DNA of 64,000 nt from Chelativorans multitrophicus (GTDB lineage Bacteria > Pseudomonadota > Alphaproteobacteria > Rhizobiales > Rhizobiaceae). The stretch lies in the NCBI RefSeq assembly GCF_011317445.1, contig NZ_JAAAPL010000001.1:620001-684000 (forward strand). Direction: 5' to 3'. Position 1 is the stretch's first letter; every line of letters begins with the position of its first letter. Below the pieces are notes generated by a model. The model was given only the letters and a program-made list of their open reading frames with translations. It was not told the DNA's origin and made no database searches. The translations under genes and the position numbers were made by a program. Below are positions 1 through 64,000 of this stretch, piece after piece.

Positions 1-39
1 CCTTCAGCCCGATCAAGGAAGCTTACGAGGAACTCGGCT

Positions 40-504
40 ATGACTTCGATGCGATCAAGCAGAACGTTGGAACAATGGACCGAGGAATTTGTCCGCAGGT
101 TGAAAAAGCAGGCAGAGGCAGATCGCGCGGACGACGTCCCCACCTACAACAAGCTGCACAAGAAGGTTGTGGAAGCCCTGAACGCGATCCTCGGTGCCGG
201 CCCACGGGGGCGCGACGTTCTGGAAAATCTCTTGAGCCACGAAACGCCGCAGGTCCGCATGTGGGCTGCGGGGCAGGTCATGAAATGGGATCCAGATAAG
301 GCTATTCCCGTCCTGGGCCATCTCATAGTGGACAAGCTGCCGGATGAAACGGCCGCCATGGAACGGGTCACTATCCGCATGGGGGCCAGTTCCTATCTCG
401 AGAAGCATTTTGGGGTGAAAAACCATGACCGCAATGAGCTGATCGAGCCGCTGAAAGCCTATGGGATCGACGTGCCGCGGCGCTCCGAACAGCCTTGGCT
501 TTGA
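40..504 (+). CDS. DUF2019 domain protein, possible immunity-type helical repeat protein
   Basis: A 154-residue, soluble, mostly helical protein. Residues about 10-110 resemble the DUF2019 family (TLEQWTEEFVRRL, then ETPQVRMWAA and DPDKAIPVL), a HEAT-like fold of unknown biochemical function. No signal peptide or membrane segment is present. The start is uncertain: ATG codons at 40 and 49 are both possible, and a TTG at 67 begins the conserved part. Upstream, the third frame of bases 3-60 reads like the end of a different protein (SPIKEAYEELGYDFDAI) but has no stop until 299, so either that gene is frameshifted into this one or the resemblance is chance. DUF2019 proteins sometimes sit next to toxin-like genes; an immunity role is inference only, because the neighbour lies outside the window. 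Confidence 0.65.
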   Translation: MTSMRSSRTLEQWTEEFVRRLKKQAEADRADDVPTYNKLHKKVVEALNAILGAGPRGRDVLENLLSHETPQVRMWAAGQVMKWDPDKAIPVLGHLIVDKLPDETAAMERVTIRMGASSYLEKHFGVKNHDRNELIEPLKAYGIDVPRRSEQPWL

Positions 505-603
505 CGATGCCGAGCGAATGGCGATGGCGCGGCCAGGCCTGGAGCGCGCCATATTTCTTTTCTGCGGGAGCGGAGCCATTTTCTCCCCCCGCCAAGGCCT
601 TTC

Positions 604-996
604 CTACCAGCCGTACTGGAAGGTGGCGCCGGACTGATAATTGCCGTTCTGCACCACATGGCCCGAGGTGCCCCTGCCGAACTGGAACAGGCCGTAGGCG
701 TTGCCGTCGCCGTTCTGCGTGACCGTGCCTTCGTGGCCCCTGCCCTCCTGATGCACGATGCCGAGATTGCCGCGCCCGTTCTGGGCCAGCCCGGCCGCGT
801 TGCCAAAACCCTTCTGCTTGATGCGGCCGCTCTTGATGCCTTCGGCGAGCGCATAAAGACGCAGACCCGTCTGCAGCATATGGGCATCGTGCGGATTGGT
901 GGGCTGGTAGCTCAGCGAAACGGAGCCGCCGGCATGGGCCGGAGCGCTGGCGAGGCAGGCGCCGAGCACGGCGGCGGAAAGAATGGTGCGGATCAT
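604..996 (-). CDS. Curlin-repeat amyloid subunit (CsgA/CsgB-like)
   Basis: A secreted 130-residue protein with a signal peptide (residues 1-22, ending APAHA) and curlin-type repeats rich in Gly, Asn and Gln in the second half (AQNGRGN, HQEGRGHEG, TQNGDGN, QNGNYQSG). Such subunits polymerise outside the cell into curli-like amyloid fibres. The N-terminal portion (residues 23-65) lacks repeats, and the protein ends in an aromatic FQYGW, features more like a minor or nucleator subunit than the main one; that role is inference. It is the last gene of a three-gene minus-strand operon, 66 bases after the csgH-like gene. No csgG, csgE or csgF is seen in the window, so secretion must rely on genes elsewhere. 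Confidence 0.85.
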   Translation of the reverse strand: MIRTILSAAVLGACLASAPAHAGGSVSLSYQPTNPHDAHMLQTGLRLYALAEGIKSGRIKQKGFGNAAGLAQNGRGNLGIVHQEGRGHEGTVTQNGDGNAYGLFQFGRGTSGHVVQNGNYQSGATFQYGW

Positions 997-1061
997 GACT
1001 TGTCTCCCTTTGAAAAGCGATGCGGCCCCTGGCCGGATAAAAAAGCTTTTGCCGTGCCGGC

Positions 1062-1448
1062 TCAGCCGGTGCGTTTGCTGCAGGTGAGCCTGCCGTCGGG
1101 TGTTTCGATCTCCAGCGTGGCCTCGTAGACCGAGCCGGAACCGCCGAGCGTGACCTGCCCGAGCTTCGCCGGCGTACCGGGAGCCGCGGAAAAGTCGCCG
1201 CCCTGCCTGATGTTCGAGCTGCCCGCGCCACCAACGGATTCGACGCGGAACGTGTAGGAGCCGCTTACGGCCCTTTCGGAATGCACGACGCCTTCGAGCG
1301 TCGTCATGCCGCCCCTGGCGGTGGTCTGCACTTCGCAGCGCAGCGGGCCGGACTGGGCAGTCCCCGAGCCGGCCATCAGGGCCGTGGCCGAGAGCGCCAG
1401 AGCGAGCCCGGCCGCCGCCGGGACGAGATGCTTTGAGTTACGCAACAT
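1062..1448 (-). CDS. csgH: CsgH-like curli assembly chaperone
   Basis: A 128-residue periplasmic protein with a signal peptide (residues 1-32, hydrophobic run then AGSGTAQ) followed by a small beta-sandwich domain beginning LRCEVQTT and ending LTCSKRTG, matching the CsgH family known from alphaproteobacteria. CsgH binds curlin subunits in the periplasm and prevents premature amyloid formation. The two Cys residues, one near each end of the mature domain, could form a disulfide. The start is supported by a strong ribosome binding site (GAGGAGG, about 5 bases upstream). It lies between two curlin genes on the same strand, with gaps of 74 and 65 bases, which supports the assignment. Confidence 0.82.
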   Translation of the reverse strand: MLRNSKHLVPAAAGLALALSATALMAGSGTAQSGPLRCEVQTTARGGMTTLEGVVHSERAVSGSYTFRVESVGGAGSSNIRQGGDFSAAPGTPAKLGQVTLGGSGSVYEATLEIETPDGRLTCSKRTG

Positions 1449-1522
1449 GGAAACCTCCTCAGTCGCTTGGGAGCGAAGGCCGGGGGACGAAACCGCCCCG
1501 GCGCTTCTCCCGAGCCCTCATT

Positions 1523-1957
1523 CTAGCGGCAGGTCTGCACGAAGGCTGCGACATTGCCGCTGCCGGACTGGCTGACTTCGCCGTCGCAACCCTTGCCGAC
1601 CTGCACGCCAGCGGCGATGTTGCCGTTGCCGTCCTGGGTGACGACGGCGTTGTGATCGCGGCCGAACTGGCCGACGCCCGCGGCGTTCCCCTTGCCCCGC
1701 TGCCAGATATCGGCGGCGTTGCGGCGGCCCTGCTGGCCGATGGCGGCGGTGTTGTTCCTTCCCTGCTGCCGAACGACGGCGCCGTTGCGCTTGCCGTTCT
1801 GATAGATGCCGATCCGGTTGCGCGAGCCGTGCTGATCGCCGCCGGCGGCGTTGGCCCAGCCATACTGCTCGATATGAATGCTGTCGGCCGAAGCGGGCAG
1901 CACGGTGAAGCCGAAGAGAGCAGCGGTCGCGGTGGTGATAATGAGCTTGCGGATCAT
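1523..1957 (-). CDS. Curlin-repeat amyloid subunit (CsgA-like, first gene of operon)
   Basis: A 144-residue secreted protein: signal peptide 1-24 (LPASADS), then about five curlin repeats from residue 28 to 135, each carrying the Q-x-G-x-x-N signature (QYGWAN, QHGSRN, QNGKRN, QQGRNN, QQGRRN, QRGKGN, QDGNGN, QSGSGN). This is the most repeat-rich of the two curlins and is probably the main fibre subunit. Unusually for an amyloid subunit it has two cysteines near the C-terminus (C124 and C143). It starts the curlin-csgH-curlin operon; a GGAGG-type ribosome binding site precedes the ATG. The 267-base gap to the divergent macrodomain gene should hold the operon promoter. Confidence 0.88.
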   Translation of the reverse strand: MIRKLIITTATAALFGFTVLPASADSIHIEQYGWANAAGGDQHGSRNRIGIYQNGKRNGAVVRQQGRNNTAAIGQQGRRNAADIWQRGKGNAAGVGQFGRDHNAVVTQDGNGNIAAGVQVGKGCDGEVSQSGSGNVAAFVQTCR

Positions 1958-2224
1958 TGAACGTCCTCCTGGTGGGGCGGGTGTCCCCGCGGTTTCAACG
2001 ATCGCAGTTCTAATGGCGCTGTCCGGAACCGTTGCTGAACCGCCCGTTCAACCGCCGTTCACCATTGAGGCAGGCGAGATCCCCCGCTTCAGCTTCCCCG
2101 CGGGCCTTTGCAGGCGCGTTATTCCTCCCTGGCGGCAAGAAAGCGATTTCAACATCTTGGCTGGAGCGAAGCGGAGGCTAATTGTAAAAAACGGAAGCGG
2201 GTAACTGCCCGGAGGAAAAACGCC

Positions 2225-2749
2225 ATGCCCGTCACAGGCCGCATGACTGCCATCACCGGCGACATCACGAAAATCGAAGCCGACGCCATCGTGAATGCCG
2301 CCAACCGCTCGCTGCTCGGCGGCGGAGGCGTGGACGGCGCGATCCACCGTGCCGCCGGCCCGGAGCTTCTGGAAGAATGCCGCAAGCTCGGCGGCTGCGA
2401 GACGGGCGACGCCAGGATAACCAAGGCCTATCGCCTTCCCGCCCGCCACGTCATTCACACGGTCGGCCCCGTCTGGCATGGCGGCCATGAAGGCGAAGCG
2501 GACCTCCTCGCCTCCTGCTACCGCCGCTCACTGGAGCTGGCGCGAGACCACGGCTGCAAATCCGTCGCCTTCCCGGCAATTTCAACAGGCGTCTACGGCT
2601 ACCCGAAGGACCAAGCCGCCCGCATCGCGGTGCAAACGGTGGCGGAGTTTTTGGAAGGGAATGAGATGCCGGAGAGGGTGGTGTTTGTCGGGTTCGATGA
2701 GGAGACGACGCGGGGGTATTCTTGGATGGTTGCGGCGTACAGACGCTGA
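2225..2749 (+). CDS. Macrodomain protein, O-acetyl-ADP-ribose deacetylase-like
   Basis: A 174-residue stand-alone macrodomain of the YmdB/MacroD type. Characteristic segments are [19 protein letters not shown] (ADP-ribose pocket), [15 protein letters not shown], the HTVGPVW strand and [12 protein letters not shown] (phosphate-binding loop). Members of this family hydrolyse O-acetyl-ADP-ribose or remove ADP-ribose from protein side chains in the cytoplasm. The open frame extends upstream to 2108, but the ATG at 2225 is chosen because GGAGG lies 9 bases before it and the family starts here. It is divergent from the curlin operon and upstream of an AT-rich nuclease gene on the same strand; there is no evidence that it works with either. 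Confidence 0.88.
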
Positions 2750-2930
2750 CAGGTTCCGAGCGTTTTCTAAGCCGCATACTATCTGGGCAATTCGGCAATT
2801 TGGTCGTCTGATTACGCGGGGATTAAGTGATGGATAGAGTAACTAGGGCGGAGCATCGTCTGTGTTGCTCCGTTGACAAGCACTCTTTTCACACGCCAAT
2901 CTCGCTCGAAACTTTGGGCGGGAGAATGAG

Positions 2931-4550
2931 TTGGCGAAGCGTGTTGTTCTAGATGCCATGATAAAGAGAGCTGACTTCGCTCAACAAGCTGAGTCGGTGT
3001 CTTTGGAGCTCAGCAGCACCCTCAAGCTTGAGGAAATTGCAGGTAGCAGCCCCGTGGCAAAGTTTCTCAGAAAGCCTGACTTTCAACGAGAAACAAACCA
3101 TTGGTCACCGCAGCAGGTAGCGGGCCTCATTAAGAGTTTTGTTTCAGGGGAGCTTATCCCCGCACTGATTCTGTGGAAATCAGAGTCCTTTGTGTTCGTA
3201 ATCGACGGAGGTCATCGGCTGAGCGCACTTAAGGCTTGGGTGGAAAACGACTATGGCGATGGCGGGCTATCCTATTCTTTTTATCAAAAAAGCATTCCTG
3301 CGGACCAACGAGCTGTCGCGAATTTTACGCGAAGACAGGTGGAAGATCTGGTTGGACGTTACTCAGATTTTTACAATATGACAGAAGAAGAATTATCAAA
3401 TAACCCTGAAAAAGCCAAAATACACTCAACTATTTTCTCCAGATCTCTCCATGTCCAGTGGATTCAAGGGAATCAGGAGGTCGCAGAATCATCTTTCTTC
3501 AAAATCAATTCGCAAGGCACTGTGCTCGATCAAACCGAGGAACTACTTCTGAAAAACCGGCACAAATCATACGCTATTGGCGCACGATCGATAGTAAGAG
3601 CTGGAACGGGGCATAAGTATTGGTCAAAATTTGATGACAACGTCCAGAAAAATATAGAGCAGCTAGCACTCAGACAGAACGATCTGCTGTTCCAACCAAA
3701 TGTTTCTGAACCAATCAAGACGCTAGATTTACCACTTGGAGGGACTAGTTCCCCAGTCGAGGCCTTGAAGATACTAATCGACGTTTTCACGTTGGTTGAC
3801 GGTTCTACAGCCGCAAAGAAGAGCCTAGAAAATCTCGGCGATGACCAAGATGGATCTGAGACTCTAGAATTATTAAGACGCAGCCTCAGGGTTGTCTCGC
3901 GCATATCCGGCAATGATGCAGCAAGTCTTGGACTCCATCCAGCGGTATACTTTTATACAGAGAGAGGAAAGCACAGCCGCTTTTTGTTCCTGGGAGTTGT
4001 CAAGATTATTGCGGATGCCGTCAGGGATAACAACAAGCAATGGTTTAAAGATTTTACGAACGCGAGAGGCAAACTAGAAGAAATACTAATTGGCAGAAAA
4101 TCTCTTATAAACCAAGGATTGGCCAATGTAAACAGTATCCACCGGATAAATCGCGTATCAACCCTCATAAAAGATCTTGTTTCTGCAATAAAATCTGGAA
4201 ACAAAGTCGATGATTCCTTGATTTTGAACTCACTTGGACTAAAGGGCTCGGCGGGAAACTTGAATATAATCGATGCCCCTCAAGGATTTACTACAGATGT
4301 AAAATCATCTGCATTTCTGCAGACCGCAATCACCAGTGCTCTACGTTGTCCAATATGCGGCGGTCTATTACACACGATAAAGTCGGTTTCCTATGATCAT
4401 TCGCTGCCAATCAATTCCGGTGGGCTCGGGAATCTAGAGAATGCTCAACTGGTTCACCCCTACTGTAATACTGCCGTAAAGGGCGGCTCCGCTTTGCAGG
4501 CGCATCCCCATTCAAATGGGTCCGAAGCTCAGGCAGCAAGCGAGGCTTGA
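2931..4550 (+). CDS. DUF262-like (ParB/GmrSD-type) protein with C-terminal HNH nuclease domain
   Basis: A 539-residue protein. The N-terminal part has the DUF262-like signature: a substrate-pocket segment KPDFQRETNHW near residue 50 and DGGHRLSALKAW at 92-103, comparable with the DGQQR motif of GmrS, SspE and related proteins. The middle is helical. The C-terminus is an HNH nuclease domain: CPIC at 473-476, DH at 489-490, NAQLVHPYCN around 504-513. DUF262/HNH combinations occur in modification-dependent restriction (GmrSD-type) and other antiphage nucleases, so a defence role is reasonable inference. The start is a TTG at 2931, with GGCGGGAG 8-14 bases upstream. Base composition is visibly AT-rich compared with all neighbours, with many AAA/ATA/TTA codons, indicating recent acquisition. 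No methylase or partner gene is adjacent. Confidence 0.8.
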   Translation: MAKRVVLDAMIKRADFAQQAESVSLELSSTLKLEEIAGSSPVAKFLRKPDFQRETNHWSPQQVAGLIKSFVSGELIPALILWKSESFVFVIDGGHRLSALKAWVENDYGDGGLSYSFYQKSIPADQRAVANFTRRQVEDLVGRYSDFYNMTEEELSNNPEKAKIHSTIFSRSLHVQWIQGNQEVAESSFFKINSQGTVLDQTEELLLKNRHKSYAIGARSIVRAGTGHKYWSKFDDNVQKNIEQLALRQNDLLFQPNVSEPIKTLDLPLGGTSSPVEALKILIDVFTLVDGSTAAKKSLENLGDDQDGSETLELLRRSLRVVSRISGNDAASLGLHPAVYFYTERGKHSRFLFLGVVKIIADAVRDNNKQWFKDFTNARGKLEEILIGRKSLINQGLANVNSIHRINRVSTLIKDLVSAIKSGNKVDDSLILNSLGLKGSAGNLNIIDAPQGFTTDVKSSAFLQTAITSALRCPICGGLLHTIKSVSYDHSLPINSGGLGNLENAQLVHPYCNTAVKGGSALQAHPHSNGSEAQAASEA

Positions 4551-4977
4551 GTTGGAAAGGGTGACCATCGCCGAGCCGATGCTTTCGGAGGATATGCCGC
4601 TAGAACCGTGCTCCTGGTCTAACAGACTAGCACCGGCCGGCATTCTCGCACATCGTCATCTCCTCTATCAAAGTCGCGGGTTTTGCCATTCCTAAGCGAG
4701 TGCTGGTCATCGCCTTCGTTCTACGCCCGGTGCCGCCCTGCACCGGTCTACGGCATCTCGATGGCGACGGTTTGGTTCCTGCTCTCTCGCAATTTCCTGG
4801 GAATACCTGGGGTGATCAGCGCGGTCGTTGGCGATGTGCTGCATGTGGGATTGACGGAAAGACATGATGCCGAGCCCGGAGCCGGACTTGATGGCAGTAA
4901 ATTCATTGCAAATTCAGCCGGCATGTGCCGGCTTTTTCTTTTGCGCTGAAGCAGACTGTCAAACAATGGGAGCAGCG
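4551..4977. other. Gene-free stretch downstream of the HNH gene
   Basis: 427 bases with no convincing gene. Short open frames on both strands (4683-4949 plus, 4748-4981 minus) lack ribosome binding sites and family signatures. The only structure seen is the terminator-like hairpin at 4916-4942. It may be the scar of the insertion that brought the HNH gene. Confidence 0.5.
4916..4942 (+). terminator. Rho-independent terminator
   Basis: An 8-bp perfect stem (AGCCGGCA with TGCCGGCT) with a 2-base apparent loop, followed directly by TTTTCTTTT on the plus strand. It lies 366 bases after the HNH gene, so it may end that transcript or an unrecognised one. Confidence 0.7.
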
Positions 4978-5586
4978 TCACTCCGACATTTCCGTTTGCC
5001 CATTCACCAACCTTAACACCAGCTGGTGCACGTTTCCGCCGTCACTCATTTCCACCTTGTCGAACTCGCGGCTTCTGCGCCGCTGCTCCTGTGACAGTTC
5101 GCCGAGCTTTTGCGTCAGCACTTCGCGGATTTTTTGGCACGCGGGATCGTCCGAGGTCGTGAGCCCGACGGACACGGCCTCAATTTTCTTCACCATGTCG
5201 AGGATGATTTCGCCATGCACCCGCTCGTGCTTTTCCACGCCTGCGATGAAGGCCTCCCACAGCGGCTGCGTTTCGGGCGGCAGCTTTCCTGAAACCTTCG
5301 GCAGCCGGTAAGTGATGGTGAGGAAGGGCTTTGCGGAGGCGAGTACGCAGCCGCCGTTTCGCGGCTGGTAGTCGCGCGACCATTTGAGATCAAAATCCGT
5401 ATAGGCGATCACGCGGCCGACGCCGACCTTCGGCCCGTTTTCCCCGATCGAGCGGTAAAGCTCGATGCCGGTCTTGCCGGAGACGGGATAGGTCACGATC
5501 TTCTCGGCGGGCTTCCAGTCCGCACGCGCGATGGCCGGCGAAAGCGCACTTACAGAAGCGATCGCCAACAGCCACACCAGTTTCAT
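4978..5586 (-). CDS. DUF922-type periplasmic protein with HExxH motif
   Basis: A 202-residue exported protein: signal peptide about residues 1-22 (LLAIASVSALSPAIARA), then a domain with VTYPVSGKTGIELYRSI, a conserved TDFDLKWSRDYQPRNGGC block, and the metalloprotease-like motif EKHERVHGE (HExxH) in the middle. This pattern matches DUF922, proposed to be Zn-dependent proteases, although activity is not proven for the family. A C-terminal helix rich in Arg and Glu follows. The start at 5586 is preferred over the longer frame (to 5643) because it gives a clean signal peptide and has AGG 8-10 bases upstream. Confidence 0.78.
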   Translation of the reverse strand: MKLVWLLAIASVSALSPAIARADWKPAEKIVTYPVSGKTGIELYRSIGENGPKVGVGRVIAYTDFDLKWSRDYQPRNGGCVLASAKPFLTITYRLPKVSGKLPPETQPLWEAFIAGVEKHERVHGEIILDMVKKIEAVSVGLTTSDDPACQKIREVLTQKLGELSQEQRRRSREFDKVEMSDGGNVHQLVLRLVNGQTEMSE

Positions 5587-5746
5587 TCCTGCACCTCGCC
5601 GCTCCGCCGGGGAAGCCAAGCGTTTAGAATATTTCGTGCGCAAGTGGAATTGCCCACTGTCGAGCCGCTGCCGGCGCTTTCGCCGCCCATGGAAATTCCG
5701 ATAACGCCATAACGGGAGGGGAGCTTATGCTAAGCTGTTCATACCT

Positions 5747-6178
5747 ATGGAAATTTTGATGATCGATTATAGCAGCTTATCCAACTCGCCTTTCGGCGCC
5801 GCGCAGCGGGCGCCAATTTCCGATTATCCGCGACTTGTTCGAATCCCGCGCGCCCCGGATTTCATCCATGAAATGGGACACACTCCGCCAGACACGCCCT
5901 TTGGCTCGCCGCTCCCCTCGCCCAGGGCCGGAACGCCGGCAGCAGAGGGCGCAGGAAATGCCGTCCAACATGCCTTCAGGGAAGGACGAATCCCCGCCGG
6001 CTCCGCCACGCCGCCCAAAGGCGAAACGCCCGCCATGTCTCCTGATGCAATCGATCAGACGATAGAAGAGGTGGTGCAGGCAGCGCGCGCCTACGCCGCG
6101 CGAGCCGCGAATGCCGATGCAATCGATCGGACAATCGAGGACGTGATCCAGGCGGCCCGGCAGTATTACGGAAAGTGA
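5747..6178 (+). CDS. Hypothetical protein with two C-terminal helical repeats
   Basis: A 143-residue protein that I do not recognise. The N-terminal two thirds are Pro- and Gly-rich and probably disordered (PDTPFGSPLPSPRAGTPA). The C-terminus holds two near-identical 18-residue amphipathic repeats, DAIDQTIEEVVQAARAYA (100-117) and DAIDRTIEDVIQAARQYY (124-141), suggesting a helical hairpin or a binding module. There is no signal peptide or membrane segment. Codon bias fits the genome. The start could be the ATG at 5747 or that at 5759. It precedes mccA by 130 bases but need not be co-transcribed. Confidence 0.5.
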   Translation: MEILMIDYSSLSNSPFGAAQRAPISDYPRLVRIPRAPDFIHEMGHTPPDTPFGSPLPSPRAGTPAAEGAGNAVQHAFREGRIPAGSATPPKGETPAMSPDAIDQTIEEVVQAARAYAARAANADAIDRTIEDVIQAARQYYGK

Positions 6179-6307
6179 TTTGCCCGAGCCGTTGCGGCGG
6201 GGCGGATTGCCGGTTGTTCCGGCCCGCCTCCAGCATTGCGGGTTCCCCCCGACCGGAACGGTGAGCTATAGATTTGCTCATGGAGCGGCAAGCGCAGAGG
6301 AGGCGGG

Positions 6308-8260
6308 ATGTTCGCAAAGATCCTGATCGCCAACCGCGGCGAGATCGCCGTCCGTATCATCGGCACGGCCAGGCGGATGGGGATATCCACGGTCGCTGTT
6401 TATTCCGATGCGGACGCGCAGGCGATGCATGTGGCCATGGCCGACGAGGCGGTGCATATCGGCCCCGCGCCCGCCGCCGAAAGCTATCTTGACGGCGCAC
6501 GCATCATCGAGGCGGCTAAGGCCAGCGGCGCCGAGGCGATCCATCCTGGTTACGGCTTCCTCTCGGAGAGCCCCGAATTCGCGGAGGCGACGGAGAAGGC
6601 GGGCCTCGCCTTTATCGGCCCGTCGGCAAAGGCGATCCGCGCCATGGGCCACAAGGACGCCGCCAAGCGCCTGATGGAGAAGGCGGGCGTTCCCGTGGTG
6701 CCCGGCTATCACGGCGAGGCGCAGGAGCTTGTGGTGCTCGCCACAAAGGCGCGCGAGATCGGCTATCCCGTGCTTATCAAGGCGCGGGCGGGCGGCGGGG
6801 GCAAGGGAATGCGCCGCGTCGACGATCCGGACCAGTTCGCCGATGCGCTCGCCGCCGCCAGGCGTGAGGCCAAGGCTGCGTTCGGCGATGCCCATGTGCT
6901 GGTCGAAAAGTGGATCGAAAAGCCGCGCCACATCGAGGTGCAGGTCTTCGGCGACAAGCACGGCAATGTGGTTCACCTCTTCGAGCGGGACTGCTCCGCC
7001 CAACGCCGCCACCAGAAGGTGATCGAGGAAGCTCCCGCCCCCGGCATGACCGTAGCGATGCGCGCGGCCATGACGCAGGCCGCCATCAAAGCCGCGCAGG
7101 CGATCGGCTATTGCGGCGCGGGCACCATCGAGTTCATCGTGGATGCGGCCAGAGGGCTCAAGCCAGACCGCTTCTGGTTCATGGAAATGAACACCCGCCT
7201 TCAGGTGGAGCATCCCGTGACCGAGATGGTGACGGGGATCGACCTTGTGGAGTGGCAGATCCGCGTGGCGGCCGGCGAGGCGCTTCCCAAAAACCAGGAA
7301 GAGATCGCGCTTTCCGGCCACGCCTTTGAGGCGCGCATTTACGCCGAGGACCCGGCGCGGGACTTCCTGCCCGCGACCGGCCGTCTCCACCATCTGCGCT
7401 TTCCAGACGGGACGCCGGGCGCGGCCTTGCGCGTGGAAACCGGCGTGCGGGAGGGCGATGTCATCACACCCTATTATGATCCGCTGATCGCAAAGCTGGC
7501 GGTGCATGCGGAAAACCGCCGGACCGCGCTTGCCGTCCTCGCCGCAGCCCTGGACGAGACGGAGGTGGCGGGCTCGACGGTCAATACAGGCTTTCTTGCG
7601 AAGCTCGCGCGTGATCCGGATTTCGCGGCGGGGCAGCTGGACACCGGCCTTATCGCACGCAAGCAGGAGGCACTGACGGCGCTGGCCGAGCCTGCCCCTC
7701 GCCTGGCCGCCATGGCTGCGCTCGCGGCCTCCGGCGCCGGATATTCACCGGATGCGCCCGATCCCTTCGATGCGATCTCGGCCTATGGGCACTTTCACCC
7801 CCTCACCCACCGGATAGCCCTCGATCACGGCGAGCGCGCATTGACCTTTGCGATCACGGGCAAGGGCGACGGCAGCTTCGGCGTAAAGCAGGAAGGTGGC
7901 GAGGCCTTCCAGCTATCGGCCCGCGACGCCCCGCGCATGACCCGCTGGCCGGGACATCTCACCGTCTTTGACGGTGCGGCAAGCCACACCTTCCGGCTGC
8001 GCGATCCCCTGTCCCTCGCCGGGGAGCAGGCTGCCGCAGGCGAAAGCCTGCGCGCGCCGATGCCGGGGCTTGTCAAGCTTGTGCGGGCAGCGCCGGGCCA
8101 AGCCGTCAAGAAAGGCCAGCCGCTTCTCGTTCTCGAAGCCATGAAGATGGAGCACACCATCACCGCCCCCCATGACGGCCTGATCGCCGAAATCGCCGCC
8201 GAGGGGATGCAGGTGAATGACGGGGCAGTGCTGGTGCGGTTTGAGGAGGAAGGGCAGTAG
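6308..8260 (+). CDS. mccA: Methylcrotonyl-CoA carboxylase, biotin-carrying alpha subunit
   Basis: A 650-residue biotin-dependent carboxylase subunit. The biotin carboxylase domain starts KILIANRGEIAVRII, has the glycine-rich ATP loop AGGGGKGMRRV and the FMEMNTRLQVEHPVTE segment; the C-terminal biotinyl domain carries EAMKMEH, with the biotinylated lysine near residue 613. The signatures PGYHGEAQE and IALSGHAFEARIYAEDPARDFLP favour the methylcrotonyl-CoA enzyme of leucine breakdown over acetyl- or propionyl-CoA carboxylase. The enzyme needs the beta subunit (carboxyltransferase), which is usually encoded next to it with isovaleryl-CoA dehydrogenase; none of these genes is nearby here. The ATG at 6308 follows GAGGAGGCGGG. 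A GC-rich stem-loop lies just after the stop. Confidence 0.85.
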   Translation: MFAKILIANRGEIAVRIIGTARRMGISTVAVYSDADAQAMHVAMADEAVHIGPAPAAESYLDGARIIEAAKASGAEAIHPGYGFLSESPEFAEATEKAGLAFIGPSAKAIRAMGHKDAAKRLMEKAGVPVVPGYHGEAQELVVLATKAREIGYPVLIKARAGGGGKGMRRVDDPDQFADALAAARREAKAAFGDAHVLVEKWIEKPRHIEVQVFGDKHGNVVHLFERDCSAQRRHQKVIEEAPAPGMTVAMRAAMTQAAIKAAQAIGYCGAGTIEFIVDAARGLKPDRFWFMEMNTRLQVEHPVTEMVTGIDLVEWQIRVAAGEALPKNQEEIALSGHAFEARIYAEDPARDFLPATGRLHHLRFPDGTPGAALRVETGVREGDVITPYYDPLIAKLAVHAENRRTALAVLAAALDETEVAGSTVNTGFLAKLARDPDFAAGQLDTGLIARKQEALTALAEPAPRLAAMAALAASGAGYSPDAPDPFDAISAYGHFHPLTHRIALDHGERALTFAITGKGDGSFGVKQEGGEAFQLSARDAPRMTRWPGHLTVFDGAASHTFRLRDPLSLAGEQAAAGESLRAPMPGLVKLVRAAPGQAVKKGQPLLVLEAMKMEHTITAPHDGLIAEIAAEGMQVNDGAVLVRFEEEGQ

Positions 8261-8264
8261 AACC

Positions 8265-8305
8265 GAAACGCCGCGGGCGGCCTCAGGCCTCCGCGGCGTC
8301 GTTTC
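8265..8305 (+). terminator. Stem-loop after mccA
   Basis: A 9-bp perfect GC-rich stem (8268-8276 with 8291-8299), extendable with a small bulge through GAAAC/GTTTC, starts 4 bases after the mccA stop codon. There is no clear T-run, so it may be a weak or Rho-dependent terminator or a transcript-stabilising hairpin. Confidence 0.5.
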
Positions 8306-8307
8306 GG

Positions 8308-8415
8308 CGCTAGATCCTTTTCAGTGTCGTGAAAACACTGAATGATCTAAGTTTTTGATCTTACGCAATTCCGGACGGAAAACCGGTTTCCACTTTTCCT
8401 GGAATTGCTCCAATG
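8308..8415. repeat. Rhizobial palindromic intergenic repeat (RIME-like)
   Basis: About 108 bases containing two palindromes: GATC...CAGTGT/ACACTG...GATC at 8316-8347, and a larger one running from GCAATTCC (8366) through TCCGGACGGAAAACC to GGAATTGC (8408). This layout and sequence match the repetitive intergenic mosaic elements that occur in many copies in rhizobial and related genomes. It sits between mccA and the Sel1-like gene and has no coding potential. Only one copy is seen in this window. Confidence 0.7.
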
Positions 8416-8443
8416 GGGCGCCGCGCCCCCTCACTTTCCGGAA

Positions 8444-8710
8444 TTAGTGGACCGTCATCCATTCGCGTGCTTCGCGCAGCGCGCGGGCGATGTCGGCCTT
8501 CGGCATCATGGCCGCGAGTTCGGAGCGCATTCTCGCCGCTTTCTCCGAACCTTTGATGGCCGCAATGTTCAGCCACTTGTGGGCGGCGATCATGTCAACG
8601 TCGCAATCGCGGCCGGTCGCGTACATAACACCAAGCTGGAAGAGGATATCGGCCTGAGCGCCGGCGCCCATGGCGCCTGTCCCTGCCTCCTCAATGTTGA
8701 AACGTGCCAT
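8444..8710 (-). CDS. Small Sel1-like repeat protein
   Basis: An 88-residue cytoplasmic protein whose centre resembles one Sel1/TPR-like repeat (FQLGVMYATGRDCDVDMIAAHKWLNIAAIKG), a helical hairpin used for protein contacts. Small one-repeat proteins like this are widespread in Rhizobiales and have no established function. The start ATG at 8710 is preceded by a weak purine-rich site. Monocistronic; transcribed towards the palindromic repeat. Confidence 0.75.
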   Translation of the reverse strand: MARFNIEEAGTGAMGAGAQADILFQLGVMYATGRDCDVDMIAAHKWLNIAAIKGSEKAARMRSELAAMMPKADIARALREAREWMTVH

Positions 8711-8804
8711 TTCGAAATCCCTGTTCGTCCTGAGAGCTGCCCGCCGTTTCTTTTTTGCGGTGCTTTGATGGTTCAGGAGAATGCCACAGAGCCTTGAAAT
8801 GGCC

Positions 8805-8911
8805 GTTAAGCGGCTTGCTTAACGCGCGGAAAAGAAAGCTAAAACAATAAGTAAATGGCTAGATTTCGTTAAGCATGGAAATGCCGGAATGGCGGGCCTT
8901 TCCCGCTTTTT
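8805..8911 (+). ncRNA. Candidate small RNA ending in a terminator
   Basis: No gene lies between 8711 and 9129. On the plus strand this interval shows a perfect 7-bp inverted repeat (GTTAAGC at 8805-8811 with GCTTAAC at 8817-8823) and, about 70 bases later, a hairpin GCGGG/CCCGC (8892-8906) followed by TTTTT (8907-8911), the form of an intrinsic terminator. No plus-strand gene precedes it, so a short untranslated transcript is possible. No promoter was identified with certainty. Confidence 0.3.
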
Positions 8912-9129
8912 GGCGTCACGGCCGGCATGCGAAAAGGAAACCCTTTTCTAACCACGCTCACACCCATTGGTGAAGGCTCGGTGGCCAAGCGGGGGATCGA
9001 TCATTGTTAAACGGCAGATGAACGCCGGTCTCAGCATCGGTTCAGTGCTCTCCAGACAGTATGCGCCCACGATGAAGGCAGAGATGGCTGCCCGACGAAG
9101 GCAATTAAGCGTGGCGGTGGGGAAAAATC

Positions 9130-9312
9130 ATGACGAATCTTTCGGAACTGCGGTCCCTTATGGCAAGAGCGGTCATGGCTTTGTCCGTGATCTTTCTTCC
9201 CCTCATGGCGGTGGGCGGTCTTCATGCGGTGGAGGGCGCGAACAGCGTCTACAAGAAGCAGTCCGCGGGCGCCGGGTTCGTGTTGCTGGTGAGCCTTCAG
9301 CGCAGCCGCTGA
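9130..9312 (+). CDS. Possible small membrane protein
   Basis: A 60-residue frame beginning with an ATG preceded by GGTGGGG. It has one hydrophobic segment (residues about 12-29, MALSVIFLPLMAVGG). No family is recognised and the length makes it uncertain. The overlapping frame 8967-9353 looks less protein-like. Confidence 0.3.
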   Translation: MTNLSELRSLMARAVMALSVIFLPLMAVGGLHAVEGANSVYKKQSAGAGFVLLVSLQRSR

Positions 9313-9359
9313 TGCGGCGAATGTCTCGAAAAGGCTGCGCAGAATCCCTATAATGGGGT

Positions 9360-10859
9360 ATGGACAAAAGAATCTATCACCGCCCCATCGAAACCATCTC
9401 CAGCCCGGAACCGGTCGCGCGGCGATCTTTCAGCGACGCGCTGCAGGCGGTGCAGGCGATGAAGGAAATCTACGAGCGCAACACCGCATTCCTGCGTGAT
9501 GCCTTTTTCCGTGTCGGACAGACAGGGGAAAGCGACCGCCGATACCGGGCGTTCTATCCGGAGGTGAGCCTTTCCACCGCAACCTTCGCCCAGATCGATA
9601 CGCGGCTCGCCTATGGCCACGTAGCCGCACCCGGCACCTATGCGACGACGATAACGCGGCCCGACCTTTTCGAAAGTTATCTTGTCGATCAGCTCGGGCT
9701 TCTCATGCGCAATCACGGTGTCAAAGTCACAGTGGCGGAATCGGAAACGCCGATCCCGCTTCACTTCGCATTCCTGAAGGATACTTATGTCGAAGGCGCC
9801 ATTATCGCGGAATTGAAGCGCCCGCTACGCGACCTGTTCGACGTGCCGGACCTCAATTCCCTGGACGACGACATCGTCAACGGCACCTATGAACCCGGGC
9901 CGGGCGAGCCTATGCCGCTTGCACCCTTTACCGCCCAGCGCATCGATTATTCGCTGCATCGCCTTTCGCACTACACGGCAACGTCGCCGGAGCATTTTCA
10001 GAACTTTGTGCTCTTCACGAATTACCAGTTCTACATCGATGAGTTCTGCGCCCTTGCGCGCGATCTGATGGCCAGGGGCGGTGAGGGTTACGAGTGCTTC
10101 GTCGAGCCTGGAAACATACTTACCATGCCCGGCGAAAGCACTTCTCCCCACATGACCGTTTCTCGCCAACCGCAGATGCCCGCCTACCATCTCAAAAAGG
10201 CGGGCCACGGCGGCATAACCATGGTGAATATCGGCGTCGGGCCTTCAAATGCGAAAACCATCACGGACCATATTTCCGTGCTTCGCCCCCATGCCTGGCT
10301 CATGCTCGGCCATTGCGCCGGTCTGCGCCATACGCAAGCCCTAGGCGATTACGTTCTGGCGCATGCCTATGTGCGCGAAGACCATGTCCTCGACGAGGAC
10401 CTGCCAGTCTGGGTGCCGCTGCCGGCGCTTGCGGAAGTTCAGGTGGCCTTGCAGGAGGCGGTCGCCGAGATCACGGGCCTGTCGGGCTATGAGCTCAAGC
10501 GCATCATGCGCACCGGCACGGTGGCCACCATCGACAATCGCAACTGGGAGCTGCGTGAGCAGCGCGGTCCCGTGCAGCGCCTCTCGCAATCGCGCGCGAT
10601 CGCGCTCGACATGGAATCGGCGACCATCGCGGCAAACGGGTTCCGCTTCCGCGTGCCCTATGGCACGTTGCTCTGCGTTTCCGACAAGCCGCTGCATGGG
10701 GAACTGAAACTGCCCGGCATGGCGACGGATTTTTACAAGCGGCAGGTGGCGCAGCATCTGAAGATCGGAATCCGCGCGGTGGAAAAGCTGGCGGCAATGC
10801 CGCCGGAAAGACTCCATTCAAGAAAGCTGCGCAGCTTCTCTGAAACAGCCTTTCAGTAA
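9360..10859 (+). CDS. amn: AMP nucleosidase
   Basis: A 499-residue protein with the full AMP nucleosidase layout: an N-terminal regulatory domain (residues about 1-190) and a C-terminal nucleoside phosphorylase-like catalytic domain containing NIGVGPSNAKT, LMLGHCAGLR, DYVLAHAYVREDHVLD and DMESATIAANGFRFRVPYGTLLCVSDKPLHGE. It hydrolyses AMP to adenine and ribose 5-phosphate, setting adenylate pools in purine salvage. Length agrees with the family. The ATG at 9360 follows a TATAATGGGGT sequence. The gene converges on a methyltransferase gene with only 2 bases between the stops. Confidence 0.95.
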   Translation: MDKRIYHRPIETISSPEPVARRSFSDALQAVQAMKEIYERNTAFLRDAFFRVGQTGESDRRYRAFYPEVSLSTATFAQIDTRLAYGHVAAPGTYATTITRPDLFESYLVDQLGLLMRNHGVKVTVAESETPIPLHFAFLKDTYVEGAIIAELKRPLRDLFDVPDLNSLDDDIVNGTYEPGPGEPMPLAPFTAQRIDYSLHRLSHYTATSPEHFQNFVLFTNYQFYIDEFCALARDLMARGGEGYECFVEPGNILTMPGESTSPHMTVSRQPQMPAYHLKKAGHGGITMVNIGVGPSNAKTITDHISVLRPHAWLMLGHCAGLRHTQALGDYVLAHAYVREDHVLDEDLPVWVPLPALAEVQVALQEAVAEITGLSGYELKRIMRTGTVATIDNRNWELREQRGPVQRLSQSRAIALDMESATIAANGFRFRVPYGTLLCVSDKPLHGELKLPGMATDFYKRQVAQHLKIGIRAVEKLAAMPPERLHSRKLRSFSETAFQ

Positions 10860-10861
10860 CC

Positions 10862-11482
10862 CTACGCCCGGCCGGACCGCGCGTGAAACGGGCTGCGGCG
10901 CGTGATGCGATAGACCGCAGCCGGCGGTACGTTCAGCATCGTTCGGCCTATGCGGGTTGCCTTGAGCCCGAGACGGTCCAGAATCGGCCGCGGCACAGGG
11001 CAGCGAGGGCCGTAGGTAAACTGATAAAGCGCCCCGCCCGGCCGCATATAGAAGAAGGCTCCGGCCACGATCGCCATCACCTTGCGCGGGCTCATCGACA
11101 GAAGCGGCAGACCGCTGACCACCGCGCCGACGGGGCTGCCGTCATAAAGATTGGCCTGGGGAAGACGGGAGGCATCCACAGGAAGAACTCGCGCGCCGGG
11201 GAATCGCTCGCGCAATATGGACACGAAGTCCGCGCCAAGCTCGACAACTGTCAGATCCTCCTCCGACAGTCCACGTTTCAGGAGAGCACGCGTGAAAACG
11301 CCCGTACCGGCGCCAAGCTCAAGCACGGGGGCGGATGACGGGGTTAACTCGCGGGTGATGAGATCCGCAAGAGCGGAACTCGAAGGGGCGATGGCCGAGA
11401 CCCGGAGTGGATGCGCAAGCCATGCGCGCAGGAAGGGCACCACATCCGGTGTGCCGGGTCTTTCATCATTGCATCGTGCCAT
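10862..11482 (-). CDS. Class I SAM-dependent methyltransferase (PmtA/KsgA-like)
   Basis: A 206-residue methyltransferase. The SAM-binding motif I is VLELGAGTGVFTRALL (about residues 53-68), followed by the acidic strand LTVVELGADF and a motif VLPVDASRLP. The N-terminal helix (FLRAWLAHPLRVSAIAPSS) and the hydrophobic C-terminal half resemble the small phospholipid N-methyltransferases of rhizobia and the rRNA dimethylase superfamily. It could therefore methylate phosphatidylethanolamine towards phosphatidylcholine at the inner membrane, but substrate cannot be read from the sequence. Monocistronic, convergent with amn. Confidence 0.75.
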   Translation of the reverse strand: MARCNDERPGTPDVVPFLRAWLAHPLRVSAIAPSSSALADLITRELTPSSAPVLELGAGTGVFTRALLKRGLSEEDLTVVELGADFVSILRERFPGARVLPVDASRLPQANLYDGSPVGAVVSGLPLLSMSPRKVMAIVAGAFFYMRPGGALYQFTYGPRCPVPRPILDRLGLKATRIGRTMLNVPPAAVYRITRRSPFHARSGRA

Positions 11483-11658
11483 TGGTCACCCTCAAAAAGG
11501 CCGGCGGAAGCTACTGCTATTACCGAAATTCGGCAACTCGCCGGCGATACATCTTTAACACCAGCTTTTGATTTGCCTTGCCCGCATGCATTTCGCCCCT
11601 TACCCATGCCACAATTGCGCCGCTACAGCGTCCATACCGAAACCAATAACGCCGAAGC

Positions 11659-12666
11659 ATGACCCAGCATCGCCGATCCAACCTTTTTGCCGCAGCCATA
11701 TGGGTGGCCGCATTGCTTCTATCGGTTCCGCTGGTTCTCGGTTTACTAAAATATGTTCACCCTGCCTTCGACTCCTTTGCGCATCTGCGCGCGCATCTTG
11801 CCGTTCTCCTAGCCCTCACCGCCTTTCCCCTGCTCCTTCTTGCAAGATGGCGCGCCTATGGAGCGCTTGCACTCGCGCTTGCAATAATGGCTTTCACGAG
11901 CGTGCTGGATATATCTCTTCTGCACCGGTTTTCCGGCAGCAAGGCCGAGGCTTCCGCTCCGCCAGGGCCATATTATCGCCTGCTGCAGCTCAACCTGCGC
12001 TTTGACAACCTCACGCCCAAGGAGGTGCTTTCCCTGATCGGCCGCAGCAACGCCGATGTGGTGACGCTTGAGGAGGTGTCAGGCATGTGGCGGCGGGAGC
12101 TGTCCTTCATCGAAAAAGCCTATCCCTATCGTCAGTTCTGCCCCCGGCCGGGTGTCGGCGGCGTAGCGATCCTCTCGCGGCGGCCATTTCTGCACCCGTC
12201 CACCGCGAAATGCCTCAATCGGCACGCATTGGCCATCGCCACCATCAATTTCGGCGGTGCGGCCGTCGATGTCGTAGCGCTCCATTTGGGCTGGCCCTGG
12301 CCGTTCGAGCAGTCCCAGCAGATCGGTCCGGTGGCGAAGACCCTCGAAACCAAACTGGGCTCGAGCGCAATCCTTGCCGGCGACCTGAATGCGGCTCCCT
12401 GGAGCGCTACTGCCGAGCGGCTTGCGAAGGCGGGCGGATTCACGAGGCTTCGGCATATCGGGCCGACCTGGCTCGCACGGAACTTGCCCGATTGGCTGCG
12501 CAGAACCGCCGGGTTGCCCATCGACAATATCTTCGTGAAGGGCCGCGTGGCGGTGCTCCAAACGAAACGGCTGGAAAGCGTCGGCTCCGACCACCTGCCG
12601 CTGTTGGTGGAGTTCAGCCTTCTGCCCGGACCGCAGCAGGAGCCTGTATTCCAGGCAGGGCTCTGA
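11659..12666 (+). CDS. Membrane-anchored endonuclease/exonuclease/phosphatase-family protein
   Basis: A 335-residue protein with two or three N-terminal membrane segments (residues about 9-30, 43-62, 66-88) followed by an EEP-fold domain. Catalytic signatures are QLNLRFDN (metal-binding Asn), VVTLEEVSG (Glu), VDVVALHLGWPW (His), LAGDLNAAPWS (Asp-x-Asn) and GSDHLPLLVEF (Asp-His). The domain should face the periplasm and act on a phosphoester such as a lipid, nucleotide or DNA; the substrate is unknown. It converges with the acyltransferase gene, 23 bases apart. Confidence 0.85.
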   Translation: MTQHRRSNLFAAAIWVAALLLSVPLVLGLLKYVHPAFDSFAHLRAHLAVLLALTAFPLLLLARWRAYGALALALAIMAFTSVLDISLLHRFSGSKAEASAPPGPYYRLLQLNLRFDNLTPKEVLSLIGRSNADVVTLEEVSGMWRRELSFIEKAYPYRQFCPRPGVGGVAILSRRPFLHPSTAKCLNRHALAIATINFGGAAVDVVALHLGWPWPFEQSQQIGPVAKTLETKLGSSAILAGDLNAAPWSATAERLAKAGGFTRLRHIGPTWLARNLPDWLRRTAGLPIDNIFVKGRVAVLQTKRLESVGSDHLPLLVEFSLLPGPQQEPVFQAGL

Positions 12667-12689
12667 GGAGCATTCGCAGCGGCGTCGGT

Positions 12690-13844
12690 TCAGCCTGGCC
12701 TGCTGCCGTTCGTTGCCGTGGCGGAAATGGCAGGCGGCGCCATCGCTTGCCGGTTTTGGCCGAGAAGGAGCCTTTGCGAAGGGCGTTCGATCAGCCGGTA
12801 CATGGCAACCGATACGGCGACCGCTACCACGCACATGACCATGCCCATAGCCAAATGCACCCCGATACCCAATCCCGGGGGCGAAGCCTTCACCCAAAGC
12901 TGAAGAATATAGGGGTGGGAAAGATAGAGCGAATAGGAGGCGTCGCCCAGCAGCACCAGAAAGGCGACCAGCGGCGTTTTGGCCGTGGGCAGGGACAACG
13001 CCGCCGCAACAAGAAGCGCCGCGGGAATTGCGGTCGCCCAGATGGAGGTGACGCCCGGAAAAGCGAGCTTTGCCGTGAACGCCGCGATGAGCGCCAGGAC
13101 CAGATAGCGTGCGGACTTGGTGAAAAGATCCGCATATTGGCGATAGAGGATGCATAGGGCGATGCCCATAGCGAATTCCAGCAGGATCGGATTGGTATAG
13201 AAGTTCCAAACCACATTCTCGAAGCCGGCGACCTGCCCTACTGCCACAATGATGAGAACAAGGATCAGCGGTGCCAGGCCGGTGCGGAAACCCGCCCCGA
13301 TGCAAACCGCATAAAGAGCATAGAAGAACATCTCGTAGTTGAGCGTCCAGCCCAGAAACAGGATTGGCTTCACACCGCCGCCATCCCTTTCATAGGGAAT
13401 GAAGAAAAGAGATTTCAGAAGGCTTTCGCCGTCGACCACGGTGGAATTGAGCATTCCCGGCAAGATGAGGGCGATCGCGGCCAGGCCAAAGGTCAATGTC
13501 CAATAGAGCGGCACGATACGGACGATGCGGCGCCAGATGAAGTACAGGAGTCCCCGGTCGGGATCGGCTGTGTAGGCGATGATGAAGCCGCTGAGGACGA
13601 AGAAAATGTCGACCCCGGCCGCGCCGATGCCGAAGACGTTCCGCGCCATGCCGAATTCGGCCTGGTAACCGGCGCCGAGATGGAACAGCACGACCGCAAA
13701 GGCCGCGACGAAGCGCAGGATCTGCAAATTGTAGAGCTTAGTCCTGCCACCCCTGTTTTCACTCGCCAACCGGGCTTTCTCCGGCGGGACAAATACCGCA
13801 TCCGCTGCGGGAGCGTCTTGAGGACCTCGCCGCATGGATCTCAT
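12690..13844 (-). CDS. Acyltransferase family 3 membrane protein (OafA/YrhL type)
   Basis: A 384-residue polytopic inner-membrane protein with about ten hydrophobic segments. The family signature is QILRFVAAFAVVLFHLGAGY, whose His is the proposed catalytic residue, followed by GAAGVDIFFVLSGFI and WRRIVRIVPLYW. These proteins transfer acyl groups, often acetyl, to exported polysaccharides or lipids. The start overlaps the stop of the upstream SGNH esterase gene by 4 bases (ATGA), so the pair is translationally coupled: one enzyme probably adds and the other removes ester groups on the same surface polymer (inference). Confidence 0.85.
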   Translation of the reverse strand: MRSMRRGPQDAPAADAVFVPPEKARLASENRGGRTKLYNLQILRFVAAFAVVLFHLGAGYQAEFGMARNVFGIGAAGVDIFFVLSGFIIAYTADPDRGLLYFIWRRIVRIVPLYWTLTFGLAAIALILPGMLNSTVVDGESLLKSLFFIPYERDGGGVKPILFLGWTLNYEMFFYALYAVCIGAGFRTGLAPLILVLIIVAVGQVAGFENVVWNFYTNPILLEFAMGIALCILYRQYADLFTKSARYLVLALIAAFTAKLAFPGVTSIWATAIPAALLVAAALSLPTAKTPLVAFLVLLGDASYSLYLSHPYILQLWVKASPPGLGIGVHLAMGMVMCVVAVAVSVAMYRLIERPSQRLLLGQNRQAMAPPAISATATNGSRPG

Positions 13845-14941
13845 TCTCTCCGCTCCCAGCCGAGATCCGCCTCCAGCCTCGCACCCAGGATATCGGCCAT
13901 ATGCTCCTGTCCGGCAGCGTTCGGATGCCAGTCGCAGCCCCGCACTTCCCTGCCCTCAGGGTCCTCGAACGCGATGAAGGAGAGCTTGTCGTCGCCGGCG
14001 CCCGCACGCGCCTCCACCGCCCGCTTCACCGCCCCCGCTGCTGCTTTAAGATCCTCGCCGAAGAGCAATGGCCCCATTGCTGCATAGATCATCGCGTCGG
14101 GAGCCTTTTTTCTGAGCTCCTCCAGAAAGGCCGCGTAGCGCTCCTCGAAACCGGGCGGACGGGCACCGTTGCCGAAATCATTTGTGCCGAGATGGACGAT
14201 AATCACATCGGACCGGGGAAACGGAAGATCGCCCGGCCTGTCGGGCAGCCCGCGCAGATAGATTTCGGGCATGGTGTTCTTCGCGCCCCCGTCATAGTTG
14301 CGGACGAGTCCCTTGCCGGAAACGGCGGCGGTTATCACATCCGCCTCGAAAGCGCGCGCGACCAGTGCGGCATAGGTCAGGTATTGGTTTTCGGTATCGG
14401 CGCTGAACTTGCACGAGGTCGTCTCGCCCTCCACGCCATATCCGGCGGATATGGAATCGCCAATCACGAAAAGGCTTTTCTCCTTTTCATGAGGCCTGGC
14501 AAAGGAGCCGTCAGTCTCAGCGCCCATAAAGACAGTAGGCCCGAACATCGGCTCCGTTCGTCGGATGAGCCGCAGGAGGTGCGGCCCATGCGGAGCACCG
14601 TCCACCACTCGGTAGTCGTGCTTTCCTTGCCTGAGATCGAGCCGCGAAGGCTTGCCGTCGAGTTCGACTACCATGCTGTTCTGCCCGGTATCGCGCAAGG
14701 AGATGTCGAGCCGCGAACCGGTGAATGCGATTTCGATCGCGCTGCCCGGCCAGGCGAAGATCGCGGCCGAGGGCGAGGGCTGGACGAACCGGCCGACAAG
14801 GCGAAACTGCTCGGCCAGCTTTTGCTGGGCGAGAGCGCCGGAAGGAAAAGAGCCAAGGAAGAATGCCGCGGCGGCAAACGCCGCAACGACAGCTCGAAGG
14901 CGGCCGGCAACGGGCAGTTTCCTGACGCTGGAGATTCCCAT
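13841..14941 (-). CDS. Secreted SGNH/GDSL esterase, carbohydrate esterase family 2-like
   Basis: A 366-residue exported hydrolase: signal peptide residues 1-38 (ending ALAQ), a beta-sandwich domain to about residue 140 (IEIAFTGSRLDISLRDTGQ), then an SGNH domain with block I FVIGDSISAGYG (nucleophile Ser), block III VHLGTNDFG and block V CDWHPNAAGQ (catalytic Asp/His). The two-domain order matches CE2 acetyl esterases that deacetylate polysaccharides. The open frame extends upstream to 15271, but that part has no protein character; the ATG at 14941 gives a clean signal peptide, although its ribosome site is weak and a GTG at 14971 is an alternative. Coupled by ATGA to the acyltransferase. Confidence 0.82.
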   Translation of the reverse strand: MGISSVRKLPVAGRLRAVVAAFAAAAFFLGSFPSGALAQQKLAEQFRLVGRFVQPSPSAAIFAWPGSAIEIAFTGSRLDISLRDTGQNSMVVELDGKPSRLDLRQGKHDYRVVDGAPHGPHLLRLIRRTEPMFGPTVFMGAETDGSFARPHEKEKSLFVIGDSISAGYGVEGETTSCKFSADTENQYLTYAALVARAFEADVITAAVSGKGLVRNYDGGAKNTMPEIYLRGLPDRPGDLPFPRSDVIIVHLGTNDFGNGARPPGFEERYAAFLEELRKKAPDAMIYAAMGPLLFGEDLKAAAGAVKRAVEARAGAGDDKLSFIAFEDPEGREVRGCDWHPNAAGQEHMADILGARLEADLGWERRE

Positions 14942-15031
14942 GGTCGCTGCATCCCAGATTGCGGCGACCACTAAAGTGAGTTTCCCTCGCTCGCGCAAAA
15001 TAACTTTTTTTGCGCTGCAGCAGAGATCGTG

Positions 15032-15059
15032 AAGGCGCGCGGCCTGGGCCGCGCGCCTT
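15032..15059 (-). terminator. Hairpin downstream of the ETF-QO gene
   Basis: A perfect 13-bp GC-rich stem (15032-15044 with 15047-15059) begins 5 bases after the ETF-QO stop. There is no long T-run on the minus strand, so termination efficiency is uncertain. Confidence 0.6.
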
Positions 15060-15063
15060 TGCC

Positions 15064-16770
15064 TTACATGTTCTGGTAAACCGGTCCTTCGCCGCCCTGC
15101 GGAGGCACCCAGTTGATGTTCTGGTTCGGGTCCTTGATATCGCAGGTCTTGCAGTGCACGCAGTTTTGCGCGTTGATAACGAAGCGGGCGTCCGCGCTCC
15201 TGGCCGCAGCCCCTCCCTTCTCCGCCGCACCCGGGCCACCGGCGAGCGAATTGCCCTCCGCATCCACCCATTCATAGACGCCGGCCGGGCAATACCGCGT
15301 CGATGGGCCGGCATAGACGCCGTATTCGGATGCCTGCTGCAGTTCCATATCCTTCACCTGCAGATGCACCGGCTGGTCTTCCTCGTGGTTCGTGTTGGAC
15401 AGGAACACCGAGGAAAGGCGGTCGAATGTAAGCACGCCATCGGGCTTTGGATAATCGATCGGCGCATGCTTTTCCGCCGGCTCCAGCGTTGCATGATCAG
15501 GCTTCCCATGGCGCAGCGTGCCGAAGGGTGAGAAGCCCAATAGCGTATTAAGCCACATGTCCATGCCGCCAAGGCCAATGCCGAGGATCGTTCCGAAGCG
15601 CGACCAGAGCGGCTTCACATTGCGCACCCGCTTCAGGTCCTTGCCGATCTCAGAGCCGCGCCAAGCCTCCTCATAGGAGGAAAGCTCGTCGTTAGCGCGG
15701 CCGGCTCCTATAGCCTCGGCCACATGCTCGGCGGCCAGCATTCCCGACAGAACCGCGTTGTGCGAGCCCTTGATGCGCGGCACGTTCACGAGGCCGGCAG
15801 AGCAGCCGATGAGGAGCCCGCCGGGGAAACTGGTGCGCGGAACGGACTGCCAGCCGCCCTCCGTGATAGCCCGCGCGCCATAGGAGAGGCGCTTGCCGCC
15901 CTCGAATGTGCGCCGGATCGCTGGGTGCGTCTTAAAACGCTGGAACTCCTCGAAAGGCGCCAGATAGGGGTTCTTGTAATTCAGATGAACGACGAAGCCG
16001 ACGGCCACTAGGTTTTCGCCGAAATGATAAAGGAACGAGCCGCCACCCGTCTGCCGGTCGAGAGGCCAGCCAAAGGAGTGCTGCACAAGGCCCGGCTTAT
16101 GGTTCTCCGGCTTCACCTCCCAGAGCTCCTTCAGGCCGATGCCGAATTTCTGCGGCTCGCGCCCGTCGGCAAGCTGGTAGCGGGCGATCAATTGCTTGGC
16201 GAGCGAGCCGCGCGCGCCCTCCCCGATCAGCACATATTTGCCCAGAAGAGCCATGCCCGGCTGATAGGCAGGGCCGTGCGTGCCGTCGCGCTCCACGCCC
16301 ATATCGCCGGTGACGACGCCGATCACCGCATTCGCATCGTTATAAAGGAGATCGGCGGCGGCGAAGCCGGGATAGATCTCCACGCCCAGCGCCTCAGCCT
16401 TTTCGGCCAGCCACTTGCAGACATTGCCGAGCGAGACGATGTAGTTGCCGTGGTTGTTCATAAGCGGCGGCATCAAAATATTGGGCAGCCTCAGAGCGCC
16501 CGCCGGCCCCAGCACCAGAAAATGATCCTCGGTCACGGGCGTACTGAACGGGTGCCCCTCCTCTTCCCGCCAGCCTGGCAGAAGCCGGTCGATGCCGATG
16601 GGATCGACGACTGCGCCGGAGAGAATATGCGCGCCGACCTCCCCGCCTTTCTCGAGCACTACGATGGAAAGCTCCGGATTGAGCTGCTTCAGCCTGATCG
16701 ATGCTGCAAGGCCCGCCGGCCCCGCGCCGACGATCACAACATCGAACTCCATACTTTCCCGTTCGCTCAT
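15064..16770 (-). CDS. Electron transfer flavoprotein-ubiquinone oxidoreductase (ETF-QO)
   Basis: A 568-residue inner-membrane flavoprotein passing electrons from ETF to ubiquinone, linking fatty-acid and amino-acid dehydrogenases to respiration. FAD-binding motif VVIVGAGPAGLAASIRL lies near residue 10; the ubiquinone-binding middle has HNAVLSGMLAAEHVAE; the C-terminal 4Fe-4S domain carries CPAGVYEW and CVHCKTCDIKDP, giving the four ligands. The C-terminal GGEGPVYQNM is typical. The frame runs to 16908, but ATG 16770 has GGAGG 7-11 bases upstream and matches family starts. Its product would take electrons from leucine breakdown, to which mccA also belongs. Confidence 0.95.
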   Translation of the reverse strand: MSERESMEFDVVIVGAGPAGLAASIRLKQLNPELSIVVLEKGGEVGAHILSGAVVDPIGIDRLLPGWREEEGHPFSTPVTEDHFLVLGPAGALRLPNILMPPLMNNHGNYIVSLGNVCKWLAEKAEALGVEIYPGFAAADLLYNDANAVIGVVTGDMGVERDGTHGPAYQPGMALLGKYVLIGEGARGSLAKQLIARYQLADGREPQKFGIGLKELWEVKPENHKPGLVQHSFGWPLDRQTGGGSFLYHFGENLVAVGFVVHLNYKNPYLAPFEEFQRFKTHPAIRRTFEGGKRLSYGARAITEGGWQSVPRTSFPGGLLIGCSAGLVNVPRIKGSHNAVLSGMLAAEHVAEAIGAGRANDELSSYEEAWRGSEIGKDLKRVRNVKPLWSRFGTILGIGLGGMDMWLNTLLGFSPFGTLRHGKPDHATLEPAEKHAPIDYPKPDGVLTFDRLSSVFLSNTNHEEDQPVHLQVKDMELQQASEYGVYAGPSTRYCPAGVYEWVDAEGNSLAGGPGAAEKGGAAARSADARFVINAQNCVHCKTCDIKDPNQNINWVPPQGGEGPVYQNM

Positions 16771-16985
16771 CCAGTCCTCCAAAGCGCCACGATTTCTTCC
16801 TGCCGGCCCGGCTATAGCGTATCGCCACAGGCAGCGAAACCACTTTAGGATGATCAGGATAAGACCAAGAGCCGCGGTTTCGGAAGGTTCGGGCAGAAGA
16901 CGCGGCAACCGGTAATCCGCGCCAAGTATTCGCTAGGATGGGGAGAGGCTCTGCCGTACAATAAAGGTTGCTGGCGCGGGCGCTT

Positions 16986-17597
16986 ATGGCGCTTGGGTGG
17001 AAAAATCGCATGGCAAGCATCGCGCGATTGTCCGTCTTTGCTTCCGCAGCCTTCGTGATGGGCGCGGGACCGGCGGATGACGGTCGCTGGTTTGCCGGGG
17101 GCTTTTCCTTCTCCGACGAGCTTGGCGGGTTCCGCATCCTGGAAATCCGCGGCAGCGGAACCAAGGCCGACCCAGTGGTGCTGACGAAGGAACTCTATTC
17201 GGCCAGCGAGGTGATCCTGGTCATCCGGCAGGATGGCCCGCGCCCGCCTTCCATGGCCGCCGATCGGCCTGGCACTGCCCTTTACCTGCAGCTCGAAACC
17301 GTGAATGGGAGCGAGCTCGCATGGGTCGAGTTTTCCTATGAGCTGCAGATGCATCTCGGCCAACCCAGCGTCTATGGAGACGGTCTCTCTTTCGATCAGG
17401 CCCAGGCGGAAGATGGCACAATTTCAGCAGATGCCTTCACTTCTTTCAGCCGCGATTTCGAACCCTACGACCGTCTGCTCTTCCGTGACGGAAAGGTCGA
17501 TCCCAAGGAAACGGCCACATTTTCCATGCTGATCACCGACCTCACGCCGACATACCAGTTCTATCTGGTCGCGGATCCCCGGATCCCCTTCTCCTGA
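16986..17597 (+). CDS. Hypothetical exported protein
   Basis: About 203 residues with a hydrophobic N-terminal segment (ARLSVFASAAFVMGAG) that could be a signal peptide, then a beta-rich domain (WFAGGFSFSDELGGFRILEIRG; LQLETVNGSELAWVEFSYEL). I do not recognise the family. Codon bias fits the genome. Start alternatives are TTG 16968, ATG 16986 and ATG 17010. Divergent from ETF-QO and 44 bases upstream of the UDG-like gene, possibly co-transcribed. Confidence 0.6.
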   Translation: MALGWKNRMASIARLSVFASAAFVMGAGPADDGRWFAGGFSFSDELGGFRILEIRGSGTKADPVVLTKELYSASEVILVIRQDGPRPPSMAADRPGTALYLQLETVNGSELAWVEFSYELQMHLGQPSVYGDGLSFDQAQAEDGTISADAFTSFSRDFEPYDRLLFRDGKVDPKETATFSMLITDLTPTYQFYLVADPRIPFS

Positions 17598-17641
17598 TCG
17601 GCGGTGCTTGCATTGTACGCGTCGGCGGGCGACATAGAGGC

Positions 17642-18499
17642 ATGACTTCGACGACGCCCCTCGACTTCGCCGGGATACGTGAACTGCTTGCCTTTTATTC
17701 AGAGGCCGGGGCGGACGAGGCGCTGTGGGAGGAAGCGCAGGATCGTTTCGCCGAGGCGAAGGCGAGCGCGCAAACCTTTTCGGAGACTGTCCGTCCCGCT
17801 CAATCGGATGCCGCGGCACCGCAGCCGGAAAACCGTGCAACTCAGCCGAAGCCAGCCCCGATCTCCGCGCAACCGGCAGCCGTTCCGGACGAGGCACAGG
17901 CCGCGCATGCCCGCGAGGTGGCGCGGCAGGCACGGACACTCGATGAGTTGAAGGAAATCCTTGCGGGATTCGAGGGCTGCAATCTGCGCCTCACCGCGAA
18001 AAACCTCGTCTTCGCCGACGGCAACCCGCAAGCCGACCTTATGCTGGTGGGAGAGGCGCCGGGACGGGACGAGGATCTGCAAGGCTTGCCCTTCGTCGGA
18101 CGCTCGGGCCAGTTGCTCAATCGTATGCTGGCGGCAATCGGCCGGGACCGGTCGACGGCCTATATCGCAAATGTCATTCCATGGCGGCCGCCCGGCAATC
18201 GTGACCCCTCGCCGCTCGAAACCGAAATCTGTCGTCCCTTCATAGAACGGCATATCGAGCTGGTTGCGCCAAAGCTGCTGGTTACGCTGGGAAATCCGTC
18301 GACGAAGCTCCTTCTTGGAACGCAAACGGGGATCATGCGGCTCAGGGGCACATGGTCCGTCCACCGCACGGCGGGCGGGCTGGAAATACCCACGATGCCG
18401 ACCTTGCATCCGGCCTATCTGCTGCGAAATCCCGCACACAAGAAGCTCGCCTGGCGCGACTTCCTGGCGGTGAAGATGAGATTAGCGAACAGCGAATAA
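17642..18499 (+). CDS. Uracil-DNA glycosylase, family 4-like
   Basis: A 285-residue base-excision repair enzyme. The first 105 residues are a low-complexity, Ala/Pro-rich extension; the catalytic domain follows. Motif 1 is LVGEAPGRDEDLQGLPFVG and motif 2 is LHPAYLLR, as in family 4 UDGs, with PWRPPGNRDPSPLE between. Family 4 enzymes normally bind a 4Fe-4S cluster through four Cys; here only two candidate ligands remain (C113 in EGCNLRL and the Cys in ETEIC), with Asn/Trp-type residues at the other positions. It may therefore lack the cluster, as seems usual in alphaproteobacterial homologues (my recollection). Convergent with the EamA gene. Confidence 0.85.
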   Translation: MTSTTPLDFAGIRELLAFYSEAGADEALWEEAQDRFAEAKASAQTFSETVRPAQSDAAAPQPENRATQPKPAPISAQPAAVPDEAQAAHAREVARQARTLDELKEILAGFEGCNLRLTAKNLVFADGNPQADLMLVGEAPGRDEDLQGLPFVGRSGQLLNRMLAAIGRDRSTAYIANVIPWRPPGNRDPSPLETEICRPFIERHIELVAPKLLVTLGNPSTKLLLGTQTGIMRLRGTWSVHRTAGGLEIPTMPTLHPAYLLRNPAHKKLAWRDFLAVKMRLANSE

Positions 18500-18540
18500 G
18501 GGCTCGAACAAAGACTGCGCTTTCAAGCGCCCTATTCGCT
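18491..18540. terminator. Bidirectional stem-loop between convergent genes
   Basis: A 12-bp stem with one bulged A pairs 18491-18503 (AGCGAATAAGGGC) with 18529-18540 (GCCCTATTCGCT) between the UDG-like and EamA genes. No T-run; a mixed or Rho-dependent end is possible. Confidence 0.45.
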
Positions 18541-18563
18541 GCTCCCTATTGTCTATTCGCATC

Positions 18564-19523
18564 TCACGGGCTTGGCGGGACAAACCTGCGTGCCGCCACA
18601 CGCTTGAGGCCCAGCCGCCGCTCGCGCCAGATGATGAGGAGCCCCGCCACCACGACAATCAAGCCGCCGACCAGCGTATAAATGGTCGGAATGTCGCTGA
18701 AGGCGAAATAGCCGACGACGATCGCAAGGACCATCGAGGTATACTCAAAGGGCGCGATGGTCGACAGTTCTGCGTGGCGGTAGCACTGGGTCATAAAGAT
18801 CTGCGCAATGCCGCCACAGATGCCCGCACCGGCAAGGAACAGGAACTGCCAGAAAGACAACCAGACCCACCCAAAGGGGATGGTGCCGAGAGAAATCACC
18901 GTCGCCGTGACGGAAAACCACATCACAATCGTTGAAGTCTTTTCCGTGTGCACCAGCCGCCGCACGAGGAGCATGGCAACCGCGGAGAATGCGGCACCAA
19001 CCAAGGTGGCAATGACCCCAATCGCCTGTTCAGTTTCCATTCCCGGGCCATCGCCCGCGAACAGGGTAAGATTGGGCCAGGCGATGATCACCACCCCGAC
19101 AAATCCAATGAGGACAGCGCTCCAGCGATAGATCCTGACCGTTTCATGGAGGAAGATGGCGGAAAAAACCACCACCAGCAGCGGCTGGGCATAGCTGAGG
19201 GTGACCGCCTCGGGCAGTGGCAGACGCGTCAATCCGAAAAAGCCAAAACCCATCGAGGCCACGCCCACAATAGCTCTCAACACGTGGCCCATCGGATGCT
19301 TGGTGTGGAAGGCCGTCCCAAGCTCACGCTGCCAGGCGAGCATAACCACGATTGGAAAAATGGCGAAGAAGGAGCGGAAAAAGACGATCTGCCCAGCAGG
19401 AACATTTCCGGCCGCCTTTATGAGCGCGGACATGGCTAAAAAAATCGAGACCGAAGCAATTTTCATGGTGATCCCGACAAGCGGTTTATGCTCAGTGCCA
19501 AAATCGCTCGCAGCGACGGTCAT
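18564..19523 (-). CDS. EamA-family (DMT) transporter
   Basis: A 319-residue inner-membrane protein with about ten hydrophobic helices in two EamA repeats (residues about 15-150 and 165-305). Signatures include FFRSFFAIFPIV, EAVTLSYAQPLLVVVFSAIFLHE and STIAPFEYTSMVLAIVVGYFAFSD. Drug/metabolite-transporter proteins of this type export small metabolites or amino-acid derivatives; the substrate cannot be read here. Monocistronic, between two convergent/unrelated genes. Confidence 0.9.
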   Translation of the reverse strand: MTVAASDFGTEHKPLVGITMKIASVSIFLAMSALIKAAGNVPAGQIVFFRSFFAIFPIVVMLAWQRELGTAFHTKHPMGHVLRAIVGVASMGFGFFGLTRLPLPEAVTLSYAQPLLVVVFSAIFLHETVRIYRWSAVLIGFVGVVIIAWPNLTLFAGDGPGMETEQAIGVIATLVGAAFSAVAMLLVRRLVHTEKTSTIVMWFSVTATVISLGTIPFGWVWLSFWQFLFLAGAGICGGIAQIFMTQCYRHAELSTIAPFEYTSMVLAIVVGYFAFSDIPTIYTLVGGLIVVVAGLLIIWRERRLGLKRVAARRFVPPSP

Positions 19524-19593
19524 GGTTTTACCGGATCAGAAAAAGGAGGAATCAAAACGCCCGGCCAACACGATCAGCCGGGCCTGAGTGAAA

Positions 19594-21906
19594 TTATGCT
19601 TGCTCAGCACTCGCGCTGGCGATCGCCTGCCAGATGCGCGCCGGCGTCGCCGGCATCTCGATATGCGAGATGCCGTAGGCACGGTAAAGCGCGTCGACAA
19701 CGGCGTTCAGGGCGGCCGGCGTGGAGCCGACCGTGCCTGCCTCGCCCGCACCCTTCATCCCCAACGCATTCGTGCTGGACGGCACATTGCGGGTCTCGAA
19801 CTGGATGAAGGGCAACAGATCGGCACGCGGCATCGAATAATCCATAAAGGTGGCTGTCACGAGCTGCCCGTCCTCCGAATAGATCACCTCCTCGGACAGA
19901 GCCTGCCCGACACCCTGGGCTACGCCCCCGTGAACCTGACCGGCCAGGAGAATCGGATTTGCCGTCGCTCCGAAATCATCCACGATCGTATAGGCAACGA
20001 CGTCCGTCCTTCCCGTCGCCGGGTCTATCTCGACCTCACAGATATGCGTTCCATTCGGATAGGTTGGCTCGGGCTGTTCGAAATTGCCGAAGCCCTTCAG
20101 GTCTTCCGGGCTTTTCGCGGCCCTGGCGATCGAGGCGAAGTCCATCATCCGGTCGGTGCCGACGATTCTGGCGATGCCATCGACCAGCTCGATATCGGCG
20201 GGCGAAGCTTCCATTTCCTCCGCCGCGATCCTCTTGATTTTTTCGGCAAGATCTTCACCCGCCCGTGCCGCTGAGACCCCACCCAGTGGGATCGAGCGCG
20301 AACCGCCCGTTCCGCCGCCCGTCTTCAGCACATCCGTATCGCCCTGATGGACGTGGATCTTCGCAATTTCTAGGTTCAGCTTTTCGGCCACAAACTGGGC
20401 ATAGGCGGTCGCATGGCCTTGCCCGTTGGATTGCGTGCCGATCGCAAGCGTCACCGAGCCGTCGCCGTTGAGGGTGAGGTAAGCGGGCTCCGAGCCGGCG
20501 AAGGCACATGCCTCGATATAGGTCGACATGCCGATGCCACGGATGCGCCCGCGCTTCTTCGCCTCCGCGAATCTCTCCTCGAATGTGGCCCATCCCGCGC
20601 GCTCCATCGCAAGCGTCATGTGCCCATCGAACTCACAGCGATCGTAGCGCCGCCCCGTCGGCGTGCGGTAGGGGAACTGCTCCACCCCGATGAAATTGCG
20701 CCGGCGGATCTCTTCCCGCGGCAGCTTCATCTGGCGCGCGCATACCTCCACCAGCTTTTCGATGAGGAAGGCCGCCTCGGGCCGCCCTGCCCCGCGATAG
20801 GCATCTACCGGAGCCGTGTTGGTGTAGACGCCTCTCACGGTCACGTCGATCGCCTGAATGTCATAGACACCGGTGGTCATCGAGGCGCCGCCGACCGGAA
20901 TATAAGGCCCGAACTGATGGATATACGCTCCCATATTGGCGAGCAGCTCCACGCGCATGGCAAGAAAACGGCCTGTCTGGTCGAGCGCCATTTCGGCGGT
21001 CACCGCATTGTCGCGGCCCTGGCTGTCGGTCAGGAAATGCTCGTTGCGATCGCTGGTCCACTTGACCGGCCGGCCGAGCCTCTTTGCCGCCTCCATGACA
21101 AGGGCATATTCGCGGTAGGCGAAGGCCTTGGTTCCGAAACCGCCGCCGACATCGGGCGTGACCACGCGCAATTGCGATGTGGGGATGCCGAAGACGCGGG
21201 TGAGAATTTCCTGCAGGGAATGCACGCCTTGCGAACCGGTGGTCAGCACAAAGCGATTCTCATCCGGCTTCCATTCAGCGATGGCAGAGCGTGTCTCCAT
21301 ATAATTGGCGACAAGGCGATTGTTGATGAAGGCGATCTTTACAACCCGGTCGGCGCTGGCGAAGGCCGCATCGGTCTTTCTCTTATCGCCGACATGATAG
21401 AGAAATGCCTGGTTTGTGCCCAGTTCGGGCCAAACGAGCGGGGCGCCGTCTTGAAGCGCGGCAGCCGTGTCGACCGCCGGCTCCTCGTCCTCATAATCGA
21501 CCTCTATCAGTTCCGCCGCATCCTGCGCCTGCTCACGGGTATCGGCGACGATGAATGCAACGGCGTCGCCCACATATTGGACGCGATCGCGGCAGAGGAT
21601 CGGGATATCGCGGGTCGGGGCTTTGCTGCCATCGGGCTGTTTAGGCATGCCGCCGGATATGAGGTCGCCCAGATGCGCCGTGTCGGCTCCGGTGAGCACC
21701 AGGTGAACGCCGGGAGCTGCACGGGCCGCCTCGGTGGACGAAACCGTGAAGCGCGCTTTGGCCATAGAAGAACGAAGGACATATCCACAAAGGGTTCCGG
21801 GCGGAGTGATGTCATCGGTGTAGCGGCCCCTGCCCGTTATAAAGCTCTCATCTTCCTTGCGCAGCACGGAAGCGCCCATGCCGAATTTCGGTGTGAGAAC
21901 CGTCAT
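19594..21906 (-). CDS. Molybdenum hydroxylase large subunit (CoxL form II-like), orphan
   Basis: A 770-residue xanthine dehydrogenase-family catalytic subunit. The substrate-site loop reads AYRGAGRPEAA, the form II signature, not the AYxCSFR motif of true CO dehydrogenase; the conserved GAGEAGTVGSTPA near the C-terminus contains the catalytic Glu. It should bind molybdenum-cytosine-dinucleotide cofactor and hydroxylate an aldehyde or heterocycle. Such subunits normally work with a 2Fe-2S small subunit and an FAD medium subunit encoded alongside; neither is present here. The ATG at 21906 has AAGGA 9-13 bases upstream; the longer frame to 22011 is not supported. Confidence 0.85.
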   Translation of the reverse strand: MTVLTPKFGMGASVLRKEDESFITGRGRYTDDITPPGTLCGYVLRSSMAKARFTVSSTEAARAAPGVHLVLTGADTAHLGDLISGGMPKQPDGSKAPTRDIPILCRDRVQYVGDAVAFIVADTREQAQDAAELIEVDYEDEEPAVDTAAALQDGAPLVWPELGTNQAFLYHVGDKRKTDAAFASADRVVKIAFINNRLVANYMETRSAIAEWKPDENRFVLTTGSQGVHSLQEILTRVFGIPTSQLRVVTPDVGGGFGTKAFAYREYALVMEAAKRLGRPVKWTSDRNEHFLTDSQGRDNAVTAEMALDQTGRFLAMRVELLANMGAYIHQFGPYIPVGGASMTTGVYDIQAIDVTVRGVYTNTAPVDAYRGAGRPEAAFLIEKLVEVCARQMKLPREEIRRRNFIGVEQFPYRTPTGRRYDRCEFDGHMTLAMERAGWATFEERFAEAKKRGRIRGIGMSTYIEACAFAGSEPAYLTLNGDGSVTLAIGTQSNGQGHATAYAQFVAEKLNLEIAKIHVHQGDTDVLKTGGGTGGSRSIPLGGVSAARAGEDLAEKIKRIAAEEMEASPADIELVDGIARIVGTDRMMDFASIARAAKSPEDLKGFGNFEQPEPTYPNGTHICEVEIDPATGRTDVVAYTIVDDFGATANPILLAGQVHGGVAQGVGQALSEEVIYSEDGQLVTATFMDYSMPRADLLPFIQFETRNVPSSTNALGMKGAGEAGTVGSTPAALNAVVDALYRAYGISHIEMPATPARIWQAIASASAEQA

Positions 21907-22039
21907 AACGAATTCCTTGCGAGTGAATGGAAAGTCTGAACGTAGTGGCCTGAGCAGTTTTGTCGACGGGCTGCATCGTGTAAAGAGCCAGCTTCGAAAT
22001 TCTTGGGCCAATTCTTTTCCGCCCTCTCAGGAGTGAACT

Positions 22040-24685
22040 ATGCGCACCGACACCGGCCAGGTGTTTCGCCTCGAGGACTACCGCCCCAGCGCCTATCTCA
22101 TCCCTGAAACGGAACTTACCTTCCGCCTGAACCCCGAGCGAACCCGGATCACGGCAAAGCTCGTGGTGGAAAGGCGCGACGAATCGGCCAAGAGCATCCC
22201 GCTCGTGCTCGACGGCGACGGACTTATCCTCGAAGAGCTTCTGGTGAACGGGAAACCGATTGCCGGTGAAGCTTATGACGCCACTCCCGACAGCCTGACC
22301 ATAAAAGACCTGCCGCGGGCGAAACGCTTCGAGCTCACAATTGTGACGAGCGTCGCGCCGGCGGAAAACAAGGCCCTCATGGGCCTATATGTCTCGAACG
22401 GGGTCTTTTGCACCCAGTGCGAGGCGGAAGGTTTTCGACGCATCACCTATTATCTCGACCGGCCGGACATACTTTCCACGTATCTCGTGCGGATCGAGGC
22501 AAGGAAGGACGAAGCGCCGCTGCTTCTCTCCAACGGCAACCCGGTCGAGGCAGGCGATCTGGAGGATGGCTGGCATTATGCCGTCTGGCGCGACCCGTTC
22601 CCCAAGCCGTCCTATCTCTTTGCGCTCGTGGCGGGAGATCTGGGCGGCATCCATGATGCGTTCGTCACCTCATCCGGCCGCAATGTGAAGCTCGGTATTT
22701 TTGTCGAGCACGGCAAGGAGCCGCTCGCCACCTATGCTATGGACGCGCTGAAACGCTCCATGCGCTGGGACGAGGAGCGATTCGGCCGCGAATATGACCT
22801 GGAGGTCTTCAACATCGTCGCCGTCTCGGATTTCAACATGGGCGCGATGGAAAACAAGGGCCTCAATGTCTTCAACGACAAATATGTGCTGGCCGATCCG
22901 GAGACGGCGACGGATATCGACTATGCCAATATCGAGGCGATCATCGCCCACGAATATTTTCATAATTGGACAGGCAATAGAATCACTTGCCGCGACTGGT
23001 TCCAGCTCTGCTTGAAGGAAGGGCTGACCGTCTACCGCGACCACGAATTCTCCGCCGACCAGCGTTCACGCGCGGTCAAGCGCATCGCCGAGGTGCGCAC
23101 GCTGAGGGCACACCAGTTTCCTGAGGATCAGGGCCCGCTTGCCCATCCGGTACGGCCCCGCCGCTTTCGCGAGATCAACAACTTCTACACGGCGACCGTC
23201 TATGAGAAGGGCTCGGAGGTCGTGCGAATGATCCATACGATCATGGGACCTGACAAGTTCCGGGCCGGCATGGATCTTTATTTTGCGCGGCACGACGGCC
23301 AGGCTGTCACCATCGAGGATTTCCTGCTGTGCTTCGAAGAGGCATCAGGCATGGACCTCTCGCAATTTTCGCTGTGGTATCATCAGGCGGGCACGCCGAA
23401 TGTCACCGTATCCACGAGCTACAATGAAAGATCGAAGGAGTTCACGCTCGAGATCGAGCAGACCGTCCCGCCCACGCCCTCGGAGGCTCGAAAGCGCCTG
23501 ATGCACATTCCCCTTGCCTTCGGCCTCGTGGGACCGAACGGACAGGACATGGACTATGACATTGCAGAGGGCGCACCGATCGAGAACGGCGTGATCCACC
23601 TGCACAAGAGGCGGCATACCGTACAATTCAAGGGGGTGAGCGCGCGGCCCGTCATTTCCCTCAATCGCGGCTTCTCGGCGCCGATCACCCTTTCCTTGGA
23701 GATGCCCTCGAAAGACCGGCTCTTTCTTGCCCGGCACGATAGCGACCTGTTCTCACGCTGGCAGGCACTCAACACGCTTTTCACCGAGGCGCTGGTGAAT
23801 GCTTCCGCATGCATCCGCGGCGGCAGAAGCCCCAGCTTCGACAAAACGCTGCTCGGCTATCCGGCCGAGATCGCAGCCGACGAGCATCTGGAAGCTGCCT
23901 ATCGCGCACTTGCGCTGACACTTCCGGCGGAGTCCGATATCGCGCGCGAGATTGGAAGCAATATCGATCCCGACGCGATCGGCGCGGCCCGAAATCTGCT
24001 GCGCAGCGCCATTGCGAGGGAGGCGGAAGCGACCTTCGCAACGGTCTATGGCGAGACGCCAAACGACGGCGCGTTCAGTCCAGACGCAGAGAGCGCCGGG
24101 CGGCGAGCGCTCCGCAATGTGCTCCTCGAATATCTTTCGGCAAGCTCCGGCGACCCGGCACTCGCCGCCAAACAGTTTGACGATGCAAGCAGCATGACCG
24201 AGCGCGCGGCAGCGCTTACCGTGCTTGCGCATCAGTTCGCTGGAAGCGAGGCCGCAAACAGAGCCCTTTCGAGCTTCGAGCGGCGCTACGCCGACAATCC
24301 CCTGGTGCTGGACAAATGGTTCGTCGTGCAGGCGACGATACCGGGACCGGAAGCCGTCAGCCTCGTCCGCAGGCTGATGTTGCATCCGGCATTCTCGATC
24401 ACCAATCCCAACCGCGTGCGCTCGCTCGTGGGAGGCTTTGCCTCCAGCAACCAGACCGGCTTCCACCGGGAGGACGGGGAGGGTTACCGCTTTCTGGCCG
24501 AGACCATCCTAAAGGTGGAGGAAAACAATCCTCAGGTTGCGGCGCGGCTCGCCATCGCCTTCCGCTCATGGCGCTCGCTGGAGAAGAAGCGGCAGAACCT
24601 GGCCCGCGCGGCGCTTTCCGAGATTGCGCGCCAGCCCGATCTCTCGCGGGACCTGCGCGACATCGTGGAGCGCACTCTGGCGTAA
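22040..24685 (+). CDS. pepN: Aminopeptidase N (M1 family)
   Basis: An 881-residue cytoplasmic zinc aminopeptidase that removes N-terminal residues from peptides. The exopeptidase motif GAMEN is at 268-272, the zinc motif HEYFHNWTGNR at 304-314 (His304, His308) and the third ligand Glu327 in KEGLTV. C-terminal domains II-IV are complete, and total length matches E. coli PepN. The ATG at 22040 has a nearby CAGGAG. Divergent from the CoxL-type gene. Confidence 0.96.
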   Translation: MRTDTGQVFRLEDYRPSAYLIPETELTFRLNPERTRITAKLVVERRDESAKSIPLVLDGDGLILEELLVNGKPIAGEAYDATPDSLTIKDLPRAKRFELTIVTSVAPAENKALMGLYVSNGVFCTQCEAEGFRRITYYLDRPDILSTYLVRIEARKDEAPLLLSNGNPVEAGDLEDGWHYAVWRDPFPKPSYLFALVAGDLGGIHDAFVTSSGRNVKLGIFVEHGKEPLATYAMDALKRSMRWDEERFGREYDLEVFNIVAVSDFNMGAMENKGLNVFNDKYVLADPETATDIDYANIEAIIAHEYFHNWTGNRITCRDWFQLCLKEGLTVYRDHEFSADQRSRAVKRIAEVRTLRAHQFPEDQGPLAHPVRPRRFREINNFYTATVYEKGSEVVRMIHTIMGPDKFRAGMDLYFARHDGQAVTIEDFLLCFEEASGMDLSQFSLWYHQAGTPNVTVSTSYNERSKEFTLEIEQTVPPTPSEARKRLMHIPLAFGLVGPNGQDMDYDIAEGAPIENGVIHLHKRRHTVQFKGVSARPVISLNRGFSAPITLSLEMPSKDRLFLARHDSDLFSRWQALNTLFTEALVNASACIRGGRSPSFDKTLLGYPAEIAADEHLEAAYRALALTLPAESDIAREIGSNIDPDAIGAARNLLRSAIAREAEATFATVYGETPNDGAFSPDAESAGRRALRNVLLEYLSASSGDPALAAKQFDDASSMTERAAALTVLAHQFAGSEAANRALSSFERRYADNPLVLDKWFVVQATIPGPEAVSLVRRLMLHPAFSITNPNRVRSLVGGFASSNQTGFHREDGEGYRFLAETILKVEENNPQVAARLAIAFRSWRSLEKKRQNLARAALSEIARQPDLSRDLRDIVERTLA

Positions 24686-24821
24686 TCCGCATGCACCCGA
24701 ATCAATTTTGCATCCGCCCCCTAGACAAGGCGAATCAGCTTTGATTCTTTATGGATGATTCGCATGTACGCGTTCGCGGATCGGTCAAGCAGAATCCAGC
24801 AGGAAGAAAGGGCCCGTCGGG

Positions 24822-27146
24822 ATGGCGAGCGCGTATGCGTGGGCATTGCCTACCGCCCTGTTCTCCAGGGGCGGAAGGCCTAAGGCGGAAACCGAGGTCG
24901 CCGGCAATGCGAAGATCATTGCCGCGCCGGCTTATGAGCGCCTGCTCGCAATCGAGCCCTACCTGCGTCGGGCCATTCCGATCCTGATCGTCATTTTCCT
25001 GCTGATCCTCGCGGCGGCGCGCCTGGTGACACTGCTCAACTGGCACGGCGACATCGAGAAGGATACCAAACGGCATCTCGGCATGGTCGCCAGCAACCTT
25101 GCCCAGGCGGTGCAGATTGCGGGTGTGGAGTCGCTCGCTGAGGTGGGTCAAGCCGAAGTGCTGATCGACGAGACGATCCTGCGTGCCAGCATGGATGCCG
25201 GCTGGGTGCTCGCGCTCACCGATTCCCGGTTCGCTGTCACTGCCGTTTCCGCGAGCGCGCAGAAGATGAAGGGGCAATCCCTCGAAACCGTCGTTTCGGG
25301 CGGGCAGCCGCTCTTCATGTTTGGCGACAGAGCCGGCGTGCTGGAGGTGCAGATCGGCGAGGCGACATGGTATGCCGCGGTGAGCCTGCTTCCCGGTGGT
25401 GACGGCGCCGCCGTCGCACTTGCGCCCCAGGACCAGGTGTTCGGCGCGTGGCGCAGCACCGTCTCGCTCAATGTGACGCTCTTTGCCCTGACCGCCGGGG
25501 TGCTGATGGCGATCCTTTACGCCTATTTCAGCCAGGCCGCACGCGCGCAGGCAGCCGACCGCATTTACCGCGAAGCACATCAAAGGGTGGACCTCGCCCT
25601 TGTGCGCGGGAAGTGCGGCCTTTGGGACTGGGACATGGCGCGCGGCAAGATGTACTGGTCCGCCTCCATGTACGAGATGCTGGGCTACGAGGCCGCCGAT
25701 GTGATGCTTTCCTTCGGCGATGTGGCGAGCTTGCTTCATCCCGATGACAGCGATCTGTTCGCCGTCGCGAACAGGATCGTCGCACGCGAGGTCGAGCAGG
25801 TCGACCAGGTGTTCCGGATGCGCCATGCCAACGGCCAATGGATCTGGATCCGGGCCAGAGCGCAGGTGGTGGACCCGGATGCGCCGGAGATTCACCTGAT
25901 CGGCATTGCGGTGGACGTGACGGAACAACGCACGCTGGTGCAGCAGTCGGAGGCCGCGGACCAAAGGCTGCGCACGGCGATCGAGAACATCACGGAATCC
26001 TTCGTGCTTTGGGACGCGTCCGAGCGGCTCGTGATGTGCAATTCACGTTATCTGCAGGACACGGGCCTTGATCCAAGCGAGATCGTTCCGGGCCTGCCCC
26101 GCCAGGAAATCGAATCCCGCATGAAGGCCACGCGCTATGAGCGGCGGCTGACGGGATCGAACAACGCCAGCGAGGGCATCACCTATGAACGGCAGCTGGC
26201 GGACGGCCGCTGGCTGCAGGTGACGGAGCTGAAGACGCGTGACGGCGGCACGGTTTCCGTGGGAACCGACATTACCCAGCTCAAGCAGCACCAGGAAAAG
26301 CTGGTGGAGAGCGAACGCCGGCTGATGGCGACGATCCATGATCTGTCCCTCGCGCGCCGCGCGGAGCAGGAGCGCGGCCAGGAGCTCGTGGAGCTCAACC
26401 GCAAATATATGCGCGAGACCGAGCGCGCCGAATCCGCCAACCGCGCGAAATCGGAATTCCTCGCGAATATGTCCCACGAGTTGCGGACACCGCTCAACGC
26501 CATCATCGGCTTCTCGGAACTGATGCAGCAGGGACTGTTCGGTCCGCTCGGCTCGGAGCGCTATCAGGAATATGTGAACGACATCTACTCCAGCGGCACA
26601 TATCTGCTCGGCGTGATCAATGACATCCTCGACATGTCGAAGATCGAGGCAGGCCAGTTCTCAATCCACCGGGAGAGCATCGACCTTTCCGAGGTCATCC
26701 GCGAAACCATGCGCGTGGTGACGCTGCAGGCGGGAAAGAAGAACATAGAACTGACAAGCGACGTTCCAGCCTCTCTCTCGCTTCACGCGGACCGTCGCGC
26801 GGTGAAGCAGATCCTCATCAATCTCCTCTTCAACGCCGTCAAATTCACCGGCCAAGGTGGACGCGTGACGCTTCGGGCCCGCGTGGTTTCGAACTCACTG
26901 ATGCTGACGATCAAGGACACCGGCTGCGGCATTCCACGCGAGGCATTGAAGAAGCTCGGCCGGCCATTCGAGCAGGTGGAGAACCAGTATTCGCGCAGTC
27001 ACAACGGCTCCGGCCTCGGCCTGGCGATTTCGCGTTCGCTCACCGAGCTTCATGGCGGCGCGCTGCGCATCCGCTCCACCGAAGGCGTGGGCACGATCGT
27101 CTCCATCCGGCTACCCGTGCAGATGGCGCGCAGGATGGCGGCGTAG
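24822..27146 (+). CDS. pleC: PAS-domain sensor histidine kinase, PleC-like
   Basis: A 774-residue membrane kinase. Order: cytoplasmic N-terminus, membrane segment 51-72, a sensor loop of about 140 residues, second membrane segment about 208-231, PAS domain 1 (GLWDWDMARGKMYWS), PAS domain 2 (ENITESFVLWDASERLVMCN), a coiled-coil linker, HisKA with phospho-acceptor His552 (NMSHELRTPLNAIIGF) and HATPase_c (DTGCGIP, GSGLGLAISR). The catalytic core and architecture match PleC, which phosphorylates or dephosphorylates DivK/PleD in cell-cycle and polarity control. The position next to glnE and the degP region also matches my memory of the rhizobial pleC locus. A DivJ-like kinase lies at 54.3-56.1 kb. 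Confidence 0.75.
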   Translation: MASAYAWALPTALFSRGGRPKAETEVAGNAKIIAAPAYERLLAIEPYLRRAIPILIVIFLLILAAARLVTLLNWHGDIEKDTKRHLGMVASNLAQAVQIAGVESLAEVGQAEVLIDETILRASMDAGWVLALTDSRFAVTAVSASAQKMKGQSLETVVSGGQPLFMFGDRAGVLEVQIGEATWYAAVSLLPGGDGAAVALAPQDQVFGAWRSTVSLNVTLFALTAGVLMAILYAYFSQAARAQAADRIYREAHQRVDLALVRGKCGLWDWDMARGKMYWSASMYEMLGYEAADVMLSFGDVASLLHPDDSDLFAVANRIVAREVEQVDQVFRMRHANGQWIWIRARAQVVDPDAPEIHLIGIAVDVTEQRTLVQQSEAADQRLRTAIENITESFVLWDASERLVMCNSRYLQDTGLDPSEIVPGLPRQEIESRMKATRYERRLTGSNNASEGITYERQLADGRWLQVTELKTRDGGTVSVGTDITQLKQHQEKLVESERRLMATIHDLSLARRAEQERGQELVELNRKYMRETERAESANRAKSEFLANMSHELRTPLNAIIGFSELMQQGLFGPLGSERYQEYVNDIYSSGTYLLGVINDILDMSKIEAGQFSIHRESIDLSEVIRETMRVVTLQAGKKNIELTSDVPASLSLHADRRAVKQILINLLFNAVKFTGQGGRVTLRARVVSNSLMLTIKDTGCGIPREALKKLGRPFEQVENQYSRSHNGSGLGLAISRSLTELHGGALRIRSTEGVGTIVSIRLPVQMARRMAA

Positions 27147-27257
27147 CGGCATTCAAACTGCCCGATATGTTTGCGCTCCCCTTCGCGCCCCTCGTGTGGG
27201 AGATGGCCGGCAGAGGCCAGAGGGGGGCGCGACCGGCACAAACCTGTCAGAATTGCG

Positions 27258-30233
27258 TCAGCCCCCACTCTTTGACGCCGTTTTCAACAACCGGTCGAAA
27301 TGCCCCCGCACTCGCCCGGCCGTCTCCGTTATATGAGCCTCCAAAACGCCGAAATCCGGCAGGTCGACGCTCCGCAGCAGAATATCGGCAAGGCCGGGCG
27401 GAATATCCTCGGAGTCCAGCGGGCCGGTGATGCAGAGGCGCACAATCTGCGTCAGCGTCATATATAGCCGGTGTGCGTCGAGAAGCTCCGAGCGGGTTTG
27501 ATCGTCAGCGAAGTCCGGCGATAGCGACGCGAGCACCTCCCCGGTCCCGGTCGGGCGGGGCTCGGCGGGGCACTTGCCGGAGAGGACCGCCACCTGGGCG
27601 ATGAATTCCAGGTCGATAATGCCGCCCGAGATAAGCTTCAGGTCCCAGATGTTCCTCGCTGGCTTTTCCTCCTCCAGAAGGGCGCGCATCTCCGTTGCGT
27701 CATGTCGGAGCTTTCTTTGATCGCGCGGCATGGCGACAATCGCCTCCACCTCCCGCGCCGCTTCGGCGCAGAGCGAGGCATCGCCCGCCACGGGCCGCGC
27801 GCGCGTCAGTGCCATGTGCTCCCAGGTCCATGCCTCGTTGCGCTGATATTTGCGGAAGGCATCGATATGGGTTGCCACCGGCCCCTTGTTGCCGGAGGGC
27901 CGCAATCTGAGATCCATGTCGTAAAGCACACCTTCCGCCGTCGGAGCCGAGACGGCGGCGATGAGCCGCTGCGTGAGCCGCGCATAATAGTGCGAGGGCG
28001 CAAGGGGCCTTGCCCCATCCGATTCCTCCGCATCAGGCGCATGGTCGTAAAGCAGGATCAGGTCTACGTCGGAGCCTGCCGTGAGCTCACGGCTGCCGAG
28101 CTTTCCCATGCCGAGAATGGAAGTCCGGCCGCCTTTGATGTGGCCGTAGGTCAGCGCGAACTCTTCCTGCACCGCATCGAATGCCGCGCCGATGGTGAGA
28201 TCCGCGAGAGCGGAGAAGGACTTGCCGGCGCGCGTATGGTCGATGCTGCCTGTCAGCAGGCGGATGCCGATCAGGAACTTCTGCTCCGCCGCGAAAATGC
28301 GCAGCCGGTCGAGCTGCTCTTCAAAAGCTCCTGCACCGGCAAGAAAGGTCTGCAGCCGCTCGGCCAGGTAAGCTCGGTTGGGCAGCTCCGACAGAAGCGC
28401 CGGGTCCAGAAGACCGTCGAAGACATGGGGCCGGCGGGTGATGATCGCCGCGAGCCTGGGTGCCGCGCCCATTATGGTTGCGATCAGGTCGAGTAGCCAG
28501 GAATTGGATTGGAGCAGCGAGAAGAGCTGAATGCCTCGCGGCAGGCCGGAAAGGAATTCATCAAAGCGCAAAAGCGCTTCGTCCGCGCGCTGCGTCCGCC
28601 CGAAGGCTTCCAGCAATGCGGGGATAAGCTCCGTCAGCCGCTCGCGTGCTTCCGCCGACTGCGCCACCCGATACCGCCCGAAATGCCAGCCGCGAATGAC
28701 GCGCGCGATGTCGCTCGGGCGCTCAAAGCCCAATTCGGAAAGCGTTTCCAGCGTACCGGGGTCGTCAACGTCGCCGGTGAAGACCAGATTGCCAATGCCG
28801 CGGGAAAGCTGAGGCGCCGTCTCAAACAAAGCGGCATAGTGGCGCTCCACCGTGTGCAGCGCTTTGCGGAATGTTTCCGCAAAAGCCGCTCCACTCCCAT
28901 AGCCAAGCAGGCGGGCGATGCGCTCCAGCTCCTCCTCGGTGTCCGGCAGGAAATGCGTCTGCTCGTCCGCGACCATCTGCACCACGTTCTCGACGTCGCG
29001 GAGAAACCAGTATTGGGCAACAAGCCCCTCGCCTGCCTCGGCCGTTATCCAACCGCGATCCTGAAGCTCCTTGAGCACCGAGACCGTTTCGCGTCCGCGC
29101 AGCTCGGGAAACCGTCCGCCAGCAATAAGCTGCTGTGTCTGCACGAAAAACTCGATCTCCCGGATCCCGCCGCGGCCGAGCTTTACATTGTGGCCGAGCA
29201 CGGCCACCTCGCCATGCCCCTTATGCGCATGGATCTGACGCTTGATCGAATGCACGTCGGCGATTGCCGCATAGTCCAGATATTTGCGCCAGACATAAGG
29301 CTGCAGTTCCGCCAGGAACCGCTCCCCAGCTTTCACGTCGCCGGCAATCGCACGCGCCTTGATCATGGCGGCGCGCTCCCAGTTTTGGCCACGGCTTTCG
29401 TAATAGTGGAGCGCGGCTTCCACCGGCAGCGCGAGCGGGGTCGATCCGGGATCGGGCCGCAATCGCAGATCCGTGCGGAAGACATAGCCATCCTCCGTCC
29501 GGTCCTGCAGGATGCGCACCAGCCTTCGGGTAAGCCGCACGAAAAGCTCGGTGACCTCCAGAGGATCGACGATTGCCGGCGCGGTCGGATCGATCAGGAC
29601 GATGAGGTCGATATCCGAGGAATAGTTGAGCTCCCGCGCACCGAGCTTGCCCATGGCAAGCAGGAGCCAGCCGCTGCCCTCCGATGGCCTTGCTAGGTCG
29701 GGCAGCCGAAGCTTTCCCTGGCGATGCGCATCGCATAGCAGGAAATTTACCGCCGCACGCACGCAGGCCTCCGCCAGAAGGCTCAGCCGGAGGACCGTCT
29801 TCGCCGCGTCCGCTTCGCCCGAGAGCTGGCCAAGCGCAATCAGAAAATGCGCCTCCTGCTTCAACCGGCGAAGAGCCTTCATCACGCCTGTTTCGCTGGC
29901 ATCCCCGGCGGAAGCGGCCTCTTCGATCTGCGCGTTGATGTGGGCGAGCCGCGCTTCAAGCTCATTGTCGAACAGCGCCTCCAGGCTGTTCGGCATGCGC
30001 CGGGCGCAATCGCGAAGATAGGGCGCGAGGTCGAACACCGCGCCAAGAAAGGCCGTCAGCCTGCTCCCGTCTCGAAGAAGGCCGGCAAGACGGGGACAAT
30101 CCTGCGCCGCCGCGACTTCGGCAATCGAGTCCAGCTCCTCGCGCGCATGTTCGGCATCGAGTGGCTGCAGCTCCCGCACGGGTATGCCGAACCAGGCAGA
30201 GCCGTCCGGATGCTGCGGTGACGGTTCGGACAT
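27258..30233 (-). CDS. glnE: Bifunctional glutamine synthetase adenylyltransferase/adenylyl-removing enzyme
   Basis: A 991-residue enzyme that adds AMP to glutamine synthetase, and removes it, according to nitrogen status signalled by PII. It has two nucleotidyltransferase domains: the N-terminal (deadenylylating) one with LNYSSDIDLIVLID and the C-terminal (adenylylating) one with LTAGSDVDLILLYDH, each followed by a helical four-helix region. Length is normal. The ATG at 30233 is favoured over 30293 because AGGAAGAA lies directly upstream. It follows the histidine kinase gene on the same strand after 72 bases that contain a 7-bp stem-loop (30262-30281). Confidence 0.95.
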   Translation of the reverse strand: MSEPSPQHPDGSAWFGIPVRELQPLDAEHAREELDSIAEVAAAQDCPRLAGLLRDGSRLTAFLGAVFDLAPYLRDCARRMPNSLEALFDNELEARLAHINAQIEEAASAGDASETGVMKALRRLKQEAHFLIALGQLSGEADAAKTVLRLSLLAEACVRAAVNFLLCDAHRQGKLRLPDLARPSEGSGWLLLAMGKLGARELNYSSDIDLIVLIDPTAPAIVDPLEVTELFVRLTRRLVRILQDRTEDGYVFRTDLRLRPDPGSTPLALPVEAALHYYESRGQNWERAAMIKARAIAGDVKAGERFLAELQPYVWRKYLDYAAIADVHSIKRQIHAHKGHGEVAVLGHNVKLGRGGIREIEFFVQTQQLIAGGRFPELRGRETVSVLKELQDRGWITAEAGEGLVAQYWFLRDVENVVQMVADEQTHFLPDTEEELERIARLLGYGSGAAFAETFRKALHTVERHYAALFETAPQLSRGIGNLVFTGDVDDPGTLETLSELGFERPSDIARVIRGWHFGRYRVAQSAEARERLTELIPALLEAFGRTQRADEALLRFDEFLSGLPRGIQLFSLLQSNSWLLDLIATIMGAAPRLAAIITRRPHVFDGLLDPALLSELPNRAYLAERLQTFLAGAGAFEEQLDRLRIFAAEQKFLIGIRLLTGSIDHTRAGKSFSALADLTIGAAFDAVQEEFALTYGHIKGGRTSILGMGKLGSRELTAGSDVDLILLYDHAPDAEESDGARPLAPSHYYARLTQRLIAAVSAPTAEGVLYDMDLRLRPSGNKGPVATHIDAFRKYQRNEAWTWEHMALTRARPVAGDASLCAEAAREVEAIVAMPRDQRKLRHDATEMRALLEEEKPARNIWDLKLISGGIIDLEFIAQVAVLSGKCPAEPRPTGTGEVLASLSPDFADDQTRSELLDAHRLYMTLTQIVRLCITGPLDSEDIPPGLADILLRSVDLPDFGVLEAHITETAGRVRGHFDRLLKTASKSGG

Positions 30234-30305
30234 ATTTCTTCCTGGCATTTCCCTTATAGCCCTCTGGCGGGCGGGCCAGAGAGGGGTTGGCAAGAGGCAG
30301 CAATA

Positions 30306-31712
30306 TCACCCATTCTTGCCCGCGGGGAAGATCATGGCAACTGTGAACCCGCCGCTTGTCCCCGAAAGCTCAAGACGCCCGCCGTGAAAGGTCATCACCG
30401 CCTTGGCCAGGCTGAGACCCAGCCCTGATCCCGGCCGGCTCCGGCTTGGCTCTAGGCGTACAAAGCGCTCTGTTGCGCGTTCGCGATCCTTTTCCGGAAT
30501 GCCCGGGCCGGTGTCGTTCACGGCCAAGCGGATTGCGTGTTTCTCCTTCCGGAGGGACAGGGAAACAGACGGCTTCTGGCCAAAGCCCGCGGAATATTTG
30601 ATGGCGTTATCGACGATGTTGGAAAGCGCCTGGCCGATAAGTTCACGGTTGCCATCGATCTGAACACTTTCAACAGTCTCGGCTTTGAGGTCCACGCCCT
30701 GTTCTTCCGCCGCTGGCTCATAAAGCTCGACGACATCGGACAGGATCGCTGCAAGATCCAGCTTGGTCGTGCTTTCCGCTGAATACCCGGCTTCCAGCCG
30801 CGAGATCATCAATATCGCATTGAAGGTGCGGATGAGTTGATCGGACTCAGCAATTGTTTGCTCCAGCGCTTCCTTCGCTGCATCGGGGCCGCCACTGCTG
30901 TTCAGCGCCGCCTCGGCTCGGTTGCGCAGGCGCGTCAAGGGCGTTTTCAGATCGTGAGCGATATTCGCGGAAACCTGTTTCAGCCCCTCGTTCAAACCGG
31001 CAATTCGATCGAGCATCGCATTCAGGTTTTCCGAAAGCCGGTCGAATTCATCACCCGCCCCGGAAACGGGCAGCCGCCTCGCCAGATCCCCGCCCATGAT
31101 CTGGCGGCTGGCTTCAGTCACGCTATCGATACGGCGCAGCGCCCGTCTGCCTACGAAATACCAAATCAGGAACGCGCCGAGCCCCATCATCGCCAGAGAG
31201 GCGGCGAGCGCGCGGCGCATCACGCGTCCGAACTTGTCAGGCTCGCTCAGATCCCGGCCGACCAGCAGGATCATCCGATTGGGAAGACGAATGATCTGGG
31301 CCACCGCCGCATGGCCGTTCTCGCCACCCTCAGGCCCCGGCTCGCCGAAGCGGCGATAAAAGAAAGCGTTTTCCGTCCAGCCCGGTGAGTCGAGCACGCC
31401 TGGCTGTATGCTCTCCACGTTTCCGGAGAGGATGCGGCCATTCGGATCCGTAATAAGGTAGAGATTGGCGCCCGGCTGCCTGGCCCGGATTTCGACGAGC
31501 CGGACGAGTCCGATCAGTCCGCCGCGTTGATAGGCACGGCCTAGCCCGGCAACCTCCTCCGAGATTGCCTCCTGGGTCTGCCCAACCAGTATGCGAGTGG
31601 AAAGTGAGCTTACATAGATGACGAGCATCACCGCGCAAGCGGCGAACAGCACAAGATAAAGTGCCGAAAGCCGTGCAGCGGTTGTCTTCATGACGGCCGA
31701 CAGCGTGGCCAT
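30306..31712 (-). CDS. Sensor histidine kinase (HAMP type)
   Basis: A 468-residue inner-membrane kinase: membrane segment 1 at about residues 17-36, a periplasmic loop of about 110 residues, segment 2 at about 165-185, HAMP linker, HisKA with the phospho-acceptor in ANIAHDLKTPLTRLR, then HATPase_c (NDTGPGIP, GSGLGLSLAKAV). It starts 3 bases after the stop of the response regulator gene and forms an operon with it. Located between degP and glnE, an arrangement I recall as conserved in Rhizobiales. Stimulus unknown; the link to DegP suggests envelope sensing (inference). Start could instead be the ATG at 31691. Confidence 0.88.
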   Translation of the reverse strand: MATLSAVMKTTAARLSALYLVLFAACAVMLVIYVSSLSTRILVGQTQEAISEEVAGLGRAYQRGGLIGLVRLVEIRARQPGANLYLITDPNGRILSGNVESIQPGVLDSPGWTENAFFYRRFGEPGPEGGENGHAAVAQIIRLPNRMILLVGRDLSEPDKFGRVMRRALAASLAMMGLGAFLIWYFVGRRALRRIDSVTEASRQIMGGDLARRLPVSGAGDEFDRLSENLNAMLDRIAGLNEGLKQVSANIAHDLKTPLTRLRNRAEAALNSSGGPDAAKEALEQTIAESDQLIRTFNAILMISRLEAGYSAESTTKLDLAAILSDVVELYEPAAEEQGVDLKAETVESVQIDGNRELIGQALSNIVDNAIKYSAGFGQKPSVSLSLRKEKHAIRLAVNDTGPGIPEKDRERATERFVRLEPSRSRPGSGLGLSLAKAVMTFHGGRLELSGTSGGFTVAMIFPAGKNG

Positions 31713-31715
31713 CGG

Positions 31716-32390
31716 TCAGTCCGCCCGGATCATATAACCCGCCCCGCGCACCGTGTGCAGAATGGGCTTGTCGAAGCCCCTCTCGATCTTGCCTCTGAGG
31801 CGCGAGACATGCACATCGATCACATTGGTCTGGGGATCGAAGTGATAGTCCCAGACATTCTCCAGAAGCATGGTGCGCGTGACCACCTGGCCGGCATGGC
31901 GCATTAGATATTCCAGCAGCCTGAACTCGCGCGGCTGCAGCGTGATCTCCTGCCCGCCTCGGCGCACCGTGTGTGACAGCCGGTCCAGTTCCAGATCGCC
32001 GGCCCGATAAAGCGTTTCCACGTCGCGTGTGCCCGCTCGACGTTTCAGCACTTCCACGCGGGCGAGCAATTCTGAGAACGCGTAAGGTTTCGTAAGATAA
32101 TCATCGCCGCCCGCGCGAAGGCCGGTCACCCGGTCGTCCACCTCCCCTAAAGCAGAGAGGATAAGCGCCGGCGTCGTGTTGCCGTTCGCTCGCAATCCCG
32201 CAATCACGGAGAGCCCGTCGCGGCGCGGGAGCATGCGATCGATCACGAACACATCGTAATTGCCCCCATCGGCAAGCGCAAAGCCGGCCTCTCCGTCGGA
32301 CGCCACATCCGCGATATGCCCCGCTTCGGAAAAGGCTTTCTTGAGGAAGCTCGCCGCCTCGCGGTCATCTTCGATGATCAATATCTTCAT
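31716..32390 (-). CDS. OmpR-family response regulator
   Basis: A 224-residue two-domain regulator. The receiver starts MKILIIEDDREAAS (acidic pocket), with phosphorylation site Asp51 in VFVIDRMLP and conserved Lys in YLTKPYAFSELLARVEVL; the C-terminal winged helix contains LQPREFRLLEYLMRH and NVIDVHVSRLRGKIE. It is expected to be phosphorylated by the kinase encoded immediately downstream. The frame extends to 32426, but the ATG at 32390 matches family starts. It lies 91 bases after degP on the same strand. Confidence 0.9.
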   Translation of the reverse strand: MKILIIEDDREAASFLKKAFSEAGHIADVASDGEAGFALADGGNYDVFVIDRMLPRRDGLSVIAGLRANGNTTPALILSALGEVDDRVTGLRAGGDDYLTKPYAFSELLARVEVLKRRAGTRDVETLYRAGDLELDRLSHTVRRGGQEITLQPREFRLLEYLMRHAGQVVTRTMLLENVWDYHFDPQTNVIDVHVSRLRGKIERGFDKPILHTVRGAGYMIRAD

Positions 32391-32481
32391 GGCGCGACAA
32401 TAAGGGCACAAATGCACAGATGCCAAGAAAAGGCGGCGGAGAGCTTCTCACCGCCGCCCATAACGATTGATCCCGTGCCGA

Positions 32482-34011
32482 TCAGCCAATTGGCAGCGCG
32501 ACGAAGCGGTTAGCGTCATCACGCACGACCTGCAGGAGCACTGCGCCACGGCCGGCACTCGATGCCGCATCAGCAGCCTTCTTGAGGTCGCCCGCCGTTG
32601 TTACGGGCTGAGAATTGATGGCGCGGATCACGTCTCCCGGCTGGATTCCGTTCTCCTCCGCCACGCTGCCCGGCTCGACATCGGTGACGACGAGGCCATT
32701 GCCGTCATCGGCCGGTGCAACCGTCAATCCAAAGCTTGCCGGCTGACCGCCCTCATCCTGCGAGGGCGCGCTGGGCGCCGCCGAAGCGACCTGGTCAGTG
32801 TCAGGCATCTCCGTCAACGTCACGGAAAAATCCTGCGACTTACCGTTGCGCCACACCGTAACATCGATCTCGGTGCCAGGCTGGATAGCCGCCACCGTGC
32901 GAGCCAACTCGCGGGGGGTGGCGATGGTCTTGCCGTTCACTGCGATAACGACGTCACCGGCTTGAATACCTGCCCTGGCTGCGGGATCGCCGCTGTTCGC
33001 GCTGTTGATCAGCGCGCCCCTTGCGTCCTGCAGGCCAAGCGACTCCGCGATCTGGGGTGTCACCTCCTGGATGCTGACTCCCATATAGCCGCGCTCGACG
33101 GAACCATCCTCGATAAGCTGCTCTACGACCGTCTTGGCAAGGGAAGCCGGAATTGCGAAGGCAATGCCGACATTGCCGCCGGAGGGCGAGAAAATCGCGG
33201 TGTTGACGCCAACCACCTCACCGGCGAGGTTGAAGGTCGGCCCGCCGGAGTTGCCCTGATTCACCGCCGCGTCGATCTGCAGGAAGTCATCGTAATTCCC
33301 GGCGCCGATCTCACGGCCTCGGGCCGAAACGATGCCCGCCGTCACCGTACCGCCGAGCCCGAACGGGTTGCCCACGGCAACCACCCAGTCGCCCACGCGT
33401 GCCGCATCGTCATTGGCCCAGGTCACATAGGTGAACTCGCGGTCGGCTTTAACCTTGAGTACCGCCAGATCGGTGCGGGGGTCCTTGCCGATCAGATCGG
33501 CCTGCAGCTCGGTGCCGTCCTCCAGAACGACCGTGTACTGATTTCCACCTTCGACCACATGGTTGTTGGTGACGATATAGCCGTCACCGGAGATGAAGAA
33601 CCCGGAACCTTGGGCAACCGGCCGGGTGCGCCGGCGCTGCTGCGGGCCGCGCGGCTGCTCGTCACGCCTCTGGAACTCATCGAAGAAACGGCGCAACGGA
33701 TGGTTCGGCGGAAGATTGTCAAAGCCCGGCATGTCGAAGAACGGCGTCGCCACCGTGCCCGTCTCCGGCGCTTCACCCGAAATGCGCACGCTCACCACCG
33801 CGGGTGTGACGACATCGACCACATCGGCAAAACTGGGCGCCTGAACGGGCCTGTCCAGCTTCACCGGCTCAGCGAACACCGGGACGGTGCCCGAACTTAT
33901 TGCGCTAAAACCGACCGCACCGGCTATAGCCGCAGAGGCCACGGCCGCCACGAGGCGATTGCGGGTCTTGGAAGTTATTTTTTTGGAGGTTACGTTCTGC
34001 TCTTCGCTCAT
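32482..34011 (-). CDS. degP: Periplasmic serine protease DegP/HtrA (Do family)
   Basis: A 509-residue envelope quality-control protease/chaperone. An N-terminal signal or membrane segment (residues 20-45) precedes a trypsin-like domain with the triad His in IVTNNHVVEGG, Asp in DPRTDLAVLKV and Ser in GNSGGPTFN. Two PDZ domains follow (GYMGVSIQEVTP..., and GLVVTDVEPGSVAEENGIQPGDVI). An Arg/Gln-rich insertion (RGPQQRRRTRP) sits in the LA loop region. The start at 34011 has AGGAG 10-14 bases upstream; the longer frame to 34116 is not supported. First gene before the response regulator/kinase pair. Confidence 0.94.
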   Translation of the reverse strand: MSEEQNVTSKKITSKTRNRLVAAVASAAIAGAVGFSAISSGTVPVFAEPVKLDRPVQAPSFADVVDVVTPAVVSVRISGEAPETGTVATPFFDMPGFDNLPPNHPLRRFFDEFQRRDEQPRGPQQRRRTRPVAQGSGFFISGDGYIVTNNHVVEGGNQYTVVLEDGTELQADLIGKDPRTDLAVLKVKADREFTYVTWANDDAARVGDWVVAVGNPFGLGGTVTAGIVSARGREIGAGNYDDFLQIDAAVNQGNSGGPTFNLAGEVVGVNTAIFSPSGGNVGIAFAIPASLAKTVVEQLIEDGSVERGYMGVSIQEVTPQIAESLGLQDARGALINSANSGDPAARAGIQAGDVVIAVNGKTIATPRELARTVAAIQPGTEIDVTVWRNGKSQDFSVTLTEMPDTDQVASAAPSAPSQDEGGQPASFGLTVAPADDGNGLVVTDVEPGSVAEENGIQPGDVIRAINSQPVTTAGDLKKAADAASSAGRGAVLLQVVRDDANRFVALPIG

Positions 34012-34212
34012 GACGAACCAACTCCTCATACCTTGGATCCACTCGGGGGACGCATCCTCGTCCCGTTCCGCCATTGAAATAGGACTGAGTACCTTACGAT
34101 GCCATTTCCAAGGCATGAAACTTTTGTAATGTTTCCGGCGGCCATTCTGAAGCCGTCAAGACCGGCCCATCCGCGCCATGCGTTTTGAGGTGCTGCGGAT
34201 TGCCCGAACTTT

Positions 34213-34674
34213 TCAGCTCTCATCCTTAAGAATGTCCCGCAAGGCAGCTTCCTCCTCCGTCGAGAGAGGAGCGGGAACGGTGTTGCCGCGCCGCCGAAGA
34301 ACCGAGAAGGCAAGTGCGCTCCCACCAACAAGGATGAGGACCGGCGCTGCCCAGAGAATGGCGTTGCGCGCATTGAAGCGCGGCTTCAAGAGCACGAACT
34401 CGCCATAGCGAGAGACAATATAATTCAGAACTTCTTCATTGGTATCGCCGGCCTTGAGCCGCTCACGCACGAGAACGCGGAGATCTCGCGCCAGCTCCGC
34501 GTCGGAATCGTCGATCGATTGGTTCTGGCAGACCATGCAGCGCAGCTCAGCTGAAAGCTGCCGCGCCCTCGCTTCGAGCGCAGGGTCCACAAGTATCTCA
34601 TCAGGCTGCACCGCAACAGCGATGCCCGAAAATCCCAACAGGCAGAGCACAAGCAGAAATGCGCGAAAGATCAT
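34213..34674 (-). CDS. ccmH: Cytochrome c biogenesis protein CcmH (CycL)
   Basis: A 153-residue periplasmic thioredoxin-like reductant of apocytochrome c. It has a signal peptide (residues 1-20), the active-site motif LRCMVCQNQSIDDSDAELA with the redox CxxC pair, and one C-terminal membrane helix (ILWAAPVLILVGGSALAFSV). Its ATG overlaps the ccmF stop codon by 4 bases (ATGA), so translation is coupled. Last gene of the ccmIEFH (cycHJKL) set for haem attachment to c-type cytochromes. Confidence 0.95.
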   Translation of the reverse strand: MIFRAFLLVLCLLGFSGIAVAVQPDEILVDPALEARARQLSAELRCMVCQNQSIDDSDAELARDLRVLVRERLKAGDTNEEVLNYIVSRYGEFVLLKPRFNARNAILWAAPVLILVGGSALAFSVLRRRGNTVPAPLSTEEEAALRDILKDES

Positions 34675-36659
34675 CGCGTTCCCCCACCGTCCGCCGCGAG
34701 CGCTGCTTTGCGCCTTGCCGGCGCACCGACGCGCAGCCTGCGGTCCATGAGAGAGATGAAGCCGCCGCCCATCATCACCAGCGCACCGGCCCAGATCAGC
34801 GTGACGAAAGGCTTCCACCAGATCCGCACGACGAGCCCAGCCGGTGTACGGTCACCGATCGAAACATAGAGCTGGCTCAGGCCCATCGTTCTGATGCCGG
34901 CTTCGGTCGTCGGCATACCCCGGGCCGTATAAAGACGCTTGGACGAAACGAGTTCCCCCAGCGACGCACCGCGGGTGGTCCCGAGCGCGAACTCGGCGCG
35001 GTCTTCCGTGTAATTTGGGCCGGTGAAGGGCCGCAGATCCACGAAGCGAAGAGTGTAGCCGCTGATTTCGGTGCTCTGGCCTGGCTGCATTGTCAGGATT
35101 TTCTCGGCCTGAAGCGCGGTGACGGAGACAATGCCGAGCACGGTAAGGCCCAGCCCGGCATGTGCGAAACAGGTGCCGAACATCGAAAGGGGCAAGCCGG
35201 AGAGCCGGCGAAGGGCAAGTGCTGGCCCGACCTTGCCGATGCCGGATTTGAAAGCGAGATCTGTCAGCGCGCCGAAGACAAGCCACAGCCCCAGGCCGAT
35301 GCCGAGCGCAGCTGCGGCGTTGGCGCGGTCAATCAGGAAATAGCTCGCGATTGCGGCCGCCCCGGCTGCCCAGAACGCGAATTGCAGGCGCTGGAGAGCT
35401 CCTGGCAGATCGCCGCGCTTCCAGGCGAGAAGCGGCCCAAAAGGCACGGCCAGCAGGAGCGGCAGGAACAGCGGCACGAAGGTCAGATTAAAGAACGGCG
35501 CGCCGACGGAAATCTTGTCTTCGCTGATGGCCTCGATCAGCAGGGGGTAGAGAGTGCCGATGAGCACCGTCGCCGCCGCGGTCGTAAGCATCAGATTGTT
35601 GAAGACAAGCGCCCCCTCCCTGGAAATGGGATGGAACAGTCCACCCGGCGCGAGCGACGCGCCCCTTACTGCAAACAAAGCCAGAGCGCCGCCGATAAAG
35701 AACACCAGTATCGCAAGAATGAAGACGCCGCGTGTGGGATCTGTCGCAAAGGAGTGAACAGAGGTCAAAACGCCCGAGCGGACCAGAAATGTGCCAAGCA
35801 GCGACAGCGAAAAAGTGAGAATGGCCAGCAGCACCGTCCAGATTTTCAGTGCCGAGCGCTTTTCCATGACAATGGCCGAGTGCAGCAACGCCGTACCCGC
35901 CAGCCAGGGCATCAGGGAAGCGTTCTCCACCGGGTCCCAGAACCAGAAGCCGCCCCATCCCAATTCATAATAGGCCCAGTAGGAGCCCATCGCGATGCCG
36001 CCGGTGAGGAAGGCCCAGGCAACGAGCGTCCACGGACGCACCCACCGTGCCCAAGCCGCGTCCAGGCGCCCGTCGATCAGCGCCGCCACCGCGAACGAAA
36101 AGGAGATCGAGAACCCCACATAGCCGAGATAGAGCAGCGGCGGATGGATCGCGAGCCCGATGTCCTGCAGGATCGGATTGAGGTCACGGCCTTCAATCGG
36201 CGCCCGCTCAAGGCGGATGAAGGGATTGGAGGTAAAGAGGATGAACAGGAGGAAGGCGCTGGCAATCAGGCCCTGTATGGCCAGCACATTGGCCCTGAGC
36301 GTTGGCGGCAGATTCTGGCCGAAGGCTGCCACAAGAGCCCCGAAAAAGGCTAGGATCAGCACCCAAAGGAGCATCGAGCCTTCATGATTGCCCCAAGTCC
36401 CGGTAATCTTGAACAGAAGCGGCTTGGCCGAGTGTGAGTTCTCCCACACATTCAGCACCGAGAAATCCGATTGGACATAGGCAAGCACCAGCGCCGCGAA
36501 GGCGAACGCGATCAGCGCAAACCCGGTAATGGCCACCGGTTCGCCCATCCGCATCAGCGGAGCGCTGCCCAAGCGCGCGCCGAGGAGCGGCACCAGCGCC
36601 TGCACCAAGGCCAGCGCCAGCGCCAGCACGAGTGCGAAATGGCCAAGTTCGACGCTCAT
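34671..36659 (-). CDS. ccmF: Haem lyase CcmF (CycK)
   Basis: A 662-residue polytopic membrane protein of the system I cytochrome c maturation haem lyase. The tryptophan-rich WWD-type periplasmic segment reads ELGWGGFWFWDPVENASLMPWL, with conserved His ligands in TGTWGNHEGSMLLW and LAIHPPLLYLGYVGF. It joins haem delivered by CcmE to apocytochrome c together with CcmH and CcmI. It starts 10 bases after ccmE and overlaps ccmH. Length is standard. Confidence 0.96.
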   Translation of the reverse strand: MSVELGHFALVLALALALVQALVPLLGARLGSAPLMRMGEPVAITGFALIAFAFAALVLAYVQSDFSVLNVWENSHSAKPLLFKITGTWGNHEGSMLLWVLILAFFGALVAAFGQNLPPTLRANVLAIQGLIASAFLLFILFTSNPFIRLERAPIEGRDLNPILQDIGLAIHPPLLYLGYVGFSISFSFAVAALIDGRLDAAWARWVRPWTLVAWAFLTGGIAMGSYWAYYELGWGGFWFWDPVENASLMPWLAGTALLHSAIVMEKRSALKIWTVLLAILTFSLSLLGTFLVRSGVLTSVHSFATDPTRGVFILAILVFFIGGALALFAVRGASLAPGGLFHPISREGALVFNNLMLTTAAATVLIGTLYPLLIEAISEDKISVGAPFFNLTFVPLFLPLLLAVPFGPLLAWKRGDLPGALQRLQFAFWAAGAAAIASYFLIDRANAAAALGIGLGLWLVFGALTDLAFKSGIGKVGPALALRRLSGLPLSMFGTCFAHAGLGLTVLGIVSVTALQAEKILTMQPGQSTEISGYTLRFVDLRPFTGPNYTEDRAEFALGTTRGASLGELVSSKRLYTARGMPTTEAGIRTMGLSQLYVSIGDRTPAGLVVRIWWKPFVTLIWAGALVMMGGGFISLMDRRLRVGAPARRKAALAADGGGTR

Positions 36660-36669
36660 CGGACCTTTC

Positions 36670-37104
36670 TCATTGTTCCTGCCAAAGGCCGTCCTTTTTC
36701 AGCCTGTCCGCCACTTCACGGGGCATATAGGTCTCGTCGTGCTTCGCAAGGACGGTATCCGCGACAAAGACCCCGTCGGGCCCCATCCTGCCCTCGATTA
36801 CGACACCTTGCTCCTCCCGGAACAGGTCAGGCAGAATGCCGTCATAGACCACTGGCACCCCGTTCTGGCCATCGGCCACCACAAAGCTCACATGCGTTCC
36901 CTGGCCTCGCTCGACGGAACCTTGCTGAACAAGGCCGCCGAGCCGGATGCGTTCCTGCGCCGCCGCGGGCTGCGACAGCAGGTCCGAGGGCATGTAGAAA
37001 TAGGACGTCTGCTGCCCCAGCGCATAAAAGGTCAATGCCGCGGCCAGGGCGAGAAAGCCCATTCCCGAACCGATGACCGCCAGCCGCTTCTGCTTGCGCG
37101 TCAT
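36670..37104 (-). CDS. ccmE: Haem chaperone CcmE (CycJ)
   Basis: A 144-residue membrane-anchored periplasmic protein. One N-terminal membrane helix (residues about 8-30) precedes an OB-fold with [21 protein letters not shown]. The haem-binding His is in [10 protein letters not shown], matching the HxxxY signature. It carries haem from CcmABCD to CcmF. It overlaps the ccmI stop by 4 bases (ATGA). Confidence 0.95.
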
Positions 37105-38252
37105 TTATTCACCTGCGTGTCTGTGAGGCCGAGCGTCCCGGCCAATTCACTTAAAGCCTTGCCGTCCGGCGAGTCGGGTCCAAGGGCGGAAAGTCCCCGG
37201 TCCAGGGCCCCCAGCGCGTCGTCCCTTCGGCCAAGCACGACATAGGAGCGCAGCAGGCGCCCCCAGCCTTCCGGATCTGCCGGGCTCTCGCGCAGCTTCG
37301 CGTCGAGGCTCGCCACCATACCTTCTATCATCTCCTGGCGCGCTTCGGGTGTCATCTCCTGAGCTGCTGCGAGCTGGTCTTGTGATGGAGCGCTTTCTGA
37401 AGCGGAAGCCTGCGCCGAATCCTGGGCGAGGCCCGCAATGGCTCGAGCGGCAGCAGCCTTCCATGGCGACTGTTCCGGGAGGCCGGAGGCCATCTCCTCC
37501 CAAATAGCCCGTGCCGCACCCCCGTTTCCTTCCTGCGCTCTCGCCAGGGCGATGAAGAAGCGTGCACGAGCGTTCTTCTCATCAAGTGCCAGCGCGCGGT
37601 TAAACGCCGCCTCGGCACCCGCCGTGACGATCCCGCCGCTCCGCGCCACCATCGCCTCGCCCAAGCCAGCTTCATACTCGGGGTTGGCGCCAGCCAAGTC
37701 GATTGCCCGCTGATAGGCGGCCACAGCATCCGAATAGCGCCCCAGCCGCATATAGACCGGCGCCAGCGTCTGCCAGCCGCGCACGTCTTCGGGGTGATCC
37801 GCCAGATAAGCCTCGGCGCGGGCGACCAGGTCTTCCACCGGCGCCTGCGCCGGGTCCTCGTTGAGCCTTGCCTGCAATGGCATGGCCGGCAGGCCGGGCG
37901 AGCCAATCAGGGAATAGATGCCCCAACTTATCGCCGGAACAGCCAATACGGCCGCTATGGCCACCGCGCGCGCCAGCCTCGTACCGGGTTTGACTGACCC
38001 TTCCGCGCTTTCATCGACAGATTGCGAGAGCCGGAGAATGCGCCGGCCGATTTCCGCGCGTGCCTCAGCCGCTTCCGTCTCGGCCACAAGCCCGCGCCTT
38101 ACTTCCTGATCCAGCTCGGCCAACTGATCACGATAAACGGAAAGATCGTGCTCCCTGCCCGCCACATCTGTGGTCAACCCGCGCAAGAACGGCCGCATCA
38201 CGGCCAGCGCGGCGGCAAGGGTTAGCAGTGCTGCGAGAACCCAGAAAAACAT
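37101..38252 (-). CDS. ccmI: Cytochrome c biogenesis protein CcmI (CycH)
   Basis: A 383-residue apocytochrome c chaperone. The N-terminal CcmI-1 part has a membrane helix ([21 protein letters not shown]), a cytoplasmic coiled segment ([17 protein letters not shown]) and a second helix ([18 protein letters not shown]); the C-terminal part is a TPR domain ([29 protein letters not shown]) that binds apocytochrome C-termini. The ATG at 38252 matches family starts; the upstream extension to 38339 has no support. First gene of the ccmIEFH operon. Confidence 0.93.
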
Positions 38253-38365
38253 GTTGAGTTCAATATCCGTCTTGCCGCGCGGTGCCAACTGCCGACCGAT
38301 GCGGCATTTTCCGCTGCCGTCACTGCCGGCAAAGAGCACCCTGCCTGATTCAGGCCCGAGACTGC

Positions 38366-38791
38366 CTATTCCAGCAGCGTCCAGCTTCCGTCCGGATTGC
38401 GGCAGGCCGTGCCGCGCGAGGTTCGCGTACCGCCAGCAGACGCCGAAATCGTATGTGAGTAGGGGCGGCAGTCCTGGGAGCCGACACGGTAGGGCTGCGA
38501 AGCAGTCACCGTTCCACTGCGTCCGGTGCGTTCATCACGCCAGGTCACAGATTGCCCTGCCGGCGCGGACTCGAGCGCTTTGTATTCGGCATCCACTCCC
38601 GCCATACGCTCACGGCGCTGGAGGTCGGTCCCCAAATTTCCCATTATCAGCCCGCCGCCGACAATGCCTCCGATTGCGCGGACAGAACCCTGTCCCGACG
38701 TCGCCGTGACATCGATAGAGCGGGAGAAGCCGCCGGCGGCGCATCCGGAAAGCAGGAATGCCGTCATGGCGACAACAGCTGATATCTTCAT
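38366..38791 (-). CDS. Outer-membrane lipoprotein, 17-kDa surface-antigen-like
   Basis: A 141-residue lipoprotein with a signal peptide and lipobox LLSGC (Cys17), a Gly-rich transmembrane-like motif (IGGIVGGGLIMGNLG) and a C-terminal domain (WRDERTGRSGTVTASQPYRV, ...GTACRNPDGSW) typical of the RT0821/17-kDa surface antigen family. Function in the envelope is unknown. It lies between feuQ and ccmI on the same strand, with gaps of 85 and 113 bases, so it may share either transcript. Confidence 0.82.
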   Translation of the reverse strand: MKISAVVAMTAFLLSGCAAGGFSRSIDVTATSGQGSVRAIGGIVGGGLIMGNLGTDLQRRERMAGVDAEYKALESAPAGQSVTWRDERTGRSGTVTASQPYRVGSQDCRPYSHTISASAGGTRTSRGTACRNPDGSWTLLE

Positions 38792-38876
38792 ACGCTCTCA
38801 CCCTCCGCCGCCGAAACAGCGCCGCGACTATAGCTCATGTTTGACCGAATTTTGTCCACGCGTTCCCGCCTCCACC

Positions 38877-40307
38877 TCATGCCGCGGGCAATACAACTTC
38901 AGCCCGGAGTCCTCCAAGCCTGGAACGCTCCAAGGCGAGCGTTCCCCCATATTCCTTCACCAGATCAGCGGCGATTGCGAGACCAAGACCCGTGCCCGGC
39001 TTACTTTCGTCGAGCCTGCGGCCGCGTTTCAGCGCCTGTCGCGCCTGGTCTTCGGGAATTCCAGGTCCGTCATCCTCGATCATGACGCGAAAACCAAGCC
39101 CTCGCGAATCAGCCAGCCGCAGCGGCTGCAACCAAAGAACCACATTCCGATCGGCCCATTTCATGGCGTTTTCGAGAAGATTTCCGATGATCTCTTCCAA
39201 ATCCTCTCGCTCGCCCGCGAACACCACTTCCGTGTCGGGCATCGTCGTCTGGAGCTTCTTGTCCGGGTTGAGCTTCTCGGCGACGCGCGCCATGCGGGCC
39301 AGTGTCTGGTTTACGGGACTTCGCGCTGCAAGCGTACTGCGCTGCGCCGCGGCGCGAGCACGCTGCAGATAGTGATCGATCTGCTTCTGCATGGCCTCCG
39401 TATGGCCGGTGATGAGTGCGCCCTGCTCCCCCCCGAGAGCCCTGCCCTCATTCATCAGCACGGCAAGCGGGGTCTTCAGCGAGTGGGCCAGATTCCCAAC
39501 TTGCGTGCGTGCCCGCTCGATGATGCGCCGATTGCTTTCGATCAGGGCATTCGTCTCCTCAGCGAGCGGAGCGATTTCCGCCGGGAAAGGGCCGGAAAGC
39601 CGTTCGGCCGTTCCGGCCCGAATATTCGCAAGCGCGCTCCTGATGCTTCCCAACGGCCTTAACGCAATGAGAATAGCGAAGACGTTGATTGCGATCATTC
39701 CGAGGCCGAAGATGCCGAGATACGCATAGAGTCGGCCAGCAAAATCCGAAATTTCCCGTTCAAGTTCGCTGCGATTGCCCATCACGCGAAAGCGGGCGAT
39801 GCGGTCAAGCTGGTCCAGCACGACTTCAGCTTCCAGAACCTCGATCTGCTCCCCGCCCGGGCCTTCCTCCACATAGCTGCGCTGGAAGTTGCGGTCGAAT
39901 TGAACATCGGCAGTGGAAGGGGATCTGACCGGCATCACCAGAGACGATGAGCGCAATTGATTGCGCAACGCCGTCGAGATTGGTTCCACGGACCAATACC
40001 AGCCCGACAACGGTTCGGAAAACCTGAGATCGCCCAGGTTGGGGCTCCCCACCAGGCGGCCGTCTTCGGTCGCACTCACCGAAGCGATCAGGTTGAAGAG
40101 ATGCGCGGAAAGCACATTGTCGAAACCGCGCTCGCTCACCTGCCGGAACAGGGTTGAGATAACCGTCGCGATTACCACAAGCGCGATTATCGCCCAAACG
40201 GACGAAAAGAGCACGACACGGAAAGTGAGCCGGCGCGGCAGGCTCGTAAGCCAAGCCTGCATTCGTGCCACCGGGCGAGCTACCGCGTGATCTGCCTCAT
40301 CCGTCAT
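38877..40307 (-). CDS. feuQ: Sensor histidine kinase FeuQ-like
   Basis: A 476-residue membrane kinase: two membrane segments (about residues 30-52 and 195-217) around a periplasmic sensor region of about 140 residues, a HAMP-like linker, HisKA with GNLAHSLKTPLAVLMNEG, and HATPase_c (DDGPGIPEDQA, GTGLGLAIAADLVKEYGG), as in PhoQ-type kinases. It overlaps the regulator gene by 11 bases. The order feuPQ upstream of cycHJKL is known from Rhizobium leguminosarum; in Sinorhizobium meliloti FeuPQ controls cyclic glucan export. Identity here rests on that context plus sequence type. Confidence 0.82.
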   Translation of the reverse strand: MTDEADHAVARPVARMQAWLTSLPRRLTFRVVLFSSVWAIIALVVIATVISTLFRQVSERGFDNVLSAHLFNLIASVSATEDGRLVGSPNLGDLRFSEPLSGWYWSVEPISTALRNQLRSSSLVMPVRSPSTADVQFDRNFQRSYVEEGPGGEQIEVLEAEVVLDQLDRIARFRVMGNRSELEREISDFAGRLYAYLGIFGLGMIAINVFAILIALRPLGSIRSALANIRAGTAERLSGPFPAEIAPLAEETNALIESNRRIIERARTQVGNLAHSLKTPLAVLMNEGRALGGEQGALITGHTEAMQKQIDHYLQRARAAAQRSTLAARSPVNQTLARMARVAEKLNPDKKLQTTMPDTEVVFAGEREDLEEIIGNLLENAMKWADRNVVLWLQPLRLADSRGLGFRVMIEDDGPGIPEDQARQALKRGRRLDESKPGTGLGLAIAADLVKEYGGTLALERSRLGGLRAEVVLPAA

Positions 40308-40965
40308 TCGGCTCGCGCATACGGTATCCCATGCCTCGCACAGTTTCTATCAGGTCCACGCCCAGCTTCTTGCGCAGGCGCCCGACGAAAACCTCGATCG
40401 TATTGGAATCGCGGTCGAAGTCCTGATCGTAAAGATGCTCCACCAGCTCCGTTCGCGAAACCACGGAACCTTTGTGATGCATCAGGTAAGCAAGCATCCG
40501 GTATTCGTGGGAGGTGAGCTTCAGCGGCACGCCATCCATGTCCGCCTTGGACGCCTTGGTGTCCAGCCGCAAAGGTCCGCAGTAAAGCTCGGAGGATGCA
40601 TGTCCCGCTGCGCGGCGGATGAGCGCCCGCACGCGCGCCAGCACCTCCTCCATATGGAAGGGCTTGGTCACGTAGTCGTCCGCGCCGGCATCGATGCCGG
40701 CCACCTTATCGCTCCAGCGGTCGCGCGCGGTCAGGATCAGAACGGGCATCTTGCGCCCATCGCGCCGCCAACGTTCCAGCACGCTGATCCCATCCATCTG
40801 CGGCAGGCCGATATCGAGCACGATCGCGTCGTATGGTTCGGTATCGCCTAGGAAATGGCCCTCTTCGCCGTCAAAGGCGCGATCGACCACGTAACCGGCA
40901 TCTTCCAGCGCGACGCTAATCTGCCGGTTCAGGTCTTTGTCGTCCTCGACAACCAGAATGCGCAT
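40297..40965 (-). CDS. feuP: OmpR-family response regulator FeuP-like
   Basis: A 222-residue regulator of PhoP type. Receiver domain MRILVVEDDKDLNRQ with phosphorylation site Asp51 (AIVLDIGLPQMDG) and Lys in YVTKPFHMEEVLARVRAL; C-terminal winged helix with LTSHEYRMLAYLMHHKG and DSNTIEVFVGRLRKKLG. It pairs with the FeuQ-like kinase and follows the FeuN-like gene after 36 bases. Expected targets in rhizobia include cyclic beta-glucan export; targets here are unknown. Confidence 0.85.
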   Translation of the reverse strand: MRILVVEDDKDLNRQISVALEDAGYVVDRAFDGEEGHFLGDTEPYDAIVLDIGLPQMDGISVLERWRRDGRKMPVLILTARDRWSDKVAGIDAGADDYVTKPFHMEEVLARVRALIRRAAGHASSELYCGPLRLDTKASKADMDGVPLKLTSHEYRMLAYLMHHKGSVVSRTELVEHLYDQDFDRDSNTIEVFVGRLRKKLGVDLIETVRGMGYRMREPNDG

Positions 40966-41001
40966 GAGTGCAGATCGCCCAATTCTTAGAAATGTAATTG
41001 A

Positions 41002-41298
41002 TTATCGCACCGGCACGGTAACTTCCACCCGCCGCGGTCGTTCGCCGTCTCGGGCAGGCACCAGGATGACGATCCGGCACACGATGGTACCGCCCCGGGA
41101 TTCGGCCGAGGCCCCCGCCAATGTGCCGCCCTGCTGGGCAGCAATCTGCTGCCCGATTGCATAGCAATCCGGCGCGCCTTGAGCGAGGAGAACCGGTTGT
41201 TCGGTCGCGGAAGACTGGCCGTAGGCGTTGGGGGCGAGCAGTCCGAGCGCCCCCGCCAAAGTCATCAGCCCGAAAATTTGGTCGCGTATAAGTTTCAT
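41002..41298 (-). CDS. feuN: Small periplasmic protein, FeuN-like
   Basis: A 98-residue exported protein with a signal peptide (residues 1-28, ending NAYGQ) and a small mature domain with two Cys (APDCYAIGQQI and GTIVCRIVIL) and a basic C-terminus (RPRRVEVTVPVR). Size, export and position directly upstream of feuP match FeuN, the small periplasmic inhibitor of FeuQ described in Sinorhizobium meliloti. The assignment is mainly by context. The ATG has AGAGAG 2-7 bases upstream. Confidence 0.6.
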   Translation of the reverse strand: MKLIRDQIFGLMTLAGALGLLAPNAYGQSSATEQPVLLAQGAPDCYAIGQQIAAQQGGTLAGASAESRGGTIVCRIVILVPARDGERPRRVEVTVPVR

Positions 41299-41376
41299 GC
41301 TCTCTGTCTATCGCAAGAGGGCTGAATGGAGAATGAACAATTGCTGCGCCAAAGCAACCTCTGCACGGAAAATAGG

Positions 41377-41401
41377 CCCACGCGCGGGTCAGGCGCGTGG
41401 G
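41377..41401 (-). terminator. Hairpin terminating the GTA-remnant transcript
   Basis: A perfect 9-bp stem (CCCACGCGC at 41377-41385 with GCGCGTGGG at 41393-41401), 11 bases after the holin-like stop codon; on the minus strand it is followed by CCTATTTTCC, a weak T-rich tail. It separates the GTA remnant from feuN. Confidence 0.55.
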
Positions 41402-41411
41402 GATTGAAAGC

Positions 41412-41618
41412 TCAGCGGATCCGGGTGTTTGCGGCCAGCCTTCCAAAAATCGCAAAAAGGCCGGATATGGCGGTGATGGCCTGCAGCAGAGTTTCCGTCA
41501 CGGCCTGTTTATCAAGTTCCTCGACTGGCAGGCCCAGAAGGCTTCCCAGGGCTGCGGCGATGGTGATCGCCGATGCCCAGATCGTGCGCGATAGATACCA
41601 CGGTTTCGTCTCGGTCAT
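41412..41618 (-). CDS. Small holin-like membrane protein
   Basis: A 68-residue protein with two hydrophobic segments (residues about 11-28 and 42-60; ASAITIAAALGSLLGLPVEEL and LLQAITAISGLFAIFGRLA) and charged ends, typical of small phage holins, which make pores in the inner membrane. The ATG at 41618 has GAGGAG 10-15 bases upstream; the frame to 41702 is not supported. It starts 31 bases after the terminase-gp15 fusion and is probably co-transcribed with it, which strengthens the phage/GTA link. Holin function is inference from topology. Confidence 0.55.
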   Translation of the reverse strand: MTETKPWYLSRTIWASAITIAAALGSLLGLPVEELDKQAVTETLLQAITAISGLFAIFGRLAANTRIR

Positions 41619-41649
41619 TTTCGCATGCTCCTCTTTGTGGTGAAGATCT

Positions 41650-44121
41650 TCAGGCGAGCGATATCGCCCGTCTGGCGGGAATGCCGGGGCCGACGGCCGC
41701 ACTCATTTGGGAGACGGATATGTCGATCGAAGCGGGCGGCTCGGGAAAATCCGCCGCAATCATCGTTGCCGTATAGATCCAGGCCGGAGCGGTCGTATCG
41801 ACGGTTCTCACAATGCTTCCATTCTGCCCCGCCACTCTGATCCGATAGGCTTCCTGTGCTTCTCCCAGCGGGATATCTTCTCCAAGCCAGCTATCGGCAT
41901 CGATCCGCCCGCGCCGGATCCAGGACAAATGAAGGTCGCCATCCCGCAAATGCGCCTTCAGATGCACGGGCGAGAGAGGCAGAAGCGCCCTCATCCCGCC
42001 TTCAGCCGAGACCTGCAGGAAATGCTCCCCCGAAATGTCGTATCCGGCAGGTCCCACTCGCCAGTTGAGCTCAAGACCGATTTCCTCCGCCTTCAGCCCG
42101 GCGGGCGCGACCGCCTCGTCCAGCAGAACGAAAGGCGCGCCAGTTGCGGCGCCCGCCATCATCGCGTCGCCAGTACCCAGCTGGCCCCGCAAAAGCCCGC
42201 TCAGCCGCCAGACCGACGGTTCGATTTCCTCAGCGTGCTCGAACTGGAGGATTTCCCAAACACCAGCCGACGAGCGGACGGCGGCGGCATTCCCGCCATT
42301 GCACATCCTTATCCTCGATATGCTCTGGAATTCTCCATCGAGAAGGTGGACATCGAGCGAAGCCGAACGGTCCAGACGGCCTTCGACGGTGCCGCCCGGT
42401 AATGCCTGCCGAAGCAGGCCAATGGTCGCTCTGCCTTCCGCGGTGGAACGCAGGTCGAAGCCGGCCTGTTCCGGGGAAGCAAGCACCGCCTGCCTGCGCC
42501 AGGGCGCTGCCCGCACGGCAAGCCGGAACTGATCCTGCGGCGTATCCTGCGCAGAACGCAGCGGCAGATCCAGAAACAGCGCGTAAGGCTTGCTCGGTCC
42601 ATAAACACCGCCGGAATTTCCCGGACTCTCGACAATTCTTGCCGGTGGCGCCGCCACACGCACCACTCGCCTCGCCCTTACGAGCCGGCTCAAGCCCTCC
42701 TCGATCTCTTCGACCAGATAGTCCGGCCCTTCCAGCTCGCCCGGCAGCCGCAGGACACTTCCGGCATCGATGCGCCGCTCGGCTGCGGGCACCGCAAAGG
42801 TGACGCGCTCACGCCCATCCCACCTTCGCCTCATCAGGTCGCGAACGAGGCTCTCCGCCTCGCCTGTCGCAATCGAGCCCGGGAAGGAAACGAAGCTCGT
42901 GCCGCTGCCCTTGGCGCCCACGAAATCAGCGGCCGCCGTCGCCGACTGATGGCTGTTCATCGGATCGGTGAAATCCAGATGCACAAAGGCTGGCAGATCT
43001 TGATCCGGCTGGCGCACGCGCTCCACAAGCTCATGCTGTTCCTGCAGGACAAGGTCATCTAGTGTGACCGCCCTGCCTGCCCCCTCGGTCGCGAAGACAA
43101 GCCCCTCTTCGCCATCCACCGCGCCGATGCTGAAGAGCGCGGCGACCGGCTCGATCGCCGCGCGCGCGGTCGCCGGGTTCGTGACGGCGTAGCCCGCCAC
43201 CATGCCATCGGCCCGTGAGGTATCGGCCGGCGGCAGGCCATTGTCGGCCAGGATCTGCGCAATCAGCGCCTCGACGGGAACGCCGCTCAAGCGTCCGTTC
43301 AGCCAGTGGCCGCTCCACCAGTTGCCGCCGTCCCCCCATACATCGCCCTGCAGCGGAAAGGCCGGAAAGGGCCGCGCGTCCCAAGCCCAGATGCTGATCT
43401 GCCCCACATCCACCATCGGCCCGCCATAGACCGGAGAAATCGGATTGGCGGCCGGACCACCGTCTTGCCAATGCCGGTAATGGGCCATCAGGAATCGGTA
43501 TTGCGCGAGATCCGAGCGCCCGCCATTCGAAAAATAGGGCACGGCGCTCTCCGCCGATTTCGGGTCGCCAAAGACATTCGGCTGGTTCGGCCCCTTGTCG
43601 ATCGCCGCGCATCCCAGTTCGTCGCACCACGCGGCGTCGAATTGCGGCCCGCGAAGGCTGTCGGGATCTTCCGAGGAAAAGACCAGCGCCACCGCGCCAT
43701 TGTCCCAGACGAGACGCCGCCGGCTCGGCTCATAATGCGGACGGTTCCCGCGCGAAATGCTGCGTATGCCCGAAGGCCCCTCGATCATCACCTCGCGCAC
43801 ATCGCCCAGCGTCTCGCCGACAAGCGCGATGCGCCCATAGCGATGAACCGCAAAGGGCGGCAGTCCGCGCACCAGCGAATTGACCCATTCGGCCCCGAGC
43901 CTCGTCTTGCCGGAGCCCCTGCCGCCCATCACCAGCCAGGTGTCCTTCAACGATGCACCGGCCGGATATTGCGGCAGGCGGGCGGACCCGAACCATTCAG
44001 ACAAGATCCGCGGCGCCGCTTCCCCGTTCAGCATCCTCGCTGCCCATGGTGGCAGCGAGTTCACAAGCGAGTTCCACGATACGGGCATCGATGAGGGAGA
44101 GCGCGGCGGCCAATTCTGCAT
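41650..44121 (-). CDS. Chimeric GTA protein: terminase large subunit ATPase fused to gp15 baseplate C-terminus
   Basis: An 823-residue open frame with two unrelated halves. Residues about 35-168 are the ATPase of a GTA terminase large subunit (gp2): Walker A MGGRGSGKTR (65-74), and Walker B-like FDAAWCDEL (161-169). From residue 170 the sequence is the C-terminal half of the GTA baseplate protein gp15: GCAAIDKGPNQPNVFGDPKS, SPVYGGPMVDVG, IWAWDARPFPAFP, then the tail-protein domain. In intact GTA clusters these segments are about 12 genes apart. The join at about 43615 keeps frame, deleting the terminase nuclease domain, all capsid and tail genes and the gp15 glycosidase-like domain. Start uncertain (44121, 44088 or 44034). 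No stop codons or frameshifts interrupt either half. Confidence 0.85.
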   Translation of the reverse strand: MQNWPPRSPSSMPVSWNSLVNSLPPWAARMLNGEAAPRILSEWFGSARLPQYPAGASLKDTWLVMGGRGSGKTRLGAEWVNSLVRGLPPFAVHRYGRIALVGETLGDVREVMIEGPSGIRSISRGNRPHYEPSRRRLVWDNGAVALVFSSEDPDSLRGPQFDAAWCDELGCAAIDKGPNQPNVFGDPKSAESAVPYFSNGGRSDLAQYRFLMAHYRHWQDGGPAANPISPVYGGPMVDVGQISIWAWDARPFPAFPLQGDVWGDGGNWWSGHWLNGRLSGVPVEALIAQILADNGLPPADTSRADGMVAGYAVTNPATARAAIEPVAALFSIGAVDGEEGLVFATEGAGRAVTLDDLVLQEQHELVERVRQPDQDLPAFVHLDFTDPMNSHQSATAAADFVGAKGSGTSFVSFPGSIATGEAESLVRDLMRRRWDGRERVTFAVPAAERRIDAGSVLRLPGELEGPDYLVEEIEEGLSRLVRARRVVRVAAPPARIVESPGNSGGVYGPSKPYALFLDLPLRSAQDTPQDQFRLAVRAAPWRRQAVLASPEQAGFDLRSTAEGRATIGLLRQALPGGTVEGRLDRSASLDVHLLDGEFQSISRIRMCNGGNAAAVRSSAGVWEILQFEHAEEIEPSVWRLSGLLRGQLGTGDAMMAGAATGAPFVLLDEAVAPAGLKAEEIGLELNWRVGPAGYDISGEHFLQVSAEGGMRALLPLSPVHLKAHLRDGDLHLSWIRRGRIDADSWLGEDIPLGEAQEAYRIRVAGQNGSIVRTVDTTAPAWIYTATMIAADFPEPPASIDISVSQMSAAVGPGIPARRAISLA

Positions 44122-44494
44122 CGCTTTTCTTCTGCTTTTCTGCTGCGCGTTCGGGAAGGCGCGTCATCTCGCCAAGCTTCTCGACCATCCGCAGCATGGT
44201 CGAGAGCGCGTCGATGCGGTGCTTGTCATATGCGCCGGCGGCCCTGCCCTCGGCGCCTGCCGTCTCCAGGTCGCTGACCAATTGATCGGAGAGCACCACC
44301 AGGCGCCGCTCCAGCGCCTCGGTGTCCTCCTGCGGCGCCTCGTCCGCCTTCCGCCAGCCTTCCCTGCGGGCAAGCGTTGCCAGATAGGTTTCCGAAAGCC
44401 TGCATGCCTGTGCCAGCAATCCGAGAGAAACCGGCGCCCCTTCAAAGAGCGCGCGCTGCGCGCGCCGCGCGGTCGCCGCCGAACCGTATCGCAT
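43997..44494 (-). CDS. GTA gp1-like terminase small subunit
   Basis: A 165-residue protein with an N-terminal helix-turn-helix-like part (VSLGLLAQACRLSETYLATLARREGW) and long C-terminal helices (KHRIDALSTMLRMVEKLGEM, ...AELAAALSLIDARIVELACELAA). This matches the small terminase-like gp1 that begins alphaproteobacterial GTA clusters and helps start DNA packaging. The ATG at 44494 has GGAGG 4-8 bases upstream. Its end overlaps the terminase-gp15 fusion frame by up to 125 bases. It appears intact. Confidence 0.7.
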   Translation of the reverse strand: MRYGSAATARRAQRALFEGAPVSLGLLAQACRLSETYLATLARREGWRKADEAPQEDTEALERRLVVLSDQLVSDLETAGAEGRAAGAYDKHRIDALSTMLRMVEKLGEMTRLPERAAEKQKKSDAELAAALSLIDARIVELACELAATMGSEDAERGSGAADLV

Positions 44495-44668
44495 CGATCC
44501 TCCAAAAAATCGGGAAACAAAAAAGCGCTGGCCGGGAGGCGCAGCGCTTGCTCAGTTCAAGGTCCAAGGAGGTCCAAAATGCTTCGGGGCATTCGCGATG
44601 CCCTCACCGCCGGACCCACTTTTCCGACGATAGCTGAACCCTACCAGACCGCCGTCACGGCGTCAAGG

Positions 44669-44676
44669 ACTTTTTT
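44669..44676. repeat. Target-site duplication, left copy
   Basis: ACTTTTTT directly outside the left inverted repeat; identical to 47278-47285. Eight bases is the expected length for IS1595-family insertion. Confidence 0.88.
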
Positions 44677-44700
44677 CCTAATTATATACTTGACAAAGTA
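44677..44700 (+). repeat. Left terminal inverted repeat of the IS1595-family element
   Basis: 24 bases starting CCTAATTATATAC and ending GACAAAGTA; complementary to 47254-47277 with a single mismatch (T versus A at the fourteenth position). Confidence 0.9.
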
Positions 44701-44740
44701 CGGCCGATTTCATAGGGTTGGCCATAGAGAGGGCAGACCC

Positions 44741-45722
44741 ATGAAACTTGACCATCCGATCTTCACCAACGTTGACGCAGCCCGCGAGCACCTTAAGGCG
44801 CAGCGTTGGCCGCATGGTCCCGTCTGCCCGCATTGTGGCAACACCGACCCTGCCCGCATCACGAAGATGGAAGGCAAGGCGCATCGCCCCGGCCTCTACA
44901 ACTGCATGGAATGCCGCGAACAGTTCACCGTCACCGTGGGAACCGTATTCGAGCGTTCCAAGATCGCTCTTAACAAATGGCTGCTGGCAACGTTCCTCAT
45001 GGCTTCCTCTAAGAAGGGCATGAGCGCGCACCAGCTTCACCGTATGCTCGGCGTCACCTACAAGACCGCATGGTTCATGGCGCATCGCATCCGTGAGGCC
45101 ATGAAGGAAGACGTGAAGTCCTCCGGCCCGCTCGGCGGCGAAGGCAAGACCGTTGAGGCCGACGAGATGTACATCGGCAAGCGTGAGACGCCTCGCAAGC
45201 TCGCTCGTGGCCGCATCGCCAACCCCACCAAATCAGGCAAGGCAGGCGGCGCACAGAAGCGCATCGTGGTTGGCCTTGTGGAGCGCGGCGGCAAGTCCCG
45301 TATGTTCCACCTGAACGATGCCACGAAAGAGACCGTGCGCGACGTGCTGGTGCGTAATGCAGACCGCAAGTCCATCCTCTACACTGACGAAAGCCGTCTC
45401 TACACTCGCACTGGTGAGGAATATGCCGGTCACAAGACCACCAAGCATTCCGCTGGCGAGTACGCCCGCCGCGAAGGCGACGTGGTTGTTCACTCCAAAT
45501 ACGATTGAAAGCGTGTTCTCAGTGATCAAGCGTGGCATGGTTGGCGTCTACCAGCATTGCGGCGAAGCCCATCTGCACCGGTATCTCGCTGAGTTCGATT
45601 TCCGTTACAATCGCCGTACGGCGCTCAAGATCACCGATGCGGAGCGCACCGATCAGTTGCTTGCCATGATCGAAGGCAAGCGCCTCACCTATCGGCGGAT
45701 TGGTGAAGCCGATCACGCCTAA
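44741..45722 (+). pseudogene. IS1595-family (ISXO2-like) transposase, frameshifted
   Basis: The first frame (44741-45508) gives a zinc ribbon (CPHCGNTDPARI... YNCMECREQF), TVTVGTVFERSKI, and DDE-type catalytic residues in VEADEMYIGKRE and ILYTDESRLYTR, then stops after VVVHSKYD. The C-terminal part (NTIESVFSVIKRGMVGVYQHC ... FDFRYNRRTALK) continues in another frame to 45722. Removing one A from the run at 45497-45499 restores VHSNTIESVF, so a single inserted base broke the gene. AGAGAGGG lies 8-15 bases before the ATG. There is no slippery heptamer typical of programmed frameshifting. Otherwise full length, so the lesion is recent. Confidence 0.88.
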
Positions 45723-45767
45723 GCAGAAGGCGCGAAGGCTTCTCCGGCTAAGGAAGCGATCAAAGCT

Positions 45768-46289
45768 CTAGCCGGGGCCAAATTCCTCAGCCGCTGTCGG
45801 ATAAGGCTCAAGGCCCAGCCTTATTCGCATGGCAGGTAGAGAGACTTGAAGGGCATCCGCCATAGCTTTCGGCGTGGTTTTCCCTTCCGCCCTCAGGCGA
45901 CTGATCAGATCGTAGGGCATTAGCAGGTTGGCCGCGAAGCGGTTTGCTTCCGTCTCCTCGCGCGGGCCTATACTCGTGTTGTGGTAGCGCCCCGCGCTCG
46001 TGCTGCGATAAGCCCGATCATCGTCAATCCCGGTGCCAATCAGGTGGCGGTGATGGAAGAAATGCCCCAACTCATGTGCTATCGTAAACCTACGGCGGCG
46101 CTCACCATGGGTGGCGTTCACATTGATCTGGTAACGGCCCTCACTCACGGGGACCAATTCACCGGAAACGTCATCAGCCAACCATGCAGAATGAACGCGG
46201 ATGCCGAGTTCACGGCAAAGGCCCTCCAGATCTACCGGATAGCTACTCTGCGCCCTCTTTACGGCGCTTATCATCGTCGTCACTGACAA
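45768..46289 (-). CDS. ImmA/IrrE-family zinc metallopeptidase
   Basis: A 173-residue passenger-encoded peptidase. The zinc motif is FTIAHELGHFFHH (His72, Glu73, His76), with the second conserved block EETEANRFAANLLMP around residues 111-125, the ImmA/IrrE (DUF955) signature. Members cleave or bind regulatory proteins such as phage repressors or act as antitoxin-like partners of small toxins. No N-terminal HTH is present, so the target is likely encoded separately. Its start overlaps the end of the upstream membrane-protein gene by 47 bases, so the two are probably translated together. Confidence 0.88.
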   Translation of the reverse strand: MSVTTMISAVKRAQSSYPVDLEGLCRELGIRVHSAWLADDVSGELVPVSEGRYQINVNATHGERRRRFTIAHELGHFFHHRHLIGTGIDDDRAYRSTSAGRYHNTSIGPREETEANRFAANLLMPYDLISRLRAEGKTTPKAMADALQVSLPAMRIRLGLEPYPTAAEEFGPG

Positions 46290-46635
46290 CCTCCTTCGCC
46301 GTCACTTCTGCGATCTCGTTGGCCTGCTCCGAGCTAACAGAGTTCTTCACAAGCTCCATGTATTCGCCAATTAATGTAGGTAGCAGCGTCTCCATTTTGG
46401 AGATCGCCAAATCTTCGACTCTCCGAGCGGCGTCCTTAAGCGCTTCCTTGGCCTCTTTCTCTGCTATCGTTTTTGCCCGATGCTGCACAAAGAAAAAGAG
46501 CGGGAACGCAGCTAACGCGAGAATCAGCGCCAACACAGCTAGCACGGACGATAGAAAATCGAGGCGTCCTATTTGTGACGCATATTCGATCACGTCTCTT
46601 GCAGCTTCCTCTGCGCCCATCCCGATTACCCCCAT
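46243..46635 (-). CDS. Membrane-anchored coiled-coil protein, partner of the ImmA-like gene
   Basis: A 130-residue protein: short N-terminus, one strong membrane helix (residues about 29-50, LSSVLAVLALILALAAFPLFFF), then a charged helix or coiled coil (AKTIAEKEAKEALKDAARRVEDLA) and an acidic C-terminus (DDDDKRRKEGAE). I do not recognise the family. It overlaps the ImmA-like gene by 47 bases on the same strand and lies inside the IS1595 element, so the pair looks like one cargo unit. A start at residue 6 (ATG) is also possible. Confidence 0.65.
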   Translation of the reverse strand: MGVIGMGAEEAARDVIEYASQIGRLDFLSSVLAVLALILALAAFPLFFFVQHRAKTIAEKEAKEALKDAARRVEDLAISKMETLLPTLIGEYMELVKNSVSSEQANEIAEVTAKEVVSDDDDKRRKEGAE

Positions 46636-46666
46636 CTATCGGTTATGACGCTGGAAAGGTTACTAT

Positions 46667-46837
46667 TCAACTACGCGAAGCGGACGGGTTGCTTTTGGAG
46701 TCCTGTTTGGCGCGGTTGCTGCGGGGTTTATCCTTCGCCGCCTTCTCGTGCGGCTTCGGTGGCGTCTTGAGCATCCGCTTTAGCGTCTCGTTGAAACGCT
46801 TCTCATCGCTCTGGGGGCGCTCTTTATCTTCGGCCAT
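46667..46837 (-). CDS. Small basic passenger protein with LKTPPKP motif
   Basis: A 56-residue, highly charged protein (starts MAEDKERPQSDEKRFNETL, then KRMLKTPPKPHEKAAKDKP) ending SNPSASRS. No membrane segment. The motif TLK..LKTPPKPH is a recurring feature of tiny alphaproteobacterial proteins of unknown function. GGGGA directly precedes the ATG. It lies 31 bases upstream of the membrane-protein gene on the same strand and may begin the passenger operon. Another LKTPPKP frame begins at 47321 just outside the element. Confidence 0.55.
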   Translation of the reverse strand: MAEDKERPQSDEKRFNETLKRMLKTPPKPHEKAAKDKPRSNRAKQDSKSNPSASRS

Positions 46838-46945
46838 TCCCCGATATCCACATTAGTGACACACAATATGCAGCGTTTCTGGAAGCAATCGGGAACGACT
46901 GCTTGACGCCCGAAAGCGAGTCGCCTTTTAGTTGATAGGCTTGGC

Positions 46946-46995
46946 GCGACGGGACCGGGATTTTGCGGGTGCATCCGCAGAAATCTCCCGGTCGC
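46946..46995. ncRNA. Long imperfect hairpin in the passenger region
   Basis: GCGAC/GTCGC (46946-46950 with 46991-46995), CGGGA/TCCCG (46956-46960 with 46986-46990) and GCGG/CCGC (46965-46968 with 46975-46978) nest in one stem with small bulges. The 290 bases from 46838 to 47127 hold no protein gene, so this may be a structured RNA or a recombination or regulatory site. Function unknown. Confidence 0.35.
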
Positions 46996-47068
46996 CATCT
47001 TGGCCCGCTAGCTGGCGCTACCCGCTACGGGTGCCTTCGGAGATGCCGTCGATCTCCGTCGTATCGGT

Positions 47069-47142
47069 GGGGCCGTAAGGTTGGTACCTTGGTCGCGGCT
47101 TGTCATCCTGACTTTCGGGTTCGATTCCCGACGGCTCCACCA
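47069..47142 (+). tRNA. tRNA-like sequence with alanine-type acceptor, degenerate anticodon arm
   Basis: A 74-base stretch with a 7-bp acceptor stem (GGGGCCG at 47069-47075 with CGGCTCC at 47132-47138) followed by ACCA, so CCA is encoded. The T arm is canonical (TCGGG-TTCGATT-CCCGA). The third acceptor pair is G:U, the alanyl-tRNA synthetase identity element. A short D-like arm (AAGG...CCTT) is present, but the segment 47092-47114 does not form a 5-bp anticodon stem with a 7-base loop. It is therefore either a pseudo-tRNA-Ala or another alanine-type tRNA-like structure carried by the mobile element. Confidence 0.45.
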
Positions 47143-47253
47143 TCTCTACAATAGGCGTTTTCGCCTTTTTGCCAATGGGGCAAATGCGCTCCATCTTAAA
47201 AGTTCCACACATTCCGGCCTGTCACGCACCAAGCACAATACTCGAATCGACCT

Positions 47254-47277
47254 TACTTTGTCATGTATATAATTAGG
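47254..47277 (-). repeat. Right terminal inverted repeat of the IS1595-family element
   Basis: 24 bases complementary to the left repeat at 44677-44700 with one mismatch; followed by the ACTTTTTT duplication at 47278-47285. Confidence 0.9.
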
Positions 47278-47285
47278 ACTTTTTT
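47278..47285. repeat. Target-site duplication, right copy
   Basis: ACTTTTTT directly outside the right inverted repeat, identical to 44669-44676. Confidence 0.88.
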
Positions 47286-47320
47286 CCTAACAACGAAAGT
47301 CCGACGAGAAGAAATTCAAC

Positions 47321-47509
47321 GTGAAGCAGACATTAAAGACGCCGCCTAAGCCCGACAAAGGAGGGAGTGCGAATAGAAAGGGCGACGACAAAAGCCGCCG
47401 CCCGAAACGGATGATACCTAATGCTGCTCAGGCCGCGAGACGTGACTCGGCAAGGTTGATGGACTCCAACTCAGCCCGGATCACCGGCTCAGTTGTCTCC
47501 ATTTCGTAG
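47321..47509 (+). CDS. Possible small basic protein with LKTPPKP motif
   Basis: A GTG-initiated 62-codon frame whose first 35 residues (MKQTLKTPPKPDKGG..., KGDDKSRRPKR) resemble the small passenger protein at 46667-46837. The last third overlaps higA on the opposite strand, so the frame may be truncated. Purine-rich sequence (AGAAGAAA) lies upstream. It sits just outside the right end of the IS1595 element. Confidence 0.35.
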   Translation: MKQTLKTPPKPDKGGSANRKGDDKSRRPKRMIPNAAQAARRDSARLMDSNSARITGSVVSIS

Positions 47510-47736
47510 CGGTTTTGGAGGTTGAGCCAAAACTCCGGCGTTGTGCCGAAGATGCGGGCTAGCCTGAGGGCCGTGTCCACCGTGATGCCGGTTTCCTCAC
47601 GGACGATACGTTCAATCCTGGTCCTCGGAACTCGGCACGCTTTTGCGAGTGCGTATGCCGTAAGGCCATATGGCACCATAAATTCCTCGCGAAGCACCTC
47701 TCCGGGGTGCATAGGGGAAAGCCGCTTAGACATCAT
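47428..47736 (-). CDS. higA: HigA-family antitoxin
   Basis: A 102-residue HTH_XRE antitoxin of the HigA/VapI type: SPMHPGEVLREEFMVPYGLTA, then the helix-turn-helix (YALAKACRVPRTRIERIVREE) and DTALRLARIFGTTPEFWLNLQNRYE. It binds and neutralises HigB and represses its own operon. It follows the higB remnant by 13 bases, the usual toxin-first order, with AAGGAAG 5-11 bases before the ATG. It appears intact although its toxin is broken. Confidence 0.9.
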   Translation of the reverse strand: MMSKRLSPMHPGEVLREEFMVPYGLTAYALAKACRVPRTRIERIVREETGITVDTALRLARIFGTTPEFWLNLQNRYEMETTEPVIRAELESINLAESRLAA

Positions 47737-47749
47737 GGTTCTTCCTTAC

Positions 47750-48032
47750 TCACCTGTGATAGTCGGTGATCTCAACCTGATAGGCGTCACCGTCACTCCA
47801 AACAAAACACACTCGATACTGGCTATTTATCCAAAGCCCATTGCCCCTTACGATCCTTGTCCAGCTCATGCAGCTTGTTTCCTGGCGGCGCTTTGAGGTC
47901 TCTTATCTCTCTAGCTGCTTCGATCATCCGCAACTTGCGCCTTGCGACTTTAACTATGTTCGTCGGGAATCCGGCTGGGCAGACCCCGTTGAACACGCTT
48001 TCCGTGGCCGCGTCAGCAAAGCTACGGATCAT
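47750..48032 (-). pseudogene. higB: HigB toxin, frameshifted
   Basis: The N-terminal reading starts MIRSFADAATESVFNGV and runs to DRKGQWALDK, then stops at a TAG. The expected C-terminus (INSQYRVCFVWSDGDAYQVEITDYHR) is present in another frame and ends at 47750. Normal HigB proteins read GQWALRIN at this point, so two bases seem to have been lost near 47825-47830. HigB is a RelE-like, ribosome-dependent mRNA endonuclease whose C-terminal strands contribute to the active site, so the truncated form is expected to be inactive. Confidence 0.82.
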
Positions 48033-48050
48033 GCGTCTTCTCTTCATCTA

Positions 48051-48090
48051 ACGTATCAGGCTTCGATACGTTCCGCAATACGGATCGTAT
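48051..48090 (-). promoter_or_regulatory. Candidate higBA operator
   Basis: Two inverted repeats directly upstream of higB: ACGTATC-N7-GATACGT (48051-48071) and ATACG-GAT-CGTAT (48078-48090). They share the GTATC/GATAC half-site, as expected for HigA autoregulation. The rest of the gap to the penicillin-binding protein gene (48091-48457) shows no gene, only a further GCGTAT...GATACGC pair near 48190-48224; it should include the plus-strand promoter of that gene. Confidence 0.5.
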
Positions 48091-48457
48091 CACGAACCGA
48101 TACCAACGATCGCCGTTCAACTGTGGATGCCCCCTCCCGCGTCGTGGCGGCAACCTACTTCTTTTTTCGCAGAAAGAGGAGTCTTCTTGGCGTATGGCCT
48201 TCACCTATCCGCCGATACGCCGACGCTCATCTTCGGCCTGTACCCACGGTCTTCAGCCCCCTCTACACCGCTCATCCTGAGCGCCGCACGTCAGGATCAT
48301 TTTCCCACACCGCAAATTTCATAAGCTTTTCCCTTAACAGGGATCAACCTTCTGCCTACCAAATGTGTTAAGCTTAGCTGGGGTAGGCTCGCGCGTACCT
48401 AAAGCCGCGTTGTTTCGCGGTGCAGCGAGAGCAGGAAGGACGCCGGGCTGTTCGGTC

Positions 48458-50602
48458 ATGGTAGAGAAGCGTACGCCGAAGAAGGGAAATACACCGAGGG
48501 CCACGATCTTCCTCGACATAGATGCGTGGATCGATTCCACCCTCTATGAGCTGCGTTTCAAAGCCGCCGAGTTCTGGGAAGACCTCACCGTCTTCTTCCG
48601 CCGCTTCCGCTTCTACGGCTTAAGGCGCGCCGTCATCGAATTCTTCAGCGAAGGGGTCACCATGCTGGCCGCGGGCTCGGTGGTTATGCTGGGTCTTGCC
48701 ATACCCGCCTTCCAGGAGACAGCGGGCGACTGGCGCGCGCAGGACGATTATGCCGTCACCTTTCTTGACCGCTACGGGCAGGAGATCGGCCAGCGCGGCA
48801 TCCGCCAGCGCGATTCCGTGCCGGTCGACGAGATGCCCGACCATGTGGTCAAGGCTGTCCTGGCCACGGAAGACCGGCGCTTCTTCGAGCATTTCGGGAT
48901 TGATTTCGTCGGCCTGTTCCGCGCGCTTTCTGAGAACATGCGCGCCAATTCCGTGGTGCAGGGCGGCTCCACCATCACGCAGCAGCTTGCGAAAAACCTG
49001 TTCCTCACCAATGAGCGCACGGTGGAGCGCAAGATCAAGGAAGCATTTCTCGCCGTCTGGCTGGAAGCCAATCTGACGAAAAAAGAGATCCTGCAGCTTT
49101 ATCTCGACCGCGCTTATCTCGGCGGCGGCACTTTCGGCATCTCCGCCGCGGCCGATTTCTATTTCGGCAAGCAGGTCAAGGACCTCACATTGCCCGAGGC
49201 GGCCATGATCGCCGGCCTCTTCAAGGCTCCCGCGCGCTATGCGCCGCATATCAATCTTCCCGCCGCGCGCGCCCGCGCCAATGAGGTGCTCAGCAATCTC
49301 GTCCAGTCCCGCTTCATGACGGAGGGGCAGGTGCTTTCGGCCCGGCTCAATCCGGCGACTGCGGTGGACCGCGGCGACCGCGAGGCGCCCGACTATTTCC
49401 TGGATTGGGCGTTCGAGGAGGTGAAGAAGATCGTGCCGGAGGGCGCAACCCATTCGCTGGTGGCGCGCACGACCATGGACCTTGACCTGCAGCATGCGGT
49501 CGAGGAATCGATCGAATTTCATCTGCGCCAATACGGCAAGGATTACGACGTGGAGGAAGGCGCCGCTATCCTCATGGATACGGACGGCGCGGTACGCGCG
49601 CTGGTCGGCGGGCGGGACTACGGCCAGAGCCAGTTCAACCGCGCAACGCGCGCCGCGCGCCAGCCAGGTTCCTCCTTCAAGCCCTATGTCTACGCGGCCG
49701 CCATGGAAGCGGGTTTGACGCCGAAGACCGTTGTTTCCGACGCGCCCATATCCTGGGGCAACTGGTCGCCGCAGAATTACGGGCGCAGCTATGCCGGCCG
49801 CGTCGACCTCGCGACAGCGCTCGCAAGGTCCTACAACACGGTCCCCGTCCGCCTGGCGCGCGACCATCTGGGCATCGATGTCATCCAGAAGCTGGTGAAA
49901 GATATGGGCGTGGAAACGCCGCTCAACGGCCATAAGACCATGGTGCTGGGCACGTCCGATCTGACGGTGCTGGATCAGGTGACCGGATACAGCGTTTTCG
50001 CCAATGGCGGCTTTGCCGGCACACGTCACGGCATCCTGGAACTGCATACTCACACCGGCGAACTCGTTTACGATTGGCGGCGCGATGCGCCGCCGCCACG
50101 CCGCGTCCTTTCCGAAACGGCCGTTTCGAACATGAACAGCATGCTGGTTGAGGTGCCGGAGCGCGGCACGGCCCGGCGCGCGGCCCTTCCCAATATCCGC
50201 TCCGCGGGGAAAACCGGCACGACCCAGTCCTATCGCGATGCCTGGTATGTCGGTTACACCGGAAATTATGTCGCCGCCGTCTGGCTCGGCAATGACGATT
50301 ACAGGCCAACCGACAATATGACCGGCGGCACGCTGCCGGCCATGGTCTGGCAACGCTTCATGGCCTATGCCCACCAGAACCTCGAGTTGAAACCTATTCC
50401 GGGCATCGAAAATCCGCTGCCCGCCAAGAGCGACGAGGCCGTGGCGGCTGCCAAAACCGAGGGTGTGGAGGCCGGTCCGCGCCGGCCGGCGCATAGCCTG
50501 CCGCTTGCCACCCGCACCGTGCTGAACGATCTGCTCGGGCTCTTCCGCCAGGCGCCCCCCGTCAAGCCTCGCCGCGTCTCCGAAAACCTGTCGGCTCTTT
50601 GA
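48458..50602 (+). CDS. Class A penicillin-binding protein (PBP1A family)
   Basis: A 714-residue bifunctional peptidoglycan synthase. A cytoplasmic tail and membrane helix (residues about 70-90, VTMLAAGSVVMLGLAIPAF) precede the GT51 glycosyltransferase domain with ATEDRRFFEHFGID and QGGSTITQQLAKNLFL, then the transpeptidase domain with RQPGSSFKPYVYAA (active Ser), ARSYNTVPVRL (SxN) and SAGKTGTTQSYRD (KTG). It polymerises and cross-links glycan strands in the periplasm. ATG 48458 is chosen because the segment before it is not protein-like; the ribosome site is weak. Intact and of ordinary codon use. Confidence 0.93.
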   Translation: MVEKRTPKKGNTPRATIFLDIDAWIDSTLYELRFKAAEFWEDLTVFFRRFRFYGLRRAVIEFFSEGVTMLAAGSVVMLGLAIPAFQETAGDWRAQDDYAVTFLDRYGQEIGQRGIRQRDSVPVDEMPDHVVKAVLATEDRRFFEHFGIDFVGLFRALSENMRANSVVQGGSTITQQLAKNLFLTNERTVERKIKEAFLAVWLEANLTKKEILQLYLDRAYLGGGTFGISAAADFYFGKQVKDLTLPEAAMIAGLFKAPARYAPHINLPAARARANEVLSNLVQSRFMTEGQVLSARLNPATAVDRGDREAPDYFLDWAFEEVKKIVPEGATHSLVARTTMDLDLQHAVEESIEFHLRQYGKDYDVEEGAAILMDTDGAVRALVGGRDYGQSQFNRATRAARQPGSSFKPYVYAAAMEAGLTPKTVVSDAPISWGNWSPQNYGRSYAGRVDLATALARSYNTVPVRLARDHLGIDVIQKLVKDMGVETPLNGHKTMVLGTSDLTVLDQVTGYSVFANGGFAGTRHGILELHTHTGELVYDWRRDAPPPRRVLSETAVSNMNSMLVEVPERGTARRAALPNIRSAGKTGTTQSYRDAWYVGYTGNYVAAVWLGNDDYRPTDNMTGGTLPAMVWQRFMAYAHQNLELKPIPGIENPLPAKSDEAVAAAKTEGVEAGPRRPAHSLPLATRTVLNDLLGLFRQAPPVKPRRVSENLSAL

Positions 50603-50692
50603 TTGTAAAACCCAGCTCGGTTTTTACTGTTACGAGTTGCGCCGCCTCGGTCCTCTGCGTATTCGATAAATTCATTTCCGATATGGGTTTCG

Positions 50693-51277
50693 ATGCTAAG
50701 AACTGTCCTGCTAACCCTGCTTACGCTCTCGATCGCGATTGGCGGGGGCGCCGGCAGTCTCTATTTTGTCATCAAATCCGCGCCGCCGATCGGCCCCGTC
50801 GAGGCGGGCCCCTGGATTGCCTTTCCCGATCTTGGAACAACGCTTGCCGATCCGTATTCGCGGGCCCGTTTCGCGCGAGAAGGCGGCATTCCCTTCGGCC
50901 GGGCGGAAGGGGTCGTTTTCACGGCCACGCAGGATTCCGCCGGCCAGGCGCTCAGCCGCACCTGCACTTACCGCGTTGAAGGTTCCATGCCCTCCACGCG
51001 GTTCTGGACTCTTCACGCGTCCGATATGCTTGGCGTTCCCCTTCCTCCGCTGGGGCGCAGGCCGGCTGCGCTCAATTCGGAGGTGATCCTGCACCGGCCC
51101 GGCAACGCTCTCGTCATCAGCGTCTCCCCTCACCCGCACCCGGAAAACTGGCTTCCTGTTACCGGGCAACAGGCAATGCAGCTGGTCCTTACACTCCTCG
51201 ATACACCCGTTTCCGCGGGGTTCGAGATTACGGAGCTCGCGCTGCCTGAAATCAACCGGGTCAATTGCGATGCTTAG
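50693..51277 (+). CDS. DUF1214 domain exported protein
   Basis: A 194-residue protein with an N-terminal hydrophobic segment (LLTLLTLSIAIGGGAGSLYFVI) and the DUF1214 beta-rich domain (GPWIAFPDLGTTLADPYSRARF, TYRVEGSMPSTRFWTLHASD, ...VISVSPHPHPENWLP). No biochemical role is established. It overlaps the next gene, a DUF1254 protein, by 8 bases; the two domains occur fused in other bacteria, so the products probably act together in the envelope. Confidence 0.82.
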   Translation: MLRTVLLTLLTLSIAIGGGAGSLYFVIKSAPPIGPVEAGPWIAFPDLGTTLADPYSRARFAREGGIPFGRAEGVVFTATQDSAGQALSRTCTYRVEGSMPSTRFWTLHASDMLGVPLPPLGRRPAALNSEVILHRPGNALVISVSPHPHPENWLPVTGQQAMQLVLTLLDTPVSAGFEITELALPEINRVNCDA

Positions 51278-51821
51278 GCTATTTTACGTGATCCTTCTCG
51301 GCCTCGTGGGCGCCGGCATGGTCCACATTGCAATTCTTTTCATGCTGCCGTCCTATTCGGAGCGGGATATCTGGTCGAGGCTGTCGGCCGTTGCCGCTCC
51401 CTATGCGGTTGTGAACCTTGGGCCGGAGGCCCTTCGCGACAACGCTCCAGCGCCTCGTAATCCGTTTCTCCTCCCTGCGGCCTGCCGATTTGATCTGGCC
51501 GATGGGCCGGTCCATGTGCAGTCGCCGCAAACTGTCCCGTTCTGGTCCGTGTCCATCTACAACGAGGACGGGCTTAATATCTTCAGCATCAGCGACCGCA
51601 CCGCCACCGACCGCGTGCTCGATTTCGTCATACTCACCACCGCCCAGATGCAGGTCATCAGAAGCGGCATCCCCAGCGAGCTTGGGCGATCGGTCTTCAT
51701 TGAAACAGATGCGGAGGAAGGCATCGCCCTGGTGCGGGTTTTCGCGCCGGATGAAACCTGGCAGGGCGTGGCCGCTGCCTTTGTCAGGGAGCTGTCGTGC
51801 CGCCCCGTCGCGCTTGATTAG
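51270..51821 (+). CDS. DUF1254 domain exported protein
   Basis: A 183-residue protein with one N-terminal membrane helix (LFYVILLGLVGAGMVHIAILFML) and a DUF1254-type domain (CRFDLADGPVHVQSPQTVPFWSVSIYNEDG, ...VRVFAPDETWQG). Function unknown. Translationally coupled to the DUF1214 gene by an 8-base overlap, with the two forming a small operon downstream of the PBP gene. Confidence 0.82.
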   Translation: MLRLFYVILLGLVGAGMVHIAILFMLPSYSERDIWSRLSAVAAPYAVVNLGPEALRDNAPAPRNPFLLPAACRFDLADGPVHVQSPQTVPFWSVSIYNEDGLNIFSISDRTATDRVLDFVILTTAQMQVIRSGIPSELGRSVFIETDAEEGIALVRVFAPDETWQGVAAAFVRELSCRPVALD

Positions 51822-51828
51822 AGCGTGG

Positions 51829-52008
51829 CTACCGCTTGCCGCGGCCCCGTTTGGGCGCGTGCCGGGAAGAGGCCGCCGCCCTCAACTGCGCTCCTTCGAT
51901 CCGTTCGTATCGAACTCCGGTAAAGATGAGGATCTCCGCGCCGCCAGTGGGCGGCGGTTGTTGCGTCCGCTTTGCCGGCTGTTGCCTTAAGGGCAGTATG
52001 ATCGCCAT
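51829..52008 (-). CDS. Small conserved hypothetical protein
   Basis: A 59-residue basic protein (starts MAIILPLRQQPAKRTQ, centre GGAEILIFTGVRYERIEG, ends KRGRGKR). The core motif resembles a small protein I have seen in Rhizobiales, without known function. AAGGAAG 6-12 bases before the ATG supports the start. The 239-base gap 52009-52247 to the DUF2336 gene holds only AT-rich promoter-like sequence. Confidence 0.6.
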   Translation of the reverse strand: MAIILPLRQQPAKRTQQPPPTGGAEILIFTGVRYERIEGAQLRAAASSRHAPKRGRGKR

Positions 52009-52247
52009 GCTCGCTTCCTTGCTTTCCGCCGGAACGATCTGCGAATGCACCCAGCGCCATAAAACGCGGGTTATGGTTAACAGTCCCTTACCGTCTTCTC
52101 ACCTTTGGTGAAGATAATCCTTAATTTTGCGGTTAATGGCTCGCTAACGCATTCGGGTTAGCTTGCGGTCTTGGGGGATTTTCCGGCGCACCGGGGGCGC
52201 GGGCTATCTCCCCCCGTGTCTTTTCTAAGTGCAGGGCGTATAACTGC

Positions 52248-53159
52248 GTGTCAGTCGCCGATTTTAGGGATATCGCTTTGGAACGGGGACCGCGTCATGG
52301 CGAGCGGGTGTTCCGTGCGGCGGTTTCGGCCTTCTCTTCCCTTTTGCATCCGACGCGGGAGGACGCCGCGCGGCTCGATGATCTCGCGCTGGGCCTCTAC
52401 GATTCAGTCCCCAGCGAAGCGCGCCGCTTCGCCGCCGCTGCCTTGTCCGATTGCGATCCCGCTCCGCGCCACCTCGTTGCCCGCCTGGCGGATGAATCGG
52501 CGGATATAGCGGCTCCGATTCTCATCCGCTCGAAAGCACTGCGCGATATCGATCTCATCGGCCTCATTGCTCGCAGGGGCATTCCCCATGCCCGCGCGAT
52601 CGCCCGGCGCGAAGGCCTCCACCCGACCGTGGCCGCTCTCATCCGAGCCCTGCTCAGCCGCGTCGAGCCGGAAACAACAGCGGCGCTGGAAATGCATGAT
52701 CAGGAGAGCGCCATGGAAGCAGTGCGCAACCAGCTTCTTGGCCTGATGGATGAAGCGCGCATCCCGGAGGAAGAGCCACGGCCCTCCCCTTCGCCCCATG
52801 CGGCGACGGAGGTCTATCCGGCATTGCGCGAGGCCGTCCTTTGCGGAGAGATGCGGCGCTTGGCGGAACAACTCGCGGCAGCTCTTGAGCTGCGAATTGC
52901 GCGCGCGCGGACGCTTGTCAGCGGCGTTACCTATTCCGACCTGCTCCCGGCGTTGAAGGCACTGGAACTTTCCACCGAGCAGGCGCTGCTGCTCGTGCTC
53001 GCCGCCTATCCCGCGCAGGTCACGGGCCCTCCCGCCATCCGGCTTTTCTGCGTACGATATGAAGCGCTCACGCCGGAGGCAGCGCGTGAAAAGGTTCTAG
53101 ATTGGCAGGAACAGGACATCGAGAAAGGTTCGTCTCACCTTTCCGCTCTCAGTCGCTGA
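52248..53159 (+). CDS. DUF2336 domain protein
   Basis: A 303-residue helical-repeat protein (ARRFAAAALSDCDPAPRHLVARLADESADIAAPIL resembles HEAT-like units), matching DUF2336, a family restricted mainly to alphaproteobacteria and of unknown function. The start is a GTG at 52248 with weak ribosome site. No membrane segment or signal. Its 3' end overlaps the convergent DUF1491 gene by 11 bases. Confidence 0.8.
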   Translation: MSVADFRDIALERGPRHGERVFRAAVSAFSSLLHPTREDAARLDDLALGLYDSVPSEARRFAAAALSDCDPAPRHLVARLADESADIAAPILIRSKALRDIDLIGLIARRGIPHARAIARREGLHPTVAALIRALLSRVEPETTAALEMHDQESAMEAVRNQLLGLMDEARIPEEEPRPSPSPHAATEVYPALREAVLCGEMRRLAEQLAAALELRIARARTLVSGVTYSDLLPALKALELSTEQALLLVLAAYPAQVTGPPAIRLFCVRYEALTPEAAREKVLDWQEQDIEKGSSHLSALSR

Positions 53160-53493
53160 CCAGCGTAAAGTAGTCCGAGCGCTCTCTGGCTGTTTCGATT
53201 TCGACAACCCATAGATCGGAATCGAAGCGGATTTCGCGCGCCAGCCGGCTTTCGATTTCCGCCTCGTCCGCTGTGGTCGTCAGAAGGGTGAACTGCCGGT
53301 CGGTGGGCTTGGCCTCGTCATAGCTTGTCTGCGCGGCCGGGCCGTAGAGCTCTAATTCCCCCAGGCGCGTGCGCTGCAGGATGAAAATGGCGCCCGCCTC
53401 GGTGGAGCCCTTGCGTCTTACGGCGGCAAACCCGCCGTCGGAAAAAACCCGCCTGATCAGGAGGGAAACCCAAAATTCGCTGGTGACCCGCAT
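53149..53493 (-). CDS. DUF1491 family protein
   Basis: A 114-residue soluble protein (begins MRVTSEFWVSLLIRRVFSDGG, has GAIFILQRTRLGELELYGP and DLWVVEIETARERSDYF) matching DUF1491, a short alphaproteobacterial family without assigned function. It is the last gene of a three-gene minus-strand set: DivJ-like kinase, peptidoglycan-binding protein, DUF1491, 40 bases after the second. Confidence 0.82.
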   Translation of the reverse strand: MRVTSEFWVSLLIRRVFSDGGFAAVRRKGSTEAGAIFILQRTRLGELELYGPAAQTSYDEAKPTDRQFTLLTTTADEAEIESRLAREIRFDSDLWVVEIETARERSDYFTLVSD

Positions 53494-53533
53494 TGGCGCT
53501 CCTGTAGGGCTGGTGTCGACGGATGCGCCCGCC

Positions 53534-54334
53534 TCAGTTGATCAGGCCGATCTCCCGCATCTTGGCCACCAGAGGTGCATCGGGCTCCCCTGTGACAGGC
53601 AAGCCGAAGAGCGACTGGAACTCGCGAATGGCCTCGCGCGTCCGCTCGCCCATCATACCGTCGATCTCGATGCCGTCATTGCCGAATGCCTTCAGGCCCG
53701 CCTGGACCTTGGAAATGTTTGAGTCTCCCGGCTCGGCGGAGGCGGTCTGCGGCGCTGTGGATGCCTCCTGCGCCGCCTGGCCGTCATCGCGCAGGCCAAG
53801 CTGATGGAGCAGAGCGCCGTCGATCTGGCTGCCCGGCTCCAGCCCGACGATCCTGCGATAGGTCTCCACGGCCGCATTCGTCTGCGGTCCGGTCATGCCG
53901 TCGATCGGACCGGCATAAAGCCCGAGATCATTCAGCACCGTCTGAACCGACCGCACCGTCCCGTCGCCGCCAGCCGGCGGCGGCACGGAACCGGTCGAAT
54001 CCGGCGAAGTCTCCACCGCAGATCCGGCAGGCTCGATCTGGCGGATTTCTCTTGGTGCCGACTGGGGATGCGGATGCTGGGTCAGGTCCGGCAGCGCGCG
54101 CGGACCCAATATCCGCGTCGACAGAAAGGCGCTCGGATGCACCTGAGGCTGATAAAAGAGCGCGTTGGCCGAAACGAAGGCCAGAGAAACGAGGAATGCC
54201 GTCGTGCCGCCGACGGCCACCGGATTGCGCCCGGCCGCGGCGGCAGCACCGGAGATACCGGCCCGCAGCCAGCCGGTGCGCTTTCCCCTCGCGCCAGCCC
54301 GCGACCTAGGCCGTTTTGCGTAACGCGTCATCAT
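53534..54334 (-). CDS. Membrane-anchored peptidoglycan-binding protein
   Basis: A 266-residue protein with a basic N-terminus, one membrane helix (VGGTTAFLVSLAFVSANALFY), a Pro/Ser-rich linker, and two PG_binding_1 domains (SVQTVLNDLGLYAGPIDGMTGPQTNAAVETYRR and VQAGLKAFGNDGIEIDGMMGERTREAIREFQ). The domains bind peptidoglycan in the periplasm; no catalytic domain is present, so it probably anchors or senses the wall. Its start overlaps the kinase gene end by 29 bases, indicating coupled expression. Confidence 0.87.
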   Translation of the reverse strand: MMTRYAKRPRSRAGARGKRTGWLRAGISGAAAAAGRNPVAVGGTTAFLVSLAFVSANALFYQPQVHPSAFLSTRILGPRALPDLTQHPHPQSAPREIRQIEPAGSAVETSPDSTGSVPPPAGGDGTVRSVQTVLNDLGLYAGPIDGMTGPQTNAAVETYRRIVGLEPGSQIDGALLHQLGLRDDGQAAQEASTAPQTASAEPGDSNISKVQAGLKAFGNDGIEIDGMMGERTREAIREFQSLFGLPVTGEPDAPLVAKMREIGLIN

Positions 54335-56093
54335 ACCACTCGCGATTATAATTCGCCCCGCTCGCAGCGAAGCTCGAATCCTCCACTTCCCGACAAGCGT
54401 CGGCCGGGCCGGCGGGCAAGGAAACGTGAACCCGCGTGCCCCGGCCTGGAGCGCTTTCGATGCTCAGGCCGCCGCCTTGCAGCCTGACCAGGCCCTTCAC
54501 CAGCGCAAGGCCGAGCCCCGTGCCTTCGCATTTGCGCGTATAATCATTGCGCACCTGCATGAAAGGGGTGCCGACCAGTTCCAGATCCTCGGCGGAGATT
54601 CCGATACCGGTATCGCTGACGGTAAACTCCAGACGGTCGCCGCTGCGATGCGCCGTGACCTTCACCTCGCCGGAGGGTGTAAACTTCACGGCATTGGACA
54701 AGAGATTGATGAGGACCTGCTGCACGGCGTTCTTGTCGCAACGCACGGTGCCGATATCCCCGGCAATATCAGCTTTCAGTTCCACCGACTTCGCCTGCGC
54801 CTGATGCGTCGTCATGGCCATGCAAAGGCGCACCGCGTCCTCGAAATGGAACGGTTTGGCCTCCACCCCATAGGCGCCAGATTGCACCTTGGAAACATCG
54901 AGGATCGCGTTCACCACCGAGAGCAGATGAGTGCCTGCCTCCCGGATCACCTCCACATATTCGCGCTGCTTGTCATTGGCGAATTTGCCGAACATCTCGT
55001 TCGCCAGCAGGTCCGCAAAGCCGACGATCGCGTTGAGCGGCGTGCGCAGTTCATGGCTGACGGAGGCAAGCATCTCGTCCCTGGAGCGGCAGGCCGCTTC
55101 CGCAACATGTCTCGCCTCGGCAAGCGCCTCCTCTGCCGCGGCGGTGCTGACGTCTTCGCGCAACAGGGCGACCACGCCGGCCGCATCCTGCAGGGCAGCG
55201 ACATCGAATATGAAGCTGCGATAGGCCGCTTGGATCGGAAGCCCGGGCGCGGCCGGGACACGGAGGCGAAGACGAAGCGTTCGGGGGCCGGCGCCCTCGC
55301 GGAGGTCGCCGAGCGTCGAAAGCCAGGCGACACGATCGGTCACGTGGATACGGTCGAAGAAGCCGGTTCCCAGAAGCATTTCCGGGGCTACGCCCAAAAC
55401 TTCCTCCAGCTTCGGCGATGCATGGACGACATCGCCGGAGACCTGCAGGCGCAGGACTGCCGCACCGATCATCTCCTCCAGCGCCAGGCCCGGCGTTTCG
55501 CTCGAGACCTGCCCTTCGGCTGGTCCGGTAAAAGGCCAGCGCACAAGGAGAGTGGCCGCATAGACGAGCGGCACCAGCCATTGCCAGGCAGAGGGCAAAT
55601 CCGTCCCGCTCAAGGCAGTCAACGCAACACCGAGGCCGATCGCAACGGCGGCCGCCGATGAGCCGAACACAATTGCCCGCCGCGTTCTGCCGAGCCAGGC
55701 CGCCTCGACGACGAAACCGGCGCTCATGACGACCAGCGGCGAAATCGCGCCCCCGCTCCTGGCGATCAGAGCACCGAGCGTGACCGCCCCAAGCGATAGC
55801 GCCAAAGCCTCGGCAATTCTTCTCTTTGCGGTGGTGATGAGCACAAGCGGTGGCAACAGACCCACACCGAACACCAGGGCGGCCGCCGAAAGGGCGCTGG
55901 TCAAGCCCATCTGCCGGGCAGCGATTTCGGCCGTCGCGAGCGCTGCAAGCATGGGCGCTGCAAGCAATATCCCGAGGAGGCGCGCTTGCCGCGCCCGCTC
56001 CTCTCCGGTTTCGACAGAGGGGTGCAGCAGGCGCTCGCAAGCGGCCTTCAATCCAAGGGACCAGTCTGCTCTGAAGGACGCTCTCGTATTCAA
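54306..56093 (-). CDS. Polytopic sensor histidine kinase, DivJ-like
   Basis: A 595-residue kinase. The N-terminal 190 residues hold about six membrane helices; then a PAS domain (AAVLRLQVSGDVVHASPKLEEVLG), HisKA with ASVSHELRTPLNAIVGFADLL, and HATPase_c (SDTGIGIS, GTGLGLALVKGL). A multi-spanning sensor region joined to a PleC-type catalytic core is the layout of DivJ, the DivK kinase that opposes PleC. The assignment is by architecture only. First gene of an operon with a peptidoglycan-binding protein and DUF1491. Confidence 0.6.
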   Translation of the reverse strand: MNTRASFRADWSLGLKAACERLLHPSVETGEERARQARLLGILLAAPMLAALATAEIAARQMGLTSALSAAALVFGVGLLPPLVLITTAKRRIAEALALSLGAVTLGALIARSGGAISPLVVMSAGFVVEAAWLGRTRRAIVFGSSAAAVAIGLGVALTALSGTDLPSAWQWLVPLVYAATLLVRWPFTGPAEGQVSSETPGLALEEMIGAAVLRLQVSGDVVHASPKLEEVLGVAPEMLLGTGFFDRIHVTDRVAWLSTLGDLREGAGPRTLRLRLRVPAAPGLPIQAAYRSFIFDVAALQDAAGVVALLREDVSTAAAEEALAEARHVAEAACRSRDEMLASVSHELRTPLNAIVGFADLLANEMFGKFANDKQREYVEVIREAGTHLLSVVNAILDVSKVQSGAYGVEAKPFHFEDAVRLCMAMTTHQAQAKSVELKADIAGDIGTVRCDKNAVQQVLINLLSNAVKFTPSGEVKVTAHRSGDRLEFTVSDTGIGISAEDLELVGTPFMQVRNDYTRKCEGTGLGLALVKGLVRLQGGGLSIESAPGRGTRVHVSLPAGPADACREVEDSSFAASGANYNREWYDDALRKTA

Positions 56094-56491
56094 CTCGACG
56101 CGCTCTGTTCTTGTCCGCTCGTTGGGGCTCTCGTTCTTTGGTCGACCCTCTCATTCACGATTTAAGGAAAGGATAAACAAAACTGTCGGGGAGCCCGCCC
56201 CGGCCGCACAGGTAAGGTTTTCCAAGCTCTGGAATGCGGTCATGGTTAACAAAGGGTCTCCGGGAGCGGAGCGTTCCAAGAGAGAAGGACAGCCAAGTTC
56301 TTCGTTCGAAAAGTTGCCCCCCGATTCTTTCCAGCGCTTCGAACAATTGGCTGCCGGCTGCCGGAGCCAGGCCCTTCACGTCAAACTTGCCTCAAATCCC
56401 GCTATTTCAGCTTTCCTTAGGCATTTGCCGCCAGTTTGAGGCTAATTTTACAAGTCGAGACGGGGAAACCGCGACTTCGAGGACCTATAAA
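56094..56491. other. Gene-free region between the DivJ-like and DUF5330 genes
   Basis: 398 bases between divergent genes with no credible reading frame. It should contain both promoters; no operator could be assigned. A GTTAAC at 56245-56250 is a possible half-site for CtrA-type regulators but is isolated. Confidence 0.4.
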
Positions 56492-56827
56492 ATGGGACTG
56501 CTTATTCGCTCCGTGGCAGGGCTTTCTCTTCTGTTCCTGGCGCTGCCGATCGATGTAAGCGGCGAAACCACGGGCGAGGAGCCGGTGAGCCCGCTCCAGA
56601 CGATCTTCGCCGCGCGTGACGCGTTGGCGGACATCGCATCCCTATGCGAGCGGCAGCCGGATGTATGCGCAACCGCAAAGGCCGCGATTGCCACGATCAT
56701 CGCACGCGCGAAGGAAAGCGTGCGGATGGCCCAGTCCTTGAGCGGTGAAGCCAAGCCCGAAACGCAAACGCCCCATCCCGAGCCTCGCGAACCGGTATCT
56801 GGTGAGGCTCCGGAGCCCGTTCAGTAG
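56492..56827 (+). CDS. DUF5330 domain exported protein
   Basis: A 111-residue secreted protein with a signal peptide (MGLLIRSVAGLSLLFLALPI, cleavage near residue 24) and a helical domain with two Cys (IASLCERQPDVCATAKAAIATI) typical of DUF5330, a small rhizobial family of unknown function, then a Pro/Glu-rich tail. The ATG at 56492 has GAGGA 10-14 bases upstream; longer upstream frame to 56234 is not supported. Confidence 0.8.
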   Translation: MGLLIRSVAGLSLLFLALPIDVSGETTGEEPVSPLQTIFAARDALADIASLCERQPDVCATAKAAIATIIARAKESVRMAQSLSGEAKPETQTPHPEPREPVSGEAPEPVQ

Positions 56828-56880
56828 CAAATCAGGACTTTTCCCGTGACGCATGCCCGCTGAGCCACTATATGCGGGCC

Positions 56881-57306
56881 ATGAGCACGAGCATCGATAC
56901 GATCCGCGAGGATTTCGCCTTCCTGGACGATTGGGAGGAGCGGTATCGCTATATCATCGAGCTGGGCAATGACCTTCCCGATTATCCGGATGCCGCGCGC
57001 GACGACCGGCACAAGGTGCGTGGCTGCGTGAGCCAGGTCTGGCTCCTGACAGATATCGAAGGCGGCCCTGACCCGGTCATTACCTTCATGGGTGATTCGG
57101 ATGCGCATATCGTGCGGGGGCTGGTGGCGATCATGCTGGCGCTCTTCAGCGGCAAGCGGGCGAGCGAGATCGTCGCGATCGATGCCGAGCACACGATGCG
57201 TGAACTTGGCCTCGATGAGCATCTCACGCCACAGCGCGCCAACGGTCTGCGCGCCATGGTCCGTCGGATGAAGGAGGAGGCGGCCGCGGCTATGAGCGTG
57301 GCCTGA
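56881..57306 (+). CDS. sufE: SufE family Fe-S cluster assembly protein
   Basis: A 141-residue cytoplasmic sulfur acceptor. Signatures: IREDFAFLDDWEERYRYIIELG, the conserved Cys in KVRGCVSQVWLL that takes sulfur from SufS, and IVRGLVAIMLALFSGK. It enhances cysteine desulfurase activity and passes persulfide to the SufBCD scaffold. The suf operon itself is not here. Start ATG 56881 or 56872. Convergent with the DUF6456 gene. Confidence 0.93.
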   Translation: MSTSIDTIREDFAFLDDWEERYRYIIELGNDLPDYPDAARDDRHKVRGCVSQVWLLTDIEGGPDPVITFMGDSDAHIVRGLVAIMLALFSGKRASEIVAIDAEHTMRELGLDEHLTPQRANGLRAMVRRMKEEAAAAMSVA

Positions 57307-57322
57307 TCGGCCGCCGTCAGGT

Positions 57323-58141
57323 CTACCGCAGCACCGGGCGATACCCTTCCGCACCCCAGTGAAGCACCTTCGAGCCGCGTCTAGGGCATGGTGGTTCGTA
57401 GTGACGGCTGAGCGCCGCAAGAGCGGCCTTCAGCACAACCTTGGCGGAGCGTACCGGCCAGCCGCGTTCCATTTCCACCTGCTCAAGTCCCTTCAGGAAA
57501 CAGCAGATATCGACCAGCACACCGGCCAGTTCCGGCCCCACCGCCGTCAACGCGTTTTCAACCCTTTGCCGGGCGGCGAGCGCCGCATCCGTCAGTTCAG
57601 CAATCCCGTTCTCGTTGCTCCCGCGCCTCGCATCTGCGACCGCTTGGCTCCAGTTGGCGCTGATCTTGGGCATGATTTGCCCCCTCGTGTAGTCGGCCCG
57701 CAGCCTTTCGCCTGCCCGAAACTCGCTCGGGGCCAGGAATGGCTCACCGCCGCGCGTCCGGCGGCGGGCAAGCTGGGCGAGCGGGGATTCTGCCAGATTT
57801 TTGCAGATGATCTGCTCGCCATTGCCCACGACGGCAATCTCCGTTTCAAGCTCCATATGCTGAGCGCGAAATGGCGCGTCCGGATGCGCGTCGCGCCGCA
57901 ATGCCGCTCGTCCCTCGGCGGAAAGGGAAAGCCGCGCGTCCGCTCGGACCACGAGCCTCTCTGTGACAAGGTTGGAAAGGACGGGCGGGCTGGCGGCGAT
58001 CATTCCGCGCTCACCTGCGTCCAGCAGCAGCATGCCTTCTTTGGCCGCGGATCGTATCTGCGCCTCTCCGCCGGCCAGAAAGCGCAGGACGCGCCGCCTC
58101 TCCTTTTCCGGCAGGCTTTTTTTGGTCGTCGGCCGCTTCAT
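57323..58141 (-). CDS. DUF6456 domain protein
   Basis: A 272-residue soluble, basic protein. The N-terminal half has a winged-helix-like region (RRVLRFLAGGEAQIRSAAKEGMLLL... SNLVTERLVVR), and the C-terminal half reads ESPLAQLARRRTRGGEPFLAPSEFRAGERLRADYTRG, the DUF6456 signature of Rhizobiales. The role is unknown; a DNA-binding regulator is plausible. The ATG at 58141 overlaps the stop of the upstream DnaA-C-like gene by 4 bases, so the two are coupled and may act together. Confidence 0.82.
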   Translation of the reverse strand: MKRPTTKKSLPEKERRRVLRFLAGGEAQIRSAAKEGMLLLDAGERGMIAASPPVLSNLVTERLVVRADARLSLSAEGRAALRRDAHPDAPFRAQHMELETEIAVVGNGEQIICKNLAESPLAQLARRRTRGGEPFLAPSEFRAGERLRADYTRGQIMPKISANWSQAVADARRGSNENGIAELTDAALAARQRVENALTAVGPELAGVLVDICCFLKGLEQVEMERGWPVRSAKVVLKAALAALSRHYEPPCPRRGSKVLHWGAEGYRPVLR

Positions 58142-58563
58142 CCCAGCACCTCCGTATGCCGGAAAGCAGCGGCAGTTACCCGCTCGATGACCAGCACGAT
58201 CTGATCGAATTCCACATCGTCGCGCATGTCCTCGATCAAATGGCAGGCATGCTGCACCGTAGTGCGGTCGCGGCCGAACCCGCGGCCAATCTCCTTCATG
58301 CTCAAACCCAGGACCACATGGGCCACATACATCCCGATCTGCCGCACACGCGCCACCTGCGTAGAGCTCCGCCCGGAGCTCCTTATCTCCTTCCCGCTGA
58401 CATTGAAGAGCGCTGCAACGATATCCATCACGCACTCGCAAATATCATTTACCCTCTCGTCACATATCGGGCTCAGCTTGCGCCCAAGGGCGTCCTGCCG
58501 AGCCGCAACCCCTGCATCCTTGTCTTGCTTTTCCTGCAACTGACTTGCCGCGATGGACTGCAC
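58138..58563 (-). CDS. DnaA C-terminal-like helix-turn-helix protein
   Basis: A 141-residue protein whose C-terminal part (NVSGKEIRSSGRSSTQVARVRQIGMYVAHVVLGLSMKEIGRGFGRDRTTVQHACHLI region) matches the DNA-binding domain of replication initiator DnaA, without the ATPase domain. It may bind DnaA-box-like sites and act as a regulator. The start is a GTG at 58563 with GAAGGA 10-15 bases upstream; the frame to 58662 has no support. Coupled by ATGA to the DUF6456 gene. Confidence 0.82.
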   Translation of the reverse strand: MQSIAASQLQEKQDKDAGVAARQDALGRKLSPICDERVNDICECVMDIVAALFNVSGKEIRSSGRSSTQVARVRQIGMYVAHVVLGLSMKEIGRGFGRDRTTVQHACHLIEDMRDDVEFDQIVLVIERVTAAAFRHTEVLG

Positions 58564-58760
58564 GAAAAAACATCCTTCTTTTGGAGGAATATTTTCCTTA
58601 TATCCCGGCCACAGATGAATGTGAACAAAAGAAGAACATGAAATGTAGGCGAGATGGCCCAACAGGCTGATCTAAAACCGTTTTTTCATATTGGAGCTGA
58701 ATTCTTCAGTGGAATCTATCCCCACCCCCTGACCACGGGATCAAACTCGAGCTCCCGAAA

Positions 58761-59135
58761 ATGGAGATGGGCATGGGCATTTCGCGGAGCGAGGCTAAAG
58801 CTTTTCAGGAGGACAAGGCAAAACGGATTGCAGAAGCCAGACAAAGCGCTGCCTTCTTTCTGATCTCGGGGATTGATCTGTCGAGCGCGCTTGAAACCAA
58901 AGGTGAGGAGAGAACAGCCCTGCTCATTCGCCTTGGCCGTCTCTTGGAGCGGGAGCGGCTAAAGGGAATCAGGCGGCACTGGAGCTATGATCTTAACCGG
59001 CATATTGCGTTGAAGGAGGCCTACGACTCGCTGAAACCGCGTCGAGAAGAGCGGCGGAGTCCGGCTCCTTCAGGAGCGCTGCGGAGGAGAGAAGGCCATA
59101 TTACCGCGAAACCGCAAAATAAAAGCGGCGCCTGA
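58761..59135 (+). CDS. Hypothetical charged protein
   Basis: A 124-residue soluble, Lys/Arg/Glu-rich protein (SRSEAKAFQEDKAKRIAEARQSAAFFLISGIDL; LIRLGRLLERERLKGIRRHWSYDLNRHIALKEAYDSL). No family recognised. The helical core of about 90 residues looks genuine; the Arg/Pro-rich tail runs into the mucR terminator hairpin. Start could be 58761, 58767 or 58773. Confidence 0.55.
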   Translation: MEMGMGISRSEAKAFQEDKAKRIAEARQSAAFFLISGIDLSSALETKGEERTALLIRLGRLLERERLKGIRRHWSYDLNRHIALKEAYDSLKPRREERRSPAPSGALRRREGHITAKPQNKSGA

Positions 59136-59146
59136 AGGCGCCGCTT
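59114..59146 (-). terminator. Rho-independent terminator of mucR
   Basis: A perfect 10-bp stem (59123-59132 with 59137-59146) and 4-base loop, followed on the minus strand by a T-rich run (TTTTATTTTG). It lies 23 bases after the mucR stop codon. Confidence 0.8.
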
Positions 59147-59169
59147 GTCTCATAAGCATAGCGGTAGTC

Positions 59170-59589
59170 TTACTTGCCCTTGCGCTTACGTCCCAGTCCC
59201 ATCTTCTTGGCAAGCTGGGAACGCGCCACGGCGTAATTCGGGGCGACCATCGGATAGCTCGGATCAAGGCCCCATTTTTCGCGATACTGCTCAGGTGTAA
59301 GCCCGTAATGGGTCATGAGGTGGCGCTTCAGCGACTTGAACTTCTTACCGTCTTCAAGACAGATAATGTAGTCGTCATGCACCGACCGCTTCGGATTGAC
59401 GGCCGGCTTCTGCTTTTCCGTGGCGACCTGCTCGGTGGAGCGAGTAACTCGGCCCAGAGCCGCATGGACGTCGGCAATCAGATTAGAAAGTTCGGAGACC
59501 GGTACAGGATTGTTACTGACATAAGCAGCGACAACATCCGCCGTCAATTCCACCAGCACGTCTTCGTTTTTTGTGTTCTGTTCATCCAT
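59170..59589 (-). CDS. mucR: MucR/Ros-family transcriptional regulator
   Basis: A 139-residue zinc-finger regulator. N-terminal dimerisation part ([24 protein letters not shown]) is followed by [40 protein letters not shown], the MucR/Ros zinc-finger DNA-binding segment, and a basic tail ([12 protein letters not shown]). MucR proteins are H-NS-like silencers in Rhizobiales that bind AT-rich DNA and control exopolysaccharide, motility, cell cycle and virulence genes. The start at 59589 matches the usual MDEQN-type N-terminus; the frame to 59640 is not preferred. Confidence 0.93.
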
Positions 59590-59982
59590 TTCCGTATCTT
59601 TCCCCAGCATAAAAGGTACCCCAACCTCATTCCTATACATTCATTCTCCCCCAATGTATCGATCGCTCAAATCTAATTTTCATGGTGCCCAACGGTGTGG
59701 GGTATCCACCACCTATTTAAGGACGTCAACTCACAAACTCTTTCAAGGCTGGGTATATTTTATGTGCCTAATACTTAGCGGAGCGAAGTCGACGCCATTG
59801 TGCATAGTTCCCTTCAACAGCAATTAAGCGCGGTTAACAATAATTTCAATGGGGAAAACGCCCCGTCTTTGATCCCGCTTGTGAAATCGTAAGGTAATAA
59901 AACTTTCAGTGACTGTGGATTACGTCATAAGTGTGGAAAATGCTTTCGTTTCACCCAAAACTGAAAGGGACAACGCTTCAAA
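59590..59982 (-). promoter_or_regulatory. AT-rich mucR upstream region
   Basis: 393 bases without a gene between mnhG and mucR, clearly richer in A+T than the surroundings, with repeated T-A steps (TATATTTTATG, AATAATTTCAAT, GGTAATAAAACTTT). MucR is known to repress its own gene through such AT-rich sites, so this is the likely promoter and autoregulatory region. An exact operator cannot be set from sequence alone. Confidence 0.5.
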
Positions 59983-60336
59983 CTATGTAGATCCTTCGGA
60001 AATCTTGGTCACGTTCATATCATCATGGATCGAATCCGCCCAGAGGCGGTAGCCTGCGGCATAAGCGGCCTTTGCGAGAAGATGGGCCGAGATGGGGGCC
60101 GTCAGCAGGAGGAAGGCCACCGCAGCCAGCGCCCGGGTCACTATTGCATGGTCTTGGGCATAGACCGCAAGCGCAATCAACATGACGCCCGATCCCAAGG
60201 TTCCCGCCTTGGAGGCGGCGTGCATTCGCGTATAAAGATCGGGCAGCCGCAGGAGACCGATCGAGGCGGCGAGCGCAAAGAAGGCCCCGATGAGAATAAG
60301 GGTGCCAACCACAAGATTCTGAAGCAAGTCGATCAT
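59983..60336 (-). CDS. mnhG: Cation/proton antiporter subunit G
   Basis: A 117-residue membrane protein with three helices ([58 protein letters not shown]) and the MnhG/PhaG signature [19 protein letters not shown]. Final gene of the seven-gene Mrp-type (Mnh/Pha) Na+ or K+/H+ antiporter operon. Its start overlaps mnhF by 4 bases. Confidence 0.94.
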
Positions 60337-60668
60337 TGATGCCTATCCCGATAGATGCCCAGCGGGTCACGAGAGGTGAACTCCTCCTCGTAGCGGCGGC
60401 TCAGGATAAAACGTGCAAAGGCTACCGTCGTCAAAAAGCCCACGAGGCCAAGCGCGATGGCTATATCGAGATATAGCGTGTAGCCGGTGCGAATGCCGAT
60501 CACCGCGATAAACCCGATGGCGATCGCCACGAGCATGTCGAGGCCCACCACCCGGTCCGGCAGCGCCGGACCCCGCAGAACGCGAATGACGGTAAGCAGG
60601 AACGAGAGGCTTAAAATAGCCAGAGCCGCAAGCTCTGCGAAGGCCAGATAGGCTTCACCCGTTATCAT
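60333..60668 (-). CDS. mnhF: Cation/proton antiporter subunit F
   Basis: A 111-residue membrane protein with three helices and the subunit F core [28 protein letters not shown]. Overlaps mnhE and mnhG by 4 bases on either side (ATGA junctions), showing coupled translation in the antiporter operon. Confidence 0.94.
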
Positions 60669-61138
60669 CGGAACGCCTCCATTATTTTGCGCTCGAAGCC
60701 CTCGGCGATGTCGCTCCGCAGCGCCTCGACATCCGAACAGTCGAGCGCATGGACGAAAAGCGTCTTGCGGTCCTCCGACACGTCGACCGAGAGCGTCCCC
60801 GGCGTCAACGTGATCAAATTGGCCAGAAGCGTGATCTCGAAATCCCGGTCGACGGTAAGCGGATAGGAGAAGATGCCGGGCTTCAGGTGCATCTTCGGCG
60901 AAAGGACGAGCTTGGCAACGCGCGAAGCGGAAAGCACAAGCTCGTAAAGGAACAGAACGGCCAAGCTGAAAATCTTCACGCCGCGGCGGAAATAGCCGAG
61001 CGAACCCACCTGCTCACGGATGAGGTAGAGCGCGAAGGAGCCCAGCAGGAAACCAAGCACCATATTGGCAAGCGAGAAGGAACCGGTGATTGCTGTCCAG
61101 ACGAGCGCGAGCAGGATGTTGATCAGGTAGAGCGTCAT
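60665..61138 (-). CDS. mnhE: Cation/proton antiporter subunit E
   Basis: A 157-residue protein with two N-terminal membrane hairpins and a cytoplasmic C-terminal domain; signature [47 protein letters not shown] is typical of MnhE. Needed for assembly of the hetero-oligomeric antiporter. Overlaps mnhD and mnhF by 4 bases. Confidence 0.94.
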
Positions 61139-62694
61139 GGCTGCGCCCCCTCCGGAAACACCGTGCCGATGTAAGTCGAAGCATCGAGAATGCCCCCAGC
61201 GGCCTGCTCGGCGATATTGATGACAGGCTGCGGGTAAAGGCCCATGAAAAGCACAGGCACGGCGAGGATGCCCAGCGTTACATAGCCGAGCAGCGGAGAA
61301 TATCTTTCCGCCGTCACCGCTTCATCGCGCTGCCGCCAGACGGCAAGGATGAAAACCCTGCCGAGCGCCAGTGTGGTGAAGAAGCCGGTGGCGAGCACGG
61401 CCAGCGCCAGCCATCCCTGTCCCGCATCCAGAGAGGCCCGAACCAGCATCACCTTCGGCCAAAGTCCCGACGCCGGCGGCAGACCCGCCGAGGCGAGGAT
61501 CAGGATCAGCGCGAAGGCAGCGATCAACGGGTGATTGGCGTATAGGCCCGATAGCGTGCGTAGGGAATAACTGCCGCCGAGCCCGTTCATGATGCCGGCG
61601 AGCAAATAAAGAGCCGCCATGACGATCATGGAATGAAACGCGTAGAAGATGGTTCCGGCGAGCCCCTCGCCATTGCCTAGCGCAAGGCCGGCAAGCATGA
61701 TGCCAACGCTGGAGATCACCACAAAGCCCAGGGCGCGGCGAATATCCGTCTGCGCCAGCGCACCCATGACTCCCAGGATCATCGTGGCCGCCGCCACCCA
61801 GCCGATCACGCCCGAAAGGAGCGCGCGCTCCGGCGGCAGGAGCATCACCAGAACGCGCAACAGCGCATAAACGCCCACCTTCGTCAGAACGCCGCCGAAG
61901 AGCGCCGCCGTAACGATGCGCGGCGTGTGATAAGAGGCAGGCAGCCAGAAATTTACCGGAAAGGCGGCCGCCTTCATGCCGAAGGCTAGCAGGAAGAACA
62001 TCGCAAGCGTTGTGAGCGGCGCGACCTCCCGCACACTGTCTGCCTTGCGCGCGATGTCAGCCATGTTGAGCGTGCCGAACGCGCCATAGAGCAGCGCCGT
62101 TGCGGTCAGGAAGAATGTGGTGCCGATCAGGTTCAAAATGGCATATTTCGTGGCGCCGTCCAGCTGCCGGTGTTCCGATCCGAGGATCAGCAGCCCGAAG
62201 GACGAGATCAGGAAAACCTCAAACCACACATAAAGGTTGAAAAGATCGCCGGTAAGGAAAGAGCCGCCGACACCCGCCATCATGAGCATCAGGAAGGGAT
62301 AGAAGCCGTAGCGCCGCCCGATCGTGCCGATATCGGCGGTGGAGTAGAACGCGCAGACGAGCGCGACCAGGCTGGCCACCAGTGCCAGTGAGGCGCCCAG
62401 CACATCGGCAGTGAAAGAGATGCCGAAGGGCGGCAACCAGCGCCCCATCGTCATCACCACGGGACCTTGGTCCATGATGCGCAAAAGCAGAAGCAGGTTG
62501 CAGGCGAGCGTGGCGATGAGCCCGATGATGGCCACGCTGGCCTGAATCCGCGTCTCGTGGCGGAACATCAAAAGCACCGCGCCGAAGACGATCGGGATCG
62601 CCACAGGCGCCACCACCAGCCAGTCGGCCGACGGCGTGGCTGCCAGGACCATGGCGCCCGAAAGGTCGACGGCTTCGGTTCCGGGAACGGCCAT
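61135..62694 (-). CDS. mnhD: Cation/proton antiporter subunit D
   Basis: A 519-residue polytopic protein (about 14 helices) homologous to complex I proton-pumping subunits (NuoN/NuoM). Key motifs include LFNLYVWFEVFLISSFGLL (conserved Glu), FGMKAAAFPVNFWLPASYHTP (conserved Lys) and LTKVGVYALLRV (conserved Lys). It forms part of the ion path of the Mrp antiporter. It starts 4 bases after the mnhC stop codon. Confidence 0.95.
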   Translation of the reverse strand: MAVPGTEAVDLSGAMVLAATPSADWLVVAPVAIPIVFGAVLLMFRHETRIQASVAIIGLIATLACNLLLLLRIMDQGPVVMTMGRWLPPFGISFTADVLGASLALVASLVALVCAFYSTADIGTIGRRYGFYPFLMLMMAGVGGSFLTGDLFNLYVWFEVFLISSFGLLILGSEHRQLDGATKYAILNLIGTTFFLTATALLYGAFGTLNMADIARKADSVREVAPLTTLAMFFLLAFGMKAAAFPVNFWLPASYHTPRIVTAALFGGVLTKVGVYALLRVLVMLLPPERALLSGVIGWVAAATMILGVMGALAQTDIRRALGFVVISSVGIMLAGLALGNGEGLAGTIFYAFHSMIVMAALYLLAGIMNGLGGSYSLRTLSGLYANHPLIAAFALILILASAGLPPASGLWPKVMLVRASLDAGQGWLALAVLATGFFTTLALGRVFILAVWRQRDEAVTAERYSPLLGYVTLGILAVPVLFMGLYPQPVINIAEQAAGGILDASTYIGTVFPEGAQP

Positions 62695-62698
62695 GCGA

Positions 62699-63076
62699 TC
62701 AGTACCCCAGCGGTGGAAGCTCTTCGCCCTTCGGCTCGGCCACCCGCATACCGTCGGTGTCGTCGGTGCCGAGTTCCTGGTAAGTGCGGAAGGCCAGCAC
62801 GAGCAGAAAAGCGAAGAATGAGAAGGAAATGACGATCGCCGTCAGGATCAGCGCCTGCGGCAGCGGATTGGCCGTTATCCCGTCCGGCACGGAGAGATCG
62901 AGCGGAATGATGGGCGGAATCTCCCGTACAACCCGCCCGGAGGTGAAGATGGTAAGGTTCACCGCGTTTCCGAAGATAGACACACCCAGGAGGATGCGGA
63001 TGATGTGCTTGGAAAGCATCAGGTAGATCGAAACGCTGAAGAAAATCGCCACCGTAAGCGCCAGGATCGGTTCCAT
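62699..63076 (-). CDS. mnhC: Cation/proton antiporter subunit C
   Basis: A 125-residue membrane protein with three helices, homologous to NuoK: LSKHIIRILLGVSIFGNAVNL and LPQALILTAIVISFSFFAFLL (carrying the conserved TAIVI segment). It shares one base with the mnhB stop codon. Confidence 0.94.
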   Translation of the reverse strand: MEPILALTVAIFFSVSIYLMLSKHIIRILLGVSIFGNAVNLTIFTSGRVVREIPPIIPLDLSVPDGITANPLPQALILTAIVISFSFFAFLLVLAFRTYQELGTDDTDGMRVAEPKGEELPPLGY

Positions 63077-63492
63077 CAGGCGTGCTCCCTTTCCTCCAGC
63101 GCCAGCGCGATCGAGGTGATCGACCCGACGACGACGAGATAGACGCCAATGTCAAAGGCGATGACGGTCGAAATATCCACGGGCACGCCCACATTGATCT
63201 CGGTCCAGATGCCCGTCAGGAACGGCACCCCCTCGAAAAGCGAGAGGAGGCCCGAACAGGCCGAGACGAGAAGACCGAAGCCGGAGATCGCCGTCGGATG
63301 GAAATAAAGGGCGCGGCGCACCGGCGAAACGCCGCAGGCAATACCATAAATTGCGAAGGCGGAAGCCGCGATCAGCCCGCCGATGAAGCCGCCGCCCGGC
63401 TCATTGTGGCCGCGCAGGAGAACAAAGATGGAGAAGAGCACCATCAGGCTCGCCAGGTAAGGCGCGGTGGTTCGGAAGATCAGCGTGCGCAT
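63076..63492 (-). CDS. mnhB: Cation/proton antiporter subunit B
   Basis: A 138-residue protein with four helices and the MnhB signature [28 protein letters not shown]. Separate from subunit A in this genome, 7 bases after it. Part of the same operon. Confidence 0.94.
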
Positions 63493-63499
63493 CTGAAGC

Positions 63500-64000
63500 C
63501 TAAGCCTCCTTCACTGGCTTATCGGCTGGCCGGCCGGCGCGAATGCGGACAAGCGCCAGGATTGCCAGGCCCGCGATCATCACTACAGCGATTTCGCCCA
63601 GCGTATCGAGCCCGCGGAAATCCACGATGATGACGTTCACGATGTTGCGTCCGTGCGCGATCACACGCGAATTGGCGGCGAAGAATTCGCTGAGCACCGG
63701 GTCGAAGGGCACCTGCGTGATGCGCAGGAGAAGAAGGCCGAGCGCCGCGCCGCAGAGGCTTGCGACGGAGAAATCGAGCGTCTTCTGCCCGAGCGGCCGG
63801 TGATCCGCGGGGGAAAGCCTGAGCCGCGTCATCACCAGCGCAAGGATGACCACCGACAATGTCTCGACCATGAACTGGGTGAAGGAGAGGTCCGGCGCGC
63901 CGAGCAGCATGAAGAGCAATGCCACGGCGAATCCCTGAATGCCGAGCGAGACAATCGCCGTCAGCCGGTCCCTCGCGTAAACCACCGCGGCAAGGCCGAT
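63500..64000 (-). CDS. mnhA: Cation/proton antiporter subunit A, C-terminal part (runs off the window)
   Basis: The last 166 residues of the large MnhA/PhaA subunit. The frame remains open to the right edge ([24 protein letters not shown]) and continues with [25 protein letters not shown], the DUF4040/MbhD-like region, then an MbhE-like helix pair ([23 protein letters not shown]). The complete protein in this family is about 800-950 residues. First gene of the mnhABCDEFG operon. Confidence 0.92.

Follow-up and report, generated by a model that had tools for sequence, protein, structure and literature searches.

The window analysed here is a stretch of 64,000 nucleotides from Chelativorans multitrophicus, and it holds a single open frame of 823 codons (41650-44121, minus strand) composed of parts of two gene transfer agent (GTA) genes. 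Residues 1-167 (43621..44121, minus strand) derive from the GTA terminase gp2 up to its Walker-B aspartate, as placed by Pfam Terminase_6N and the junction table, and residues 168-823 (41650..43620, minus strand) derive from the end of the gp15 megatron, as placed by Pfam, NCBIfam and an alignment to the RcGTA megatron. Asp167 is the last residue that can be assigned only to gp2 (WCD/ELGC, with the stroke at the join). It sits well within a contig of 2.27 Mb, some 0.66 Mb in.

The N-terminal half contains the Walker A motif GGRGSGKTR and the Walker B motif FDAAWCD, followed by Glu (FDAAWCDE). Both are thus shared in full, Asp-Glu included, with large subunits of the Terminase_6N type, but the Terminase_6N match (residues 64-169) covers only positions 2-105 of the 215 in the profile. 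Past that point neither Pfam nor PHROG gives any other terminase match in the chimera; the remainder of the ATPase and the nuclease domain are absent. Assuming that it is translated, a chimera with a full Walker A and the Walker-B Asp would yield a putative NTP-binding product. The C-terminal part consists of the last third of GTA_TIM (residues 159-256, profile positions 204-299 of 299) followed by Phage-tail_3 and Rcc01698_C, both also matched by Pfam. The NCBIfam GTA_megatron profile (NF048004) aligns its positions 640-1297 of 1299 with residues 160-818 at 642 bits, under the curated value of 800. Residues 159-820 align with 644-1302 of chain 6tba_8A of the RcGTA megatron Rcc01698/g15 (PDB 6tba, 6teh), a part that, by the domain limits given in PMC7296036, takes in the end of the peripheral domain and the whole central and fibre-binding domains. 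Compared with that megatron, the chimera lacks the iris/penetration domain, the adhesin-like domain and most of the peripheral domain, and starts with half an ATPase instead.

Of the 15 congeners, 12 have the gp2 and gp15 parts in separate frames. In G007 and G015 the two parts are on different contigs, and three of the 15 congeners (G005, G010 and G012) have one gp2-type match only. The idea that the halves normally form one protein was rejected, since they are separate genes in intact clusters, and the reading of the frame as a chimera survives. The two nearest congeners, Chelativorans sp. J32 (G008) and G011, carry RcGTA-like clusters in which gp1, the gp2 N-half, the gp15 C-part and a holin-like gene are ordered as in the window. 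Amino acid identity over the two halves is 75-86% (83-86% to gp2 for the N-half, 75-79% to gp15 for the C-part). In contrast to these clusters, the chimera locus has lost the gp2 C-part, gp3-gp14 and the gp15 N-part, and the ends are fused; from coordinates, the two join points are 11.6 kb apart in G008 and 12.4 kb apart in G011. None of gp3-gp14 is present between the chimera halves, and the locus is no functional RcGTA-type cluster. A search of the window's genome with the G008 capsid gave one match, at 38%, on another contig.

Both flanks of the cluster remain. A gp1-like ORF of 165 aa (43997..44494, minus strand) stands directly before gp2 and overlaps the chimera start; searches of Pfam, PHROG and NCBIfam gave nothing for it at E 0.001, and it is 56% identical to the stretch preceding the gp2 remnant of G005. 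Downstream lies a holin-like ORF of 96 aa (41412..41702, minus strand), or about 68 aa from the conserved start MTETKPWYLS, which matches phrog_29088 (E 6e-4), a family of unknown function. In G005, G251 and G356 a homologue of this ORF serves as the fusion partner, and the G356 fusion product matches phrog_34682 'holin'. Further downstream are a response-regulator-like gene (40297-40965, minus strand) and a histidine-kinase-like gene (38877-40307, minus strand), both named by sequence reading, whose relatives come after gp15 in the intact cluster of G008. In 14 fusion loci compared by a greedy choice of ORFs, the regulator-type family was found downstream in six and the kinase-type family in nine, and a further family lay on the opposite side in ten. 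The chimera occupies the chromosomal GTA site of its relatives. A sequence-only reading of this DNA had proposed an in-frame chimera of a gp2 ATPase half and a gp15 C-part, normally far apart, with gp1 and the holin-like gene left in place; the frame, the Pfam and NCBIfam matches, the congener comparison and the two flanking ORFs confirm all of this, with about 12 kb lost in situ.

Events of this kind have recurred again and again among related bacteria. In 25 genomes, from three families of the order plus one genome outside it, gp2 ends at the same Asp and the frame continues, so that the choice offered by the earlier reading, a very recent deletion or a chimera kept by selection, is insufficient: one gp2 codon breaks repeatedly and is joined at five downstream points. 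The partner is gp15 at a Glu-x-Gly site in 16 fusions, gp15 slightly further on in one, early gp15 in two, a holin-like gene in three and a lysin in three. All 25 are open across the join and keep the Asp, and in all the codon after it begins with G. Walker A is complete in the 24 fusions that include it; in the other, G1199, the N-half is cut by the contig end. The Glu-x-Gly landing occurs in seven genera of family f1 and in families f6 and f74, the lysin landing in genera g230 and g181, and the holin-like landing at AKTIW in g1, g109 and g54, all three holin fusions reading D-AKTIW. The catalogue leaves aside contig-edge gp2 fragments and G1202, an 84% complete genome with the frame broken beside the site; the search profile A1 was built from eight of the f1 fusions, which the A1 search finds again.

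Phylogenies of both halves place fusions next to intact relatives, and in 0% of 200 bootstrap trees do the fusions form one group. The C-part tree (13 fusions in 44 rows) implies 10 state changes, at least 9 of them forced; an N-half tree (12 fusions in 34 rows) implies 8, at least 6 forced, and a larger one (24 fusions, without G1199, in 49 rows) implies 18, at least 15 forced. Outside the order, G931 is the only case; a gp2 match was obtained in 47 other genomes (of 151), and in none of these does gp2 stop at the Asp. Other gp2 breakpoints with a recognised partner exist in G731, G1186, G587, G1301 and G1233. Only that of G731 is in frame (the frames of the last three being taken from coordinates), and the out-of-frame deletion of G1186 breaks gp2 just a few codons upstream of the Asp site. 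In G1173, G545 and G554 gp2 ends elsewhere, with no partner identified.

Several candidate fusions were rejected. The short gp15 frames of G043, G092, G148 and G045 begin in gp15 itself, and that of G296 begins in unrecognised sequence. Two genomes of the order with a profile match left of the join (G655 and G737) and five loci on viral contigs (L129, L152, L166, L167 and L179) have ordinary gp15, either lacking Walker A or bearing the usual FTE-type strand. Among plasmid records there is none that spans 80% of the junction peptide, the 20 listed of 212 phage records include none that runs across the join, and the rows examined among the 80 viral loci kept of 554 include no fusion. A search of viral contigs with one junction DNA pattern gave no match. 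Listings from literature searches, which cover open-licence PMC papers, showed no account of a recurrent, codon-precise GTA fusion.

Simple random deletion explains such a repeated, codon-exact cut poorly. The explanation that we prefer, tentatively and at somewhat less than even confidence, is recurrent deletion in situ at a preferred site set by the DNA, leaving an open chimera. Such a deletion would have taken gp3-gp14 together with the end of gp2 and the first half of gp15, leaving this locus unable to yield GTA particles, and the chimera would be its scar. In the 25 genomes the frame after the gp2 Asp runs on into a gene from the operon's 3' end, be it gp15, the holin-like gene or a lysin. 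Breakage and joining would be directed to DNA common to gp2 and the landing sites in codon register, candidates being a TGG codon that precedes the join by three codons and/or the GAR CTS that follows it. Since all the genes concerned read such a motif in one phase, the product would be in frame. For instance, a site-specific nuclease of the homing-endonuclease kind, together with end joining, might act in this way. As a precedent, PMC5050341 describes some phage TerL inteins (TerL1-e) inserted at the conserved Walker-B coding site, and intein endonucleases that cut intein-less TerL alleles. The outcome here differs in being a large deletion, not an insertion, and no nuclease, intein or intron was found at the gp2 site, nor any large insertion by eye in the match tables.

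A Trp stands in register with gp2 Trp165 in every holin-like gene found (17 of 17) and in both lysins, whereas Trp makes up 2.3% of residues in such proteins; it is present at five early-gp15 sites as well, although there the search pattern itself contained Trp. Against a directed site, no more than 9 of the 18 gp15 Glu-x-Gly sites compared have the register Trp (the window's own genus has His), and the VFF landing site of G254, whose intact parent was not seen, has no such match. In congeners, moreover, hundreds to thousands of downstream positions equal the gp15 site in their match to the gp2 end, and gp2 also breaks elsewhere. The uniform in-frame joining could equally reflect selection.

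Selection is the closest rival, possible but rated somewhat below the directed deletion. Deletions would be random, and the survivors would be those that keep a complete NTP-binding half, from Walker A to the Walker-B Asp, joined in frame to a C-terminal piece. Either the truncated ATPase chimera would bring some benefit, perhaps as a dominant-negative or envelope-associated NTPase, or other products would do harm. The retention of Walker A and of the Asp throughout the catalogue agrees with this, as does the single in-frame case among the five other breaks. At the lysin and holin joins the Asp is kept from gp2 although the local match would put the crossover before it. The dN/dS of the C-part on fused branches (0.05-0.17) is also like that of intact sisters (0.09-0.18), but because the fusions sit mostly at tree tips these low values may largely predate them. 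The N-half reaches about 0.6 in G387 and G179, which is no clear sign of relaxation because intact G239 is raised too (0.39-0.52). Relaxed selection after fusion was weakened as a reading, the C-part being like intact sisters and the N-half noisy. The dN/dS comparison advised by the sequence-only reading gave values in which the time after fusion cannot be separated, because intact G239 lies between the closest fused pair in one genus (G101 and G179) on the trees, and the comparison among fused g114 species (0.23-0.38) spans intact relatives as well. A requirement for at least 167 residues accounts neither for the lack of any longer gp2 part among the catalogued fusions nor for the recurrent landing codon in each partner.

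Deletion through microhomology or replication slippage at a gp2 hotspot (perhaps a DNA structure prone to breakage), where losing the GTA is neutral or favoured, is unlikely. The most common join does have the short shared text GAR CTS GG, on one of four measures the site comes within the top 3, 17 and 28 downstream positions of G118, G239 and G064, respectively, and the G1186 deletion falls close by. The earlier reading had likewise explained the join by similar text in the two parents (CDEL and TELGC). In the nearest relatives the text shared with gp15 (TELGC) is shorter than first thought, since gp2 reads CDEV in G008, G011 and G009; it reads CDEL in G014. Short homology as the reason for the join is not supported: in 10 of 10 intact clusters the gp15 site scores below 9 as a gp2/gp15 repeat, while 45-402 other pairs score at least 9, and the site ranks poorly in the window's genus. 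For the two events that have close intact parents, microhomology is 0 nt at the holin join of G005 (parent-like G014) and 3 nt in G1169 (parent-like G1168); in G1168, 19,552 in-frame gp2 x gp15 4-mer pairs match, overlapping ones counted separately. In-frame joining in all 25 fusions also speaks against this mechanism.

More doubtful still is the idea that each type of fusion arose once in an ancestor and was then passed on by horizontal transfer, recombining through the short conserved blocks next to the join. Protein sequence is highly conserved on both sides, the three holin fusions are alike, and G005 differs from G014 at 3 of 5 synonymous sites 5-10 codons left of the join. However, both halves track the host genus on the trees, g109 and G014 natively carry the Lys seen at the holin join, and synonymous differences near the join are not raised in close pairs (G101/G239, G1169/G1168 and the right side of G005). 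For G000, G387 and G048 some 35-50% of synonymous sites differ, which weakens this mosaic test; near the join G387 differs from G163 at 13 of 17, and intact G278 differs from G163 alike, at 13 of 18. Misassembly or a database artefact is very improbable: although the fusions come from one genome collection and some lie on short contigs (G251, 3.8 kb; G356, 3.7 kb), those of G048, G155, G179, G754, G931 and G1192 sit well within long contigs, in genomes assembled into one to four contigs, and the fusions are divergent in sequence and differ in partner.

It is possible, though we would not rate it as probable, that repeated sequence-directed cutting at the Walker-B codon, with codon-register joining to matching sites at the operon 3' end, silences GTAs across many species of the order; outside the order the site is no hotspot, G931 being an isolated case. 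If true, this would be an unrecognised, targeted mode of inactivating GTAs, and possibly prophages, that leaves an in-frame NTP-binding chimera behind. To our knowledge, the final loss of long-kept GTA clusters has been little studied. The fusions described here give such loss a signature, namely the same packaging-motor codon, a few recurrent landing sites, in-frame joining in 25 of 25 and at least 15 forced changes, which opens a mutational mechanism or a selected product to direct testing and offers a simple sequence test for past GTA inactivation.

The gene transfer agent (GTA) cluster of the window has collapsed in situ to a chimeric gene, and this collapse recurs, keeping frame and being precise to the codon on the side of the large terminase, gp2. 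As the sequence-only reading had proposed, the chimera is a stop-free frame of 823 residues (41650..44121, minus strand); by domain and family matches and the junction table, residues 1-167 correspond to the ATPase half at the N-terminus of gp2, up to and including the Walker-B Asp, whereas the remainder (168-823) is the final part of gp15, the baseplate protein or megatron. Residues 644-1302 of the structurally solved RcGTA megatron align with chimera residues 159-820. The join falls within the peripheral domain, away from any domain border, by the limits given in PMC7296036 (peripheral 230-744, central 745-984, fibre-binding 985-1304). The claim that gp1 and a holin-like gene were kept also holds, as a gp1-like ORF overlaps the start of the chimera and a holin-like ORF comes after it. 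Downstream are response-regulator-like and kinase-like genes, whose families are present at 6/14 and 9/14 compared loci respectively. Since these families recur, and relatives of both genes come after gp15 in the intact cluster of Chelativorans sp. J32 (G008), the locus is the native GTA site. The G008 capsid finds one match in the whole window genome (38%, on a different contig), and the only other Terminase_6N match there lies in a different 500-aa frame. Immediately upstream of gp1 is an IS1595/ISXO2-like transposase with zinc ribbon and DDE domains (44774-45722, plus strand), which is probably broken, being divided between frames 43880-45508 and 45318-45722. An IrrE-like peptidase (Peptidase_M78; 45768-46289, minus strand) also lies close to the collapsed locus, as does a helix-turn-helix ORF that reads as HigA-like (47428-47736, minus strand).

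Chelativorans is placed in the Hyphomicrobiales, of which Rhizobiales is the older name. The possibility that both halves always form one protein was examined in 15 congeners, of which 12 carry the gp2 and gp15 parts in separate frames and three have one gp2-type match only. Identity to the chimera is 86% (N-half) and 75% (C-part) in G008, and 83% and 79% in its congener G011. The stretch missing from the window measures 11.6 kb and 12.4 kb in these two genomes, in agreement with the expected separation of >10 kb. Congeners G002, G004 and G009 carry elsewhere (L019, L020, L021) a second, divergent gp15-type gene of about 35-37% identity, perhaps from another GTA-like or prophage cluster.

Among the matches listed, a whole-chimera search of 394 family genomes gave a one-frame match over the join in 8 other genomes (38-57% identity). 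A junction profile based on eight of the nine fusions (the window's included) refound the same eight of 394 family genomes over the join (E <= 1e-27) and, among the matches listed, the window's own plus three new fusions in 397 order genomes and the window's own plus one new in 385 class genomes (E <= 1e-24), the three samples overlapping. A profile of intact gp2, used to locate the gp2 end in 70 chosen and 152 class genomes, showed 9 fused of 75 genomes in genus g114 and 3 of 99 in family f2. Altogether the junction was read in 25 genomes: in 25/25 the gp2 part ends at the Walker-B Asp (W-x-D), the frame is open through the join and the first codon after Asp starts with G. A Glu after the join, common to gp2 and gp15, leaves the join base ambiguous by a few nucleotides. 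In open-licence PMC papers, the listed titles and abstract openings contain nothing on this collapse, and the texts of PMC11409702 and PMC7947584 give zero matches for truncation, fusion or deletion words.

The partner is entered at five places. Sixteen genomes land in gp15 at Glu-[Leu/Ile/Ala/Tyr]-Gly (the window's G000, G179, G101, G048, G023, G387, G155, G019, G616, G651, G754, G1192, G1159, G1200, G1199 and G931, whose frame breaks further along), one slightly beyond at VFFDPKS (G254), and two near megatron model position 91 at ELELL (G1169, G1214). Three land in the holin-like gene at AKTIW (G251, G356 and G005, a member of the window's own genus) and three in a lysin gene (TIGR02594 plus glycosyl hydrolase 108) at AF-x-GACLERAG (G706, G1256, G1263). 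When partner and gp2 are superposed at the join, a partner Trp stands opposite gp2 Trp165 in 17/17 holin-like genes found and 2/2 lysins, set against a background Trp content of 2.3% in these proteins. Five early-gp15 sites of family f6 likewise have Trp, although the search pattern that found them itself contains Trp; of the gp15 Glu-x-Gly sites printed, 9/18 have Trp, while those of the window's genus have His. As the product does not contain the partner's Trp, this register, which is not universal, points to an action at the DNA level.

Where intact congeners were included, fusions mostly group with them in both half trees (INDEPENDENCE). The C-part tree (13 fusions in 44 rows) requires 10 changes of state, of which well-supported branches force at least 9, the N-half tree (12 in 34) 8, at least 6 forced, and a wider N-half tree (24 fusions, 25 intact rows) 18, at least 15 forced; in the last the fusion label is not more clustered than shuffled (428/500 shuffles as low). 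Intact rows are an incomplete selection of ours and a change may be a gain or a loss, losses being unlikely as they would mean regaining 12 kb of genes. Very close intact relatives in the N-half mark two events as recent: G1169 and G1168 (0.03 changes per site on each), and G005 and its congener G014 (0.02 and 0.01). Import of a fusion by transfer is disfavoured as the source of recurrence: synonymous differences are not elevated beside the join in the pairs G101/G239 and G1169/G1168, or to the right of it in G005/G014, although to its left one bin of G005 has 3 of 5. G387 differs from G163 at 13/17 within 20 codons of the join, but intact G278 is just as different from G163 (13/18), so G163 is the odd one; the G000, G387 and G048 pairs, highly diverged, carry little weight.

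Recombination at short homology, as originally suggested, explains the join site poorly. In an ungapped repeat scan the gp2/gp15 site scores <9 in 10/10 intact clusters, in which 45-402 other gp2/gp15 pairs score >=9. In the window's genus hundreds to thousands of downstream sites match the gp2 end equally well. In G118, G239 and G064, one of four measures ranks the usual site among the best 3, 17 and 28 positions. Microhomology is 3 nt at the G1169 join, judged on parent-like G1168, whose gp2 and gp15 share 55,643 in-frame 3-mer and 19,552 4-mer pairs (overlapping ones counted apart), and zero at the G005 holin join, judged from G014.

Since other gp2 breaks occur, the usual site is strongly preferred without being the only one, and the in-frame state accompanies it. 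In G731 an internal deletion joins gp2 residues 1-105 (about) in frame to the portal gene gp3 (L077:7542-8729). In G1186 gp2 stops a few codons short of the usual site and runs out of frame into the portal gene (L088:4955-6139), itself then joined to gp15 residue 1167. Breaks in G587, G1301 and G1233 have recognised partners, out of frame by coordinates; in G1173, G545 and G554 gp2 ends at other positions, with the partner not identified. In other clades gp2 matches are divided near residues 258-281 (G888:C1:430789-432500; G784; G916; G1252, G764, G1262), some of them on a single contig and parted by a gap or a small insert, which makes this a second place where the terminase is repeatedly interrupted.

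Walker A is complete in 24/24 fusions that include that region. The suggested dN/dS comparison finds the C-part similar in fused branches (0.05-0.17) and intact sisters (0.09-0.18, one undefined). For the N-half the ratio is 0.10 in both G000 and G005, rises to about 0.6 in G387 and G179, is 0.39-0.52 in intact G239 and is unusable in G101 (dS 0.016). As the fusions look young, these values mostly mirror the intact phase. Selection for a candidate NTP-binding half could fix the site, but selection for a minimum length would permit longer gp2 remnants and leave the landing codon unconstrained. We therefore lean towards a directed break. PMC5050341 describes TerL inteins, some in Walker B, whose endonucleases cut intein-less alleles, a precedent for cutting there, although such an element was not found here. 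Site-directed breakage and joining at the gp2 Walker-B codon would fix the site at which these GTA clusters collapse.
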